A DNA stretch of 64,000 nt from Tsukamurella conjunctivitidis (lineage in GTDB: Bacteria > Actinomycetota > Actinomycetes > Mycobacteriales > Mycobacteriaceae): assembly GCF_007858475.1 (NCBI RefSeq), contig NZ_VIGX01000007.1, positions 1 to 64,000 on the forward strand, in the 5' to 3' direction. The notes below the pieces were generated by a model. The model was not told where the DNA came from. It was given only the letters and a program-made list of their open reading frames with translations, and did no database searches. The translations under genes were made by a program, and so were the position numbers. Below, piece by piece: positions 1 to 64,000 of the stretch. The number at the start of each line of letters is the position of its first letter. Within the stretch, counting starts at the first letter, position 1.

Positions 1-33
1 CTCGGAAACGATGTTCACGAGCAACCATCAGGT

Positions 34-97
34 GGGGCCAGATCAAACCGTCGCAACACCACCGGCGAGTCGCAAACGGGGCCAGGTCTAGCCGTCG
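34..97. repeat. Two imperfect 20-bp direct repeats, possible insertion-sequence terminus
   Basis: Positions 34-53 and 78-97 share 17 of 20 bases (GGGGCCAGrTCwArCCGTCG), with a 44-bp period. Short repeats of this kind occur inside the ends of IS21-like elements. No transposase is visible, so any element would lie to the left of the window. The identification as an IS end is inference; the repeat itself is directly visible. The rest of 1-272 holds no convincing gene. Confidence 0.4.
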
Positions 98-272
98 AGC
101 CGGGGCCTCTTCAAGCTGTCATAGCCAATGAAGGCGGTACTCGAAGGCACTCTCGTCGTCGACGATCCCGACGACGTGCGCACGCACCCCGGGCACGGCA
201 CGGCCGCGTTCCCGCCCCGTGCGTCCGACGTCCCGACCACACCCGCCGGAGCCGACGCCGAAGGAGCGCGGA

Positions 273-1034
273 ATGTCTGATCACGCCACGCAGCGCGGGG
301 GTGACGCGACCGTCGCGATCCTCGGCAGCTGGGGGTACTACGGCCTGCTCGACGACGCGCGGTCCTACCCCGTGGAGACCCCCTACGGTGCCCCCTCGGA
401 CGATGTGGTGATCGGGACCGCGCACGGCCGGCGGGTCGCCTATCTCACCCGGTCGGGACGCGAGCGGAACATCCCGCCGCACAGGATCAATCACCGGGCG
501 AACATCTGGGCGCTCCATCACCTCGGTGTGCGCCACATCCTCGCCGCGACCCCCGCCGGTGCCTTCGATCCCGGCGTCGGGGTCGGCACCGTCGTCGTGC
601 CGGACCAGTTGGTCGACCGAACGGGCCGCACCGACGACACCTTCCACGACGACGAGGACGTGCGCGTCTCCTTCGCACGGCCCTTCGCCGAGAGGACCCG
701 CGCCGCGGCGATCGACGCGTTGCGCGACCAGCGCTGGGTGGTGGCAGACGGCGGCGTCGTCGTGGTCATCCGCGGCCCGCGTTTCTCGACCGCGGCCGAA
801 TCCCGCTGGTACGCGGCGCAGGGGTGGGACGTCGTATCGACCGCGCCCTATCCGGAGGCGGCGCTGGCCCGCGAGCTCGACATGGGGTACGCCTGCGTAG
901 CGCTGGTCACCGACCACGACGTCATCGCCGAAACGCCATGGCCCGTCAGCCAGGAGCGCGTGCAGGACGAGCTCGATGCGAACACTCTGCGGCTGCGCGA
1001 GGCGCTCATCCGCGCCGCCGCCGCGCTGTCCTGA
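273..1034 (+). CDS. MTAP/PNP-family nucleoside phosphorylase, divergent
   Basis: A 253-residue protein of the 5'-methylthioadenosine/purine nucleoside phosphorylase family (PNP/UDP superfamily). Family landmarks are clear: NIPPHRINHRANIWAL, DQLVDRTGRTDDTF, GPRFSTAAES and VTDHD. The two Asp of the last motif usually favour 6-aminopurines. Several ligand positions are unusual. The N-terminal GGSGLY loop reads LGSWGYY, the phosphate-site RHG reads RSG, and the usual IEGPRFS reads IRGPRFS. The ATG at 273 is preceded by AAGGAGCG; an in-frame upstream start at 219 would add 18 low-complexity residues. It converges on the purine-catabolism genes, which suggests a role in purine salvage or breakdown, but the substrate cannot be assigned and activity may be altered. 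Confidence 0.8.
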   Translation: MSDHATQRGGDATVAILGSWGYYGLLDDARSYPVETPYGAPSDDVVIGTAHGRRVAYLTRSGRERNIPPHRINHRANIWALHHLGVRHILAATPAGAFDPGVGVGTVVVPDQLVDRTGRTDDTFHDDEDVRVSFARPFAERTRAAAIDALRDQRWVVADGGVVVVIRGPRFSTAAESRWYAAQGWDVVSTAPYPEAALARELDMGYACVALVTDHDVIAETPWPVSQERVQDELDANTLRLREALIRAAAALS

Positions 1035-1062
1035 CGGGGCGAGTCCCCGCCCGTACGACGAC

Positions 1063-1091
1063 GTGCCCCTCCCGGATCCCGGGAGGGGCAC
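1063..1091. terminator. Bidirectional hairpin terminator
   Basis: A perfect 13-bp GC-rich stem (1063-1075 with 1079-1091) closes a 3-nt loop between the convergent phosphorylase and allE genes. There is no long T-run, as is common for actinobacterial terminators. Confidence 0.7.
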
Positions 1092-1106
1092 TCGCACGGT
1101 GGAGCG

Positions 1107-1928
1107 TCAGAGGACGATCTGGCGGTTCACGTCCTTGTACAGCAGGTACCGGAAGTTCGACGGTCCGCCGGCGTAGCAGGCCTGGGGGCAGAAGGCGCGC
1201 AGTGACATGTAGTCGCCCTCCTGGACCTCGACCCAGTCACCGTTGAGGCGGTACACCGCCTTGCCCTCGAGGACGTAGAGGCCGTGCTCCATGACGTGCG
1301 TCTCGGCGAACGGGATCGACGCGCCCGGTACGAAGGTCACGATGTTGCAATGCATGTCGTACGCGAGATCCTGCGGATCCAGGATCCGGGTCGTGCGCCA
1401 CTTGTTGTCGGTGCCCGGCATCGGCGACGGCTCGATGTCGCGCTCGTTGCCGACCGCGGTCCGCGGGGTGTAGCCGGCGAGCGGCTCGTAGCGCTTGCGG
1501 ATCCACTGGAAGACGGCGGCGCCGTCGGACGTGTTCGCCACGGACCAGGGCGTCCCGGCCGGGATGTAGGCGTAGCCGCCCGACGTGAGCGAGTGCGTCG
1601 TGCCGTCGATGGTCACCTCGAGCTCGCCCTGCGTCAGCAGCAGGAAGCTCTGGACCTCGGGCTGGGGCTCCGGCGCGTCCGAACCGCCGCCGGCCCCCAC
1701 CTCGACGATGGACTGCGCGAAGGTCGTCGCCCCGCCGGCCACCGGCCGGTTGAGCACCCACGCCCGGGTGTTCGTCCATCCCGGGAAGACCGAGGTCACG
1801 ATGTCGCGCATGACGCCGCGCGGAATCACGGTGTACGCCTCGGTCACGATGGCGCGGTCGGTGAGCAGGTCCGTCTGCGGCGGGTGGCCGCCCTGCGGCG
1901 AGTAGTAGACGGGTGCGGACGAGCTCAT
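1107..1928 (-). CDS. allE: (S)-ureidoglycine aminohydrolase (bicupin)
   Basis: This 273-residue protein contains two cupin domains. The second carries the signature of ureidoglycine aminohydrolase: FAETHVMEHGLYVLEGKAVY, then GDYMSL, then a C-terminal YKDVNR. The enzyme is Mn-dependent and releases ammonia from (S)-ureidoglycine to give ureidoglycolate in allantoin breakdown. The start is the ATG at 1928, preceded by GAGGAG; it overlaps the stop of the upstream DUF6986-like gene in ATGA, implying coupled translation. Allantoinase and allantoate amidohydrolase are not in the window, so the rest of the pathway must be encoded elsewhere. Expression is probably driven by the operator-bearing promoter at about 3220-3245. 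Confidence 0.92.
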   Translation of the reverse strand: MSSSAPVYYSPQGGHPPQTDLLTDRAIVTEAYTVIPRGVMRDIVTSVFPGWTNTRAWVLNRPVAGGATTFAQSIVEVGAGGGSDAPEPQPEVQSFLLLTQGELEVTIDGTTHSLTSGGYAYIPAGTPWSVANTSDGAAVFQWIRKRYEPLAGYTPRTAVGNERDIEPSPMPGTDNKWRTTRILDPQDLAYDMHCNIVTFVPGASIPFAETHVMEHGLYVLEGKAVYRLNGDWVEVQEGDYMSLRAFCPQACYAGGPSNFRYLLYKDVNRQIVL

Positions 1929-3196
1929 CGGGTCTCCTCGTGGGGGGTGGTGGAGCGGTTCAGGGCGAGATCGCGGACCGTGTCGACGGTGACCTCGGCC
2001 GCGGCGCGGACCTCGGTGTCGGTGAGCGCCCCGCATGTCACGCCGCGGTGGATGAAGGATGCGAGTGCCCGGGCGGTGGCGGGCTCGTCGAGGATCGCGG
2101 AGTCGATGCGGTGCACGTAGTTGCGCAGCCGCGTCGCCGCGGCCGGGAAACCGTCGCGGTAGAAGGCGTAGGTCGCGAGGAAGCGCGTGACCAATTGGGC
2201 GGGATGCAGGTCCCAGCCCTGGTAGATGCCGCGTTCGAGGTGCCGGCGTACGAGGCGCGCGTGGAGCCGCCACGCCTCGGCGACGTGGACGGGATCGCCG
2301 ACCGGCAGGATGTTCGTGGAGCCGTCGGACATGTGCACGCCCGTGCCGGCGATCGCGAGCTGCATGATGTTCTTGGCGTGATCCGCCGCCGGGTGCTCCA
2401 TCGACTGGTACTGCGCGGCGATGCCGAGCGAGGCCGAGTAGTCGTAGGTGCCGTAGTGCAGCGACGTGACGCGGCGGTCGGCGGCGTGCAGGAGAGTCGC
2501 GACCGGCGCCGTGCCATCGGCACCGAGGATGACCTGTGGGGTCTCGACCTGCACTTCGAAGCGCACCCGGCGCTCGTCGAGTCCGAGCGCGCTCTCCAGT
2601 GCGCGGCTCGCGTCGACCATCGCCTCGACCTGGCCGACAGTGGTGACCTTCGGCAGTGTGATGGTCAGCCCCGCGGGGAGCGGCCCGGCCGCAGCGAGGC
2701 CGCTCACGAACAGGTCGAGCGTCCGCAGGCCGCGGGCGCGCACCGGTGCCTCGAAACACTTGAACCGGATGCCGACGAAGGGCGGAGCCGAGCCCGCGCG
2801 GACGGCGGCCGACACCGCCTCGACGGCACGCGCGACATCGGCGTCCTCCGCGGCGTCACCGCGGTCACCGTAGCCGTCCTCGAAGTCCAGACGCAGGTCC
2901 TCGATCGGTTCGTCGTTCAGCTTGCGCCGTACCAGGTCCGGGAGATCCGGATCGTTGAGGCCCAGGGCGCGCGCCACCTCGGCCAGCCCGCCCGCGGCGT
3001 CCGCCGCCGCAAGGGCCTGTTCGCCCCATTCCCGCGCGGTCGCCGGGGTGTACCGGTCCGCGGGAAGGTAGACGGTGTGCACGGGCTGGCGGCGTCCGTC
3101 GTCGCCCGGGTAGTCGCGCGCCAGCAGATCATCGGTGGCGGCCAGCCGACGCTCGATCGCGGCCAGGGCGTCGTCGGTGAGCGAGCGGCTGGGCAT
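1925..3196 (-). CDS. HpcH/HpaI aldolase/citrate lyase-like protein (DUF6986 type)
   Basis: A 423-residue protein resembling the TIM-barrel aldolase/citrate-lyase superfamily. Visible motifs are LRLDFEDGYGDRG (acidic metal-site region), GIRFKCFE, ITLPKV, QVETPQ, LHYGTYDYSASLGI and WDLHPAQL. It looks like a family that databases leave as DUF6986 and that often sits with actinobacterial purine genes. The reaction is not known to me; handling of glyoxylate or a C2/C3 product of ureidoglycolate is a reasonable inference. A strong GGAGGT lies just before the ATG at 3196. The gene leads a two-gene operon with allE. Confidence 0.75.
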   Translation of the reverse strand: MPSRSLTDDALAAIERRLAATDDLLARDYPGDDGRRQPVHTVYLPADRYTPATAREWGEQALAAADAAGGLAEVARALGLNDPDLPDLVRRKLNDEPIEDLRLDFEDGYGDRGDAAEDADVARAVEAVSAAVRAGSAPPFVGIRFKCFEAPVRARGLRTLDLFVSGLAAAGPLPAGLTITLPKVTTVGQVEAMVDASRALESALGLDERRVRFEVQVETPQVILGADGTAPVATLLHAADRRVTSLHYGTYDYSASLGIAAQYQSMEHPAADHAKNIMQLAIAGTGVHMSDGSTNILPVGDPVHVAEAWRLHARLVRRHLERGIYQGWDLHPAQLVTRFLATYAFYRDGFPAAATRLRNYVHRIDSAILDEPATARALASFIHRGVTCGALTDTEVRAAAEVTVDTVRDLALNRSTTPHEETR

Positions 3197-3217
3197 GGGA
3201 CCTCCGTCTAGGCTAAT

Positions 3218-3243
3218 GGAAAAGTAATTCCGTATGGTGGAGT
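3218..3243. promoter_or_regulatory. Purine-regulon operator A (DUF6986-allE promoter)
   Basis: GGAA-N6-TTCC (3218-3231) is followed directly by TTCCG-N5-TGGAG (3228-3242). The same composite occurs at 9463-9487. On the minus strand TACTTT (3226-3221) could be the -10 of the downstream operon, so the element would overlap the promoter. The likely ligand is the IclR protein encoded at 11500, which is inference. The rest of 3197-3301 holds no gene. Confidence 0.6.
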
Positions 3244-3301
3244 CTACGCCGATTCGATGCTCCGCACAAGGAATTCGCGACGCGGTCCCGTCGGATGAGG
3301 G

Positions 3302-4585
3302 CTAGGCGGACACCTCGTCGCCGCCGATCCAGACGCGCGCCACGTCGGCGGGCGTCGCCAGCGAGAAGATCTTCGCGAGAGCGTTCTCCGCCGACTCGGC
3401 GTGCCGGAGGCCCACGTCCAGCGGATGCCCCTCCGTCGGCCGGATCAGGAGCGCGTCGAACTGGCGTCCGACGGACAGGTCGCCCACCTCGTCGAGTCCG
3501 AGCGCGGTCGCGCCGGCACGTGTCGCCAGGTGCAGCAGGTGCGCCGCGGTGAGTGGGACGCCGTCGGCCTGCAGGAGCTGCTGCATGAAATAGGCCTGGA
3601 GACCCTCTTTGAAGAGGGAGAAGCCGCTGCCGGCGCCGACGTCGGTACCCAGGGCGACGGTGACGCCGTGGTCGAGGTGGCGCCGCAGCGGGAAGGACCC
3701 ACTGGCCAGGGCCGAGTTCGAGGTGGGGCAGTGGGCCACCGAGGCCCCGGCGGACGCCATCAGTGCGAGTTCGGAATCGGTCGGATGCGCGTTGTGCGCG
3801 AGCACGGAACGCTCGTGGATCAGGCCGTGACGATGGTAGGTGTCGAGGTAGTGGGCCGACCCCGGGAACTGGTCGATGACCGCCGCGATCTCCGCGGGAT
3901 TCTCGTTGATGTGCGAGGTGAACCAGAGGCCGGGGACGTCCGCCGCGAGCGCTGCGCCGCTCTCGAGCATCTCGGGCGATGTCGAGTACGAGAAGCGAGG
4001 GGTCACGGCGTAGCGGAGGCGCCGGTGGCCGTGCCAGCGCTCCGCGAGTTTGCGCCCCTCGTCGTACGACCTCGCCGGGGTGCTGAGCAGGGGCTCCGGG
4101 AGGTTGCGGTCGCTGGTCACGAGCCCCGCCGTGACTCGCACCCCCACCCGGTCGGCTTCGGTGAACAGCGCATCGACGGCGTCGGAGAAGTGCGAGCCGA
4201 AGACCAGGGCCGTCGTGGTGCCCGCGGCGGTGAGTCCCGTGAGGAACTCGCGCGCCACCGAGCGGGCGTACTCGGCGTCCGCCAGCCTGCATTCCTCGGG
4301 TAGCGCGCACCGGTCGAGCCAGTCCAGCAGCGGCATGCCGAGCCCGCCGATGGCCCGGATCTGCGGGTAGTGCACGTGCGTGTCCACCATGCCGGGCAGG
4401 AGGACGCCGTCGCGCAGGTCGACCACCTCGTCGTCGGGCCGGCGTTCGGCGATCGTGCGGAAGTCGCCGCGCTCGGCGATGGTGCCCGCCTCGACCGCGA
4501 TTCCTGCGTCGTCGTGCGCCCGCAGTTCGCCTCCGGTGAAGGGATTGTCGGGCGTGTCCAGGACACGACAGCGGTAGATGGTCAT
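3302..4585 (-). CDS. guaD: Guanine deaminase
   Basis: This 427-residue amidohydrolase converts guanine to xanthine and ammonia in the cytoplasm. Metal and catalytic motifs appear in order: DTHVHYPQ near the N terminus (HxH zinc ligands), FTSHINENPAEI (His and Glu), ERSVLAHNAHPTDSE, and GTDVGAGSGFSLF (Asp ligand). The length and the PxxR-x-IGGLGMPLLDWL segment are typical of GuaD. The ATG at 4585 overlaps the xdhC stop and has AAGGAGA upstream. It is the last gene of the xdhA-xdhB-xdhC-guaD operon, so its product xanthine feeds the enzyme encoded just upstream. Confidence 0.95.
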   Translation of the reverse strand: MTIYRCRVLDTPDNPFTGGELRAHDDAGIAVEAGTIAERGDFRTIAERRPDDEVVDLRDGVLLPGMVDTHVHYPQIRAIGGLGMPLLDWLDRCALPEECRLADAEYARSVAREFLTGLTAAGTTTALVFGSHFSDAVDALFTEADRVGVRVTAGLVTSDRNLPEPLLSTPARSYDEGRKLAERWHGHRRLRYAVTPRFSYSTSPEMLESGAALAADVPGLWFTSHINENPAEIAAVIDQFPGSAHYLDTYHRHGLIHERSVLAHNAHPTDSELALMASAGASVAHCPTSNSALASGSFPLRRHLDHGVTVALGTDVGAGSGFSLFKEGLQAYFMQQLLQADGVPLTAAHLLHLATRAGATALGLDEVGDLSVGRQFDALLIRPTEGHPLDVGLRHAESAENALAKIFSLATPADVARVWIGGDEVSA

Positions 4586-5391
4586 GAGGGGTCTCCTTGT
4601 ACGGCCGAGGGGAAGCGGGCGAGCAGGTCGGCGGCCACGCTCACGGCGATGGTCGCCGGGTGCTTGCCACTGAGGGTGCTCAGCCCGATGGGTGATTGGA
4701 TGGTGTCGATGGTCGCGGCGTCGTGCCCGGACTCGGCGAGCATCGTGCGGAAGCGAGCCCACTTGGCCGAGGAACCGATCAGCCCGACGCTGCCCAGGCC
4801 GGGTGTGCGCAGGACCTGATCGCAGAGGCTGAAGTCCTCGGCGTGGTCGTGGGTCATGATCAGGACGTGGGCGCCCGGCGGCAGGTCCTCGAGGATCTCC
4901 TCGGGAAGCACCGAATGGTGCAGGTGCACCGTCGCCTCGCCGGGCTCCAGAGCGCGCGCCGCCTCGATCTGCTCGGGGCGCGAATCCGTGAGGTGGAGCT
5001 CGATGTCGTGGCGGGACAGGATGCGCGCGAGTTCGAGGCCCACGTGTCCGACCCCGAAGATCGCGACCGCCGGTACCACCGGGAGCGGCTCGAACAAGAG
5101 AACCACCTCGCCTCCACAGCATTGCCGCCCGTGTCGATTCCGGGCCTTGTCGTTCAGTCGCAGGGTGAGGGTCTCCGGCACGGAGATCGCTTCCGCGAGC
5201 AGCTCGCGCGCCCGATCGACGGCCGTGAGTTCCAGGTTGCCGCCGCCGATCGTGCCGAGCACGGCGTCGGCGGTGGCGATCATCTTGGCGCCCGGCTCGC
5301 GTGGCGCGTGTCCGCGCACCCCGATCTGTGTGATCAGGACCGCGGGTACGCGGTGCCGGCGGAGGCGGGCGGCGTCGCCCAACCAGGTCAT
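4582..5391 (-). CDS. xdhC: XdhC-family molybdenum cofactor chaperone
   Basis: A 269-residue XdhC/CoxI protein. In known systems it binds molybdopterin cofactor, promotes its sulfuration and inserts it into xanthine dehydrogenase. The N-terminal domain shows GTIGGGNLE and CCGGEVVLLFEPL. The C-terminal Rossmann-like domain begins VAIFGVGHVGLELARIL and contains MTHDHAEDF and GLIGSSAKWARF, then SPIGL. It lies between xdhB (7-bp gap) and guaD (4-bp overlap). Confidence 0.93.
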   Translation of the reverse strand: MTWLGDAARLRRHRVPAVLITQIGVRGHAPREPGAKMIATADAVLGTIGGGNLELTAVDRARELLAEAISVPETLTLRLNDKARNRHGRQCCGGEVVLLFEPLPVVPAVAIFGVGHVGLELARILSRHDIELHLTDSRPEQIEAARALEPGEATVHLHHSVLPEEILEDLPPGAHVLIMTHDHAEDFSLCDQVLRTPGLGSVGLIGSSAKWARFRTMLAESGHDAATIDTIQSPIGLSTLSGKHPATIAVSVAADLLARFPSAVQGDPS

Positions 5392-5398
5392 GGTGGGC

Positions 5399-7843
5399 TC
5401 AGCCGAGCGGTGCGGGGGCCGTTGCCGCCGAGGCGGTATCGGCCGCCGGTGCCCCGGTTGGAGGCCGACCGTTGCGGGACGGATCGTTCGGCTCCACGGG
5501 GTGCGCGGGCAACGCCGACCGCGCGGCCTCCAGCGCCCAGTAGACGGCCTCGGGCGTCGCCGGGGAGGCGAGCTCGACGGAGACCCCGGCCGGGCCGAAG
5601 GCCGCCGCCGCCTGGCGCAACGCCTCGCGGACCGAGAAGGCGAGCATGAGCGGCGGCTCGCCGACGGCCTTGGACCCGTAGACCGCCCCGTCCTCGTGAG
5701 CCTTGTCCAGCAATGAGACCCGGAAGTCCGGCGGCATCTCCGAAAAGCTCGGCAGCTTGTAGGTGCTGGCGGATTGTGTCAGCAGCCTGCCGCGGGTGGG
5801 GCGGTCGCTCTCGTCCCAGCGGAGGTCCTCCAGGGTGAGCCACCCCGCACCCTGTACGAAGCCGCCCTCGATCTGACCGATGTCGATCATCGGTGAGAGC
5901 GAGTCGCCCACGTCGTGCACGATGTCCACGCGCCGTAAGCGGTACGCACCGGTGAAGCCGTCGACCTCGACCTCGCTGGCGGCCACGCCGTAGGCGAAGT
6001 ACTTGAAGGGCTCACCCTGCATCGCCTTCGCATCCCAGTGCAGGCCCTCCGTGCGGTAGTACCCCGAGGCGGAGAGTTGAACCCGCTGGAAGTACGCGGC
6101 GTGGACGACCTCCTCCCAGGTCAGCTTCTGGGCCGATGCGCCGAGGCCGCTGATCGTGCCGTCGCTGAACCGCACGTCCGCGGCGTTGGTGCCGATGAGC
6201 GATGCGGCGACCGCGGCGAGGCGATCGCGGATCTGTTCGCAGGCGTTCTTGACCGCGCCGCCGTTGAGGTCGGCGCCGGAACTGGCCGCCGTGGCGGAGG
6301 TGTTGGGCACCTTGTCCGTCCGGGTCGGCGCGAGCCGCACGCGCGCGAGTGGCACGCCGAGCGTCGTGGCGGCCACCTGCAGCATCTTCGTGTGCAGGCC
6401 CTGGCCCATCTCGGTACCGCCGTGGTTGATCAGGACCGATCCGTCCTTGTAGACGAGGACCAGTGCGCCGGCCTGGTTGAACGCGGTGAGGTTGAAGGAG
6501 ATACCGAACTTCACCGGGGTCAGGGCGAGGGCCCGTTTGACGTTGGGATGCGCGGCGTTGAAGGCGGCGATCTCCGCCTCACGGGTCTCGACCTCTCCGG
6601 ATTCCACGACCTGCTCCCACGCCGTGCGCACCCGATCGGCGTGGCGCACGGGCTGGCCGTACGGCGTGGTCTGGTCGTCGCCGTAGAAGTTGCGGCGCCG
6701 CAGCTCGCGCGCGGACACGCCGAGGCGCGGGGCGCAGGTGCCGAGGATGTCCTCGATGACGAGCATGCCCTGGGGGCCGCCGAAACCGCGGAACGCGGTC
6801 TGCGAGGTCTTGTGGCACTTCGCGATCCGCCCGTGGACCGCGATGTTCGGGATCCAGTAGGCGTTGTCGATGTGGCAGAGGGCCCGCGCCAGGACCGGCT
6901 CGGAGAGGTCCAGGCTCCACCCGCCGTCGGCGGTCAGGGTGGACTCGAGGGCGGTGATGAGCCCGTCGGCGTCGAAGCCGACGCGCCAGCTGGCGTGGAA
7001 GCCGTGCCGCTTGCCGGACATGGTCATGTCCTGGGTGCGATCCAGCCGAAGTCGTACCGGCCGGCCCGTCAGCGTGGCGCCCAGCGCGGCGATCGCGGCG
7101 AAGCCGTGTGGCTGCATCTCCTTGCCGCCGAAGGCCCCGCCCATGCGCAGGCACTGCACGGTGACGGCGTTGCTGGGGAGACCCAGCACGTGCGCCACGA
7201 TGTCCTGCGTTTCCGACGGGTGCTGGGTACTGGACTGGACGAAGATCTGCCCGCTCTCGTCGACCTGCGCCAGAGACGCGTGCGTCTCCAAGTAGAAATG
7301 CTCCTGACCCGCGAACTCGAACTCGCCGGTGTACACGTGAGCGGCCTCGCGGAACCCGGTGTCGGGGTCGCCGCGGCGGACCGTCGGACGGGCGCCGTGG
7401 AAGCTCTCCGCGGCGATGGCGTCGCCGACCGAGACGAGGGAGGGGAGCGGCTCGAGCTCGAGTCGCACCGCCGCGGCGCCGAGCCGCGCGGCCTCGAGCG
7501 TCTCGCCGAGCACCCAGCACACCGCGTGTCCGTAGAACATCACCTCGTCCTCGGGGAACAGAGGTTCGTCGTGCTTGACCCCGGCGTCGTTCACGCCCGG
7601 GACGTCGGCCGCGGTGAGCACCCGGACGACCCCGGGGATGCGCAGAGCGGGCGCGGTGTCGATGGAGACGATCCGCGCGTGGGCGCAGTCGGACTGGACC
7701 GGGTGTGCGTGCAGCGCGCCGGGCGTGCGCCCGACGAGGTCGTCGGTGTACAGCGCCGCGCCGGTCACGTGCAGCATCGCGCTCTCGTGCGGGATCTCCT
7801 GCCCGACGACGGGATTCGTGGGACGTTCGGAAAGGTGGCTCAT
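5399..7843 (-). CDS. xdhB: Xanthine dehydrogenase, molybdopterin-binding subunit
   Basis: The 814-residue large subunit oxidises hypoxanthine/xanthine to urate at the Mo centre. It contains the aldehyde oxidase/xanthine dehydrogenase a/b hammerhead domain (about 15-130) and the Mo-binding region. Motifs are GQEHFYLETHASLA, MGGAFGGKE, TAFRGFGGPQGM (substrate-positioning Arg) and a C-terminal GSKAVGEPPL with the catalytic Glu. The set HGFHASWRVGF/NFYGDDQTTPYGQ is typical of true xanthine dehydrogenases. The ATG at 7843 overlaps the xdhA stop in ATGA. Confidence 0.96.
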   Translation of the reverse strand: MSHLSERPTNPVVGQEIPHESAMLHVTGAALYTDDLVGRTPGALHAHPVQSDCAHARIVSIDTAPALRIPGVVRVLTAADVPGVNDAGVKHDEPLFPEDEVMFYGHAVCWVLGETLEAARLGAAAVRLELEPLPSLVSVGDAIAAESFHGARPTVRRGDPDTGFREAAHVYTGEFEFAGQEHFYLETHASLAQVDESGQIFVQSSTQHPSETQDIVAHVLGLPSNAVTVQCLRMGGAFGGKEMQPHGFAAIAALGATLTGRPVRLRLDRTQDMTMSGKRHGFHASWRVGFDADGLITALESTLTADGGWSLDLSEPVLARALCHIDNAYWIPNIAVHGRIAKCHKTSQTAFRGFGGPQGMLVIEDILGTCAPRLGVSARELRRRNFYGDDQTTPYGQPVRHADRVRTAWEQVVESGEVETREAEIAAFNAAHPNVKRALALTPVKFGISFNLTAFNQAGALVLVYKDGSVLINHGGTEMGQGLHTKMLQVAATTLGVPLARVRLAPTRTDKVPNTSATAASSGADLNGGAVKNACEQIRDRLAAVAASLIGTNAADVRFSDGTISGLGASAQKLTWEEVVHAAYFQRVQLSASGYYRTEGLHWDAKAMQGEPFKYFAYGVAASEVEVDGFTGAYRLRRVDIVHDVGDSLSPMIDIGQIEGGFVQGAGWLTLEDLRWDESDRPTRGRLLTQSASTYKLPSFSEMPPDFRVSLLDKAHEDGAVYGSKAVGEPPLMLAFSVREALRQAAAAFGPAGVSVELASPATPEAVYWALEAARSALPAHPVEPNDPSRNGRPPTGAPAADTASAATAPAPLG

Positions 7844-9321
7844 GACAGCTCCTCTCGGGCCTGGTCGTCGGCGAACAGCTTCTCGAGCGAGCGGCCCAGC
7901 ATGGCCACCCGGTAGCGTCCGGAGGCCCGGTGGTCGTCCATCGGCGTTCCCTCGGCGCGCAGCACCTCGGCGGCCGCACGGACGGTGTCCTCGGACCAGG
8001 GCCGGCCGAGGAGTGCACGTTCGGTCGCGGTCGCCCGCAACGGGGTCGCGGCGACGCCGCCGAGCCCGATCGCTGCACGCGTGATCGTGCCGTGCTCCAC
8101 CGTGAGGGCGAAGGCGACGGCGACGCTGGAGATGTCGTCGAAGCGCCGCTTGGCTATCTTGTGGAAGGCCGTGAGCGGGTTCAGCGGCAAGGGGATCCGG
8201 ACGGCTTTGATGAGTTCGTCGGGGCGGCGCACTGTCGCGCGGTAGCCGGTGAAGTAGTCCGCGAGCGGGACGGTGCGCTCACCGTCGCGCGAGGCGAGGA
8301 CCAGGCGGGCTTCCAGCGCCAGCAGCGCGGGTGGTGTGTCGCCGATCGGAGAGCCCGTTCCCAGGTTGCCGCCCAGCGTCGCGGCGTTGCGGATCAGGCG
8401 GGAGGCGAACTGCGGGAAGAGCTGGGCGAGGAGCGGCACGCGGCCGTCGAGGCGACGCTCGATCTCGGACAGCGTCAGCGCCGCACCGATCTCCAGTTCG
8501 TCGTGTGCCCAGCGCAGTTCGCGCAGCTCCGGCAAGCGGTCGATGGCGACGACGAGGGGCTCGCGTCGCCCCTTGAGGTTGACGTCGACACCGAAGTCGG
8601 TGGAACCGGCGACGAGGACGGGGGAGTCGTCGCCGGCGAGGAGATCGAGTACCTCGCTCAGGCCGGCGGGCCGGACGAACCGGCCCTGCGGGCCGGTGAT
8701 CTCGGTGGGGGTCGCAGCGGGGGCCGCGGCGGTGCGACGGGCCGCGAGCGGATCATCGGGCGCGGGTTCGGAGGGAAGGCCGTACGCCGCGTCCCTGATC
8801 GGTCGATAGCCGGTGCAGCGGCACAGGTTCCCGGAGAGCGAGTGCAGGTCGAAGCCGTTCGGACCGTGCTCGTCGTCGTGGTCGCCGCACTCCCCGGCAG
8901 GGCCCCCGGACGGCGCCCGATCGGGGCGGTAGAACTCGGCGGCCATGCTGCAGATGAAGCCGGGCGTGCAGTAACCGCACTGGGAACCCCCGCGCAGCGC
9001 CATCGCGGTCTGGACCGGATGCGACTCGTCCGGCCCGCCGAGTCCCTCGGAGGTGACGACCTCCTGGTCGGCAAGGGCGGCGGCCGGCGTGAGGCAGGCG
9101 TTGATCGCGGTCCACCGGGTCCGGTCGTCCGGGGCCTCGGGATCCCCGGGGCGGGCGACGAGAATCGAGCAGGCGCCGCATTCCCCCTCGGCGCAGCCCT
9201 CCTTGGCCCCGGTGAGGCCCTGGTCGCGAAGCCAGTCGAGGGCACTCGTGTGCACCGGGCCGGTGAAGGGTCGGGATCGACCGTTCACGGTCACATGACA
9301 TCCGGTCAGCGTTTCGGTCAC
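7840..9321 (-). CDS. xdhA: Xanthine dehydrogenase, FeS/FAD subunit
   Basis: A 493-residue fused small subunit. It has an N-terminal plant-type [2Fe-2S] domain (GCAEGECGACSI), a second [2Fe-2S] domain (QCGYCTPGF and LSGNLCRCTGYRP), then an FAD domain with VAGSTDFGVD and ATLGGNLGTGSPIGD. It passes electrons from the Mo site to NAD+. A Gly/Asp-rich insertion precedes the last cysteine pair. I chose the GTG at 9321 because it gives the usual short N terminus; an ATG at 9426 would add 35 residues that do not look like the family. It is the first gene of xdhA-xdhB-xdhC-guaD. Confidence 0.92.
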   Translation of the reverse strand: MTETLTGCHVTVNGRSRPFTGPVHTSALDWLRDQGLTGAKEGCAEGECGACSILVARPGDPEAPDDRTRWTAINACLTPAAALADQEVVTSEGLGGPDESHPVQTAMALRGGSQCGYCTPGFICSMAAEFYRPDRAPSGGPAGECGDHDDEHGPNGFDLHSLSGNLCRCTGYRPIRDAAYGLPSEPAPDDPLAARRTAAAPAATPTEITGPQGRFVRPAGLSEVLDLLAGDDSPVLVAGSTDFGVDVNLKGRREPLVVAIDRLPELRELRWAHDELEIGAALTLSEIERRLDGRVPLLAQLFPQFASRLIRNAATLGGNLGTGSPIGDTPPALLALEARLVLASRDGERTVPLADYFTGYRATVRRPDELIKAVRIPLPLNPLTAFHKIAKRRFDDISSVAVAFALTVEHGTITRAAIGLGGVAATPLRATATERALLGRPWSEDTVRAAAEVLRAEGTPMDDHRASGRYRVAMLGRSLEKLFADDQAREELS

Positions 9322-9461
9322 CGCTGCATCCCTACTGAACCGCGGCACGCGGTTCCGACAGGCATGGTTTGCGAGGCTGAGCTGGACCGCTGGTTTTCCA
9401 TGCGAACACGATCCAGTGCATTTCATGATAGGTGACGGGAGTCACATCGGGAAGGTCTTTT

Positions 9462-9488
9462 CGGAATATTCTTTCCGCATCACGGAGT
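9462..9488. promoter_or_regulatory. Purine-regulon operator B (xdh operon promoter)
   Basis: CGGAA-N6-TTCCG (9462-9477) is followed by TTCCG-N5-CGGAG (9473-9487), the same overlapping composite as operator A. It lies about 140 bp upstream of the xdhA GTG, in a 209-bp gap with no convincing gene. Binding by the IclR protein is inference. Confidence 0.6.
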
Positions 9489-9530
9489 TGTGCGGCGGAG
9501 GTGGATCCGGCCACGCTGCGCCGTTGCAGC

Positions 9531-11039
9531 TCAGCCGCTGATGAACGCGGTGATCGGCCCTCGGACGAAGTAGAGGATGAACCCGACCGAGACCGCCCAC
9601 AGTAGCCAGTGCGCCTTCTGTCCGCGACCGCTGAGGACGCTCAGGAGTGCCCAGGTGATGAAGCCCACGCCGATGCCGTTCGCGATCGAATAGGTCAGGG
9701 GCATGGTGACGATGGTGAGGAAGGCGGGCAGGGCCACCGAGAAGTGGGTGAAGTCGATATCCCGGATCTGCGCCACCATCATCGATCCGACGACCACCAG
9801 CGCGGCCGCGCCCACCTCCATCGGGATCACCCCGATGAGCGGCGCGAAGAACATCGAGCCCAGGAAGAGCACGCCGGTCACGCAGGCTGCCAGGCCCGTG
9901 CGCGCGCCCTCCGCGATGCCCGACGCCGAGTCGACGAAAACGGTGTTCGACGAGCCGGAGGTGGCGCCGCCGGCGACCGCTCCCATGCCCTCGATCACGA
10001 AGGCGGAGCGGATCCGCGGGAAGGTGCCGTCGGCTTGGCCGACGCCGGCCTGGCGCGCGAGGCCCGTCATCGACCCCATGGCGTCGAAGAAGTTCGTGAA
10101 GACCAGTGTGAAGACCAGCATCGTCGCTGCCAGAGCGCCCACGCGCTCGAAGGCCCCGAACAGGTCGAACTGTCCGATCAGGCCGAAGTCGGGGAGCGCG
10201 ACGATATGGCTGGGCAACTCGGGTGCGCTGAGATTCCAGCCCTTCGGGTCCGGATGGTTGGGGTCGCCGACCGTGCCGAGCTTCGCGAAGTGCTGGATCA
10301 CGATCGCCGCAAGGGTCGCAACGATCATGCCGATGAGGATGGCGCCGGGGACGCGGCGCGAGACCAGCACCGCGATGAGCAGCAGCGCGAAGATGAAGAC
10401 GGCCGTGGGCAGCGCGTCGATCGAGCCGTCGTGGCCCAGTTGTACCGGTGGCCCGGCCGGCGTGCGCGTGACGAAACCCGAGTTCACGAAGCCGATGAAG
10501 GCGATGAGCAGGCCGATGCCGACGGTGATGGCGGTCTTCAGCTCCGCGGGTACCGCGCGGAAGATCGCGGTCCGGATGCCGGTCGCACCCAGAACCACGA
10601 TGATCACGCCGTTGATGATCACCAGGCCCATCGCCTCCGGCCAGGTCACGTCCTTGACCACCGCCACCGCGAGGAAGGAGTTCATCCCCAGGCCGGCGGC
10701 GAGCGCGAACGGGAGGCGTGCGACCAACCCGAAGAGGATCGTGATCACGCCCGCGGTCAGGCCCGTGACCGCCGTGACCTGCACGAATCCGAGGGTTCCC
10801 TGCGCGGCATCGGACGAGCTGCTCAGGATGAGCGGGTTCAGCACGACGATGTAGGCCATCGCGACGAAGGTGACGAGACCGCCGCGGATCTCGCGGGGGA
10901 TCGTCGAGCCGCGGCGGGTGATCTCGAAGAAGCGATCCAGGAACGGCGTGCCCGCGGGATCCGGGCCGTCTTTCCGGTCGATGGCCACGGGGGGTGCGAC
11001 GTGTTCGTCGGCCCCGTTCTGCTCTTGCTGGCTGGTCAT
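9531..11039 (-). CDS. NCS2/AzgA-type purine permease
   Basis: A 502-residue multispanning transporter of the AzgA-like branch of nucleobase:cation symporters, probably bringing in hypoxanthine, adenine or guanine. AzgA-type motifs are present: AAGLGMNSFLA near TM3, TNFFDAMGSMTGL, and SGSSNTVFVDSASGIAEGARTGL. The first 40 residues are hydrophilic and cytoplasmic. The ATG at 11039 is preceded by AGAGGACC. The gene is transcribed toward xdh and has its own operator cluster at 11169-11194, separated by a leader of about 130 bp. The exact base preference cannot be read from sequence. Confidence 0.9.
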   Translation of the reverse strand: MTSQQEQNGADEHVAPPVAIDRKDGPDPAGTPFLDRFFEITRRGSTIPREIRGGLVTFVAMAYIVVLNPLILSSSSDAAQGTLGFVQVTAVTGLTAGVITILFGLVARLPFALAAGLGMNSFLAVAVVKDVTWPEAMGLVIINGVIIVVLGATGIRTAIFRAVPAELKTAITVGIGLLIAFIGFVNSGFVTRTPAGPPVQLGHDGSIDALPTAVFIFALLLIAVLVSRRVPGAILIGMIVATLAAIVIQHFAKLGTVGDPNHPDPKGWNLSAPELPSHIVALPDFGLIGQFDLFGAFERVGALAATMLVFTLVFTNFFDAMGSMTGLARQAGVGQADGTFPRIRSAFVIEGMGAVAGGATSGSSNTVFVDSASGIAEGARTGLAACVTGVLFLGSMFFAPLIGVIPMEVGAAALVVVGSMMVAQIRDIDFTHFSVALPAFLTIVTMPLTYSIANGIGVGFITWALLSVLSGRGQKAHWLLWAVSVGFILYFVRGPITAFISG

Positions 11040-11168
11040 GGTGGTCCTCTCGGTCCGAAACGCCGGGCGGGTGCCCGTCGCGTTCAGGCGCTCCGGGGAG
11101 CGACGGCGAAGTGGGGCTGATCGAAGGCGACGCGTGGTGGCTATCGCGTGGGGCTCCGCAGATCTGCG

Positions 11169-11194
11169 TTCCGCCCATCGGAAATGTGATTCCG
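11169..11194. promoter_or_regulatory. Purine-regulon operator E (permease promoter)
   Basis: The clearest site of the set. It has TTCCG-CCCAT-CGGAA (11169-11183, perfect 5-bp arms) overlapping GGAA-ATGTGA-TTCC (11180-11193), so half-sites alternate about every 10-11 bp. This periodicity suggests two dimers on one face of the helix. The rest of 11040-11499 holds promoters and operators but no gene I can support. Confidence 0.65.
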
Positions 11195-11341
11195 ATCACG
11201 TCGAGTGAAGCACGCGCTCCAGGGGCTGTCAAGCACATGTTCTCCGGGATTCTCGCCGACTTCCGCCGTGCGCCAACATGTACCAGCTGAACCCTCTGCA
11301 CGGGGGCTGAGCTTCAGTGGGGCGATGGCCCGTGGGCGTGA

Positions 11342-11430
11342 TTCCGTATCGTGGTAGCAGATTTTCAGTCATCAGGCGTGATTGAGGCGTGCTGTCGGCC
11401 GCGGATCGACCGCGATACCGCAATACGGAA
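11342..11430. promoter_or_regulatory. Operators C and D upstream of the iclR-type gene
   Basis: TTCCGTATCGTGG lies at 11342-11354. The same motif in reverse orientation, TTCCGTATTGCGG on the minus strand, lies at 11418-11430. Site C shares a 14-bp word (ATTCCGTATsGTGG) with operator A. The position ahead of the regulator's own start suggests autoregulation. A TANNNT hexamer (11347-11352) sits inside site C. Confidence 0.55.
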
Positions 11431-11499
11431 CACAAGATGGAATCAGCGCGTACTGTCGCGATTGGAACAGCAAACGACCAGACGTCCGGGGAGGCGATC

Positions 11500-12264
11500 A
11501 TGGCGGGGAAGTCCACGTCCGGGGTGCAGTCGGTGGAGCGCGCCTTCGAACTGCTCGAACTCATGGGGCGCGCCGGAGGCGAATGCTCGCTCAGTGAACT
11601 GTCGGCGGGGACGCCGTTGCCGCCGCCCACGATCCACCGCCTGCTGCGCACCCTGGTGGGCATCGGCTACGTCCGCCAGCTGCCGAACCGGCGCTACGCA
11701 CTCGGTCCGCGGCTGATCCGCCTCGGCGAGGTCGCGAACCGCCAACTCGGCGCCGTCGCGGTGCCGGTGCTGCAGTCCCTGGTCGACGAGCTCGAGGAGA
11801 CCGCGAGTCTCGCGGTGCTCGACGGCGACATGGTGATCTACACCGGACAGGTGCCCTCGCAGCACAGCATGCGCACGAACAACGAGGCAGGCCGCCGCGT
11901 CAATCTGCACAACAGCGGTGTCGGCAAGGCCGTCCTCGCGGAGCTCGACGACGCCCGCATCGTCAAACTCGTGGGGCAGGCCGGGATCCCTGCGCCGACG
12001 CCCAACAGCGTGAGCACTCTCTCCGGCGTCTTCGCCGAGGTCGAGAAGGTCCGCGCGCGCGGCTACTCGATCGACGACGAGGAGCAGGAGGCGGGGGTGC
12101 GCTGCTACGCCATGGCGGTGCCGGGCGCGCCCACCCCGATGGCCGTCGGGATCTCGGGCCCCGTCTCCCGGCTGAGCGACGACTTCGTCGATCGCGCGAT
12201 CCCCGCCCTGCAGCGCGCCACCGGGATCATCTCCGACGCCCTGATCGGCGCCCGCGAGATCTGA
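11500..12264 (+). CDS. IclR-family regulator of purine/allantoin catabolism (AllR-like)
   Basis: This 254-residue protein has an N-terminal winged-helix HTH (about 5-70; SVERAFELLELM, PPTIHRLLRTLVGIGYV) and a C-terminal IclR effector domain (about 80-250; SLAVLDGDMVIYTGQVPSQHSMR, HNSGVGKAVLA, YSIDDEEQEAGVRCYAMAVPG). The ATG at 11500 follows GGGGAGG and gives the usual length; the ATG at 11437 lacks a Shine-Dalgarno sequence. It is divergent from the permease and adjacent to the whole purine cluster. By analogy with AllR it is probably a repressor relieved by a pathway intermediate such as allantoin or glyoxylate. That role and its binding to the TTCCG-N5-CGGAA sites are inference. Confidence 0.88.
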   Translation: MAGKSTSGVQSVERAFELLELMGRAGGECSLSELSAGTPLPPPTIHRLLRTLVGIGYVRQLPNRRYALGPRLIRLGEVANRQLGAVAVPVLQSLVDELEETASLAVLDGDMVIYTGQVPSQHSMRTNNEAGRRVNLHNSGVGKAVLAELDDARIVKLVGQAGIPAPTPNSVSTLSGVFAEVEKVRARGYSIDDEEQEAGVRCYAMAVPGAPTPMAVGISGPVSRLSDDFVDRAIPALQRATGIISDALIGAREI

Positions 12265-12273
12265 TCGTCCTGC

Positions 12274-14544
12274 TCACTCGCCGCCGGAGCGACGGCTCTC
12301 CGAGGGGGCGGGTCGTCCGCCGCCCCAGAACACCCGGTCGAGTCGGGCTCGATCCGGGCCGCGCCGGCCGCCGCGCAGTCGGCGTACGACGCGGCTCAGA
12401 CCGTGCCCGACGGGGCGCGCCACCGCGGGGAAGGACAGCGCGACGCCGGCGACGAGGAGGAGTGCCACCGCGCTGAAGCCGTACGTCTGCGTGAGGTGTT
12501 GACGACGATCCGCGGCGCGGGCGACTTCCATCCGCTCGTAGGTCATCGGATGTCCGAGCACCGGCACCCTGTTCCTCGTGTACGCCCGGAGTTCGCGGGG
12601 AGGTTCGCCGGCGCGCACGAGGTCCTCCCGCGTGCCGATCTCGCGGTGGTCGATGAGCAGGCACGTGTCCTGGCGCTCCATCAGTCGCCCGTCGCACCGC
12701 ACCGGCCCCGAGGCGACCTCGACGTCCGCGTAGCCACGTGCGGCCAGGACGAGGAAGCCCGCCGTGCACGCCAGGAGGAAGCCCCGCCACAGGTACGTCG
12801 CGGCGGTGGACGGGGCGGGCGCGCCTTCGTGCGCGGAACCCCGGTCGACCGGGTGGTCGGACGGTCGCAGATCCTTCAGAAGGAGCGCGGCCCAATCGGT
12901 CTCGTCGTGGCCGCCCGTGAAGACGGTCTCGGTGACGGTGTGCCCACTCGCTCGCGCGGTGGCCGCGACCGCGGCGACGTTCGGGACCAGTTCGTCCTCG
13001 TACGAGCCCACCGCGAGGTGCAGCGCGAAGGGGGCTCCTGGCGTCGAGAGCAGGTCGTGCACCCATTGCTCGCGGCCCAACACGGACTCGGGGCGAGTGG
13101 TAAGGCCGGGGCGCCACCAGACGGAGGGGGAGTAGGCGAGGACGGTGTCGATGCGCCCGGGGTGCTCACAGGCGAGCGCGAGTGCCGCGATCGCGCCCAT
13201 GCTCTGACCCGCCGCGAGCACCCGCCGCGGCGCGCCGGGAAGGAGCGCCAGGGCGGCCGGGAGCACCTCGTCGGCGACGGCCCTGCGCACCGCGTCCGAG
13301 CCGAGGAACCGCAGCCGCTCCGCGGGGCCGGTGGGGGAGTCGATCCCGAGGACGCACATGCGCGGGCCGCCGCCCCGCGATCGCCGGCGCTCGACCACGG
13401 CGGGCAGCCCGTGCCGGTCGATCCACGCGTCGGCGTCGAAGACGATCGCGAGCTCCACTTCGCCCTCGCCGGGCGGAACGAAGAGGCGGTAGCGCACCGC
13501 GGGGTCGCCCTCGGTCGTGCCGTCCAGGACCGGGGACGGCGCGTCGTGGAGCCCGAGCCAGGGCGAGAGATCGGGGGCGTCGGGACCGCGCAGGACCGAC
13601 CCGAACGACGAATCCGCGGAGCGGTTGAGCGGATCCGGTACTGCGGCGCTCCGGATCGCGCGCCCGTCGACCGGACGCCCGTCGCGCACGCCGGGGGAAT
13701 CGGCGCGGAACGGGAGGATGCGGTAGCCGGAGAGCACATCCCGCGGCAGCGTCAGCTCGACGAACCAGAGGTCGCCCGCCGGGCGGAGCCGCATCAGTCC
13801 GGCATCGACGCGGTGCTTGTCGGTGAGGCGGTTCGCCCAGAGGTACACGCCGACAGGGGGATTCGCTGCCTCGTGGCGCCAGACGAACAGGGCTCGCACG
13901 CGGGCGGGATCGCGGGGGTCCTCCGTGAGCAGCGGAGTGTCCAGCGACCGGAGGGCCCTGGTCTGCGATCGCGTGAGCGGCTCCGCGCCGTCGACGATCG
14001 CCCGGCGCAGGGCGTTCGCGGACTTCGCCGCGCCGGCGCGCGGTCGCCTCGATGTCAGTATCGCCATGGCACCGACGGCGAGGGCGAGGGTCGCGATGCC
14101 GACGGAGCCCGGGATCATCGCCGAGATCAGGTGGGCGCGCGTATTCCGTTGGAACGTGAGCCGGCGGTCGTAGTCGTAGGGGTAGGGCTTCTCCGTGAGG
14201 CCACCCCTCATCACGACCGCCGGGACGTCGACCGCCACGCCGGCGCGCGCGAGTAACTCGAACATCGGCTCGCCGCGATCTCCCCTGCCCCGACTGAGGA
14301 TCGCCCAGCACGTGTCGCCGCGCTCCATCACCTGACCACCACAGGCGACGGGGGTGTCGGGAAGGCGGCTGTCCCGGGCGTACGAGGCCGCCGCGGTGAC
14401 CGCGATCCACAGGAAGACGATGCCCACGATCGTCAGGATCGCCGGCGCAGCCTTTGCGCCGAGGCGCGCGTTCTCCCTCGCGAACTCGGCGCGATAGGCC
14501 TGCGCCTCCTCGCTGCCCTCGTCCGCCCTGTCGAACACCCCCAC
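12274..14544 (-). CDS. Membrane protein with enterochelin-esterase-like domain and duplicated CxGxxMxxxDTC modules
   Basis: A 756-residue protein unlike a standard family member. Order: TM about 32-54; loop with ACGGQVMERGDTC (Cys68, Cys79); TM about 138-163; a Fes N-terminal-like domain about 195-285 (ALFVWRHE, DLWFVELTLPRDVLSGYRI); an alpha/beta-hydrolase domain about 345-565 with nucleophile GQSMG (Ser448) and probable His546 (TGGHDETDW); TM about 585-602; a second loop RCDGRLMERQDTC (Cys617, Cys628); TM about 688-709; basic tail. The topology puts the esterase in the cytoplasm and both Cys loops outside. Hydrolysis of a ferric-siderophore ester is the closest family function, but no siderophore gene is nearby. 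The GTG at 14544 (or 14538) is tentative because no Shine-Dalgarno sequence is seen. Confidence 0.75.
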   Translation of the reverse strand: MGVFDRADEGSEEAQAYRAEFARENARLGAKAAPAILTIVGIVFLWIAVTAAASYARDSRLPDTPVACGGQVMERGDTCWAILSRGRGDRGEPMFELLARAGVAVDVPAVVMRGGLTEKPYPYDYDRRLTFQRNTRAHLISAMIPGSVGIATLALAVGAMAILTSRRPRAGAAKSANALRRAIVDGAEPLTRSQTRALRSLDTPLLTEDPRDPARVRALFVWRHEAANPPVGVYLWANRLTDKHRVDAGLMRLRPAGDLWFVELTLPRDVLSGYRILPFRADSPGVRDGRPVDGRAIRSAAVPDPLNRSADSSFGSVLRGPDAPDLSPWLGLHDAPSPVLDGTTEGDPAVRYRLFVPPGEGEVELAIVFDADAWIDRHGLPAVVERRRSRGGGPRMCVLGIDSPTGPAERLRFLGSDAVRRAVADEVLPAALALLPGAPRRVLAAGQSMGAIAALALACEHPGRIDTVLAYSPSVWWRPGLTTRPESVLGREQWVHDLLSTPGAPFALHLAVGSYEDELVPNVAAVAATARASGHTVTETVFTGGHDETDWAALLLKDLRPSDHPVDRGSAHEGAPAPSTAATYLWRGFLLACTAGFLVLAARGYADVEVASGPVRCDGRLMERQDTCLLIDHREIGTREDLVRAGEPPRELRAYTRNRVPVLGHPMTYERMEVARAADRRQHLTQTYGFSAVALLLVAGVALSFPAVARPVGHGLSRVVRRLRGGRRGPDRARLDRVFWGGGRPAPSESRRSGGE

Positions 14545-14588
14545 GCCGCCAGCGTAATACTGCGGTGCGGCCGCTGAGCGGGGCCGAT

Positions 14589-14594
14589 TAGGCT
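14589..14594 (+). promoter_or_regulatory. -10 element of leaderless hisH
   Basis: TAGGCT ends 7 nt before the hisH ATG, with no Shine-Dalgarno sequence between. Transcription would start at or next to the start codon. Confidence 0.55.
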
Positions 14595-14601
14595 GGACGG
14601 C

Positions 14602-15231
14602 ATGAAGAAGGTGGCGATCCTCGACTACGGCTCCGGCAACATCCGGTCCGCGCATCGTGCGATGGAGCGGGCCGGCGCCGAGGTCACCGTGACCGCGGAC
14701 GCAAAGACCGCGCTCGCCGCCGACGGGCTGCTCGTCCCCGGCGTCGGCGCCTACGAGGCCTGCATGGCGGGCCTGAAGGGCGTGCAGGGAGACCGGATCA
14801 TCGGCGAGCGGCTCGCCGGTGGGCGACCGGTGATGGGCATCTGCGTGGGCATGCAGATCCTGTTCGAGAAGGGCATCGAGTTCGGCGTCGAGACCGACGG
14901 GTGCGGCGAGTGGCCCGGCACCGTCGAACGGTTGCAGGCGGAGGTGGTGCCGCACATGGGCTGGAACACCGTTCAGGCGGCAGAGGGCTCGAAGCTGTTC
15001 GCCGGCACCGACGCGGACACCCGGTACTACTTCGTGCACTCGTACGCCGCGCAGCGGTGGGAGCTCGACATCGCCGACCACATCCGCGCGCCGAAGGTGA
15101 CGTGGGCCGACCACGGCGGGCCCTTCGTCGCGGCCGTGGAGAACGGTCCGCTGTGGGCGACGCAGTTCCACCCCGAGAAGAGCGGCGACGCGGGCGCGGT
15201 GCTGCTGAAGAACTGGGTGGACACGCTGTGA
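14602..15231 (+). CDS. hisH: Imidazole glycerol phosphate synthase, glutaminase subunit
   Basis: This 209-residue class-I glutamine amidotransferase supplies ammonia to HisF for step 5 of histidine synthesis. The nucleophile is Cys81 in GICVGMQ, and His190/Glu192 in FHPEKS complete the triad. The oxyanion strand [10 protein letters not shown] and PHMGWNTV are also present. It heads a transcription unit running through hisI; the upstream neighbour is divergent, so hisB is not adjacent as it is in Mycobacterium. Confidence 0.96.
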
Positions 15232-15482
15232 GCGGCAAGCGGAACCTGTCCCTCGGTCGGCTCGCGCTGTTCTCCCTCGGCGCCGCGGTCGCCGTTCTCG
15301 GACTCGCGGTGCTGCTGCTCAACGTGCTGCGGCCCAGCCCCGCCGTCGGGCTGCTCATCGTCGCGGTGGGGCTCGTCGGGGCGGTCGCCGCGATGGGGAT
15401 CGTGTCGAACCGCATCGTCGGGCGGGCCGTGCAAGGGTCCCAGGAGCGGGAGCCCGGAAAGTCGGATGACACGACGCACTAG
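15228..15482 (+). CDS. Small two-TM membrane protein in the his operon
   Basis: An 84-residue protein with a GTG start overlapping the hisH stop (GTGA). A basic N terminus ([10 protein letters not shown]) is followed by two hydrophobic spans (about 10-35 and 40-62) and a charged tail. It has no family I recognise. Its TAG stop (15480-15482) is also the first three bases of the TAGGCT box that precedes hisA. Position suggests co-expression with histidine genes but gives no function. Confidence 0.7.
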
Positions 15483-15485
15483 GCT
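15480..15485 (+). promoter_or_regulatory. -10 element of leaderless hisA/priA
   Basis: TAGGCT, the same hexamer as at hisH, ends 6 nt before the GTG start at 15492. It would provide an internal promoter in the his operon. Confidence 0.5.
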
Positions 15486-15491
15486 GGTCGC

Positions 15492-16229
15492 GTGAGTCTG
15501 GTACTTCTTCCCGCAGTCGACGTCGCCGAGGGCAGGGCCGTGCGCCTCGTGCAGGGTGAGGCCGGTAGCGAGACGGCCTACGGGTCGCCGCGCGACGCCG
15601 CCCTCGCCTGGCAGAACGACGGGGCGGAGTGGGTCCACCTCGTCGACCTCGACGCCGCGTTCGGCAAGGGCAGCAACCGCGAGCTGCTGGCCGACGTCAT
15701 CGGCGAGCTGGACGTCAAGGTCGAGTTGTCCGGCGGCATCCGCGACGACGACTCCCTCGCGGCGGCGCTGGCCACCGGCTGCGCCCGCGTGAACCTCGGC
15801 ACCGCGGCCATCGAGAATCCCGAGTGGTGCGCGAGCGCCATCGCCCGCCACGGCGACAGGATCGCGGTCGGCCTGGACGTCAAGCAGCTCGACGGCCAGT
15901 GGCGGCTGCGCGGCCGTGGCTGGGTCACCGACGGTGGCGACCTCTGGGAAGTGCTCGAGCGCCTCAACCGCGACGGCTGCAGCAGGTACGTGGTCACGGA
16001 TGTCTCCAAGGACGGCACGCTGACCGGCCCGAACCTCGACCTGTTGGCCGCCGTCGCCGCCGCGACGGACGCGCCCGTGGTCGCCTCCGGCGGCATCTCG
16101 GCGCTCGAGGACCTGACCGCCATCGCCACCCTCGTCGATCGCGGCGTCGATTCCGCCATCATCGGAAAGGCCCTCTACGCGGGCCGGTTCACCCTTCCCG
16201 AGGCCCTCGATGCGGTGTCGCGTCGATGA
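15492..16229 (+). CDS. priA: Bifunctional phosphoribosyl isomerase (HisA/TrpF)
   Basis: A 245-residue (beta/alpha)8 isomerase with acid/base residues Asp10 (LLPAVDV) and Asp170 ([13 protein letters not shown]), plus phosphate loops GGIR and ASGGIS. In most actinobacteria one PriA enzyme isomerises both ProFAR (histidine) and PRA (tryptophan). No trpF is present among the trp genes here, which fits that dual role. The GTG start lies just downstream of a -10 box. The stop overlaps the impA ATG. Confidence 0.93.
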
Positions 16230-17089
16230 CCGCCCTCCCTGCGGGATTCACGGACGACCCCGATCGGCTGCTCGCTCTCGCCGGCGCGGCACTCGATGCC
16301 GCCGCGCCCCGCTTCATCGAGGGTGTCGGCGCGCCCGCCTCCATCGCGAAGGGCCCGGCGGACTTCGCCACCGACCTCGATCTGGAACTGGAGCGGCGCA
16401 TCACCGCCGCCGTCGCCGAGGCCACGGGCGTGCCGGTGCACGGCGAGGAGTACGGCGGCCCCGCCGTCGACGAGGGCACCGTGTGGGTGCTCGATCCCAT
16501 CGACGGCACCTTCAACTACTCGGCGGGATACCCCGCCACGGGCACCCTCCTGGGGCTGCTCCACGACGGCCGCCCCGTCGCCGGTCTCGCATGGTTCCCC
16601 CTCGTCGGCGACGCCTTCGCCGGACACGTCGCGGGCCCCGTCCGCAACCGCGGCGAGATCCTGCCGTCCCTGGGCGAGGCCGGGCTCGACGACGCGATGA
16701 TCGCCGTCGGCAGCTTCAGCCGCGGCAGCAACGGCCACTTCCCCGGCGACTACCGCTACGCCATCCTCGGCGAGGTGTCGCGGCGCGTCGCTCGCGTCCG
16801 GCAGTTCGGCTCGACGGGCGTCGACCTCGCCTACACGGCGTCCGGCGCCCTGGGCGGCGCCGTCGTCTTCGGTCACCACCCGTGGGACAACGCCGCGGGC
16901 GCCGCACTCGTGCTCGCGGCCGGTGGTCGCGTCACCGACCTGGCGGGCGACGACTGGCACGTCGGTTCGGATTCCGTGCTCGCGGGCGCCCCCGGCGTCT
17001 ACGACGAACTGCTGTCCATCGTGCGGTCGGTCGGCGCACCGTCGGACTTCCGCGGCGACCCGGGCCATTCCGGAACCCTGAGCTACTAG
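16226..17089 (+). CDS. impA: Inositol monophosphatase-family phosphatase
   Basis: A 287-residue Mg-dependent phosphatase with the family metal site intact: [31 protein letters not shown] and a C-terminal [15 protein letters not shown]. The position between priA and hisF matches mycobacterial impA. Substrate could be inositol-1-phosphate, for phosphatidylinositol and mycothiol precursors, or possibly histidinol phosphate given the operon; the sequence does not decide. ATGA overlap with priA indicates coupled translation. Confidence 0.88.
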
Positions 17090-17114
17090 AGACATTCGAA
17101 GGAGGCATCGACCG

Positions 17115-17891
17115 ATGACGGTGGCCGTGCGCGTGATCCCGTGCCTGGACGTCGACGACGGGCGCGTCGTCAAAGGCGTCAACTTCCAGAACCTGCGCGA
17201 CGCGGGCGACCCCGTCGAACTCGCCGCCGCGTACGACGCGCAGGGGGCCGACGAACTGACCTTCCTCGACGTGACCGCCTCGAGCTCGGGCCGCGGCACC
17301 ATGCTCGAAGTGGTGCGCCGCACCGCCGAGCAGGTCTTCATCCCCCTCACCGTGGGCGGCGGCGTCCGCTCGGTCGAGGACGTCGACACCCTGCTCCGCG
17401 CCGGCGCGGACAAGGTCTCCGTCAACACGGCCGCGATCGTCCGGCCGGAGCTGCTCCGCGAGCTGTCCAACCGGTTCGGCAGCCAGTGCATCGTGCTCTC
17501 CGTCGACGCACGCACCGTCCCGGACGGCGAGGAGCCGACGGCATCCGGCTGGGAGGTGACGACGCACGGCGGCCGCAAGGGCACGGGCATCGACGCCATC
17601 GAATGGGCCCGGCGCGGTGAGGAACTCGGTGTGGGGGAGATCCTCCTCAACTCCATGGACGCCGACGGCACCAAAGCCGGATTCGACCTTCGGATGATCG
17701 CCGCGGCCCGTGCGGCCGTGCACATCCCGGTGATCGCCTCGGGCGGCGCGGGCACGAAGGAGCACTTCTCGCCCGCCGTGGAAGCAGGGGCCGACGCGGT
17801 GCTCGCCGCCAGTGTCTTCCATTTCGGCGACATGACTATCGGACAGGTCAAGGACGAGATGGCCGGGCACGGCCTGGTGGTGCGACGGTGA
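17115..17891 (+). CDS. hisF: Imidazole glycerol phosphate synthase, cyclase subunit
   Basis: This 258-residue TIM barrel forms IGP and AICAR from PRFAR using ammonia from HisH. Catalytic Asp12 (VIPCLDV) and Asp131 (LSVDAR) are present, along with [12 protein letters not shown] and ASGGAGT phosphate loops. A strong AAGGAGG lies 9 nt before the ATG, unlike the leaderless hisH and priA starts. The stop overlaps hisI in GTGA. Confidence 0.96.
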
Positions 17892-18232
17892 CGGGCCTCG
17901 ACGAGGCGATCGCCGCCCGCCTCAAGCGCAACGCCGACGGCCTCGTCGCCGCCATCGCCCAGGAGGAGGGCACCGGCGACGTGCTGATGATGGCGTGGAT
18001 GAACGACGAGGCGCTCGCGCTCACACTGGCGACCCGTAAGGGCACGTACTACTCGCGCTCGCGGAAACAGCTGTGGGTCAAGGGCGAGACCTCGGGGCAC
18101 GTGCAGGAGGTCCGCGACGTACGGCTCGACTGCGACGGCGACACCGTCCTGCTCACGGTCCGGCAGACCGGTCCCGCCTGCCACACGGGCACCCATACCT
18201 GCTTCGACGGGGACCTGCTGCTCGGACCGTGA
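17888..18232 (+). CDS. hisI: Phosphoribosyl-AMP cyclohydrolase
   Basis: This 114-residue protein carries out step 3 of histidine synthesis. [32 protein letters not shown], the metal-binding [10 protein letters not shown] (DxDxD-type) and CHTGTHTCF (zinc cysteines) are all in place. It is a stand-alone HisI without a fused HisE domain. The GTG start overlaps the hisF stop. It is the last his gene here. Confidence 0.95.
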
Positions 18233-18286
18233 TCGTGATGAGCATTACCTAGATCTTCCTCAGTGAATCCGGTATTCATTATGTTC

Positions 18287-18850
18287 ATGACTACCGTGAC
18301 CCTTCTCCGCCGCTTCGCCGTCACCTCCGCGGCGGTGGCCGTGGCCGCCGCCGGCGTCGCCGCACCCGCTTCTGCCGCGCCCGCCCGTCTCAGCGCGGCG
18401 TCGCTCTCGTTCCCGACGTCCGCGCTGCCCGGCTGGACCATCAGCCCCGCGGACGCCGGCGGTGTGGGCCTGGCGCGGGCCCCGTTCGGGCCCTCGGGCA
18501 CGACGTGGGCGTCGCAGGTCAGCATCGGCGACTTCGGGCGGTCCGGCCTGGACGTGAAGGCTCTCGCCAAGGCCTTCGCCGCGGAGATCGCCAAGGACGG
18601 TGGTTACAACGGCCACAACCCCCGGCTCGAGGGCCTCCAGGTCACCGATGCCCGGGTCTCCGGGATCCCGGCCGCTCGGGCGACCGCGAACATCGTTCTC
18701 CAGAACGCTCCCACCCGCGGCGAGCGGTTGCGGATCACCGTCGTCGACACGAATCCCGAGACCTACTTCGTCTCGCAGGTGCCGTTCGAGGCGCCGGACC
18801 GCCAGGCGCAGGCCGCAGCGGCCGAGTCGGGGCTGGTCGCCACCCGCTGA
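18287..18850 (+). CDS. Secreted protein of unknown function
   Basis: A protein of about 187 residues with a clear signal peptide: basic start, hydrophobic core RFAVTSAAVAVAAAGVA and cleavage near ASAAPA. The mature part is compact with LPGWTISPA and VDTNPETYFVSQVPFEA; it lacks cysteines, so it is not a lipoprotein. I do not recognise the family; an LpqN/PsbP-like fold is possible but unproven. The ATG at 18287 is preferred over ATG 18281 or GTG 18263 because it gives the best signal peptide. It fills the position of chaA in M. tuberculosis. Confidence 0.65.
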   Translation: MTTVTLLRRFAVTSAAVAVAAAGVAAPASAAPARLSAASLSFPTSALPGWTISPADAGGVGLARAPFGPSGTTWASQVSIGDFGRSGLDVKALAKAFAAEIAKDGGYNGHNPRLEGLQVTDARVSGIPAARATANIVLQNAPTRGERLRITVVDTNPETYFVSQVPFEAPDRQAQAAAAESGLVATR

Positions 18851-18866
18851 GCCCTGGGGGTCGCCG

Positions 18867-19325
18867 CTACGCGCTGAGCGTGCGGAGGAAGGCCAGCGTC
18901 TCCTCGACGTGCGCGACCGCGCGCAGCTCACCGACGACGATGTGCAGCACCGTCCCGTCGGTGTCGACGAGGAAGGTCTGTCGCCGCACCGGGGCCACCG
19001 CGAACCTGCCGCGCTTGACGTCGTACTCCGCGGAGACGGCACCGTCGGCGTCGGTGAGCAGCGGGAAACCCGGCTCCATCACGTCCGCGAAGGCCTGTGT
19101 CCGGACGAGCGGGTCCATGCTGATCCCGATGCGGGCGGTGCCGCGACGATCGAACTCCTCGCCCGCGTCGCGGAACCGGCCGACCTCGGCCACGCACACG
19201 GGTAGGCCGGCGGTGAGGTAGAAGAAGACCGCGGCGCGGCCGTCGCCGCGGAGCTCCGAGAGGGTGCGGACGGTGCCGGTGCGGTCGGGGAGTGCGAACT
19301 CGGGGGCCCGCTGGCCTATGCGCAT
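18867..19325 (-). CDS. bcpB: Peroxiredoxin-like protein (BcpB) lacking the conserved active-site Thr
   Basis: A 152-residue AhpC/TSA-fold protein beginning MRIGQRAPEFALPDRTGTV. The active-site region reads FFYLTAGLPVCVAEVGRFRD, where family members usually have a P-x3-T-x2-C arrangement. The peroxidatic Cys aligns, but the motif Thr and the usual second Cys of BCP (TxxAC) are replaced. The later RRQTFLVDTDG retains the Arg. Position next to trpE matches mycobacterial bcpB. It may be a weak or specialised peroxidase. The start at 19325 gives the family N terminus. Confidence 0.82.
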   Translation of the reverse strand: MRIGQRAPEFALPDRTGTVRTLSELRGDGRAAVFFYLTAGLPVCVAEVGRFRDAGEEFDRRGTARIGISMDPLVRTQAFADVMEPGFPLLTDADGAVSAEYDVKRGRFAVAPVRRQTFLVDTDGTVLHIVVGELRAVAHVEETLAFLRTLSA

Positions 19326-19348
19326 GTCCGTGAACCTACCGGCGCTGG

Positions 19349-19354
19349 GATACT
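19349..19354 (+). promoter_or_regulatory. -10 element of trpE
   Basis: GATACT ends 8 nt before the trpE ATG, leaving essentially no 5' leader and no room for a leader-peptide attenuator between bcpB and trpE. Confidence 0.4.
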
Positions 19355-19362
19355 GAGAGACG

Positions 19363-20919
19363 ATGAGTACCGCACAGCAGCCCGACCTGCAGCCCGACGG
19401 CGCGACCACCAGCCGGGACGAGTTCCTCGCGCTCGCGGAGCGGCACCGCGTGGTGCCCGTGATCCGGACGGTGCTCGCCGACGCCGAGACCCCGCTGTCG
19501 ACCTACCGCAAGCTCGCCGGAGGTCGTCCCGGCACCTTCCTGCTCGAGTCCGCGGCCGCGGGGCAGTCGTGGAGCCGGTGGTCCTTCGTCGGTGCGCCGG
19601 CGCCCGCCGCGCTCACCGTCGTCGACGGTGCCGCGACCTGGATCGGGAAGGCGCCCGCCGGCGCACCGTCGGGCGGCGATCCGCTCGAGGCCCTGGGCGA
19701 GGTGCTGCGGCTGCTCAGTTCCGAGCGGATCGCCGGGCTGCCGCCGCTCAACGGCGGCATGGTCGGCTACCTCGCCTACGACGCGATCCGGCGCCTGGAG
19801 CGGCTGCCCGACACCACCGTCGACGACCTGCACCTCCCGGAGATGGTGTGGCTGCTGGCGACCGATCTGGCCGCGATCGACCACCACGAGGGCACCATCA
19901 CGCTCATCGCCAACGCCGTGAACTGGGACGGCTCCGCGGACCGGGTCGATGAGGCCTACGCCGACGCGGTGCGCCGGCTCGACGCGATGGAGGCCGCCCT
20001 GGCCGCCCCGCTGGCCTCCTCGGTCGCCTCGTTCACGCGGCCCGAGCCCGAGTACACCGCGCAGCGCACCGTCGACGAGTACAGCGCGATCGTCGAGAAA
20101 CTGGTCGGCGACATCGAGGCCGGCGAAGCCTTCCAGGTCGTGCCCTCGCAACGGTTCTCGGTGCCGAGCGACGCCGATCCCATCGACGTCTACCGCGTGC
20201 TCCGCGCGTCGAACCCGAGCCCGTACATGTACCTGGTCCAGGTCCCGGCGCCCGACGGCTCGGTCGCCTTCTCGATCGTCGGGTCCAGCCCCGAGGCGCT
20301 GGTCACCGTCTCCGACGGGACCGCCACCACCCATCCGATCGCGGGGACGCGGTGGCGTGGAGCCTCCGCCGAGGAGGACCTGCTGTTGGAGAAGGACCTG
20401 CAGGCCGACGAGAAGGAGAACAGCGAGCACCTCATGCTCGTCGACCTCGGCCGTAACGACCTCGGGCGCGTCTGCACGCCCGGCACGGTGCGGGTCACCG
20501 ACTACCGGCGCATCGAGCGCTACAGCCACGTCATGCACCTGGTCTCCACCGTCTCCGGCGATCTCGCGCCCGGCAAGCAGGCCCTCGACGCGGTCGCCGC
20601 GTGCTTCCCCGCGGGCACCCTCACCGGCGCCCCCAAGGTGCGCGCCATGGAGCTCATCGACGAGGCCGAGCTGACCCGCCGTGGGCTGTACGGCGGCATC
20701 GTCGGCTACCTCGACTTCGCGGGTGACGCCGACACCGCCATCGCGATCCGCACCGCGGTGCTCAAGGGCGGCACCGCGTACGTCCAGGCCGGCGGCGGCG
20801 TCGTGGCCGACTCCGTCGGCGAGTACGAGTACAACGAGTCGCGCAACAAGGCCCTGGCCGCGCTCAAGGCCGTGGCCGCCGCGAACACGCTGCGCACCGT
20901 GGCGGGGGAGGACCGATGA
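19363..20919 (+). CDS. trpE: Anthranilate synthase component I
   Basis: This 518-residue protein uses chorismate and ammonia to form anthranilate, the first step of tryptophan synthesis. The feedback site [19 protein letters not shown] is intact, so tryptophan inhibition is expected. The chorismate-binding domain shows [44 protein letters not shown] and GGGVVADS. The glutaminase TrpG is not in the window. It is followed with ATGA overlap by the Trp-associated membrane protein. Confidence 0.96.
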
Positions 20920-21617
20920 CCGCCAAACGGAACCTCGCGATCGCGTCCGTCCTGCTCGCCGCTGCGGCGGGCGCCGTCTGGGGATCGGGCCGGATGTCCT
21001 GGATGGGCGTCACGATCGCCGACGGCCTCTCTCCCGAACGCACCCTGGACGTCGCGGGGCACACCTGGGCGCCCGCGCTCTCAGCGCTGTGGCTGGTCTT
21101 CCTCGCCGCGATCGCGGCGGCCCTGGCCCTGAAGAACTGGGCGCGGGGCGTCGTCGCCGTGGTGGTGGCCGTCGCCGCGATCGGCGCCGCCTACCCTGCG
21201 GTGACCGTGCTGACGCAGGACCCCGACATCGGGTACCTCGAGAAGATCCTGCGCGACGCGCCGGCCAACGGCGATGCGGGCACGTCCGTCATGGGCAACA
21301 AGGACTACATCGCCCAGGTCGACCCGACGGCCGCCGGGCCGTCCGTCGCGTTGCTCGGGGCCCTGTTCGCCGTTCTCGCCGCGGCGCTCCTGATACGCGG
21401 ATTGCGGGGCGGCGGCATGGGCTCGAAGTACGTCTCGCCCGCGGCGCGGCGCGCGGAACTCGAGCAGCGCGTCTTCGACGAGGCCGCCCAGGAGCCCGCC
21501 TCCGAGCGGGACCTGTGGGACGCGCTCGACGGTGGTGACGACCCGACCGAGGCGGGTGGCGCCCGTCCCGGCACGGGTGAGGGGGCCGGACCCGAGCACC
21601 CGCGGGCCGAGGGCTAA
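20916..21617 (+). CDS. Trp operon-associated membrane protein
   Basis: A 233-residue protein with the layout of the actinobacterial Trp-associated membrane family (Rv1610 type): TM about 7-25, an extracytoplasmic loop, paired TMs about 50-72 and 77-98, and TM about 142-160, then a charged cytoplasmic tail ending in Gly/Pro/Glu-rich sequence. Function is unknown; conserved placement between trpE and trpC suggests a link to tryptophan metabolism or transport. The start overlaps the trpE stop. Confidence 0.85.
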
Positions 21618-21620
21618 TGT
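21615..21620 (+). promoter_or_regulatory. -10-like element ahead of trpC
   Basis: TAATGT begins in the stop codon of the preceding gene and would start a transcript about 30 nt before the trpC GTG. AGGAAGG (21641-21647) serves as Shine-Dalgarno. Confidence 0.35.
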
Positions 21621-21657
21621 TGGTGCACGCTCCACGATCCAGGAAGGGCCCGCAGCC

Positions 21658-22476
21658 GTGACTTCTCCCACTGCTCTCGACTCGATCATCGAGGGTGTGC
21701 GCGCGGACCTGGCTGCGCGTGAGGCCCTCGTCGATCTCGCCGCGGTCAAGGCCGCGGCGAAAGCCGCGCCGCCCGCCGTCGATGCCACCGCCGCGCTCCG
21801 CGAGCCCGGTATCGCCGTCATCGCCGAGGTCAAGCGCGCCAGCCCGTCGAAGGGGGATCTGGCAGGTATCGCCGACCCCGCCGAGCTCGCCGCCGAATAC
21901 GAGGCCGGGGGAGCGCGCGCGATCAGCGTGCTCACGGAGGAGCGCCGGTTCAAGGGCTCGCTGGCGGACCTCGACGCCGTCCGCGAGCGCGTGCGGATCC
22001 CCGTCCTCCGCAAGGACTTCATCGTGACGCCCTATCAGATCCACGAGGCCCGCGCGCACGGCGCCGACATCGTGCTGTTGATCGTCGCGGCGCTGGAGCA
22101 GCCCGTCCTCGTCTCGCTGCTGGACCGCATCGAATCGCTGGGCATGACCGCGCTGGTCGAGGTCCACACCGAGGACGAGGCGGACCGCGCGCTCGAGGCC
22201 GGCGCGACGGTGATCGGCGTCAACGCCCGCAACCTCAAGACCCTCGAGGTGGACCGCGAATCCTTCGCGCGGATCGCACCCGGCCTCCCGTCCTCGGTGA
22301 TCAAGATCGCCGAGTCGGGTGTGCGCGACAGCCACGACCTGCTGACCTACGCCGGCCAGGGCGCAGACGGGGTGCTCGTGGGCGAGGGCCTCGTCACTGC
22401 CGGGGACCCGCGGACCGCGGTCTCCGACCTCGTGACGGCCGGCTCCCACCCGAGCTGCCCCCGCCCCGCGCGCTAG
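21658..22476 (+). CDS. trpC: Indole-3-glycerol-phosphate synthase
   Basis: This 272-residue TIM barrel closes CdRP to indole-3-glycerol phosphate. [13 protein letters not shown] (catalytic Lys), [42 protein letters not shown] and ESGVRDSHD are all present. The GTG at 21658 has AGGAAGG 10 nt upstream. It ends in CTAG, which also forms the stop of the convergent kinase gene. Unlike in Mycobacterium, trpB does not follow. Confidence 0.95.
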
Positions 22477-23372
22477 TCCCTCGCGGTCCGCCGGTCCAGC
22501 TCGCGCAACGCGATCTGGATGGCGCCGCGCACCGGATCGACGGTCAGCACCCGAAGATCCGAGATGCCGCGCAGCCCGAGATGGTGCCGGACCCGCCGCT
22601 GCAACGCGGGCTGGTGCACGGCGAGGCCGCCCGCGAGCACGACCGGGCCCGTCGAGCCGATCCGCTCCGCCACCGAGGCGGCGATGTCCGTCAGCGCGAT
22701 CGCCGCCTGGTCGACGATGTCCGTGCTCACCGGATCGCCCGACTGGGCCAGCTCGAAGACCACCCGCGCGCGACCGGCCCAGTAGCGCCGCTCCTGCTGC
22801 GCGTAGAAGTGATCGAGCAACTCGTCCGTGTCCTGCAGGCCGCAGTCCGCGGCGAGCTGCTGGCCGAGATGGTCGGCGGGCTCCTCGCGATCGAGCCGGA
22901 TCAGCGTGCGGCGCACCGCCTCCTTGGCCACCCAGTAACCACTGCCCTCGTCGCCGAGGAGGTAGCCCCACCCGCCCGCGCGGGCGTGCCGGTCGCCCGC
23001 GCGGCCCCAGGCGACGGCGCCGGTGCCGGAGATGACCGCCACGCCGTCCCGCACGCCCGCCGCGGCCAGGATGAGCTGGCTGTCGTGCACGACGCGAACG
23101 CGGGCACCGGGGACGCGCTCGGCGAGGAGCGCAGTGAGGGTGGCCGCCCCGGCGGGGGTCTCGACGCCGGCGGCGCCGGCGCAGACCGCCCCCACATCGT
23201 CGACGCCGAGCCTGCCCAGCGCGATGTCGAGCTGGCGACCGGCCTCGTCGCGCCCCACGGAGGAGATGTTGGCGCTGCCCGCGAGCGCCTCGGCCACGAC
23301 CACGCCGTTCTCGGCGCGGACCGCCTGCGTCTTCGACCCGCCGATGTCGAGGCCGATCACCGCCGAGCTCAT
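22473..23372 (-). CDS. BadF/BadG-type amino-sugar kinase (probable GlcNAc/glucosamine kinase)
   Basis: A 299-residue ASKHA-fold kinase with phosphate-1 loop [25 protein letters not shown], the phosphate-2 segment [34 protein letters not shown] and adenosine motif [11 protein letters not shown]. The GDEGSG segment is typical of N-acetylglucosamine kinases. It overlaps the sugar-porter stop (ATGA) and lies next to a HutC regulator with DasR-like operators, supporting phosphorylation of imported GlcNAc or glucosamine. The substrate is inference. Confidence 0.82.
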
Positions 23373-24802
23373 CGCGCCGCCGCCCCGGCCCCGGCCCTGT
23401 CGGTCTCGGCCGGCCAGGTGCCGTTGTTGCGCCAGTAGTACTGGATGTCCTCGAGTTTGCGGCCCTTGGTCTCCGGGGCGAACTTGAGCACGAACAGGAA
23501 GGCGACCACGGAGAGCGCGCCGAAGACCGCGAAGGTTCCGGTGCCGCCGAGGAGCCGGCTGTTGAGCATCGTCAGAGTGAGCTGCGCGACGATGGCGTTC
23601 GCGACCAGGTCCGAGGTGAGCATCGCCGACGAGCCGTAGGCGCGCAGTCGGGCGGGGAAGGCTTCACCGGCGTAGACCCAGACCAGCGAGCCGAAGCCGA
23701 AGGAGAAGCCGATCACGACGAGGACCAGCCCCGCGAAGCCGACGACGCCCGCGGTCTCGTGGTTCGTGAAGTCCCCGTCGGCCATCTGGTACGCCAGGAT
23801 CATCACCGCGAAGGCGAGGATCATGGTGCCGATGCCGCCGAGCAGAATCGGTCGCCGACCGAACTTGTCGACGGTGAAGATGGAGATGACCACCGCGAGC
23901 AGGCCGAAGAGCTGGACGAAGGCGGGCAGCATGTACTTGCCGAAGTTCCCGTCGTAGCCCATCGAGGCGAAGATGTCCGGGCTGTAGTAGATGATCGCGT
24001 TGATACCGGTGATCTGGATGAAGAAGCCGAGGACGACCACGAAGAAGGTGGCGCGCAGGTAGGGCTGGCGGAAGAGCTGACTCAGCCTGCCGCCGGACTC
24101 GTCGGACAGTTGGGCGCGCATCTCGTCCAGCTCTGCCTCGATGTCGGCCGCGGTCGAGTCCGGCTCCACGGAGATGAGCGCGGCGCGGGCCTCGTCCTCG
24201 CGTCCGCGGGTCATGTACCACCGCGCGGTGTCCGGCAGGCGGACCAGCAGCAGGGTCACGATGATCGCCGGGACCGCGGCGAGGCCGAGCATCCACTTCC
24301 ACGAGGTCGTGCCCAGGCCGGCGAGCAGGTAGCCCAGGATGTAGCCGAGGATGATGCCCACGATCGTCGCGAACTGGTACGCCACCAGCATCGCGCCGCG
24401 CCGTTTCGCAGGCGCGGATTCGGCGACGAAGACCGGGACGACCACCACGGAGACGCCGACCGTGAGGCCGAGCAGGAAGCGCGCGGCCAGCAGGAGCGGA
24501 ACCGTGGGGGCCAGCGCTCCGAACAGGGCGAAAGCGCTGTACCCCGCGGCGACGGAGATCATCGCCTTGCGGCGTCCGATCCGGTTGGCGAACCACCCGC
24601 CGACGAGGGCGCCGAGGATCTCGCCCACCACCACGACCGTGGCGAGCGCCTGGGTCATCGTGTCGCCGAGGCCGAAGTCGGCCCGGATGAAATCCTTCGC
24701 CGCGGCGATGTTCGACGTGTCGTACCCGTAGATGACGCCGAGGCTCGCCGCCGCGATCCCGACGAGCACCGCGTTCGACGCCGCACCCTGCCTACCGCTC
24801 AT
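23369..24802 (-). CDS. MFS sugar porter
   Basis: A 477-residue 12-TM sugar/H+ symporter. Sugar-porter signatures are present: GYDTSNI in TM1, NRIGRRKAM between TM2 and TM3, PVFVAESAPAKRRG, the large central loop, DKFGRRPILL, and the C-terminal PETKGRKLEDI. TM7 carries QITGINAIIYYSPDIF. The strong AAGGAGAG before the ATG lies next to two operator-like sites. Together with the kinase it forms an import-phosphorylation module that does not need a PTS. Confidence 0.9.
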   Translation of the reverse strand: MSGRQGAASNAVLVGIAAASLGVIYGYDTSNIAAAKDFIRADFGLGDTMTQALATVVVVGEILGALVGGWFANRIGRRKAMISVAAGYSAFALFGALAPTVPLLLAARFLLGLTVGVSVVVVPVFVAESAPAKRRGAMLVAYQFATIVGIILGYILGYLLAGLGTTSWKWMLGLAAVPAIIVTLLLVRLPDTARWYMTRGREDEARAALISVEPDSTAADIEAELDEMRAQLSDESGGRLSQLFRQPYLRATFFVVVLGFFIQITGINAIIYYSPDIFASMGYDGNFGKYMLPAFVQLFGLLAVVISIFTVDKFGRRPILLGGIGTMILAFAVMILAYQMADGDFTNHETAGVVGFAGLVLVVIGFSFGFGSLVWVYAGEAFPARLRAYGSSAMLTSDLVANAIVAQLTLTMLNSRLLGGTGTFAVFGALSVVAFLFVLKFAPETKGRKLEDIQYYWRNNGTWPAETDRAGAGAAAR

Positions 24803-24826
24803 GTTCTCTCCTTGAGGTCTGCTTCA

Positions 24827-24842
24827 ATTGGTCTACACCACT
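24827..24842. promoter_or_regulatory. DasR-like operator (dre1)
   Basis: ATTGGTCTACACCACT matches the HutC/DasR-type site AGTGGTCTAGACCACT at 14 of 16 positions. It lies at the centre of a longer palindrome with CTTCAA and TTGAAG flanks. It sits directly upstream of the sugar-porter Shine-Dalgarno. Confidence 0.7.
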
Positions 24843-24856
24843 TGAAGTAGGCTAAG

Positions 24857-24872
24857 AGTGGCATAGACCACT
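24857..24872. promoter_or_regulatory. DasR-like operator (dre2)
   Basis: AGTGGCATAGACCACT also matches 14 of 16 positions of the DasR-type site. It lies 30 bp (about three helical turns) from the first copy. It is closer to the regulator start, so both directions could be controlled. Confidence 0.7.
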
Positions 24873-24887
24873 TTCGGCGTCAAGGGG

Positions 24888-24893
24888 TAACGT
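24888..24893 (+). promoter_or_regulatory. -10 element of the leaderless gntR-type gene
   Basis: TAACGT ends 7 nt before the ATG at 24901; no Shine-Dalgarno is present. Confidence 0.5.
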
Positions 24894-24900
24894 GGAACAC

Positions 24901-25629
24901 ATGACGCTTCCTCGTACGTCGCACACCGAGCCGCCGCGGTACTTCCGCGCCAAACTCGAGCTGCAGCGCCGCATCGGCGACCTCGGGCACGGCGACACCC
25001 TGCCGGCGGAACGGCGCCTCGCGGAGCAGCTGGGCGTCTCGCGCACGACCCTGCGGAAGGCGTTGGCGGAGCTCTCCGCCGAGGGGGTGTTGCGCCGCGA
25101 GCACGGCAGTGGCACCTACGTGGCGCCGCCCAAGGTGGTGCGGGTCCGACAGCTCACCTCGCTGAGCGAGGACTTCGGGGTCGACGGCAAGGCGGTGCGG
25201 TCGCGCCTGCTCTCCTGCGACCACGTGACCGCGGACGCCGAGACGCAGGCCGCCCTGGAGCTTCCGCGCGGAGCGCGGGTCTACCGCGTGACGCGGTTGC
25301 GCATCGTCGACGACGAGCCGCTCGCCATCGAGGAGGCGCACCTGCGGGGGCCACTGCGCGGCCTCGCGGCCAGACTGGAGGAGCAGGACTCGCTGTACCG
25401 GGTGCTGCGGGAACAGTACGCGCGCGCGATCACCGCGGTGGAGGACACCGTCGAGACGGCTCTCGCCGCGCCGAGCGAGGCGGAGCTGCTCGGGGTGACC
25501 GCGGGCCATCCGCTGCTCATGGTGCACCGCCTCGGACGCGATGCCGACGGCGTGGCGCTGGAGTGGACGCGGAGCGTCTACCGGGGCGATCGGTTCAAGT
25601 TCGTCGCCCGCGCGACCACGTCGGGGTGA
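24901..25629 (+). CDS. GntR/HutC-family regulator, DasR-like
   Basis: A 242-residue protein with an N-terminal winged HTH (about 15-75; LPAERRLAEQLGVSRTTLRKALAEL, REHGSGTYVAPP) and a C-terminal UTRA effector domain (about 95-235; YRVTRLRIVDDEPLAIEEAHL, ALEWTRSVYRGDRFKF). UTRA domains of the DasR/NagR group sense phosphorylated amino sugars. I chose the ATG at 24901 over the GTG at 24892 because of the -10 spacing. It is divergent from the porter-kinase operon and probably represses it and itself. The effector is inferred. Confidence 0.88.
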   Translation: MTLPRTSHTEPPRYFRAKLELQRRIGDLGHGDTLPAERRLAEQLGVSRTTLRKALAELSAEGVLRREHGSGTYVAPPKVVRVRQLTSLSEDFGVDGKAVRSRLLSCDHVTADAETQAALELPRGARVYRVTRLRIVDDEPLAIEEAHLRGPLRGLAARLEEQDSLYRVLREQYARAITAVEDTVETALAAPSEAELLGVTAGHPLLMVHRLGRDADGVALEWTRSVYRGDRFKFVARATTSG

Positions 25630-25691
25630 CCGACGGTATCCCGTCCGTGACGTCTCGGACGGCGAGGTGGGCCGACGGGTGCCGACGACGA

Positions 25692-25720
25692 GGGCCGCGC
25701 ACCGGATCGGTGCGCGGCCC
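25692..25720. terminator. Bidirectional hairpin terminator
   Basis: A perfect 13-bp stem (25692-25704 with 25708-25720) closes a 3-nt loop between the convergent regulator and ABC-transporter genes. Confidence 0.75.
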
Positions 25721-25746
25721 CGCCTGTCGTCACTCGTCGGCGTCGG

Positions 25747-26754
25747 TCACTTGTCGGTGATCGGCAGACCGGGCGGATTGATCTCCGACGTCGGCACGGC
25801 CTCGGCTTCCAGGCCCCACCGCCGGAGCACCTTCGCGTAGTCGCCGCTGCGGATCGTCGATTCCAGCGCCGCCTGTACCGCGCGGATGATCCCGCTGTCC
25901 TTCTTGGTGGTCGCGCCGATCAGGCCCTGCAGCGTGGAGCCCGCACCCGACACCCGTCCGACGATCTTCGTCGCGTTCGGGGTCCCCTTGGTCTGCGCCA
26001 CGTGGAAGGCCGAGATCGGGTTGGGACCGAAGTAGGCGTCGATCTGACCGGACGCGAGCGCGGCGTAGACACCGGTGTTGTCCTGGTAGTTCTTGATCGT
26101 GATCCCGGGCTTCCCGGCGGCGCGGAGGTCCGCGTCGTAGCGTTGCAGGATCCGCTCCTGGTTGGTGCCGGAGCCGACGGCGACCGTCTTCCCGGAGAAG
26201 GAGTTCCCATCGGTGAAGGTGAAGGTGGATGAGTCCTGGACCTCGACGGCCAGATCGTCCTTACGGTAGGTCGCGAAGTCGTACTTCTGCTTGCGCGCCT
26301 CCGTGACGGTGATGTTCGAGACGCCCAGGTCGAACTGGCCGCTGTCGATCCCGAGGAACAGGCCCTCCCACGAGGTGTTGGACTCCTCGAGCCGCAGGCC
26401 CAACGATCCCGCGATGAGGTACGCGATGTCCGACTCGTCGCCGATGAAGACGCGCTCGTCGTCCGTGGCGGGGAAGTAGAAGGGCGCGTTGCCGGCGCCC
26501 GAACCGTGGGCGACACGGAGCGTGCCGCGGTCCCGGATCGCCTGCGGGAGGAGAGCCGCCGCGGCCTCGTTCTTCGGCGGGAGGATGCGGTCCTGCTTGC
26601 TGGTGAGATTGAGCTGCTGCCCCGCCGCCCCGGTCACGCTCGCCGTCGACGATTCCGTGGTCTGCCCGCCGCACCCGGCGAGGAGAGATCCCGCGACGGC
26701 GATCGCCGCCACGAGGAGGGGCAGGCGATGGAGGGCTCGAGTGCGGGTGGTCAT
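25747..26754 (-). CDS. Amino-acid ABC transporter, substrate-binding lipoprotein
   Basis: A 335-residue SBP_bac_3-type binding protein with a lipobox (GSLLAGC) after a basic signal peptide, so it is membrane-anchored outside. Family segments are RDRGTLRVAHGSG, GLFLGIDSGQFDLGVSNITVTEARKQKYDFATY, and GSGTNQERIL / QDNTGVYAALASGQIDAYFG. The ligand is probably a polar amino acid or opine-like compound; the residue set does not name it. It is the last gene of a four-gene operon with 4-bp overlaps throughout. Confidence 0.9.
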   Translation of the reverse strand: MTTRTRALHRLPLLVAAIAVAGSLLAGCGGQTTESSTASVTGAAGQQLNLTSKQDRILPPKNEAAAALLPQAIRDRGTLRVAHGSGAGNAPFYFPATDDERVFIGDESDIAYLIAGSLGLRLEESNTSWEGLFLGIDSGQFDLGVSNITVTEARKQKYDFATYRKDDLAVEVQDSSTFTFTDGNSFSGKTVAVGSGTNQERILQRYDADLRAAGKPGITIKNYQDNTGVYAALASGQIDAYFGPNPISAFHVAQTKGTPNATKIVGRVSGAGSTLQGLIGATTKKDSGIIRAVQAALESTIRSGDYAKVLRRWGLEAEAVPTSEINPPGLPITDK

Positions 26755-27542
26755 GCGGTCTCCTTGGTGGTCCAGTGGGCGAGGAAGGTGCGGGTGCGGT
26801 CGGTGGCGGGGCGGTCGAGGACGGCCGATGGGGTCCCGACCGCGACCACGCGGCCGCGGTCGAGGAAGACGATCCGATCGGAGATGCGTCGCGCGAAGGC
26901 GAGTTCGTGCGTCACCACGACGAGGGTGCGGCCCTCGGCGGCGAGCTCGGCGATCACGGTGTTCACCTCACCGACGAGCTCGGGATCGAGAGCCGAGGTC
27001 GGCTCGTCGAACAGGATCAGGTCCGGATCGAGCGCGAGTGTGCGGGCGATCGCGACGCGCTGCTGCTGACCGCCGGACAGCTGCCCGGGATAGTGGCCGG
27101 CGTGCGCGCCGAGGCCGACCCGGTCCAACAACTCGCGGGCGCGGTCGTCCGCCTCGGAGCGGCTCCGTCCCAGCGTCAGGCGCTGCGGGCGCGCGACGTT
27201 CTCCGCGGCCGTCAGATGGGGGAAGAGGTTGAACTGCTGGAAGACGAAGCCGATGCGCGCGCGTTGGCGGCGCAGCTCGCGCTCGCGCAGCGCGACGAGG
27301 TGTCCGCCGCGGCGCCGGACGCCGATGAGCTCGCCATCGACTCGGACGACGCCGGCGGTGGGCTCCTCCAGATGATTGAGCAGCCGGAGCAGGGTCGACT
27401 TCCCGGATCCCGACGGCCCGATGATCGAGACGACCTCGCCGGGCGCGATCGTGAGATCGACCCCGCGGAGCACCTCGTCGTGCCCGAAGCGTTTCGTCAG
27501 GCCCACGGCCTCCAGTCGCGGGCGCGGATCGGTGGCGGTCAT
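26751..27542 (-). CDS. Amino-acid ABC transporter, ATP-binding protein
   Basis: A 263-residue GlnQ-type ATPase: Walker A GPSGSGKST, Q-loop FQQFNLFPHLTA, signature LSGGQQQR, Walker B LILFDEPTSALD and switch His in VVTHEL. It energises the permease encoded upstream. Start and stop both overlap neighbours. Confidence 0.94.
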   Translation of the reverse strand: MTATDPRPRLEAVGLTKRFGHDEVLRGVDLTIAPGEVVSIIGPSGSGKSTLLRLLNHLEEPTAGVVRVDGELIGVRRRGGHLVALRERELRRQRARIGFVFQQFNLFPHLTAAENVARPQRLTLGRSRSEADDRARELLDRVGLGAHAGHYPGQLSGGQQQRVAIARTLALDPDLILFDEPTSALDPELVGEVNTVIAELAAEGRTLVVVTHELAFARRISDRIVFLDRGRVVAVGTPSAVLDRPATDRTRTFLAHWTTKETA

Positions 27543-28453
27543 GCGGCGTTCTCCTTCGTCGCGGGCTTCGAGGCCCCGTAGCCGCGCGCGAGGCGCTTCT
27601 CGAGGTAGTGCTGGCCGATCGACAGGACGGTGGTCAGGAGCGCGTACCAGGCGACGGCGACGAGCAGGAGCGGGATGATCCGTCCGTTTCGTCCGTAGAT
27701 CACCTGGACCTGGTAGAACAGGTCCGGCAGAGCCAGGATGAAGACCGCCGTCGTGCCCTTGAGCAGGCCGATCACCTCGTTCGCCGCGGGCGGCACGATC
27801 GTGCGCAGCGCCTGGGGGAGCGTGATCCGTAGGAGGTGCGCGGTCGGCGGGATGCCGAGGGCTCGAGCGGCGTCGTGCTGTCCGTCGGCGACCCCGAGGA
27901 TCCCGGCCCGCACGATCTCCGAGCCGTAGGCGGCCTGGTGCAGGACGATGCCGATGACGGCCGCGGTGTACGGAGAGAGCAGGTCCTTGGTCGGGGAGTC
28001 GATGAACGTCGGGCCGAACGGGATCCCGAGTCCGATCGTCGGGTACAGCGCACCGAGGTAGCCCCAGAACAGGATCTGCACGATGAGTGGGATCGACCGG
28101 AACAGCCAGATGAAGCCGAAGCTGAAGGCCGCGAGCACGCGGTTGCCGGACAGGCGCGCCAGGGCGAGCACCCCGCCGAGGAGGAAGCCGAGGACGGCGC
28201 CGATCGCGGTGAGCTGCACCGTGAACCACAGTGCCTCGAGCACCGTCGGGCTGAACAGGTAGGCGCCGAACGTGGGCCAGTCGTAGCGGGGATTCGTCAC
28301 CGCCGATGTCGCGAGCTGTGCGAACAGCACGATCGCGACCGCGACGGCGAGCCAGCGGCCCCACTGGACGCGGTGTCGTACGGGCAGCGCGGCGAGCGCG
28401 GCGAGCTCGGGGTCGGTGGTGGCCGGCTGCGGCCGGCTGAGGGCGAGGGTCAT
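27539..28453 (-). CDS. Amino-acid ABC transporter, permease
   Basis: This 304-residue protein has a 45-residue hydrophilic N terminus, then about five TMs of the HisM/GlnP type. EAA-loop-like GILGVADGQHDAARALGIPPTAHLLRITLPQALRTIVPP and FIWLFRSIPLIVQ are diagnostic. A single permease gene suggests a homodimer. It overlaps both neighbours by 4 bp. Confidence 0.92.
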   Translation of the reverse strand: MTLALSRPQPATTDPELAALAALPVRHRVQWGRWLAVAVAIVLFAQLATSAVTNPRYDWPTFGAYLFSPTVLEALWFTVQLTAIGAVLGFLLGGVLALARLSGNRVLAAFSFGFIWLFRSIPLIVQILFWGYLGALYPTIGLGIPFGPTFIDSPTKDLLSPYTAAVIGIVLHQAAYGSEIVRAGILGVADGQHDAARALGIPPTAHLLRITLPQALRTIVPPAANEVIGLLKGTTAVFILALPDLFYQVQVIYGRNGRIIPLLLVAVAWYALLTTVLSIGQHYLEKRLARGYGASKPATKENAA

Positions 28454-29163
28454 GACGCTCCGGTCGGGTCAGTGGTCGGCGGAAGGGCGAGGAGCAGGGG
28501 GATCGAGGCGCGCAGGCGGAAGCCGAGGTGCTCGTAGACGGCGCGGGCGCCGGTGTTCTCGGCGGACGTGTGCAGGAAGGGGACATCTCCCCGCTCCCGG
28601 ATGTGGTGGCCGACCGCGCGGACGAGCCGCGTCGCGAGGCCTCGGCCGCGGTGCGCGGGATCCGTGCACACCGCGCTGATCTCGGTCCATCCGGGCGGTC
28701 GCAGTCGTTCGCCGGCCAGGGCGATCAGGCGGCCGCGATCGTCGCGCAGGCCCAGGTAGAGCCCCAGTTCGACGGTGCGCCGCTCGAACGGCCCGGGCCG
28801 TGTACGCGCGATGAGATCCAGGATCTCGTCGGTGTCGTTCGGCCCGAGCACCTCGGCCTCGTCGTCCGATGCGGTGGCGAGGGCCGCACCCTCGTACTGG
28901 ACGAGGGGGATGCGCTCGACGATCCTCCACCCGGGCGGCAGCGGCTCGGGCACGCCGCGCAGCGAGATCGGGGTGCCCGGCACGGCGAGGCTCGCCAGCG
29001 CGGCGTAGTCCCCGGAAGTCGGCTGCGGCGGATGGCCGACGAACCGGGCCACTTCGGGGCGGTAGCGGACGACGGCCCCGTCCCCGAGGCGGAAGCGGGC
29101 GTGCGCGCCGTACAGCGATGCCCGGACGGGATCGTCGAGGACGTGTCCCAGAGTTGTGGTCAT
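28450..29163 (-). CDS. GNAT-family N-acetyltransferase
   Basis: A 237-residue protein with a C-terminal GNAT/FR47-like domain: LYLGLRDDRGRLIALAGERL, the acetyl-CoA site VCTDPAHRGRGLATRLV and HTSAENTGARAVYEHLGFRLR. The N-terminal half is divergent. It is the first gene of the ABC-transporter operon (ATGA overlap with the permease), suggesting that it acetylates a compound taken up by that transporter. The ATG at 29163 is used; a GTG at 29175 is possible. Confidence 0.82.
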   Translation of the reverse strand: MTTTLGHVLDDPVRASLYGAHARFRLGDGAVVRYRPEVARFVGHPPQPTSGDYAALASLAVPGTPISLRGVPEPLPPGWRIVERIPLVQYEGAALATASDDEAEVLGPNDTDEILDLIARTRPGPFERRTVELGLYLGLRDDRGRLIALAGERLRPPGWTEISAVCTDPAHRGRGLATRLVRAVGHHIRERGDVPFLHTSAENTGARAVYEHLGFRLRASIPLLLALPPTTDPTGAS

Positions 29164-29238
29164 GCCCGGAAACACTCGTCGCGGAGCCGGATTCGCGGAA
29201 TGTTTGGCGTCGCTGTGATTTCACTTTGACCCGGGAGG

Positions 29239-29244
29239 GATAAT
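29239..29244 (+). promoter_or_regulatory. -10 element of leaderless trpB
   Basis: GATAAT ends 7 nt before the GTG start at 29252. It gives trpBA its own promoter, needed because trpC is 6.8 kb away. Confidence 0.55.
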
Positions 29245-29251
29245 CGTTGCT

Positions 29252-30601
29252 GTGAGCCTCCCAGAAGCGAGTACCGGACTGTCCGAACGATCGGCCTTCG
29301 AGCCGGACGGGACCGGTCATTGGGGCGCGTGGGGCGGGCGGCACGTGCCGGAGGCGCTGATGGCGGTGATCGAGGAGGTCACGGCCGAGTTCGAGAAGGT
29401 GCGCTCCGACCGTGAGTTCCTCGGCGAACTCGACCGGCTGCAGCGCCAGTACACGGGGCGTCCCTCGCCGCTGTACCCGTGTGTCCGCCTGAACGAGCAC
29501 GCGGGCGGCGCCAAGGTCTACCTCAAGCGCGAGGACCTCAACCACACCGGCAGCCACAAGATCAACAACGTGCTCGGTCAGGTACTGCTCGCCAAGCGGA
29601 TGGGCAAGCCCCGCGTCATCGCGGAGACCGGCGCGGGCCAGCACGGCGTCGCCACCGCCACCGCGTGCGCCCTCCTCGGCATCGAGTGCGTCGTGTACAT
29701 GGGCAAGGTCGACACCGACCGGCAGGCGCTCAACGTCGCGCGGATGCGCCTCCTGGGTGCGGAGGTCATCGCCGTCGCATCGGGCTCCGCCTCGCTCAAG
29801 GATGCGATCAACGAGGCGCTGCGCGACTGGGTCAGCAACGCCGACACCACCTACTACTGCTTCGGTACCGCCGCCGGGCCGCACCCCTTCCCGCTGATGG
29901 TGCGCGACCTGCAGCGCATCGTCGGGATGGAGGCGCGCGAGCAGGTCCTCGAGGCCGAGGGCCGGCTGCCCGACGCCGTCGTCGCCTGCGTGGGCGGCGG
30001 CTCCAACGCGATCGGGATATTCCATCCCTTCATCGCGGACGAAGGCGTGCGGCTCGTCGGGTGCGAGGCCGCGGGCGACGGCGTGGAGACCGGCCGCCAC
30101 GCCGCGACCTTCACCGGTGGCAGCCCGGGCGCCTTCCAGGGGGCGTATTCGTACCTGCTGCAGGACGAGGACGGCCAGACCATCGAGTCGCACTCCATCT
30201 CCGCCGGGCTCGACTATCCGGGCGTCGGCCCGGAGCACGCGCAGCTCAAGGAGTCCGGGCGCGCGGAGTACGTGCCGATCACCGACGCCCAGGCGATGGA
30301 CGCCTTCGCCCTGCTGTGCCGCACGGAGGGCATCATCCCCGCGATCGAGTCCGCCCACGCGGTGGCCGGCGCGCTGGATCTGGGACGTGAGCTCGGCCCC
30401 GAGGCCGTGATCGTGGTGAACCTGTCCGGCCGCGGGGACAAGGACGTCGACAGCGCGGGCAAGTGGTTCGGCCTGCTCGACGAGCACGGCGACGTCGTCG
30501 GTCAGAAGGTGATCGGCGCGGACCTGAACACGGAACTGCGCAACACCGAAACGCGGGACGCGGCCCCGCACAGCGGCGAGGTCGAGGGGGAGAACAAGTG
30601 A
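29252..30601 (+). CDS. trpB: Tryptophan synthase beta subunit
   Basis: This 449-residue PLP enzyme condenses indole with serine. HTGSHKINN holds the Schiff-base Lys, [12 protein letters not shown] the catalytic Glu/Gln region, and [12 protein letters not shown] the phosphate cradle. [14 protein letters not shown]-type sequence ([16 protein letters not shown]) and NLSGRGDKD also match TrpB1. The C-terminal tail of about 40 residues is longer than usual. The stop overlaps trpA. Confidence 0.97.
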
Positions 30602-31380
30602 GCGCATTGGCACCGGTCTTCGAGCAGTGCCGGGCGGAGAACCGCGCCGCGCTGGTGACCTACCTGCCCTGCGGGTATCCGACCAAGCAACGCGGCATCG
30701 ACACCGTCGTCGCGATGGTGGAGTCCGGCGCCGACATCGTCGAGCTGGGCGTGGCCTACAGCGATCCGGTGATGGACGGTCCCGTCATCCAGCGCGCCGC
30801 GGACGACGCCTTGCGCGGCGGCATCCGGGTGCGCGACATCTTCGCGTACGCCGAGGCCGTCGCCGCCGCGGGCGGCGCGCCGGTCGTCATGGCGTACTGG
30901 AACCCCGTGCTCAAGTACGGCGTCGAGGCCTTCGCGCGCGACCTCGCCGCCGCCGGTGGCAGGGGCCTCATCACGCCGAACCTGATCCCGGAGGAGGCCG
31001 GCGAGTGGATCGCGGCGGCCGATCGTCACGGCCTGGACAAGATCTTCCTCGCGGCGCCCTCGTCGACCCCGGAGCGTCTCGCCTTGACGGCGAAGGCCTC
31101 GTCGGGCTTCCTGTACGCGGCATCCACCATGGGCGTGACCGGCGCCCGCGACGCGGTCGACAACGTCGCGCCCGAGCTGGTGGCCCGCGTGCGCGAGGTC
31201 TCCGACATCCCCGTCGGCGTCGGGCTGGGCGTGCGCTCGGGTGCTCAGGCCGCGGAGATCGCGCGCTACGCGGACGCCGTCATCGTGGGCTCGGCTCTGG
31301 TCAGTGCGGCCGGGGACTCCCTCGACGCGGTGCGGCGCCTCACGGAGGAACTGTCGGCCGGAGTGCGCGACCGCGCGTGA
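30598..31380 (+). CDS. trpA: Tryptophan synthase alpha subunit
   Basis: This 260-residue TIM barrel cleaves indole-3-glycerol phosphate to indole. The catalytic Glu lies in [21 protein letters not shown] (the common Pro of VPYSDP is Ala), and the Asp in [27 protein letters not shown] and [12 protein letters not shown] follow. The GTG start overlaps the trpB stop. 31381-31604 downstream holds no gene I can support. Confidence 0.96.
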
Positions 31381-31590
31381 GGTGAGCTCGAGGACCGCGG
31401 ACGCGGCGCTGCACGATGCCGATCGGCCTGTGCGCAACACAGTGTGAAGGTCAGCGCGCACCGTCGGCGGTCCGATACTTCGATGACCGACCGCTGTGTC
31501 GACGAATCCGCCCGCGACACTTGCGATTGCAACATGTGATCGTTCTGACATCATGACCCCATCGTCGGCGGCGTCGAGGGTTCGCAGGGG

Positions 31591-31596
31591 TACAGT
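31591..31596 (+). promoter_or_regulatory. -10 element ahead of the diguanylate cyclase pair
   Basis: TACAGT ends 8 nt before a GTG at 31605 that opens a 15-codon reading frame; see the leader-peptide entry. Confidence 0.4.
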
Positions 31597-31604
31597 CCCG
31601 ATTC

Positions 31605-31652
31605 GTGGTGGTCTGGTCGGGTCTCGTGGCGAGTGGGGGTGGCGATGGCTGA
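31605..31652 (+). CDS. Possible leaderless 15-residue leader peptide
   Basis: GTG at 31605 is followed by 14 codons (VVVWSGLVASGGGDG) and TGA at 31650-31652. The frame is out of phase with the cyclase gene, and its stop overlaps the cyclase ATG (31645). Such an arrangement could couple cyclase translation to the leader. Evidence is positional only. Confidence 0.3.
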   Translation: MVVWSGLVASGGGDG

Positions 31653-32814
31653 CGCACCCCGGTCGACGACCGTGCTGCGTCGACACGCCCGCTTCGCGTG
31701 GCGACGCCTGATCGACCGCGACGCCTGGCGCAGCGCGGGCCGCAAGGAGTTCGCCTACATGACGACGGCGATCCGGTACCTCAACGGTGAACGGGCCCTG
31801 CGGATCGCGGTGGCGCTGCTCGCGATGATGATGTTGCCCCTGGCCCTCGTGATGCAATTCAACCCGATGGGGCCGGAGGGAGTGCCGGCGCGCGTCGCGC
31901 ACCTGACCGTGGCCGTGATCGGATTCCTCCTCGGTCTCCGCTGGTTGGTGGGCAGTTGGCCGACCTACCGCGAGGCGGTGTGGTTCCTGCTCGCCTCCGA
32001 CCTGTTCATCGGCATCGCGGTGGGAGTCCTGTCCGATCCGACGGCACGCATCTGCGGCACCATCCACATCGCGATGCTGGGGATGTACGCGGCCTTCCTC
32101 CTGGGCTGGCGGATCCTCTTGCTGCACTGCGTGTACGCGCTGCTTCTGATCGCCGGGCTGACCGGGTACGCGATCGTGGCGGACGGGCGCACGGTGCAGG
32201 ACCTGTACGTGTACACGACTCCCGCGATCACGACCGTGGTCGGCCTTCCCGTGGTGATCCAGGCGATCGTGGAGACCGGGCGCCACGGCGCCGCCAAACT
32301 GACGGAGGAGTGGAACATCGACAGCCTGACCGGCGCGTACAGTCGCCGCGGGATGAACTTCGCGGTCCGTGGTACCGCACGGCGGGTGGCGGCTACCGGG
32401 GTCGTGCTCGTGGGAGCCCTGGATCTCGACGGCTTCAAGCGGTTCAACGACAGCCATGGGCACGGCGCCGGGGATCAGCTTCTCCGGGACGTCGTCACCA
32501 GGCTCAAGTCCGTGCCGCGCCTGATCGTCGGGCGATTCGGTGGTGACGAGTTCGGGATCGTCGGATTCCGGGAGGGCCCGGAGGACGCGGCCCGGACCAT
32601 CGACGAGTTGCGGCGTCTGCTCAGCTCCCGTGACGGTGACGGTGACGACGACGCGGGGATTCCGGCCAGCCTCGGGATAGCGCTGGCGCCGGTGTCGTCG
32701 GACCGCGACAGGCTCGCAGAACTCGCGGGCATCGCCGACGAGATGCTCTACGCGGCCAAGCGCTCGCCCGCCGACGCGCTTCTCGTCCGCGACCTGACCG
32801 CTGTGGTGCGATGA
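31645..32814 (+). CDS. Membrane diguanylate cyclase (GGDEF)
   Basis: A 389-residue protein with a basic N-terminal stretch, about six TMs (55-215) and a C-terminal GGDEF domain (about 225-375; DSLTGAYSRRGM, LDLDGFKRFNDSHGHGAGDQLL, RFGGDEFGIV). The active motif is complete, so c-di-GMP synthesis from two GTP is expected. No RxxD inhibitory site is found at the usual place before GGDEF. The TM domain has no family I can name. It is paralogous to the next gene and overlaps it in ATGA. GTG 31633 is an alternative start. Confidence 0.88.
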   Translation: MADAPRSTTVLRRHARFAWRRLIDRDAWRSAGRKEFAYMTTAIRYLNGERALRIAVALLAMMMLPLALVMQFNPMGPEGVPARVAHLTVAVIGFLLGLRWLVGSWPTYREAVWFLLASDLFIGIAVGVLSDPTARICGTIHIAMLGMYAAFLLGWRILLLHCVYALLLIAGLTGYAIVADGRTVQDLYVYTTPAITTVVGLPVVIQAIVETGRHGAAKLTEEWNIDSLTGAYSRRGMNFAVRGTARRVAATGVVLVGALDLDGFKRFNDSHGHGAGDQLLRDVVTRLKSVPRLIVGRFGGDEFGIVGFREGPEDAARTIDELRRLLSSRDGDGDDDAGIPASLGIALAPVSSDRDRLAELAGIADEMLYAAKRSPADALLVRDLTAVVR

Positions 32815-33947
32815 GAACGACGGGGACACGGCGTTTCGCGCGCTCCGTGCTGCGCCGGCTCGGGGACCGTGAGGGCTGGCGCACCGCGGGCGTCGCCGAA
32901 TACGCCTCCGCGCAGTCCTGGCTGCGTGTGCAGGGCGGAGGGTTGGCGCTGCGGCTCGCCGTGGGCGGACTCGCGCTGATGATGGTGCCGCTGTGCGTCG
33001 GGGTCCTCTTCTCCGCGGGCCGGCCTACGACGACCGGCGCGATGATCGTCTTCGTCATCGCATCGAGCGGCAGCGCCGTCCTCGGGGTCTGGTGGCTGAG
33101 GCTGCGCGAACCACGGGCGCGGGACGCGATCCGGTTCGTCGCCACTGCCGACATCTGTCTCTTCGCGGGGTGCCTCGCGCAGGCGGGGACGGCCCGGATC
33201 AGCGGTACCACCTATCTGGGGATGCTCGCTATGCTCACGGCGTTCCTCCTGGGCTGGCGCGTGCTGCTGATGCACTGCCTCCTCTCCGTCGCGGCCGTCC
33301 TCGCGACCACGGTCACGACGATGGTGGTCGACGGCTCCTCGCTCGGTGAGCTCTACACGACCCTCGCGCCGGCATTGGCCATGGTCTTCGCGCTGCCGAT
33401 GATCGTGCAGTTCGTGGTCGAATCGGGCCGCCGGGGGATCGGCGTCGCCGTGACCGACCAGAACCGCGACGGCCTGACGGGTCTCTACAACCGGGTCGGC
33501 ATGCAGTCCGCGGTGCGCATCATGGCGCGCCGCGAGCACGGCGCCGCGGTGGTGGCGATCCTCGATCTCGACCGGTTCAAGCAATACAACGACACCAACG
33601 GCCATCTGTCGGGCGATCAACTGCTCGTGGACACCGGGCGGGCTCTCAAGGACGGGCTGCCCGAAGCGCTCGTCTCCCGGATGGGCGGCGACGAGTTCGT
33701 GGTGGTGGCGCTCCGCCCGACGCGTGCCGCCGCGGACGCCGTGGTCGCCGGGCTGCGCGCACTCGTCGCCGGCGACGGAGTGACGGGCCCGTCGATCGCG
33801 GGCAGTGCGGGCGTGGTGGTCCTGCCCCGCCTGGAGCCGCGGGGTTTCCCGCGCGCCGTTTCCGCCGCGGACCACGCGCTGTACGAGGCCAAGGCCGATC
33901 GTTCCCTGCGGCTCGTCGTGGGCAGGGGCGACGTGGAGCTGCCGTGA
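32811..33947 (+). CDS. Membrane diguanylate cyclase (GGDEF), tandem paralogue
   Basis: A 378-residue paralogue of the preceding gene with the same layout: REGWRTAGVAEYASAQSWL near the N terminus (compare RDAWRSAGRKEFAY upstream), about six TMs, then GGDEF (DGLTGLYNRVGM, LDLDRFKQYNDTNGHLSGDQLL, RMGGDEFVVV). The catalytic motif is intact and the I-site is absent. TM cores share GFLLGLRWL/FLLGWR-type segments. The two probably arose by duplication and could form heterodimers. Confidence 0.88.
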   Translation: MRTTGTRRFARSVLRRLGDREGWRTAGVAEYASAQSWLRVQGGGLALRLAVGGLALMMVPLCVGVLFSAGRPTTTGAMIVFVIASSGSAVLGVWWLRLREPRARDAIRFVATADICLFAGCLAQAGTARISGTTYLGMLAMLTAFLLGWRVLLMHCLLSVAAVLATTVTTMVVDGSSLGELYTTLAPALAMVFALPMIVQFVVESGRRGIGVAVTDQNRDGLTGLYNRVGMQSAVRIMARREHGAAVVAILDLDRFKQYNDTNGHLSGDQLLVDTGRALKDGLPEALVSRMGGDEFVVVALRPTRAAADAVVAGLRALVAGDGVTGPSIAGSAGVVVLPRLEPRGFPRAVSAADHALYEAKADRSLRLVVGRGDVELP

Positions 33948-33996
33948 GCGTCGTCACCACCGCGAAACGAAGGTGAGAACCGGTCCCCCGGGGCGG

Positions 33997-34002
33997 TAGG
34001 CT
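33997..34002 (+). promoter_or_regulatory. -10 element of the leaderless ABC-F gene
   Basis: TAGGCT ends 8 nt before the GTG at 34011, the same hexamer as at hisH and priA. Confidence 0.5.
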
Positions 34003-34010
34003 GGCCCGTT

Positions 34011-35639
<1,629 letters not shown>

Positions 35640-35668
35640 CAGCCGCGCTCGTCTGATACGCCTGGCGG

Positions 35669-36262
35669 TCAGGCGCGCTCGGCGTACACCAGGTCGTTGT
35701 TCTCGTAGCCCAGCGGTGGGCCGATGAACTTCCCGCCGCAGGTGACGAGGATCAGGGTCTCCGGGCCGTCGAGGCGGTTGAGGTCGTCCGTCGGGAGGAC
35801 TCCCTTGTGGACGGACGCGGTGCGGGTGACGCGGTACCGGACCGCCGCCCCGTCCTTCCCGGTGAGCGTGACCTCGTCGCCCCGGGCGAGCCCGGCGAAG
35901 CGTTTCGCGTAGCCCGCGCCCTGCCGTGCATCGTCGACGTGGCCGGTCACGACGACCGACCCCGCGCCCGATCCCGGGAGCGCCGAGTCCACCCACCAGC
36001 CGACCCGGTTCACGTCCGTCGGCGGGTACAGCGCCCCCTGTGAGTCGGTCGCGACCGCGTCGACCGCGGCCTCGGCGCCGCCGACGGTCACGGTGACCGG
36101 CGCGGTCGGCTCGGTCGCCGTGGCCGTCACCGGGGGCCGCAGATCGCTCTGCGCGTTCGGGTTCGACGACGGCGCCGCCGCCGTCCCCTCGACGGTGCTC
36201 CCGCAGCCCGCGAGGGCGAGCACCACCGCCCCGGCGATCAGAGCCCCTGCGGCGCGGCGCAT
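35669..36262 (-). CDS. Lipoprotein-type class E/F-like sortase
   Basis: A 197-residue protein with a lipobox (VVLALAGC), so it is lipid-anchored outside rather than TM-anchored. The sortase core (about 65-195) shows VGWWVDSALPGSGAGSVVVTGHVDD (catalytic His) and LILVTCGG (catalytic Cys). The segment after the Cys reads GPPLGYENNDLVYAE; the catalytic Arg is not obvious where I expect it. It overlaps the upstream Thr/Pro-rich surface protein gene, its likely partner. Confidence 0.82.
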   Translation of the reverse strand: MRRAAGALIAGAVVLALAGCGSTVEGTAAAPSSNPNAQSDLRPPVTATATEPTAPVTVTVGGAEAAVDAVATDSQGALYPPTDVNRVGWWVDSALPGSGAGSVVVTGHVDDARQGAGYAKRFAGLARGDEVTLTGKDGAAVRYRVTRTASVHKGVLPTDDLNRLDGPETLILVTCGGKFIGPPLGYENNDLVYAERA

Positions 36263-37500
36263 CACGACGTCCGCCCGGACGGGATCGAGGCGATCGGGAC
36301 ACGGACGCCGAGGTTGCGGACGACGGGCCCCGCGCCGATCTTCGAGTTCGTGACGCGGACCTGGAATTGCGGGGTCAGGCGCACCTCGAAGGCGACGGCC
36401 GCGGCGTCGCGGACGTAACCGGCCGGGGCGGCGGTCTCGATCGCGCGATAGCAGCCCGACGGGAGGGCGAAGTCGGCGACGCCGTTCTCGCCGGTCGTCA
36501 CCGCCCGGACCGCCTCGTCGGAGCCGCAGCGCGAGATCACGAAGGACGCGCCGGCCAGCGGCGCGCCCGTGATGCGGTCGGTCTTGACCAGGGTGCCGTT
36601 GGTCTCCACCTCGCCGGGCGGGACGGTGACCCCGCACCGGAAGCGGAACGCCAGGCGGTTCACGGCGTTGCCCTCGACGCGGGAGTAGGCGTTCGGGCCC
36701 AGCAGTACGCACGACGACGGCCACGCCGTCGGGACGACACTCACGCAGTCGCGGGGGAAGGCGCCGCCGCCGTTGCCCGCGCTGTCCGTGCGCGCGCCGC
36801 CCAGCGGTCGCCAGCTGTCGCATTCGGCGACCGCGTACTCCGACGGGACGCCGCGACCGTCCTGGTCCCGGGCGGTCAGGGTGAAGCGCACGTTCCGGTT
36901 CGGCGGCGGCGTGGTGCTGGTCGGCGGGACGATGCCACCGCGTTCGAAGACGAAGCGGAACTCCGCCCGGCCGGAGTCCGTGGTGATCGTCTGCGCGGCG
37001 GGCGAGAGCAACCGCCAGTTGGTCGGGACGCGATTCATCGTCGCGCGGACGCAGGGCCCGGTGACGGTGGTGGCGCCACCGTCGGCGAGATCGGCACCCG
37101 GACCGCCGGTGCAGCCCTGCACGAAGGCGCTCGCCCCGGGGACGCTCGCGCCACGCGTGTCGACGATCCGCACCGCGCCCACGGTGAGCCGGCTCGGCGG
37201 CCGTGTCGTCGTGGTGGGCAGGACGGTGGTCGGGATCGTGACGGTGGGCGACGGGCTCGTCGCGGGGGTGCTCGGCCGCGTCGGCACTGTCGTCGTGGGC
37301 GGCGCGGTCGTGGTCGGCTTCGGTGCGGGCGGGGTCGTGGTCGTGGCCGGTGCCTGCGTGGTGACCGGCGTCGGGGTGGGCGCGGGCGGCGTCGTCGGTT
37401 CGGCTCCCGCGACGGCCGGCATCAGGCCCAGCATCGGGATCACGGCCGCCGGCAGCACCAGCGCGCCCCGGATCCGGTTACTCCGGTTCGTCTTCCGCAT
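36262..37500 (-). CDS. Secreted Thr/Pro-rich surface protein with prealbumin-like domains
   Basis: A 412-residue protein: signal peptide (about 1-33, ending VAGAEP), a Pro/Thr stalk (about 34-105), two Cys-containing repeats of similar plan (about 105-300) and a SpaA-like domain near 310-395 (GTLVKTDRITGAPLAGASFVI, NGVADFALPSGCYRAIETAAPAGYV). The C terminus ends VPIASIPSGRTS with no LPxTG, TM or basic tail. Six or more cysteines suggest disulfides. An overlapping sortase gene follows. It may be an adhesin-like or cell-wall-linked protein by an unusual route. Confidence 0.75.
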   Translation of the reverse strand: MRKTNRSNRIRGALVLPAAVIPMLGLMPAVAGAEPTTPPAPTPTPVTTQAPATTTTPPAPKPTTTAPPTTTVPTRPSTPATSPSPTVTIPTTVLPTTTTRPPSRLTVGAVRIVDTRGASVPGASAFVQGCTGGPGADLADGGATTVTGPCVRATMNRVPTNWRLLSPAAQTITTDSGRAEFRFVFERGGIVPPTSTTPPPNRNVRFTLTARDQDGRGVPSEYAVAECDSWRPLGGARTDSAGNGGGAFPRDCVSVVPTAWPSSCVLLGPNAYSRVEGNAVNRLAFRFRCGVTVPPGEVETNGTLVKTDRITGAPLAGASFVISRCGSDEAVRAVTTGENGVADFALPSGCYRAIETAAPAGYVRDAAAVAFEVRLTPQFQVRVTNSKIGAGPVVRNLGVRVPIASIPSGRTS

Positions 37501-37585
37501 GGCGTCCTCCTCGTTCGTTCCCCCGTGCGGCGATGTCCGCCGACGTGAGGAAGATCGGGACCCGGCGCGGAATCCGTTAGCCCTG

Positions 37586-38824
37586 TTACGAGATCGTTAT
37601 GGCGCGCTCCACCGCGGTGAGTACGGCCGCGGCTCCGTCCTCGGCCGTGATCGCGCTGCTCAGGACGCCGGCGGCGGAGCGGTAGGACGGCGCGTCCACG
37701 GCGGCACGTATCGCCTGCGCGAGTGTGGAAACCGTGACCGTCGTCCGTGGGATCGGTGCGGTCGCCGCGCCGAGGGCGTGGATCCGCCGCGCCCAGAAGA
37801 ACTGGTCGACGCCGGGCGACGGGAGGGGCACCGTCGGGACGCCGGCGCGCAGGGTCGCGGCGGTGGTCCCGGCCCCGCACGAGTGGACGACGGCGGCCAC
37901 GCGCGGCAGGACGTGCTCGTAGGGGACCGGGCCGATGTTCAGGACGCCGGCGCGGTCCGGGACCCGCAGCCCGGCGCCGCCGGACTGGACGATGCCGCGG
38001 ACCCCCGCCTCGGCGAGCGCCTCGTCGAAGACCTCCGAGAGCCGGTCCCGCTCCTTCACCGACACCATCAGGGAGCCCAAGGCGATCAGGACCGGCGGCG
38101 GACCGTCATCCAGGAAGGCGTCGAGGTCGCAGGGTGCGGTCCACCCGTCGGGGGAAGGGGACCACCAGTAGCCGACCGGATCGATCCCGGCACGCCAGTC
38201 GGCGGGGCGCGGGAGGACCGACGGCGAGTACCCGTACAGGATCGGCCAACCGGCCTCCGACCGGTCGCGACGCAGGCGCCGCGCAGATCGCTTCGGCAGG
38301 CCGAGGTCGCGGCGCAGGTCGGCGACGACGCCCCCGTACATCCGATCGACGGTGCGCTCGGCGAGGCGTCCGGCGGCCCGGTTGATCCCGCCGCCCGCCG
38401 ACCAGGAACCGATCAGGCTCGGCGGGTACGCGCGCGTCGCGGACAGCGGCTGGAACCGTACACCGAGCGAGGGGATTCCTCGGGCCTCGGCGAAGGCGTG
38501 CATCGCCGGTTCCGCGAAGGGCGACATCAGCACCGCGTCGGCGGGCACGTCCTCCACCGCGTCCAGCAGGTTCCGGCTGAGCTGCCGGATCCCGCCGGGC
38601 CGGACCAGCTGCAGGGCGTCCGCGAGCGACGGTTCGCCGTCGGGGCCACCCAGGTCGAGGGGGATGGCGAGGGCGCCGAGGCCGAGCGCGGCGGCCTCCT
38701 CCGCGAGATCGGTATTGGTGGTGATGGTGACGCGGTGGCCGGCCGCCTGCAGGCGCAGGCCGACCCCGGTGAGCGGCATGGTGTCGCCGCGGGATCCGTA
38801 GGTCGCGATGAGGACGTGTGCCAT
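37586..38824 (-). CDS. GT1-family glycosyltransferase
   Basis: A 412-residue GT-B enzyme related to sterol/rhamnosyl transferases: N-terminal MAHVLIATYGSRGDTMPLTGVGLRL, ALGSL, and C-terminal nucleotide-sugar site VVHSCGAGTTAATLRAGVPTVPLPSPGVDQFFWARRI. The usual HHGGAGT reads HSCGAGT. The acceptor is unknown; mycobacterial relatives decorate glycolipids. The ATG at 38824 is 2 bp after the TetR stop, so the two are co-transcribed. Confidence 0.85.
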   Translation of the reverse strand: MAHVLIATYGSRGDTMPLTGVGLRLQAAGHRVTITTNTDLAEEAAALGLGALAIPLDLGGPDGEPSLADALQLVRPGGIRQLSRNLLDAVEDVPADAVLMSPFAEPAMHAFAEARGIPSLGVRFQPLSATRAYPPSLIGSWSAGGGINRAAGRLAERTVDRMYGGVVADLRRDLGLPKRSARRLRRDRSEAGWPILYGYSPSVLPRPADWRAGIDPVGYWWSPSPDGWTAPCDLDAFLDDGPPPVLIALGSLMVSVKERDRLSEVFDEALAEAGVRGIVQSGGAGLRVPDRAGVLNIGPVPYEHVLPRVAAVVHSCGAGTTAATLRAGVPTVPLPSPGVDQFFWARRIHALGAATAPIPRTTVTVSTLAQAIRAAVDAPSYRSAAGVLSSAITAEDGAAAVLTAVERAITIS

Positions 38825-38826
38825 GG

Positions 38827-39450
38827 TCAGTGCGCCTGGTCGGGGCGGGTGGCGCGGAGGAAGGCGTCGACGAGGTCGTCGGCGTAGCCGTCCAGGTCGT
38901 ACGCGGGGTCGATGTTCGTGGTGAACATCGCCGTCCCGATCGCGCCGCGGACTGCGGATGCGATCGAGGCGGGGTTCAGCGGCCGGAACTCGCCGGCGTC
39001 GACGCCCTGCCGGAGGATCGGCTCGAGTTCGACGCGGGCGCGGGCAGCGTCGTGCTCGGGTGCCACGGGCAGGTCCCACAGCCGAGCGCCGTCCTTGCCG
39101 CGGAAGCCGTTGCCGATCTCAGTGATCGCGGCCTGGTGCGCGGGGTGGGTGCGGAGGTAGCGCAGGTGCGTGCGGATGTGGGCCTCGAGCTTGCCGGCGG
39201 CGGTCGGCGCGGCGTCGACCGCGGGGACCATGACCGCGAAGAGCGTGCGATAGCACTCCGAGACGACCGCCGCGATGAGGCTGTCCTTGTCGCCGAAGTG
39301 ATAGAGCACGACGCTCATCGCGACTCCGGCGCGGTCCGCGATCCTGCGGACCGACGCCTGCGCATAGCCGAGCTCTGCGATGGCGTCGATGGCGCACTGT
39401 GCGATCTGCGCGCGTCGGGCCTGCTCGGTGAAGGTTTCGTTAGATCGCAT
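38827..39450 (-). CDS. TetR-family repressor
   Basis: A 207-residue protein with an N-terminal TetR HTH (about 10-57; IAELGYAQASVRRIADRAGVAMSVVLYHFGDKDSL) and a helical ligand domain. Its start codon lies inside a perfect palindrome and a second palindrome follows, so autoregulation is likely, together with the downstream glycosyltransferase. Confidence 0.9.
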   Translation of the reverse strand: MRSNETFTEQARRAQIAQCAIDAIAELGYAQASVRRIADRAGVAMSVVLYHFGDKDSLIAAVVSECYRTLFAVMVPAVDAAPTAAGKLEAHIRTHLRYLRTHPAHQAAITEIGNGFRGKDGARLWDLPVAPEHDAARARVELEPILRQGVDAGEFRPLNPASIASAVRGAIGTAMFTTNIDPAYDLDGYADDLVDAFLRATRPDQAH

Positions 39451-39476
39451 GATCTAACTATAGATCAACTGATCTA
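39440..39476. promoter_or_regulatory. Tandem TetR-type operators
   Basis: TTAGATC-GCAT-GATCTAA (39440-39457) and TAGATCA-AC-TGATCTA (39461-39476) are perfect-arm palindromes sharing the TAGATC/GATCTA core. The first covers the tetR start codon; the second lies against the end of the PIG-L gene. Confidence 0.75.
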
Positions 39477-39482
39477 GGCGCC

Positions 39483-40253
39483 TCAGAGGAGTCGATCCGA
39501 CCGCGGTGCGTCCGCTTCGTTGAAGTACTCGGTGCGCACCAGCGGGGAGACCAGCCACGGTGGGAGCGCGCGCAGGAGCCGCATGAGGCGGGCTGCGCGC
39601 CCGGGACCGTTGATCTCGGACCGGTGCGCGCCCAGCGCGCGTTGCTTGGTGCCGACGAAGCGCCGCACGTCGATGCGGTGCGTGATCTCCGCGGCCGGGG
39701 TGAACCAGGTCTGTGCGGCGGCGAGATCGTGGTCGCGGGTCAGACGCAGGCGGGTCGTGATGCCGAGGAGCCGGACCGCGATCTCGCGCGGGACCGTCGC
39801 CTCGACGAGCCGCACGCCGGTGGATTCGGCGGCGCGCCGAGCGATCGCATGGACGGCGACGTGGTCGCGGTGTCCGTAGCCGCCCGCGGGGTCGTAGCCG
39901 ATGAGCAGGTCCGCCTCGACGTCGCGGAGGATCGTCGCCAGGCGTTTCGCAGGCTCCTCGATGCCGGCCCGGACGAGGCGCGCCCGGCCCGGAGGATCCG
40001 GATACAGCTCGGCCCCGTGGCCGCTGTCCGCGTATCCGAGCCACCGCACCTCGGCCGCGCCGATCGCGGCCGCCGCGGAGTCCAGTTCGCGCAGTCGCCG
40101 GCGCGGATCGGGCTCGTCGTCGCCCCGCATCATGCCGTCCGTCGCGACGACCAGCACCACGCGATGCCCGGCGGCGGCCAGCGCGGCGAGCGTGCCGCCC
40201 ATGAAGATCGACTCGTCGTCCGGGTGGGCGTTGAGCGCGACGACCGAGGCCAT
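39483..40253 (-). CDS. PIG-L/LmbE-family deacetylase
   Basis: A 256-residue zinc hydrolase with LNAHPDDESIFMGGTLA at the N terminus and YGHRDHVAVHAI in the middle, matching the MshB/Mca/LmbE metal site. Family members remove acetyl groups from amino sugars or cleave mycothiol conjugates. The substrate here is not evident. It is separated from tetR by the operator pair and from the acyl-CoA synthetase by a terminator. Confidence 0.85.
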   Translation of the reverse strand: MASVVALNAHPDDESIFMGGTLAALAAAGHRVVLVVATDGMMRGDDEPDPRRRLRELDSAAAAIGAAEVRWLGYADSGHGAELYPDPPGRARLVRAGIEEPAKRLATILRDVEADLLIGYDPAGGYGHRDHVAVHAIARRAAESTGVRLVEATVPREIAVRLLGITTRLRLTRDHDLAAAQTWFTPAAEITHRIDVRRFVGTKQRALGAHRSEINGPGRAARLMRLLRALPPWLVSPLVRTEYFNEADAPRSDRLL

Positions 40254-40279
40254 GCGCTCTGTATAGCAGTTCCGCGGCC

Positions 40280-40315
40280 GCTCGGCCCGCCGCCCGGTGC
40301 GGCGGCGGGCCGAGC
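40280..40315. terminator. Hairpin terminator after the acyl-CoA synthetase operon
   Basis: A perfect 15-bp stem (40280-40294 with 40301-40315) encloses a 6-nt loop, just beyond the synthetase stop and before the PIG-L start. Confidence 0.75.
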
Positions 40316-40327
40316 TGCCGGTCGCGA

Positions 40328-41992
40328 TCAGACGTCGCGCAGCTCGCGGCGCAGGATCTTCCCGGTCACCGTCTTCGGCAGCTCGGTGACGATCCGCACC
40401 TCGCGCGGGTACTTGTACGCGGCCATGCGCTCGCGGCAGTGCGCGATGAGCTGCTCCGGTGCCGCATCCGCGCCCGGCAGCAGGCTGACGAAGGCGCGCA
40501 CGGTCTCGCCGCGCACCTCGTCGGGGACACCCACCACCGCCGCTTCGCGGACCGCGGGATGCTCGGCGAGTACGTCCTCCACCTCACGCGGCCACACCTT
40601 GTAGCCCGAGGCGTTGATCATGTCCTTCTTGCGGTCCACGATGAACACCCAGCCGCCGTCGTCCATGAAGCCCACGTCGCCGCTGTGCAGCGCGCCACCG
40701 GGAATACCGGCCGCGGTCTCCTCCGGCTTGTTCCAGTAGCCCGCGACCACCTGCGGCCCCTCGGCGACGATCTCGCCGATCTCGCCGAGCGGGAGATCGG
40801 CACCGTCGTCCCCGACGATCCGCACCACGGTCGACGGCGCCGGGAGCCCCACGGACAAAGCACCGGAGTCCGGGTCGACGGGGATCTCCACGCCGTACGG
40901 CGAGACCGTCATCGGGCTCGTGGTCTCCGTGAGGCCGTAGGCGTTGTGCAACGGCCGGCCCGTGGCCTCGGCGAACCGGCGCGCGGCCGTCGGGGAGATG
41001 GGCGCGCCGCCCGAGTACACCGACGTGAGCGAGGCGAACGCGTCCCGGTCGAAGCCGGGGTGGTTGAGCAGTGCGTTGAACGCCGTCACCGCGCCGATCG
41101 TGCACGTGGGGCGGTGCTCGCGCATCGTCTCCAGCATCACCGCCGGATCGAAGCGGTAGGCGAGGATCATCGGCATCGGGGCGAGCATGCTCAGCGCGAT
41201 GTGTCCGATGAGTCCTGTGATGTGGAACAGGGGAGCGATCGCGAGGACGGCCGCGTCGGGGCCCGGCGCGAACTTCGCCGCGTCGCGGTAGACGGTCGCG
41301 GTGAAAACCACGTTGCGGTGGGTGTTGATCGCGCCCTTCGGCCGGCCCGTCGTCCCCGAGGTGTAGGTGAGGAAGGCGGCGTCCCCGGGCGCGAGAGCGA
41401 CCGGCGGCGGTACCTCGCCGCGATGCGCCGCGATGAACTCCACGAGGTCCGTCGCACCGTCGGGCACGGCCCGCCGGGGCGTGGGGAACAGTCGCGGATC
41501 GGCCCGGGTCTGCAGGTCGAGCCCGCTGGTGGTGAACACCGTCCGGACCGCGGTGCCGGGCACCACGTCATGCGCGACGTCCTCGTACAGATCGTCGAGT
41601 GCGACGAGTGCGGTCGCGCCCGAGTCGCGGAGCAGGGTGTCCAGCTCCCGCGCGCGGCTCATCGGGTTGATCGAGACCGTGCACCCGCCGGCCTTCCACG
41701 CCGCGATCATCCCGATCACGAACTGGGGCACGTTCTGCAGGTAGAGCGCCAGCCGGTCGCCGGGCGCGAAGCCCTCGGCGATCAGGCCCGCCGCCAGGGC
41801 GTCGGTCAGGCCGTCCAGCTCCCGGCGGGTGATCGCCCCGTCGAAGTAGCGGATCGCCGCCTGGTCGGGATGGCTCGCCACGCCCGCGCGGAACATGTCG
41901 AGTGCGGTGTCGAAGGCGATGTCCACCGCGTCGGGCAGCGACTCGTACCGGCCCGCCCAGGGGCGCCGCGCGGAACCCGTCACCGCGGTCAC
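40328..41992 (-). CDS. Acyl-CoA synthetase (AMP-forming)
   Basis: A 554-residue ANL-superfamily enzyme: LTYTSGTTGRPKGA (P-loop), YGLTETTSPM, HSGDVGFMDDGGWVFIVDRKKDMI and catalytic Lys near the end in PKTVTGKILRREL. It activates a carboxylic acid to the CoA thioester. The GTG at 41992 overlaps the cyclase stop (GTGA), so both belong to one operon divergent from an AraC regulator. The acid substrate is unknown. Confidence 0.9.
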   Translation of the reverse strand: MTAVTGSARRPWAGRYESLPDAVDIAFDTALDMFRAGVASHPDQAAIRYFDGAITRRELDGLTDALAAGLIAEGFAPGDRLALYLQNVPQFVIGMIAAWKAGGCTVSINPMSRARELDTLLRDSGATALVALDDLYEDVAHDVVPGTAVRTVFTTSGLDLQTRADPRLFPTPRRAVPDGATDLVEFIAAHRGEVPPPVALAPGDAAFLTYTSGTTGRPKGAINTHRNVVFTATVYRDAAKFAPGPDAAVLAIAPLFHITGLIGHIALSMLAPMPMILAYRFDPAVMLETMREHRPTCTIGAVTAFNALLNHPGFDRDAFASLTSVYSGGAPISPTAARRFAEATGRPLHNAYGLTETTSPMTVSPYGVEIPVDPDSGALSVGLPAPSTVVRIVGDDGADLPLGEIGEIVAEGPQVVAGYWNKPEETAAGIPGGALHSGDVGFMDDGGWVFIVDRKKDMINASGYKVWPREVEDVLAEHPAVREAAVVGVPDEVRGETVRAFVSLLPGADAAPEQLIAHCRERMAAYKYPREVRIVTELPKTVTGKILRRELRDV

Positions 41993-42954
41993 TTCACCAC
42001 GACCGGGTTGACGGGCGCGCCGCTGCCCTGGGCGATCTTGAGCGGCGCCGCCGTGTACATGAACTCGTAGACGCCGTCGGCCGCGCAGTCCGCCGCCAGG
42101 GCCTCGAGGTCGGTGATCTCGGTGAAGACGACCCCGAGGTTGCGCATCAGGGCGCAGTGCAGGGTCAGCGCGACGCCGTTGTTCTGGTCCGTGGTCACCT
42201 CGTTGGCGATGGTGTCGGTCACCAGGTTCGGGATCTCCTTGTCGGCGAACCACTGCACCAGCTCGGGGCTGTACTGCAGGCCGGGCTCGCAGAAGCCCTC
42301 GTAGAAGGCGTCCCCGAGCTCGAAGAACAGCTGCAGGTAGTTGGTGCGGATCAGCAGTACGTCGCGGGGGCGCAGTTCGACGCCCTGCGCCGCGGCGCAC
42401 GCCTCGAGGTCGGTGTGGTCGAAGGTCTCGGCGGTGTCGAGGTGCTCCTTGCCACGGAAGCGCGCCATGTCGAGCAGCACCCCGCGACCCACGACGCCGC
42501 GCTGGGCGATGGGCTCCACGCTGGCGACGTCCATGCCGCCGACGGTGGTGCGGGCGTCGTAGCCGTTCCACAGCTTGCCGTCGTACCAGACGTGTCCGAG
42601 GGCGTCGTACTGCGTGGAGCCCTGGAGGAAGGCGTCGATCTTGTCGTCGGCGTAGTGCAGGCCGCCGGGGAACTGCGGCGCCTCCGCGCCGTCCCAGCTG
42701 GCCTCGTCCATGATCTGCGTGCGCACCGCAGGGCTCCGGCCGGGCCACACCGGGTCGCCCTTCGGGTCGCCGATGAGCCGCTGCAGCGTGAAGACCTTGC
42801 CGCTGCGGACCAGCGCCGCGGCGGCGACCGCCTGCTCCGGGCCGAGGTAGTTGAGCGAGCCCACCTCGTCGTCAGGGCCCCACTTGCCCCAGTTCGACGG
42901 AGCCTGGGCGAGCAGGTCCCCGAGGTCGGGCGCTGTCACGGTCTGTTCGGTCAT
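41989..42954 (-). CDS. Cyclase-family (kynurenine formamidase-like) hydrolase
   Basis: A 321-residue member of the PF04199 cyclase family. The usual HxGTHxDxPxH metal motif appears as GSTQYDALGHVWYDG, as in the longer non-canonical branch with an N-terminal WGPDDEVGSLNYL. The C terminus has NEVTTDQNNG. Family members hydrolyse or cyclise amides and lactones. A strong AGGAGG precedes the ATG at 42954. It is co-transcribed with the acyl-CoA synthetase, suggesting a short degradative pathway. Confidence 0.85.
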   Translation of the reverse strand: MTEQTVTAPDLGDLLAQAPSNWGKWGPDDEVGSLNYLGPEQAVAAAALVRSGKVFTLQRLIGDPKGDPVWPGRSPAVRTQIMDEASWDGAEAPQFPGGLHYADDKIDAFLQGSTQYDALGHVWYDGKLWNGYDARTTVGGMDVASVEPIAQRGVVGRGVLLDMARFRGKEHLDTAETFDHTDLEACAAAQGVELRPRDVLLIRTNYLQLFFELGDAFYEGFCEPGLQYSPELVQWFADKEIPNLVTDTIANEVTTDQNNGVALTLHCALMRNLGVVFTEITDLEALAADCAADGVYEFMYTAAPLKIAQGSGAPVNPVVVK

Positions 42955-42975
42955 CGGTCCTCCTTGTTCGATGGT

Positions 42976-43008
42976 CCGCCGGGCCGGCCCGGCGGTGACG
43001 CGTGTCAC
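42976..43008. promoter_or_regulatory. Palindromes in the cyclase/araC divergent promoter
   Basis: A perfect 20-bp palindrome, CCGCCGGGCCGGCCCGGCGG (42976-42995), is followed by GTGAC-GCGT-GTCAC (42995-43008). Both lie between the two divergent starts and could be regulator sites. Confidence 0.45.
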
Positions 43009-43101
43009 AATCGACGGTAGGAAGCGCGCGACGGCGGGACGTTCGCCCGGGCGCACGGTTCTTTCGCGCAGGCGCTCGCGCCGCGGGAGGGAGGAGCAGG
43101 C

Positions 43102-44055
43102 GTGCCGTACATGATCGACGGCCTCGTCACCGGGGCCGAACGGAGCCTCACCGGCTCGCGCGCGCACGGCGCGTGGCGCGACTGGTGCAGCGGCGTCCAC
43201 GGCGAGTTCGACATCTCCTTCGGCAGTGACGGCTACCGCGGCGATGTGTTGCGCCAGCGCACCGACGAGTACCAGCTGGTCTCCTGGACCAGTCAGCGCG
43301 AGCACGTGCGCCGCGACGCGCGCGGCATCCGTAACGACCCCCGCGGCCACTACGAGCTGTTCATGCCCCTGCGCGGCGCCCTGCATGTGGGCGGCGACGT
43401 CACCGAGAGCGCCCTGCTGCCGGGGGAGATGGTGCTCGTCTCGATCGATGCGCCGTTCGTCCTCGCGCACGACGACGGCGCCTCCGCCGTGGCCCTGCTG
43501 ATCCCCGAGCACCGCGTCTCGCGGACGCTCGGCTCAGTGGCGAAGGAGGGGGTCCGGCTGCGCGGCGGCCGCGGGCTGGGCCGAGTGACCCGGGACCTGG
43601 CGGCGGCGCTGATCGACGAGCGGGAACAGCTCACGGCGGCGGAGTTCGACGCCGCGTGCGACCGTGCCGTGGACCTGTTCTGCCTCGCCGCCAGCGGGGA
43701 GACCGACGGTGCGGGCACCGCCGACGACGACGTCCGGGCCGCGGTGCTCCGGCACGTGCGGGCCCACGCGACCGAACCGGACCTGAACCTCGCCGCTGTC
43801 GCCGCGGCCGTCGGCTGGTCGGCGCGGCACATCCAGGCGGTGCTCTCCCGCACCGGGGAGACCTTCTCCGACGCCGTGCGCGGCGAGCGGCTCGATCTGG
43901 CGCGGGATCGGCTGGCCGACCCCCGCTGGGCAGGGCGCGGGGTCGCATTCATCGCCGACTCCGTCGGCTACGGGTCGGCGAGCGCGTTCAGCACCGCGTT
44001 CAGCAGGCGATTCGGGCGCTCGCCGCGCGACCACCGTGCGGCGACGGCGAAGTGA
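43102..44055 (+). CDS. AraC-family regulator
   Basis: A 317-residue protein with an N-terminal AraC_binding_2-like domain (about 20-190; HYELFMPLRGALHVGGD, LPGEMVLVSIDAPF) and a C-terminal double HTH (about 205-315; LAAVAAAVGWSARHIQAVLSRTGETFSDAVRGERLDLARDRL, IADSVGYGSASAFSTAFSRRFGRSPRDHR). The GTG at 43102 follows a GGAGGGAGGAG run. It is divergent from, and probably controls, the cyclase-synthetase operon. Its stop abuts the jetC stop with no gap. Confidence 0.9.
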   Translation: MPYMIDGLVTGAERSLTGSRAHGAWRDWCSGVHGEFDISFGSDGYRGDVLRQRTDEYQLVSWTSQREHVRRDARGIRNDPRGHYELFMPLRGALHVGGDVTESALLPGEMVLVSIDAPFVLAHDDGASAVALLIPEHRVSRTLGSVAKEGVRLRGGRGLGRVTRDLAAALIDEREQLTAAEFDAACDRAVDLFCLAASGETDGAGTADDDVRAAVLRHVRAHATEPDLNLAAVAAAVGWSARHIQAVLSRTGETFSDAVRGERLDLARDRLADPRWAGRGVAFIADSVGYGSASAFSTAFSRRFGRSPRDHRAATAK

Positions 44056-47000
44056 CTACCGCGACGGCGCCAGCTCGCCGAACGTCGCGTACCGGGCGTC
44101 CGAGCGGGCGCCGTCGGGCGTGACCTGCTTGTCGACGAGGATCACCTGCCCGATGAAGGGCTCGACGATGCCGACCATGCGGATCGGGGCGGCGATGATC
44201 AGCTGGAAGCCGAACTGCTCGAAGGCCCGCAGCGACTGGGCGGAGAAGCGTTCGTCGGACTTGCTGAAGGCCTCGTCGAGCATGAGGGGCGCGAACGCCG
44301 GCTCGTTGGAACCGTCGATCCCGTGCGAGCCCAGCGCGAAGCTCAGCGCCGCCGCGAGGCAGAACGCGACGAGCTTCTCCTGCTCGCCGCCCGAGTTGGT
44401 CGCGGTGTTGCGGTAGGTGACCACGGCGGGGGCGTCCGGCTCGGCGCCGACCGCGTTCTCGCGGCCGTAGAAGGAGTAGCCGGTCCGCACGTCGAGGACG
44501 TTCTCGGCCCACCGGCGCGACTCGGGGTCGTCGCCGGTGAGCCGCAGCACCAGCCCGCGGATCCGCTTGAACTGCGCCGCCATCGCGGCCGGCTCGGCGC
44601 GCTTGGCCGCGGGGGCGTCGCGCACCATGTCGTCGACCAGCTTCGCGAACTCCGTCGCCTCCGGTGTGGGGCGGGCGGCGTAGGCGATCTGCAGGTACGT
44701 TCCCTCGTTGAACTCGACCCGGCGCAGGCCCGCGTTGACGTCGGCGATGCCGCGGGTGATGGCACGGTGGGTGTCGTCGACCTCCTTGAACAGGTTCGAC
44801 ACCGAGTGGCTGACGTCGGTGGTGATGAGCCGGCGGAACTTCTCCGTGGCCGCGGCGAGGCCGTGCGCGACGAGGTTCTCGTGCACGGCCACGAAGTCGG
44901 GCGCGGAGGCGGCGTCGGCGGACAGCTCCGTCGAGGCGTCCGGCCACTCGCGCAGGAACTGCTCCGCGGTCCGGACGATGCGCGTCTCGGCGGCGTCCCG
45001 TTCCGCGGTGGCCGCGGCCTGCTGGCGCTCCAGCTCGGCCCGCAGGTCGGCCCGCACCTCGCCGAAGGTGTCCAGTGTGAGCCGGCGGGGCCTGGCCTCG
45101 TCCGCCGTGAGCAGGTGCCAGAGCGCCGTGGCGAGGAAGTCCTCGTCGGGCTCGCTGAGCTTCGGCGCGCTCTCGGCGTCGATCTTCTCGAACTCGGCGA
45201 GGAGGTCGTCGAACTCGGTGCCGGCGCGGTTCATGGTCTCGGTCAGCGCGCCGATGCGGGTCTGCGCCTCCGCCAGCTCGCCGTAGGCGTTGTCGGCCTG
45301 CAGCTCGAGCTCGCCCAGGTCGGCGTTGCCCGAGCGGGCGTCGGAGATCCGGTCGGCCAGCTCCTCGGCCTCCGCCTTCGCCGCCCAGTGGTCCAGTTCG
45401 GCCCACGACGAGTAGCCGAGGACGCCGGCGGCGCTGTCGGCGACGGCCTTGTGCTCGGCGAGGTCGTCGCGCAGGGTCGCCGATGCCTCGGCGGCCTTGG
45501 CGTGCACGGCGGCCAGGTCGTCGCGGCGCCGCTGCAGCGCCTCGCGCTTCGAACCGGTGTTGGTGCCCAGCACCCACTGCGAGCGGTCGGCGACGGCGCG
45601 GCGGTCGTCCTTGCGGAACCGTCCGCCCGCACCCTTGACCAGGCCCTCCGGGGTGACGGCCTGCTCGTGCTGCTCCAGCTCGGCGGGGGAGTCGACGCAG
45701 GTGTGCCGCGCGGCCCGCGCGACGGCGCCGGCGAGCCACCGTCCGGCCTCGGTCGACTCGTCGACCGTGAGCTTCGCGGCCAGGGACCCCGGAGCCGGGC
45801 GGGTGGTGTCGGCGCCGTCGACCACCTGGTAGGTGAGGACGCCCTGGACGCGGGTGGCGTTGACGTGGTCGGCGACGGCGCGCTGGTGCTTCGCGGGCAC
45901 GAGCAGCGTGGTAGCGAGCGGCCGCAGCACGCGCTCGGCGGCGCCGGCCCACACGGCCTGCTCCTCGGGCTTCACGTCGATCAGCTCGGCCGCGTACGGA
46001 AGTTCCTCGGCGGGAACGCAGGTGGCGCGGGCGATCGCGTCGCGCTGGTCCAGCAGCGCGGGCGGCAGCAGGGAGGCGCGGCGGTCGAGCACCGAGAGCT
46101 CGTCGTCGACGGATTCGACGGCGCGGCGCGCGTCCGACTCGTCGGTGTAGGCGGAGTGCACGCGACCGGCGAGGGCCTCGGCGGCCTCGGTCGCGCGGTC
46201 GCGGATGCCGGGGATCTGCTCGCGCAGCGCGGCGAACTCCTCCGCCGACTCCGGCGCGCGCTCGCCCAGCTTCTCCACGGCGGCGGCGAACCGCTCGTAG
46301 GCGCGCTGCCGGGCTTGGGTCTGCAGCTCGCGGGACTGCAGCTCGGCCTCGAGCACGCCGACCTCGCCCTGCTCCTGTCGCAGGCGGTGCAGGAGGTCGT
46401 TGTAGCGCTGCTTGCGCTCCTCGGCCCGGTCCTCCCAGCGGGCGATCTGCGCGTCCATGCCAGCGCGTTCGCCCTCGATCCGGTCCATCTGCTCCTGGAG
46501 TAGCCGCAGCTTGTGTCCGCGCAGGTAGGACCGCATGGGCGCGCCCAGCAGATCCGCGGCGCGCGTCGTCCCGACGGTGGCCGACCGGTAGCGCTCGTAG
46601 GCCTCCGGCATGGGCCGCAGGACCTTCTCCTGCGCCTCCGCGCGGGCCGCGGCCCGGTACGCCTCGTCGAGCTGGGTGAAGTTCTCCACCAGCCGCTCGG
46701 CGCGGGCGTAGGTCTGCGGCCGGTCGAGCATGTAGGTGCGGATGAAGGCGTCGAGGTCGCCCACGTTCTTCATCGCCTTCGCCTTGCCGAGCAGCGCCAG
46801 CGCGGCGCTCGAGGTGCCGATGCCGACGCGCCGCCGCAGCGCGTCCTGGTAGGCGGCCTGCGTGTCGAAGGACTCGACGCCGCCGTGCCGGGAGCGCCAG
46901 CCGCGGGTGTCGAAGCCGGACGTCGCCCACTCCTGCAGATCGAGCAGGTCGAACTGCCCGGAGTGCAGCTGGTACCAGGACTTCAGGGAGGCACCGTCGG

Positions 47001-47418
47001 TGCCGCTGCCCGGGAACCACTTCACGGCGACGGCCGTGGTGACGTTGCCCGCCCCGTTGTCGTAGGTCGCGGCGACCGCGGACCAGGTGGCCGACTCGCC
47101 GCGCAGGTACTGCACCTTGGACTGCTGGTGCTCGTCGTCGTTGACCGACCAGGCGCCGCGCACGTAGTCCGCCATCGAGCGGGCGGCGCGCTTGGCGCCC
47201 TTGGCCGTCATGTCGGCGGAGGCGTTGAAGGACTGGTCGTAGGTGGGCAGCAGCACGACCGAGTGCGCGTCCATCAGCGAGGACTTGCCGGAACCCGACG
47301 GGCCCGTGAGGATCACGCCCCGCTCGTCGATGGGGAAGTCCTTGTAGCCGTCGAAGGTGCCCCAGTTGACCACCTGCAGGCGGGTGAGGCGGTACTGGCC
47401 GAGATGCTTGCGGGTCAC
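44056..47418 (-). CDS. jetC: JetC/MksB-like SMC ATPase
   Basis: A 1120-residue SMC-like protein: N-terminal LQVVNWGTFDGYKDFPI then Walker A GPSGSGKSS (39-47), long coiled coils (about 280-420 and 640-900) around a hinge-like middle, and C-terminal signature NSGGEQEK (about 1006) and Walker B LMLDEAFSKSDE (about 1044). In Wadjet and MksBEF systems this motor extrudes DNA loops and recognises plasmids or organises chromosomes. The GTG start overlaps jetB. No jetD nuclease gene lies downstream; the next gene is a convergent araC. Confidence 0.88.
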   Translation of the reverse strand: MTRKHLGQYRLTRLQVVNWGTFDGYKDFPIDERGVILTGPSGSGKSSLMDAHSVVLLPTYDQSFNASADMTAKGAKRAARSMADYVRGAWSVNDDEHQQSKVQYLRGESATWSAVAATYDNGAGNVTTAVAVKWFPGSGTDGASLKSWYQLHSGQFDLLDLQEWATSGFDTRGWRSRHGGVESFDTQAAYQDALRRRVGIGTSSAALALLGKAKAMKNVGDLDAFIRTYMLDRPQTYARAERLVENFTQLDEAYRAAARAEAQEKVLRPMPEAYERYRSATVGTTRAADLLGAPMRSYLRGHKLRLLQEQMDRIEGERAGMDAQIARWEDRAEERKQRYNDLLHRLRQEQGEVGVLEAELQSRELQTQARQRAYERFAAAVEKLGERAPESAEEFAALREQIPGIRDRATEAAEALAGRVHSAYTDESDARRAVESVDDELSVLDRRASLLPPALLDQRDAIARATCVPAEELPYAAELIDVKPEEQAVWAGAAERVLRPLATTLLVPAKHQRAVADHVNATRVQGVLTYQVVDGADTTRPAPGSLAAKLTVDESTEAGRWLAGAVARAARHTCVDSPAELEQHEQAVTPEGLVKGAGGRFRKDDRRAVADRSQWVLGTNTGSKREALQRRRDDLAAVHAKAAEASATLRDDLAEHKAVADSAAGVLGYSSWAELDHWAAKAEAEELADRISDARSGNADLGELELQADNAYGELAEAQTRIGALTETMNRAGTEFDDLLAEFEKIDAESAPKLSEPDEDFLATALWHLLTADEARPRRLTLDTFGEVRADLRAELERQQAAATAERDAAETRIVRTAEQFLREWPDASTELSADAASAPDFVAVHENLVAHGLAAATEKFRRLITTDVSHSVSNLFKEVDDTHRAITRGIADVNAGLRRVEFNEGTYLQIAYAARPTPEATEFAKLVDDMVRDAPAAKRAEPAAMAAQFKRIRGLVLRLTGDDPESRRWAENVLDVRTGYSFYGRENAVGAEPDAPAVVTYRNTATNSGGEQEKLVAFCLAAALSFALGSHGIDGSNEPAFAPLMLDEAFSKSDERFSAQSLRAFEQFGFQLIIAAPIRMVGIVEPFIGQVILVDKQVTPDGARSDARYATFGELAPSR

Positions 47419-48215
47419 TGCTGCTCCTGCGTCTCGTTCTCGGGTTCGACGGTGCGGTCCTCGCCGTCCTCGCCGTCCTCGCCGTCTTCGACCGGCGCCG
47501 CGGCCTCACCGAGGTCCTGATCGGTGCTGGCGAGGTCGCGGTACGCGGCGGTGTACAGGTCCACCTGCTCGGGCGTGAGCAGCGAGGCGATCACCGAGTG
47601 GACGGCGTAGCGGTCGCTGGTGCCGACCCGCCGGATCAGGCGGCGCGTCTCCAATTGGTTGATCGCGGCGTCGGCCTTCTTCACGAAGCCCGCCTCGTCG
47701 GTGTCGCGCGCGGGGCGGAAGGTCAGCAGGTGGTCGATCATCTCCTGCCGCTCCACGACCGCGGTCTCGTCCGGGCTGGAGAGGTGCTTGAGGCGCAGGA
47801 ACAGTGCCAGCACCGACGCGGCGAGCGAGAGGCTCTGCGCGCGCAGCAGATTCCGCTGCCGCGGGTCGTTCTCGCTGACCTGCCGGGTGAAGGCGTGCTT
47901 GGTCTCGCGGTTGATCTCCAGCAGCAGGTTCAGCTCGGAGAGCCGGCTGCGCAGCAGCGTCTCCTCGGCCTCGATCACCGCCCAGTTCTTCGACCGCGCC
48001 GAGACGTGCGGCGCCGCGATCAGCTCCTGCAGGGCGTAGCAGACCGAGTTCGGCAGCGCGGACGTGTCGCCGTCGAACCGCGGGGCGGTGTCGGCGCCGC
48101 GCAGGGATTTCACGGCGTCGTCGTCGGCGATGCTGAAGTCGGCGAGATCGATCTCGGGCAGCCCCTCGTCGGCGGGCACGTCCAGCGTGTCGTCGAGCTG
48201 CGTCTCGTCGGTCAT
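47415..48215 (-). CDS. jetB: JetB/MksE-like DUF4194 protein
   Basis: This 266-residue protein corresponds to the small KITE-like partner that bridges kleisin and SMC (DUF4194). The core (about 50-225) includes SVCYALQELIAAPHVS, FLRLKHLSSPDE and ETRRLIRRVGTSDRYAVHSVIASLLT, a winged-helix-like end. The C-terminal tail is highly acidic with an EDG triplet repeat (DGEDGEDGED), encoded by near-identical codons around 47455-47490. AGGAGG lies before the ATG. Confidence 0.87.
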   Translation of the reverse strand: MTDETQLDDTLDVPADEGLPEIDLADFSIADDDAVKSLRGADTAPRFDGDTSALPNSVCYALQELIAAPHVSARSKNWAVIEAEETLLRSRLSELNLLLEINRETKHAFTRQVSENDPRQRNLLRAQSLSLAASVLALFLRLKHLSSPDETAVVERQEMIDHLLTFRPARDTDEAGFVKKADAAINQLETRRLIRRVGTSDRYAVHSVIASLLTPEQVDLYTAAYRDLASTDQDLGEAAAPVEDGEDGEDGEDRTVEPENETQEQQ

Positions 48216-48216
48216 G

Positions 48217-49725
48217 TCAGGCCTCCTGCTCGAACAGCGTGGTGGGCTCGGGCGCGGCCGAGGTGGGGGTCAGGGGCGGCAGCGCGGCCGCGAAGGCGAC
48301 GTGCGGCACCGTCATCTCCCGGGGGCCGCGGGCCGTGTGCGCGACGACCGTGACCGGGCGATCCGCGTCGACGGTGCCGTACCGCGCGCCGAGCGACCAG
48401 ACGCCGACCACATCGCCGGCGCGGGGCGCGTCGATCGTGGCGAGGATCTCGGCGATGTCGGCGCCGTCGTCCCGCGCGATCGTGGCGTTGATGGCGGAGG
48501 CGAGGGAGTCCCAGTCGATGGCCTCGCGGCCGACGAGGCGGGCGGGGTCGATGGTGAACTCGCCGGAGGTCTCGCGCACCTCGGGCGGGAGCGTGACGAT
48601 GCCGTCGTGGAATCGCAGAGCGCCGACGGAACTCGTGTCGACGGCGGACATCGGGACTGCCAGGCCCGTGTCACGGCCCGCGGAGGCGGCGTCGAAGGCG
48701 TCGACGGCCGCGCGCTGCGCCTCGGTGATGCGGGCGCGCAGCGACTGGTACTGCAGGAAGTCGCCGTCCTTGACGAAGGTGTTGATCCGTCGATAGACCT
48801 GGCCGCGGATCTCGTCGACGCGCTGGACCTGCATCCACATGCGGTCGAGGAAGCCGGTGAGGGAGTCGCGCAGATCGTCGGGGAGTTCCACCTCGTGCAC
48901 GACCGAGGCGACAGAGGTCTCCAGCTGGCGCCGCAGGCGGTGGTCGGAGAGCAGGGTGTAGAAGGCGTCGAAGGCCTTGCCCTCGGGGGTGTTCGCGAGC
49001 TCGTCGTGGCCGTCGAAGAGGCGCTGCAGCGTCTTGGCGTACGCCTCGGCCTCGGTGGAGTCGGACGCTTCGAGTCCGTGCGTGAGGAGCGCACGGGTGT
49101 GCTCGCGGAGCTTCTCGCCGTAGCCCAGGATGTCGGCCGGCATGCGCTCGGCGAGGGAGCTGACGATCTTGAGGTCGTCGACCACCTTGTCCCGGTCGTA
49201 CTCGGGGATGAGGCCCTGGCGCAGCGCCTCGCGGCGCCGGGTGAGCTCCGCGATCTGCTCATCGAGGGCGCGCAGGTGATCGTCCGGGTCCGCACTGACC
49301 GTGACGGCGACCGCCGACAGCCTGGCGGTGACCAGCTCGAGGGCGGTCTCCGTGGCGACGTTGCGGTCCAGCGAGACGGCCTGCACCTGCCCGAGTGCCG
49401 TCGTTGCGCCGCGGGTGAGCTGGATGACCTCGCGGTCGTCCTCGTCGAGGGTGCGGGAGACGTATCCCGCCTTGACCCAGCTGTCCAGGACGTCCGGGCC
49501 CGCGGGGACGGGGCGGGCGCGGTCGGTGAAGTGCTGGGCGAGGGACTGCAGGTCGACGGTGAGCGCGTCCCCCAGCTCCTCCGCGTCGACGGGGCCCGTG
49601 CCCAGGCGTGCCGCCATGAGCGCCAGGTACGCGACGGCATTGGGGGAGCGGAGGAGGCGGAGCGCGACGTCGTTGTCGGCGTTGTCCGTGAACGCGGCGT
49701 ACAGCTGCGCGGCCGACTGCGCCAT
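48217..49725 (-). CDS. jetA: JetA/MksF-like DUF3375 kleisin
   Basis: A 502-residue DUF3375 protein, the kleisin-like subunit and first gene of the operon. It is mostly helical, with DNADNDVALRLLRSPNAVAYLALMAARLG at the N terminus, a coiled-coil stretch (about 185-220), SVASVVHEVELPDDLRDSLTGFLDRMW, then a C-terminal beta/winged segment. GGGAGGT precedes the ATG. TACACT on the minus strand (49761-49756) is a possible -10. It sits 1 bp ahead of jetB. Confidence 0.87.
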   Translation of the reverse strand: MAQSAAQLYAAFTDNADNDVALRLLRSPNAVAYLALMAARLGTGPVDAEELGDALTVDLQSLAQHFTDRARPVPAGPDVLDSWVKAGYVSRTLDEDDREVIQLTRGATTALGQVQAVSLDRNVATETALELVTARLSAVAVTVSADPDDHLRALDEQIAELTRRREALRQGLIPEYDRDKVVDDLKIVSSLAERMPADILGYGEKLREHTRALLTHGLEASDSTEAEAYAKTLQRLFDGHDELANTPEGKAFDAFYTLLSDHRLRRQLETSVASVVHEVELPDDLRDSLTGFLDRMWMQVQRVDEIRGQVYRRINTFVKDGDFLQYQSLRARITEAQRAAVDAFDAASAGRDTGLAVPMSAVDTSSVGALRFHDGIVTLPPEVRETSGEFTIDPARLVGREAIDWDSLASAINATIARDDGADIAEILATIDAPRAGDVVGVWSLGARYGTVDADRPVTVVAHTARGPREMTVPHVAFAAALPPLTPTSAAPEPTTLFEQEA

Positions 49726-49809
49726 AGTGCACCTCCCGTTCGTCAGCGACGGTCCAGTGTATCGGTGCGCCCTTCACGTGGCGGACAGGTCGGGTTCATG
49801 ATCGGGGCC

Positions 49810-49815
49810 TAGCGT
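49810..49815 (+). promoter_or_regulatory. -10 element of the leaderless GDPD gene
   Basis: TAGCGT ends 7 nt before the ATG at 49823, without Shine-Dalgarno. Confidence 0.5.
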
Positions 49816-49822
49816 GCGAGTC

Positions 49823-50845
49823 ATGAACCCGCGTCGCCTGTCGATCGTGTCCGTGTGTCTCGCGCTGCTGGTCGGGGCGGCCCCGGCGGGGGCGGCGCCG
49901 CGCACCGTCGACCTGCAGGCGCACCGGGGCGGGCTCGGACTGCAGACCGAGTCGACGCTGGAGGGCTTCTCCGCCGCCATGCGGCTCGGCGTGACCACCC
50001 TCGAACTGGACACCCAGGTCACGAAGGACCGGAAGGTCGTCATCACACATGACCGGAAGGTGGACGCGCGAAAGTGCGTCGACACGGCGCGGGCGACACC
50101 CGGCGATCCGCAGTATCCGTACGTGGGCAAGTACATCCATGAACTGACCTACGCCCAGATCCGGACCATGAACTGCGGGTACGAGAAGGTTGCGGCGACG
50201 CAGCGCGTCGTGGAGGGCGCCCGGATCCCCGAGCTGCGCGAGCTCTTCGACCTCGTCCGGTCTCGTCGCTCGCCGGTGCGGATGAACATCGAGACCAAGG
50301 TGGAGGCGGGCGCACCGTCGGAGACGGCGCCGCGCGGCGAGTTCGTGCGGGCCGTGGCGGGGGAGATCGCCCGGTCCGGCCTGGCCCGCCAGGTCACGAT
50401 CCAGAGCTTCGACTGGGCGGCCCTGCGGGAGATCGGTCCGCTGCTGCCGGGCGCCGGCCTCATCGCGCTCACCAACGGCGAGCAGTTCCTGCAGACCGGG
50501 AAGCCCGGGGCGTCGCCGTGGCTCGGGCTCGACGTCGACTCGTGCGGCGGCGACTGGGTGCGGGCGGCGAAGGCCACGATCCCCGGCCTGACCGCGATCT
50601 CCCCGGTGCAGGGCGACCCGCAGGACGGCGGGGTCGGCGATGCGGGCTTCGTGCGGTTCACGACGCCGGAGCTGATCCGCCGCGCGCACGACCTGGGGCT
50701 GAAGGTCATCCCGTGGACCGTCAACGATCCCGCGACCATGCGCGCGCTGCTGAACGACGGGGTGGACGGGCTCATCACCGACTACCCGGACCGCGCCCGC
50801 ACGGTCCTCCGAGAGCTCGGGGTCGCGCTGCCCGCCTCCTCGTAG
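49823..50845 (+). CDS. Secreted glycerophosphodiester phosphodiesterase
   Basis: A 340-residue GDPD with a signal peptide (1-24, cleaving near PAGAAP). The catalytic TIM barrel shows QAHRGGLGLQTESTLEGF (His, Arg), LELDTQVTKDRKVVITHD (metal Glu/Asp, His), NIETKVE and VIPWTVNDP / GVDGLITDYPDR. It hydrolyses glycerophosphodiesters outside the cytoplasm to glycerol-3-phosphate. A Tyr/Cys-containing insertion (about 85-130) is typical of the secreted actinobacterial branch. Confidence 0.92.
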   Translation: MNPRRLSIVSVCLALLVGAAPAGAAPRTVDLQAHRGGLGLQTESTLEGFSAAMRLGVTTLELDTQVTKDRKVVITHDRKVDARKCVDTARATPGDPQYPYVGKYIHELTYAQIRTMNCGYEKVAATQRVVEGARIPELRELFDLVRSRRSPVRMNIETKVEAGAPSETAPRGEFVRAVAGEIARSGLARQVTIQSFDWAALREIGPLLPGAGLIALTNGEQFLQTGKPGASPWLGLDVDSCGGDWVRAAKATIPGLTAISPVQGDPQDGGVGDAGFVRFTTPELIRRAHDLGLKVIPWTVNDPATMRALLNDGVDGLITDYPDRARTVLRELGVALPASS

Positions 50846-50973
50846 GCGGCCGACGAGCAGTTTCGGTGCGTGTCGGCGACGACACGCCGTTTTCCGACCG
50901 CCGAAATCCACCGAGGCTGTCAGTCGCGGCGGCCCTGCCCGCGCACGTGGCTCCGGGCACGATTCAACGTTCA

Positions 50974-51029
50974 CGTGTGCAACACACGACTCAGTGGTGT
51001 AGTTTTCCATCAGCTGTCACATTTGTCAC
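50974..51029 (+). promoter_or_regulatory. Inverted and direct repeats upstream of the YdcF-like gene
   Basis: CGTGTG-CAA-CACACG (50974-50988) is a perfect inverted repeat. TGTCAC occurs twice (51015-51020, 51024-51029) near the Shine-Dalgarno, and TAGTTT (51000-51005) could be a -10. The regulator is unknown. Confidence 0.35.
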
Positions 51030-51039
51030 GGAGGTCAAG

Positions 51040-51801
51040 ATGCGTGTCTCTGGTTTCATCCGTTCGGTTCTGTCGGCGACGGTGGCGGTCGCCGCGATCG
51101 CTACCGCGACCACCGGGACCGCGGGGGCGGCACCGTCGACCTCGACGTCGACGACGTCGCTGACCAACCAGGCGATCGACCGCCAGGCCGCGGGAGACAC
51201 GGCGGGCGCGCAGGCCGCGATCAACCAGATGCCGATCGACCAGGCGCAGAAGGTCGTGGCTCTGATGACCAACGTCAACAAGGCGCTCACCTTCCCGCTC
51301 ACCGACCAGGTGCCCGGCGGCGTCGCGCCCGGTACCGCGATCGTGATCCTGGGCTTCGGCCTCGAGGACAACGGCGGCATGCGGCCGATCCTGGTCGAGC
51401 GACTGACCAAGGGACTCGCCGTCGCCCAGGCCTATCCGGCGTTCCCCATCGTGGTGACCGGCGGCGCGCCGAAGGCGGGCAAGACCGAGGCCGCAGCGAT
51501 GAAGGAGTGGTTGCTCGCGCAGGGCGTCTCCGGCACCCGCATCTACACCGAGGAGAAGGCGGGCTCCACCCAGGGCAACGCCATCAACACGGCGGTCCTC
51601 ATGCAGCAGAACGGCTTCGGCAACGGCGCAGTGCTCGTCACCTCCGCCGATCACACCCGCCGCTCGGTCGCCGACTTCCTCGTCGCCGGCATCACCCTGC
51701 AGGCCGTCGTCGCCTCCGACGCCAAGATCCAGTCGGCGCCGATGTCCGCCAGCGGTGTCGCGGCCGTCTACCGGGACGCCCGGGGCGTCGCGAAGATCTA
51801 G
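51040..51801 (+). CDS. Secreted YdcF-like DUF218 protein
   Basis: A 253-residue protein with a signal peptide (to about ATAGAAP) and a Ser/Thr-rich spacer. The DUF218 domain (about 95-250) has TAIVILGFGLEDNG, FPIVVTGGAPKAGKTEAAAMKEWLL, GVSGTRIYTEEKAGSTQGNAINTA and VLVTSADHTRRS. The Glu/Ser/His set matches the family, which includes ElyC/SanA-type envelope proteins. The enzymatic role is unproven. CGGAGGTC precedes the ATG. Confidence 0.85.
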   Translation: MRVSGFIRSVLSATVAVAAIATATTGTAGAAPSTSTSTTSLTNQAIDRQAAGDTAGAQAAINQMPIDQAQKVVALMTNVNKALTFPLTDQVPGGVAPGTAIVILGFGLEDNGGMRPILVERLTKGLAVAQAYPAFPIVVTGGAPKAGKTEAAAMKEWLLAQGVSGTRIYTEEKAGSTQGNAINTAVLMQQNGFGNGAVLVTSADHTRRSVADFLVAGITLQAVVASDAKIQSAPMSASGVAAVYRDARGVAKI

Positions 51802-51927
51802 GGCGACGGTGCCGGCGGGTTCGTCACCCGCCCACCGTAATCGGCTCGCGGTGAGGCGGGCGCGGTTGGGCGACGATGTCGCGCGAACCCTGGAAACTTG
51901 TCGGCCGGGTGTGCCACCGTATCTCCC

Positions 51928-52752
51928 ATGACCGCGTACCACGCCCCGCTGGGCGCACCCGTGTGGATCGACCTCATGACCTCCGACATCGACGCGGCGG
52001 TGGACTTCTACGGCGCCGTCTTCGGGTGGGAGGCCGATCCGCCCAACGAGGACTTCGGCGGCTACCGGAACTTCCGCGTGAACGGGAACCTCGTGGCGGG
52101 CGTGATGTCGCCGCCCGACGGTGGCGGTGGGCCCGGCGACGTGTGGTCGACCTACCTGCGGGTCGCGGACGCGAAGGCGTCGCTGCGCGCGGCGACCGAT
52201 GCCGGCGCGTCGGTCGTGGTGCCGGTCGCACCGGTCGGCGACTTGGGGCGGTTCGCCTTCGTCATCGACCCGGTCGGCGCCGCGATCGGCCTCTGGGAGC
52301 CGGGGAAGCACGAGGGCTTCGTCGAGCGCGGCGTGCCGGGCACCCCGTACTGGTTCGACTGCATGAGCCGCAGTTACGACGCGACCAAGTCCTTCTACCG
52401 CACCGTCTTCGACTGGCAACTCGAGGAGATCGGCAGCGGAGGCCAGGAGGGCTCCTTCGGCCCCGATCGCTACAGCCAGGTCCTCGCCGGCACGGACGGG
52501 CACCGGGAGGGGGTGGCCGGGATCATGGACGCGGCGCCGCTGTTCGACGCTGGCGTGTTCGGGGAAGGGATGCCGTCCTTCTGGCAGGTCTACCTCACCG
52601 TCGAGGACACTGCGGCCGCAGAGCGGCGGATCGCCGACGCGGGCGGCGAGATCCTGCGCGGCGCGGAGGTCACGCCGTGGGCCACCATGGGCACGGCGCG
52701 GGACCCGGGCGGCGCGGTCTTCCTGTACGCCACCCCTCCCGAAGGGCGCTGA
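51928..52752 (+). CDS. Protein with two VOC (glyoxalase/bleomycin-resistance fold) domains
   Basis: A 274-residue protein: domain 1 (about 8-125; APVWIDLMTSDIDAAVDFYGAVFGWE, GRFAFVIDPVGAAIGLWEP) and domain 2 (about 140-270; YWFDCMSRSYDATKSFYRTVFDWQ, ARDPGGAVFLYATPP). Such pairs occur in antibiotic-binding, hydroxylase and glyoxalase-like proteins; this one resembles the common actinobacterial paired-VOC group without a known substrate. The ATG at 51928 is chosen over an upstream GTG because it starts the fold cleanly. Confidence 0.87.
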   Translation: MTAYHAPLGAPVWIDLMTSDIDAAVDFYGAVFGWEADPPNEDFGGYRNFRVNGNLVAGVMSPPDGGGGPGDVWSTYLRVADAKASLRAATDAGASVVVPVAPVGDLGRFAFVIDPVGAAIGLWEPGKHEGFVERGVPGTPYWFDCMSRSYDATKSFYRTVFDWQLEEIGSGGQEGSFGPDRYSQVLAGTDGHREGVAGIMDAAPLFDAGVFGEGMPSFWQVYLTVEDTAAAERRIADAGGEILRGAEVTPWATMGTARDPGGAVFLYATPPEGR

Positions 52753-52807
52753 GGACCGCTCCGGTCACGTTCAGGCGTTCGCAACCGGATCCCAAGGTCG
52801 ACGGGAC

Positions 52808-52813
52808 TACGCT
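52808..52813 (+). promoter_or_regulatory. -10 element of a leaderless membrane-protein gene
   Basis: TACGCT ends 6 nt before the ATG at 52820. Confidence 0.5.
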
Positions 52814-52819
52814 CCCGGC

Positions 52820-53542
52820 ATGACCTACAACCAGGGCGGATATCCGCCGCGCGGCCCCTATCCGCCGGGCGGCGGCCAGTCCCCGTCGTACCCCGCGCGA
52901 CCGCCGCAGGCTGCGCCCCACAGCGGCGCCCCGGCGCAGCCCGGCGGGCCGTGGGGAACCCCGCAGCACGGGTACGACCAGCCGGGACAGCCGCAGTACG
53001 GACAGCCGCAGTACGGCGGGTCCGGGCCGTACGGCGGGGGACCGGCTCAGTACGGCGTGCCCGGGCCGGCGGAGCCGGGTGGCCCGGCGGCGACGCGCGG
53101 CGGGATCGGCGCAGTGCTGCAGTTCCTCATCGCCGGCGCGGCGGCGTTCGTGATCATCGGTGCGTTCCTGCCGTGGGCCACGGCGTCGGCGACGATCGGC
53201 GGCTCGTCGATCCGGAACTCCGCCTCGGGCATCGACGGTAGCGACGGCTGGATCACGCTCGTCGTGGCGTTCATCGCCGCGGGTGTCGCAGTGGCCGCCG
53301 CCGTCCTCCCCGCGACAGGTGTGCCGCTGCGCCTGGTCTCCGGCATCACTGCCGCCGTCGCCGGACTGGTGATCACCGGTCTCGCGGGCTACGACCTCGC
53401 GAACGTGGTGAAGCTGACGTCGACCTACTCCTCGCTGGTCGACGTCTCGGCCGGCATCGGCCTCTACCTCACGCTGCTCGCCGGCAGCGCGGTCCTGGGA
53501 CTGGGCATCGGAGCGATCGTCGCCGCCGTGATGACGCGCTAG
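52820..53542 (+). CDS. Gly/Pro/Tyr-rich membrane protein
   Basis: A 240-residue protein with a low-complexity cytoplasmic N terminus (1-95; repeated QPQYGQPQYGG-type sequence) and four TMs (about 97-122, 145-167, 172-195, 210-237). Loop 1 has LPWATAS. The N-terminal repeats resemble those of actinobacterial envelope proteins that may phase-separate or bind divisome partners, which is inference. Its stop shares CTAG with the convergent acnR stop. Confidence 0.75.
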   Translation: MTYNQGGYPPRGPYPPGGGQSPSYPARPPQAAPHSGAPAQPGGPWGTPQHGYDQPGQPQYGQPQYGGSGPYGGGPAQYGVPGPAEPGGPAATRGGIGAVLQFLIAGAAAFVIIGAFLPWATASATIGGSSIRNSASGIDGSDGWITLVVAFIAAGVAVAAAVLPATGVPLRLVSGITAAVAGLVITGLAGYDLANVVKLTSTYSSLVDVSAGIGLYLTLLAGSAVLGLGIGAIVAAVMTR

Positions 53543-54102
53543 GGGCGGCGCACGCTCTCCTCGACGAGGTCCAGCACGGCCTCGAGGCCCGCCGTCGGAC
53601 GGCCCGACGCGAGGTGCGTGACCAGCCCGTCGAGCACCAGGTCGAGGTAGCCGAGGATCACGTCGGTGGGCAGGTCGTCGCGCAGCCGGCCGCGCTGCTT
53701 CTGGCGCTCCAGGCGGCGCAGCGTGGCTTCGGTGAGTTCCGCGCTCCGCTCGGTCCACTCGGCGCGGAAGTCGCCGTCGTTCTTGAGCCGACGGGCGATC
53801 TCCAGGCGCGTCCCGAGCCAGTCGAAGCGCTCCGGGTGGCTGAGCATGTCGCGCATGACCTGGACGAGGCCTTCTTCCGCCGCGATGTCGGCCATCCGCT
53901 CCGCGTCCTCGCGGGCCAGCGCCAGGAACAGCGCGTCCTTGTCACGGAAGTGGTGGAAGATCGCCCCGCGGGACAGGTCGGTCGCGGCTTCGAGCCGCCG
54001 GACCGTGGCGCCGTCGTAGCCGTACTCGGCGAAACAGGTCCGGGCACCGTCGAGGATCTGGCGGCGCCGCGCGGCGAGGTGATCGTCGCTCACCTTGGGC
54101 AT
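53539..54102 (-). CDS. acnR: TetR-family repressor AcnR
   Basis: A 187-residue regulator with the HTH RTCFAEYGYDGATVRRLEAATDLSRGAIFHHFRDKDALF. It lies directly downstream of acn on the same strand, as acnR does in Corynebacterium and Rv1474c does in M. tuberculosis. A matching operator is in the acn promoter (57091-57106). It represses aconitase, and in corynebacteria citrate/Mg can relieve it. The start at 54102 gives the normal length. Confidence 0.9.
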   Translation of the reverse strand: MPKVSDDHLAARRRQILDGARTCFAEYGYDGATVRRLEAATDLSRGAIFHHFRDKDALFLALAREDAERMADIAAEEGLVQVMRDMLSHPERFDWLGTRLEIARRLKNDGDFRAEWTERSAELTEATLRRLERQKQRGRLRDDLPTDVILGYLDLVLDGLVTHLASGRPTAGLEAVLDLVEESVRRP

Positions 54103-54151
54103 GTCGATGCTCCTGATCGAACGGGGGCGTTACTCGATGTCGGCTACGCGA

Positions 54152-54186
54152 ACGGCGGGCCCGGCCGCTGGGGCCGGACCCGCCGT
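54152..54186 (-). terminator. Hairpin between acn and acnR
   Basis: ACGGCGGG pairs with CCCGCCGT, then after one mismatch CCGGCC pairs with GGCCGG around a 5-nt loop. It could partly terminate acn transcripts and limit acnR expression. Confidence 0.6.
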
Positions 54187-54207
54187 CACTGGTCGAGACT
54201 GCAGCTA

Positions 54208-57848
<3,641 letters not shown>

Positions 57849-58089
57849 CGCACATTCATTCGAAATTCCAGCTGTGTAATTCACTGCCGCTGTCCGTTTC
57901 TCGAGTAATTCGACGCACCGGCATCCATGCAGGTCCGCATGCCTGCACGGCGTCTCACAACTGTGTAATTTGTGATTCCTGTTTTCCATTGTTGTGGAAG
58001 TGCCGTACGGTACGTCTGAAGCCAATGTTGTGCGTGTTGCCCATGCGCACTCATCGGGTCTGAACGAGTCTTGAGTTGAGGGAGACACC
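57849..58089 (+). promoter_or_regulatory. AT-richer ripA leader with repeats
   Basis: A 241-bp gap, visibly lower in GC than its neighbours. CTGTGTAATT occurs twice (57872-57881, 57961-57970), GTAATTC recurs near 57905, TGCAGG-N8-CCTGCA forms a palindrome (57928-57947), and TACGGT (58006-58011) is a possible -10. No gene is seen. It probably contains the ripA promoter and its control sites. Confidence 0.5.
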
Positions 58090-59559
58090 TTGAGGCGTAC
58101 GGCACACCCCGCCACGAAACTCGCTGCGCGGTCGTTGCTCGCGGCAGTCGCCACCGGCTCGCTGGTGGCGGGCTCCGTCGCGAGCGCGGGATCGGTCTTC
58201 GCCGAGCCCAACGGCCCCGACGCGAACCCCGCCAATGTCGTCGCCGCGCTCGTCGACCGCATCGCCCAGGCCGACCAGCGCATCGCGGATCTGCGCGGCG
58301 ATGTCGCCACGAAGCGCCAGTCCGTGAACCGCGCGGTCGTGGACCTGCAGTCGGCGCGCGACGCCGCCACCGCGGCCTCGGGCGCGATCACCGTCTCCGA
58401 GGCCGCCGTCAAGGAGTCCGACGCCAAGATCAAGACCGCGCAGGATTCCTTCGACCAGGTCGTCCGTGCCGCGTACGCGCAGGGCACCAGCGCCGGCGGG
58501 CTCGTCGACACCCTCGGGGGCGACGACCCCGCCGTGGCCGTCGACCGGGCCACGACGCTCCGCATCGTCGCCGACAAGCAGAAGTCGGCGCTCGGCGACC
58601 TCAAGGCGGCCAAGACGCGCGCCGAGGCCTCCCGCACCGCCGCCCGCGCGGCCAAGGTGCAGGCCGACGCGGCGACCGCCGCCGCGGCCGAGCGCAAGAC
58701 GACCGCCGAGGACTCCATCACGCAGACCGTCGCCGCGCTCACCACGCAGCAGCAGGAGCAGACCACGCTCAGCGCGCAGCGCGAGCTTGCGCAGCGCGCC
58801 CTCGACCAGGCGAAGCGCGCCGAGGACCGCGCCGCCCAGCAGAAGATCTACGCCCAGTACGTCGTCGACGAGCAGCAGACCCAGCAGATCGCCGCCCCGG
58901 CTGCTCCCGCCGCCCCGGCCGGCCAGGCAGCCGCGCCGGCCGCGCAGGCTGGCACGGCCGACAGCGCCGATCCGCTCGCGGCGGCGCGGACCTTCGCCCA
59001 GGGCATCGTCGGCCAGGCGTCCTCGCTGTTCAGCAACCCGTTCGGCGCGCTCACCGGCCAGGCCGCGCCGGCGGGCCAGCAGCCCACCGCGCCCGCCTCG
59101 CAGGCCGTCCCCGGCGTGTCGAGCATGAGCGGCGCCCAGATGATCGAGACGGTCATCCAGCGCGGCATGTCGGTCATCGGCGTGCAGTACGCGTGGGGTG
59201 GCGGCAACGCCTGGGGCGCGACGAAGGGTGTCCGCGACGGCGGCGTCGCCGACAGCTTCGGCGACTACAACCGCGTCGGCTTCGACTGCTCGGGACTGAT
59301 GGCGTACATGTACGCCGCCGTCGGCATCGCGCTGCCCAAGTACTCGGGCTACCAGTACACGACCGGCAACAAGGTGCCGATCAGCCAGCTCAAGCGCGGC
59401 GACATGGTCTTCCGCGGGCCCGGCGGCACCCAGCACGTCGCGATGTACCTCGGCAACAACCAGATCCTCGAGTCGCCCCAGTCCGGCGGTGCGGTGCGCC
59501 TCGCCCCGTTCGACGCCTCGACGTTCCTCTCGCAGGGCGTCCGCGTGATCAACAGCTGA
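58090..59559 (+). CDS. ripA: NlpC/P60 peptidoglycan endopeptidase, RipA-like
   Basis: A 489-residue secreted hydrolase: signal peptide (about 1-38), coiled-coil autoinhibitory-type domain (about 50-270), Ala/Pro/Gln linker (about 270-350), NlpC/P60 domain (about 355-489). Catalytic Cys400 (FDCSG), His449 (TQHVAMYLG) and Glu461 (ILESPQ) are present, with YAWGGGNAWG. RipA cleaves D-Glu-mDAP bonds during daughter-cell separation. The start is TTG at 58090 after GGAGACACC. Unlike Mycobacterium, no ripB follows. Confidence 0.9.
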   Translation: MRRTAHPATKLAARSLLAAVATGSLVAGSVASAGSVFAEPNGPDANPANVVAALVDRIAQADQRIADLRGDVATKRQSVNRAVVDLQSARDAATAASGAITVSEAAVKESDAKIKTAQDSFDQVVRAAYAQGTSAGGLVDTLGGDDPAVAVDRATTLRIVADKQKSALGDLKAAKTRAEASRTAARAAKVQADAATAAAAERKTTAEDSITQTVAALTTQQQEQTTLSAQRELAQRALDQAKRAEDRAAQQKIYAQYVVDEQQTQQIAAPAAPAAPAGQAAAPAAQAGTADSADPLAAARTFAQGIVGQASSLFSNPFGALTGQAAPAGQQPTAPASQAVPGVSSMSGAQMIETVIQRGMSVIGVQYAWGGGNAWGATKGVRDGGVADSFGDYNRVGFDCSGLMAYMYAAVGIALPKYSGYQYTTGNKVPISQLKRGDMVFRGPGGTQHVAMYLGNNQILESPQSGGAVRLAPFDASTFLSQGVRVINS

Positions 59560-59651
59560 CCCCGGGCGATTCAGTACGCTCGGGGGAACGGGCCGGCTCG
59601 GTCCGGATCGGACGGGCCCGCACGGGCCGGGGGAACGACGAAGGGACTTGC

Positions 59652-60713
<1,062 letters not shown>

Positions 60714-60715
60714 CG

Positions 60716-61687
60716 ATGCCGGCTACACCTCCCGGTGCGCCGACCGAACCCGGGCCCCGGCGCAGCCCGCTCCCGAGCTTCGCCGGCGGCGAGGTGGACG
60801 AGACGCGCATGCAGGCGTCGCTGAAGATGCTCGAGCTGCTCGTGCGCCGTCGGCTCGACGGTGTGCTCAAGGGCGATCACCAGGGTCTGCTCCCGGGTCC
60901 CGGTTCGGAGCCCGGCGAGTCCCGCCCGTACACGCCCGGCGACGACGTGCGCCTCATGGACTGGTCGGTCACCGCGCGCACGACGCACCCGCACGTGCGG
61001 CAGATGATCGCCGACCGCGAGCTGCAGACCTGGATCGTAGTCGACCTGTCCGCGTCGATGGACTTCGGTTCCACGGGCGGCACGAAACGCGACCTCGCCG
61101 TGGCCGCGTCCGCGGCCGTGGTGCACCTGGTGAGCGGCGCCGCGAACCGCGTCGGCTGCCTCGTCACCAACGGCGCGCAGCTGGTGCGCGTGCAGCCCAC
61201 GTCCGGGCGCGCCCAACGCCAGAAGGTGCTCAAGGCGATCGCCACGGCGCCGCGGGCGGTCGAGGGGACGCGCGGCGATCTGCGGGTCGCGCTCGACGCC
61301 CTGCGCCGACCGGAGCAGCCGCGCGGCCTCGTCGTCGTGATCAGCGACTTCCTCGGCGACGTGGACTACGTGCGCGAGCTCCGCGGCATCGCCGCGCGGC
61401 ACGAGGTGCTCGCCGTCGAGGTCCTCGACCCGCGCGACGTCGAGCTCCCGGCGGTCGGCGAGATCGCACTGCGTGACGCGGAGTCCGGCGCCGTGCGCGA
61501 ACTGACCGTGACCCCCGAGCTGCAGCAACGGTTCGCCGCCGCGGCGCAGGAGCACCGCAAGCAGGTGGCCCGGACGCTGCGCGGCGTGGGTGCGCCGGTC
61601 CTCGAACTGCGTACCGACCGCGACTGGCTCGCCGACATCGTGCGGTTCGTCGCCGCGCGTCGACGTGGATTGGCTGGTGCTTCCTGA
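60716..61687 (+). CDS. DUF58 protein (Rv1480-like)
   Basis: This 323-residue partner of MoxR shows the DUF58 motif ESRPYTPGDDVRLMDWSVTART followed by a VWA-like fold (IVVDLSASMDFG, GLVVVISDFLGDVDYV). It has no TM. It starts 2 bp after the moxR stop and is 1 bp from the next gene, so the three form a tight operon. Role: probably assembly or maturation of an envelope complex, which is inference. Confidence 0.9.
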   Translation: MPATPPGAPTEPGPRRSPLPSFAGGEVDETRMQASLKMLELLVRRRLDGVLKGDHQGLLPGPGSEPGESRPYTPGDDVRLMDWSVTARTTHPHVRQMIADRELQTWIVVDLSASMDFGSTGGTKRDLAVAASAAVVHLVSGAANRVGCLVTNGAQLVRVQPTSGRAQRQKVLKAIATAPRAVEGTRGDLRVALDALRRPEQPRGLVVVISDFLGDVDYVRELRGIAARHEVLAVEVLDPRDVELPAVGEIALRDAESGAVRELTVTPELQQRFAAAAQEHRKQVARTLRGVGAPVLELRTDRDWLADIVRFVAARRRGLAGAS

Positions 61688-61688
61688 C

Positions 61689-62672
61689 ATGGGCGGACTG
61701 ACCTCGCTCGCCACCCCGATCTGGTTGCTCGGCATCCTCCTGGTGCTCGCCATCCTGGCGGGGTACGCGTACAACGAGCGGCGGCGCAGCAAGCGGGCGC
61801 TGAAGTTCGCCAACATGTCGGTGCTCGACTCCGTCGCGCCACCGGGACCGAACCGGTGGAGGCACGTCCCCATCGCGCTGCTCAGCATCGGGCTCGTTCT
61901 GCTCATGGTCGCCCTCTCGGGGCCGCAGGCCATGCGCAAGGTGCCGCGCAGCAGGGCGACGGTCGTGCTCGTCGTCGACGTCTCGCGCTCGATGGAGTCC
62001 ACCGACGTCAGCCCCAACCGGCTGGACGCCGCGAAGGAGGCCGCCAAGAAGTTCGTCGGGGAACTCCCGCAAGGTATGAACCTGGGCATCGTCTCGTACG
62101 CCGGCACCGCTCAGCTGCTGGTCTCGCCGACGCCGGACCGATCGCTCGCCACCAACGCGATCGATCACCTCGAGACGGCGAACCGCACCGCCACCGGCGA
62201 GGGCATCTACGCCGCGATCCAGTCGATCAAGAACATCCGGGACGTCCTGGGCGGCAAGGACAACGCGCCGCCCGCGCGGATCATCCTCGAATCCGACGGC
62301 AAGCAGACGGTGCCCATCGACCTCGACGACCCGCGCGGCGGATTCACCGCCGCACGCAAGGCGAAGGAGGAGGGCATCCCCATCTCCACCATCTCCTTCG
62401 GCACCGTGAGCGGCACCGTCGACATCGACGGGCAGAACATTCCCGTCCCCGTCGACGACGCATCACTGAAGAAGATCGCGGAGCTCTCCGACGGCCAGTT
62501 CTTCTCGGCGTCCTCGCTCAGCGACCTCAACGAGGCCTACGGCACCCTGCGCGATGAGATCGGCTGGGAGATGCAGAAGGGCGACAATTCGCGGATCTGG
62601 GTGCTGTGGGGGACGGGCTTGCTGGTGCTCGGCGCCGCGGGCGCGGTGCTCTTCAACCGGCGCCTGCCGTGA
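61689..62672 (+). CDS. VWA-domain membrane protein (Rv1481-like)
   Basis: A 327-residue protein with TMs at about 8-27 and 58-77, an extracytoplasmic VWA domain with MIDAS DVSRSMESTD (about 97-106), and a last TM (about 300-320). The domain includes LGIVSYAGTAQLLVSPT and TATGEGIYAAIQSI. It matches BatA-like proteins encoded with MoxR. ATG at 61689, directly after the DUF58 stop. Confidence 0.9.
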   Translation: MGGLTSLATPIWLLGILLVLAILAGYAYNERRRSKRALKFANMSVLDSVAPPGPNRWRHVPIALLSIGLVLLMVALSGPQAMRKVPRSRATVVLVVDVSRSMESTDVSPNRLDAAKEAAKKFVGELPQGMNLGIVSYAGTAQLLVSPTPDRSLATNAIDHLETANRTATGEGIYAAIQSIKNIRDVLGGKDNAPPARIILESDGKQTVPIDLDDPRGGFTAARKAKEEGIPISTISFGTVSGTVDIDGQNIPVPVDDASLKKIAELSDGQFFSASSLSDLNEAYGTLRDEIGWEMQKGDNSRIWVLWGTGLLVLGAAGAVLFNRRLP

Positions 62673-63473
<801 letters not shown>

Positions 63474-63528
63474 GCCCAGCGCACCGTCGAACCAGCCCGC
63501 AGCACCGAAAACTGAAGGAGGCACGTCC

Positions 63529-64000
63529 GTGACCGGACTGCTCGAAGGCAAGACCATCCTCATCACCGGCATCATCACCGATGCCTCCATCGCCTTCTCG
63601 GCCGCCAAGGTGGCCCAGGAGCAGGGCGCCAAGGTGATCATCACCGGCATCCCGGAGCGGCTCCGCCTGATCGACCGCATCGCCAAGCGCCTGCCGCAGG
63701 AGGTGCCGCCGGCGATCCCGCTCGACATCACCGACGAGGAGTACCTCGGCACCTTGGCGGACAAGGTCCGCGAGCTCGCGCCCGAGGGCGTCGACGGCGT
63801 ACTCCACTCGATCGCCTTCGCGCCGCGCACCCTCATGGGGCCGGACGCGGTGCCCTTCCTCGAGGGCCCCGGCCCCGACGTCGCGAAGTCCTTCGAGATC
63901 TCCGCGTGGAGCTACGCCTCGCTCGCGCGCGCCGTGCTCCCCGTCATGAACGAGGGCGGCTCGATCGTGGGTATGGACTTCGACCCCCGCACCGCGATGC
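63529..64000 (+). CDS. inhA: Enoyl-ACP reductase InhA (5' part, runs off the window)
   Basis: The first 157 residues of the NADH-dependent enoyl-ACP reductase of FAS-II. GIITDASIAF (nucleotide site), GVLHSIAFAP with the Ser equivalent to Ser94, ISAWSYASLARAVLPVM and GGSIVGMDFDPRTAM are visible. Residues aligned to Ile16, Ile21 and Ser94 of M. tuberculosis InhA are unchanged, while Ser19 and Gly96 are both Ala. GAAGGAGG precedes the GTG start. Confidence 0.95.
   Translation, partial: MTGLLEGKTILITGIITDASIAFSAAKVAQEQGAKVIITGIPERLRLIDRIAKRLPQEVPPAIPLDITDEEYLGTLADKVRELAPEGVDGVLHSIAFAPRTLMGPDAVPFLEGPGPDVAKSFEISAWSYASLARAVLPVMNEGGSIVGMDFDPRTAM

Follow-up and report, generated by a model that had tools for sequence, protein, structure and literature searches.

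A shared three-box operator defines a regulon of purine and allantoin catabolism in Tsukamurella conjunctivitidis. The IclR-family protein encoded at 11500-12264 of the window (the whole 64,000-nucleotide stretch analysed here) is quite probably its regulator, working like AllR/IclR through the mechanism proposed below. This type of control is already known, and the regulon is a clear new example of it. Among the matches listed in our literature search, which covered few subscription journals, no title or abstract opening described such a regulon in Tsukamurella, Gordonia or Mycobacterium. Our study provides a concrete and testable purine-use regulon, whose operator is usable for scanning, for the group to which Gordonia and Mycolicibacterium also belong.

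A composite operator at purine and allantoin promoters

The relevant features of the window are the following.

1107..1925, minus strand: allE, (S)-ureidoglycine aminohydrolase (profile match)
1925..3196, minus strand: DUF6986 protein, a distant HpcH/HpaI (citrate lyase/malyl-CoA lyase type) relative (PF22484, 558.3 bits; PF03328, 25.8 bits)
3218..3242, plus strand: composite operator of DUF6986-allE, GGAAAAGTAATTCCGTATGGTGGAG, overlapping both the presumed start point and the last bases of the -10-like TAGACT
3241..3269, minus strand: predicted promoter of DUF6986-allE, TTGTGC (3264-3269), 17 bp, TAGACT (3241-3246)
3302..4585, minus strand: guanine deaminase (TIGR02967, above cut-off)
4582..9321, minus strand: xdhC-xdhB-xdhA, xanthine dehydrogenase and accessory protein (profile matches; presumed GTG start of xdhA)
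9432..9445, no strand assigned: second palindrome, GTGACGGGAGTCAC, between the xdh operator and the -10-like TATCAT; GTGA-N6-TCAC in 11 of 12 genomes
9463..9487, plus strand: composite operator of xdh, GGAATATTCTTTCCGCATCACGGAG, present in relatives at one mismatch or fewer
9531..11039, minus strand: nucleobase permease (PF00860)
11169..11193, minus strand: composite operator of the permease gene, GGAATCACATTTCCGATGGGCGGAA, directly downstream of TTGACA-N17-TTCACT
11185..11200, no strand assigned: second palindrome, TGTGATTCCGATCACG, overlapping the permease operator; GTGA-N6-TCAC in 10 of 11 genomes
11204..11232, minus strand: predicted permease promoter, TTGACA (11227-11232), 17 bp, TTCACT (11204-11209)
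11342..11356, plus strand: weak site ahead of iclR, TTCCGTATCGTGGTA, two mismatches to TTCCG-N5-CGGAA
11416..11430, plus strand: probable autoregulatory site ahead of iclR, TACCGCAATACGGAA, one mismatch to TTCCG-N5-CGGAA
11500..12264, plus strand: IclR-family regulator of 254 aa, the presumed operator-binding protein (PF09339, helix-turn-helix, 61.6 bits; PF01614, effector domain, 106.6 bits)

The initial annotation had placed a TTCCG-N5-(C/T)GGA(A/G) motif or a close variant at five places, and all five carry it, with coordinates accurate to within 1-2 bases. The overlap with GGAA-N6-TTCC that it described at three of them also holds, each being a perfect copy of the 25-bp composite GGAA-N6-TTCCG-N5-YGGAR (3218-3242, 9463-9487 and 11169-11193). 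At one mismatch or fewer, the window contains three composites, against a mean of 0.09 and a maximum of 1 in 100 dinucleotide shuffles. By itself, TTCCG-N5-YGGAR gave four matches at three places, since the palindrome at 11169 is readable on both strands (0.66 expected; four reached in 1 of 100 shuffles), and GGAA-N6-TTCC gave three (0.24 expected; three reached in 1 of 100 shuffles). At two mismatches or fewer, matches to TTCCG-N5-CGGAA are no more frequent than chance (31 against 36 expected). With chance matches so plentiful at that looseness, the two weak sites upstream of iclR were counted solely on the strength of their recurrence at equivalent positions across the aligned genus sequences: TTCCG-N5-YGG stands at 11342-11356 in 9 of 11 aligned sequences (absent in G014; G008 not alignable), and TACCGC-N-ATACGGAA at 11416-11430 in 9 of 11, the other two being variants.

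Across the 5.07-Mb genome, all four perfect composites lie at purine or allantoin promoters, the sole one beyond the window being located between allantoin-permease-type and allantoinase genes. Two of the six one-mismatch composites precede the hyi-gcl and uraD-uricase gene sets and four lie elsewhere; at two mismatches or fewer the count (115 against 98 for the control) is near background. The 15-bp palindrome TTCCG-N5-CGGAA has six perfect places, three of them at purine or allantoin genes, and 135 places at one mismatch or fewer, against 57 for the reversed control. Since the palindrome was too common at one mismatch, the 25-bp composite replaced it for the genome scan; the composite is the discriminating form of the operator, and the simple palindrome discriminates poorly genome-wide. 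A lack of motif enrichment at purine genes, which would speak against a regulon, was thus not what we found, because the composite clusters at urate, allantoin and glyoxylate genes in this genome and in its relatives. The regulon proposed from the shared operator is therefore borne out, but it is wider than the one cluster and reaches two further contigs.

Conservation of the operator with the iclR gene

In 25 genomes, including that of the source, there were 48 perfect composites and none for the reversed pattern. Of these, 44 were at cluster genes, 40 (28 + 12) placed by gene position at DUF6986, xdhA, permease or allB/allP starts and four by sequence and distance only; the remaining four were elsewhere. 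The DUF6986-allE operator is present at one mismatch or fewer in 11/11 relatives with the same gene order, and the boxes at uraD and at hyi are each kept in 12/12 genomes. The iclR gene occurs in 14 of 16 Tsukamurella genomes, including the source, and the two without it (G007 and G006, the latter 93% complete in 890 contigs) have no site, no xdhB and no hyi.

Orthologues in Gordonia and Mycolicibacterium retain the site at DUF6986/iclR and allB/allP. Of the 80 loci drawn upon for the intergenic comparison, the DUF6986/iclR pair was divergent and 30-600 bp apart in 29 and the allB/allP pair in 25. At two mismatches or fewer, the site was present in 28/29 DUF6986/iclR regions (3/580 shuffles) and in 25/25 allB/allP regions (1/500 shuffles), so that an operator at allantoin genes across genomes, as expected of an AllR-type regulon, was found. 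The form GGAA-N6-TTCCRY-N3-RYGGAR was perfect in 21/25 and 9/29 of the allB/allP and DUF6986/iclR regions, respectively.

Among 298 genomes from the order, 29/65 with an IclR match (E <= 1e-70) and 29/233 without one carried a perfect copy of the relaxed site (Fisher p 7e-8, uncorrected for genome size and kinship). For the nine genomes whose IclR protein has at least 76% identity, a cut-off picked post hoc at a gap in the identities, the figures were 8/9 against 50/289 for the others, G247 being the close-orthologue genome with no perfect site. The putative recognition helix, T44-L52, is invariant in 81 sequences except at L48 (F in five). Most Arthrobacter and Microbacterium loci have no copy at one mismatch or fewer beside iclR, yet the helix is identical there; copies in Microbacterium are mostly ahead of uraD. 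Perfect copies directly downstream of iclR occur at three Sinomonas loci (L189, L200, L209) and one in Cryobacterium (L228). The sites, their conservation, the gene content and the co-occurrence with the regulator gene are all matters of observation, and by association (gene and site tracking each other across the genus, helix conserved) the neighbouring IclR protein is the likely binder.

Proposed mode of regulation

Regarding operator binding, promoters, sign of regulation and effector, we infer the following. An IclR dimer, possibly re-pairing over the three boxes, would occupy GGAA-N6-TTCCG-N5-YGGAR. The alternating half-sites had been read as implying two dimers per promoter; this does not follow, because three alternating boxes spaced by about 10 bp fit one dimer that re-pairs or a shared middle box. 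At DUF6986-allE, the permease gene, uraD and hyi, the site is predicted to span the -10 to the early transcribed region and would most likely block initiation by that position. The protein may also bind the weaker sites at its own gene. Its release might then be brought about by a compound late in the pathway (glyoxylate, allantoate or ureidoglycolate), and would jointly switch on uptake along with xanthine dehydrogenase, uricase, allantoinase, allE-DUF6986 and the glyoxylate-to-glycerate genes.

The xdh site does not fit simple blocking. It lies upstream of the -10, centred about 57 bp before the start point implied by TATCAT (9425-9430, minus strand) with a poor -35, so activation or another form of repression is possible there. 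This position, together with the best NCBIfam equivalog match of the protein, the reported activator BhcR (NF045644; 156.9 bits, below the cut-off of 350) (PMC11323563), would suit a protein that chiefly activates these genes, in the manner of BhcR or PobR/PcaU. We consider this unlikely, as the site lies across or beyond the predicted -10-like element at DUF6986, the permease gene, uraD and hyi, which is a blocking position.

Alternatively, the purine half might be chiefly under a second, presumably CRP/FNR-like regulator at GTGA-N6-TCAC, with the three-box site a minor modifier there. This palindrome overlaps the core promoter in 12/12 uraD and 12/12 hyi regions, besides those of xdhA and the permease gene at the frequencies listed above, and occurs in 0/12 DUF6986 and 0/10 allB/allP regions. 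However, the three-box sites are equally conserved at the same promoters, the two sites are not mutually exclusive, and of five GTGA-N6-TCAC copies in the window (shuffle mean 0.68) three are away from these genes; dominance of a second regulator thus seems quite improbable. GlnR-mediated nitrogen control may be an additional input, because tables in a nitrogen-starvation/glnR study of Mycobacterium smegmatis include uricase, transthyretin-family and xanthine-uracil permease genes (PMC4222082).

That another regulator in trans (a second IclR-type or a PucR/TetR-type protein) binds the three-box sites while the adjacent IclR protein acts otherwise would agree with the likeness of motifs among IclR-family members (PMC8222616) and with the perfect relaxed sites in order genomes without this IclR regulator, but is very unlikely given that genomes of the genus have either both site and iclR or neither, that the sites recur ahead of iclR itself, and that in Tsukamurella, Gordonia and Mycolicibacterium iclR adjoins the core with both helix and site conserved.

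Other readings of the uraD site and of the conserved xdhA leader were also considered. Treating the uraD site as coding (upstream ATG, MSFFDEW...) was rejected because the frame has a stop codon in 4/12 genomes. In the xdhA leader, no leader-peptide frame is maintained across all 12 genomes; for an RNA structure, RNAalifold gave 31 pairs, only two of them with two-sided changes, and an unhelpful covariation term (+0.43). Against Rfam, the leader reached no family at cut-off, and a lax search gave one chance-level lncRNA match only. Its covariance model matched 3 of 298 order genomes, two from Tsukamurella and a third, at 43 bits, from a different family; this last match falls within an open frame of 445 aa whose third positions look coding.

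DUF6986 and the extent of the regulon

DUF6986 is present in 75 of 80 orthologous loci; allE accompanies it in all 75, and the two are adjacent on one strand in 71. The allE product also exceeds the cut-off of NF040771, a model named bifunctional allantoicase/(S)-ureidoglycine aminohydrolase. XdhA falls below the TIGR02963 cut-off (409.5 against 467 bits), with a match spanning nearly its full length. Searched against PDB profiles, DUF6986 matched malyl-CoA lyase alone, and weakly (E 0.06). Of 20 genomes, only G023 matched the AllA lyase family PF04115, and then partially (27.6 bits) and some 1.7 Mb away from iclR; none matched allantoicase PF03561, but neither did any control genome, so this absence carries no weight. 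DUF6986 is a candidate for a missing allantoin-pathway step. A malate synthase role is less likely, because in Kocuria L180 and Arthrobacter L188 the interval from DUF6986 to iclR holds a true malate synthase and a malic enzyme gene; a malic enzyme gene is also found in the third locus examined, Microbacterium L190. The literature searched, with few subscription journals covered, yielded no mention of DUF6986.

The conserved core of the regulon consists of allantoin genes; those for xanthine and urate form an extension, and the promoters of the latter have the second palindrome, GTGA-N6-TCAC, in common. Speculatively, the core (iclR, DUF6986, allE, racemase, allantoin permease and allantoinase) could make up a complete allantoin pathway, with the divergent HpcH/HpaI-type DUF6986 supplying a late step that is otherwise missing, most likely the cleavage of ureidoglycolate to glyoxylate. 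Genes for xanthine, urate and the conversion of glyoxylate to glycerate would have joined in Tsukamurella under a double gate of the three-box site and the repressor-like palindrome GTGA-N6-TCAC; we regard this full picture as rather unlikely. The analysis places an uncharacterised family inside the allantoin pathway, and the division into core and extension promoters illustrates how regulons might expand.

Comparison with known IclR-family systems

The 11500-12264 protein has the N-terminal HTH, C-terminal effector domain and approximate length (about 250 aa) of the IclR family. Alternating three-box sites have been described for 32 IclR groups by Suvorova and Gelfand 2021 (PMC8222616), combining a TTYCR...YGRAA pair with a GRAA...TTYC pair. 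The three perfect window sites have the same arrangement of three alternating half-sites in two overlapping palindromes, kept in relatives. Autoregulation is the rule in the family according to the same source, which agrees with the sites ahead of iclR. In contrast to those operators, the centre here is not A/T-rich, and relative to the group 1 motif WTTYCRYW3RYGRAAW the 11169 site also departs at one R/Y position. The usual distance of 20-80 nt from operator centre to gene start (PMC8222616) is seen at only two of five sites, uraD (26 nt) and DUF6986 (34 nt), the others lying at 95 (hyi), 142 (permease) and 154 nt (xdhA).

Like the system proposed here, that of Streptomyces coelicolor pairs an IclR-family protein, AllR (Navone et al. 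2015, cited in PMC12772271), with genes of the allantoin pathway in an actinobacterial host. E. coli AllR, of the same family, controls gcl and allantoin genes (PMC11323563), and its published operator, KTTGGAAWAWTWTTCCAAC, contains GGAA-N5-TTCC (PMC8222616, Table 1). However, our protein scores 105.1 bits against the E. coli-type AllR equivalog NF007548, below the cut-off of 406. The pocket residues at 143, 146, 154 and 220, which are Met, Met, Leu and Leu in E. coli AllR (PMC11323563, Table 1), are Ser123, Thr126, Val134 and Val200 here; furthermore, Ala161 and Ser239 are replaced by Val141 and Gly217, and Gly140, Asp192 and Ser219 are kept. The glyoxylate-responsive BhcR of Paracoccus denitrificans likewise is without the hydrophobic patch, but it differs in being an activator of a different pathway (PMC11323563).

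Composite operators in the purine cluster and the rest of the genome

The initial annotation placed TTCCG-N5-(C/T)GGA(A/G) at five places, three of them overlapping GGAA-N6-TTCC, and all five are present in the window. The three strong sites each form a single 25-bp three-box element, GGAA-N6-TTCCG-N5-YGGAR (the composite), of which shuffled windows predict 0.09 occurrences when one mismatch is allowed. The two sites upstream of iclR, whose product is presumed to bind the composite, have match counts in the window no different from chance; in alignment they recur at the same position across the genus.

Window genes (identified with NCBIfam and Pfam) and operator sites
1107-1925, minus strand, allE
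1925-3196, minus strand, DUF6986 protein gene
3302-4585, minus strand, guanine deaminase gene
4582-9321, minus strand, xdhC, xdhB and xdhA
9531-11039, minus strand, nucleobase permease gene
11500-12264, plus strand, iclR
3218-3242, plus strand, composite site, no mismatch
9463-9487, plus strand, composite site, no mismatch
11169-11193, minus strand, composite site, no mismatch
11342-11356, one-palindrome site before iclR, two mismatches
11416-11430, one-palindrome site before iclR, one mismatch

A whole-genome scan (5.07 Mb) found four perfect composites, namely the three window sites and C209:3737-3761 on another contig, flanked by an allantoin-permease-type gene (below model cut-offs) and an allantoinase gene (over cut-off). 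Six copies carry one mismatch. Two lie on contig C332, one upstream of hyi-glxR-gcl-glycerate kinase and the other upstream of uraD, the first gene of a set that continues with hiuH, uricase and a xanthine permease; the four elsewhere are unexplained. All four perfect copies and two of the six one-mismatch copies sit at purine, allantoin or glyoxylate genes, matching the clustering that the initial annotation proposed as a check. At up to two mismatches, the pattern is close to background (115 matches versus 98 for the reversed pattern).

Directly upstream of the allantoinase gene on C209, 168 bp from the divergent composite, lies a second perfect TTCCG-N5-CGGAA (L016:3905-3919); thus, allB may possess an operator of its own. 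Elsewhere in this genome, a composite bearing one mismatch and containing a perfect palindrome (L026, C110:786958-786982) precedes a gene that was named lipoprotein-like by eye and has no obvious connection to purines.

Conservation in the genus and the order

Across 25 genomes, own included, 48 perfect composites occur in 16, the reversed control giving none. By gene position, 28 of 32 inspected loci lie at the start of DUF6986, xdhA, the permease gene or allB/allP, where the neighbourhoods of relatives place 12 further copies; four more (G001, G003, G005, G010) look like the allB/allP site, judged by sequence and distance only. Four lie outside cluster genes (G028:510146, G023:141086, G005:224687, G010:112743), the last two within open frames with coding-like third positions. 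Alignments of 11 to 12 genomes each show the boxes as conserved islands at the permease/iclR, xdhA, DUF6986, uraD and hyi promoters. A regulon reaching beyond the window is supported. The iclR gene is present in 14 of 16 Tsukamurella genomes; G006 and G007 lack both it and the composite, with no xdhB or hyi match, and in G006 (93% complete) the only uraD-like match is at 45%.

Order-wide, the relaxed composite (GGAA-N6-TTCCRYN3RYGGAR) occurs perfectly 69 times in 58 of 298 genomes (reversed control, 5), counts uncorrected for genome size or kinship. An IclR match at E <= 1e-70 exists in 65 of these genomes, 29 of which have the perfect site, as do 29 of the other 233. Among the 9 genomes with IclR identity of at least 76%, a cut set afterwards at a gap in identities, 8 have it, versus 50 of the remaining 289. 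In all eight, the coordinates put a site no more than about 6 kb from iclR. Because of the remaining matches, the relaxed pattern by itself is not specific at this breadth. Recurrent three-box sites without such an IclR match were seen in G143, G193, G233 and G301 (GGAANNNNTCTTCCATGGTGCGGAA) and in G050, G278 and G317 (GGAAACGGTATTCCACTTCACGGAA), and may serve other regulators of the IclR type.

The iclR, DUF6986 and allE genes are mostly linked in Arthrobacter, Kocuria and Microbacterium, and copies with up to one mismatch are mostly absent beside iclR; the exceptions are perfect copies directly downstream of iclR in Sinomonas (L189, L200, L209) and Cryobacterium (L228). In most Microbacterium loci, a copy with one mismatch precedes uraD. 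Drift or relocation of the operator is probable in these three genera.

An allantoin core with a purine extension

G009, G012 and G023 retain iclR, DUF6986-allE and allB/allP, together with sites bearing no more than one mismatch, and show no xdhB or hyi match. A six-gene core (allB, allP, an Asp/Glu/hydantoin racemase-family gene, allE, DUF6986 and iclR) occurs in most Gordonia and Mycolicibacterium loci examined. Counting only divergent pairs 30-600 bp apart in 80 loci, the relaxed composite there at up to two mismatches is found in 28 of 29 DUF6986/iclR regions (3/580 shuffles) and 25 of 25 allB/allP regions (1/500 shuffles), perfectly in 9 and 21, respectively. Since core and sites persist without xdhB or hyi, and in Gordonia and Mycolicibacterium, the IclR protein would be first of all an allantoin regulator, and allantoin or a compound downstream of it is a more probable effector than urate or xanthine.

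Of 80 orthologous actinobacterial loci, 75 carry DUF6986 (three of the five without it are shorter than 17 kb and may be cut), always with allE; in 71 the two genes share a strand and are no more than 150 bp apart. A search of 20 genomes for the ureidoglycolate lyase family PF04115 gave no match in 19. Its association in these loci would place DUF6986 late in the allantoin pathway, as a candidate enzyme for a missing late step; weak HpcH/HpaI and malyl-CoA lyase similarity suggests a fold of that class. In Kocuria L180 (6703-9759) and Arthrobacter L188 (6746-9833), a malate synthase gene and a malic enzyme gene lie between DUF6986 and iclR, and in Microbacterium L190 (8377-9768) a malic enzyme gene does, which suggests that glyoxylate is routed to malate and pyruvate in those loci.

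A second palindrome, GTGA-N6-TCAC, which matches the half-sites of CRP/FNR-type proteins, is confined to the purine side among the promoters compared. It overlaps the core promoter of uraD (12/12), hyi (12/12), xdhA (11/12) and permease (10/11), and was found in 0 of 12 DUF6986 and 0 of 10 allB/allP regions, mononucleotide shuffles giving 1-4 per 550-600 with regions of unequal length. The window holds five, two at these promoters and three elsewhere (mean 0.68, maximum 3 in 40 dinucleotide shuffles).

GTGA-N6-TCAC at purine-side core promoters
window 9432-9445
window 11186-11199
locus L050 7531-7544
locus L050 10857-10870

The xdhA leader (9322-9416, minus strand), between the -10-like element and the GTG start, has 93% mean column identity in 12 Tsukamurella genomes and could fold into a 5′ helix (CTGGAYC/GRTCCAG) plus a terminal hairpin. 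It has no Rfam match at cut-off; against 298 order genomes, its covariance model matched two Tsukamurella genomes and, outside the genus, one coding frame.

Operator mechanism and comparison with known IclR systems

Judged from sequence alone, DUF6986 is preceded by a predicted promoter TTGTGC-17-TAGACT (minus strand), whose start point and -10 end lie under the operator, and the permease gene by TTGACA-17-TTCACT (minus strand), with the operator directly downstream. For uraD and hyi, the alignment read by eye shows TTGACG and an element resembling a -10 before the operator or touching it. Operators at these four genes would occupy blocking positions. At xdh, the -10-like TATCAT (9425-9430) lies 33 bp past the operator's downstream edge, so activation may occur there.

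The mechanism in the initial annotation is partly revised: it had two dimers per promoter, which three alternating boxes about one helical turn apart do not require. Suvorova and Gelfand (PMC8222616) report three-box sites in 32 orthologous groups, read as possible alternative dimerisation modes; this architecture is thus already known.

Pocket positions were mapped by alignment to the glyoxylate site of E. coli IclR, where nine tabulated letters agree and five oxygen-binding positions are listed (PMC11323563, Table 1). Several are variable among 81 orthologues. Glyoxylate is a possible effector, as is a larger ureido acid. Of the five oxygen-binding positions tabulated there for E. coli IclR, three are kept in our protein (Gly140, Asp192, Ser219) and two are changed, to Val141 and Gly217. 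Its patch is more polar, being made up of Ser123, Thr126, Val134 and Val200.
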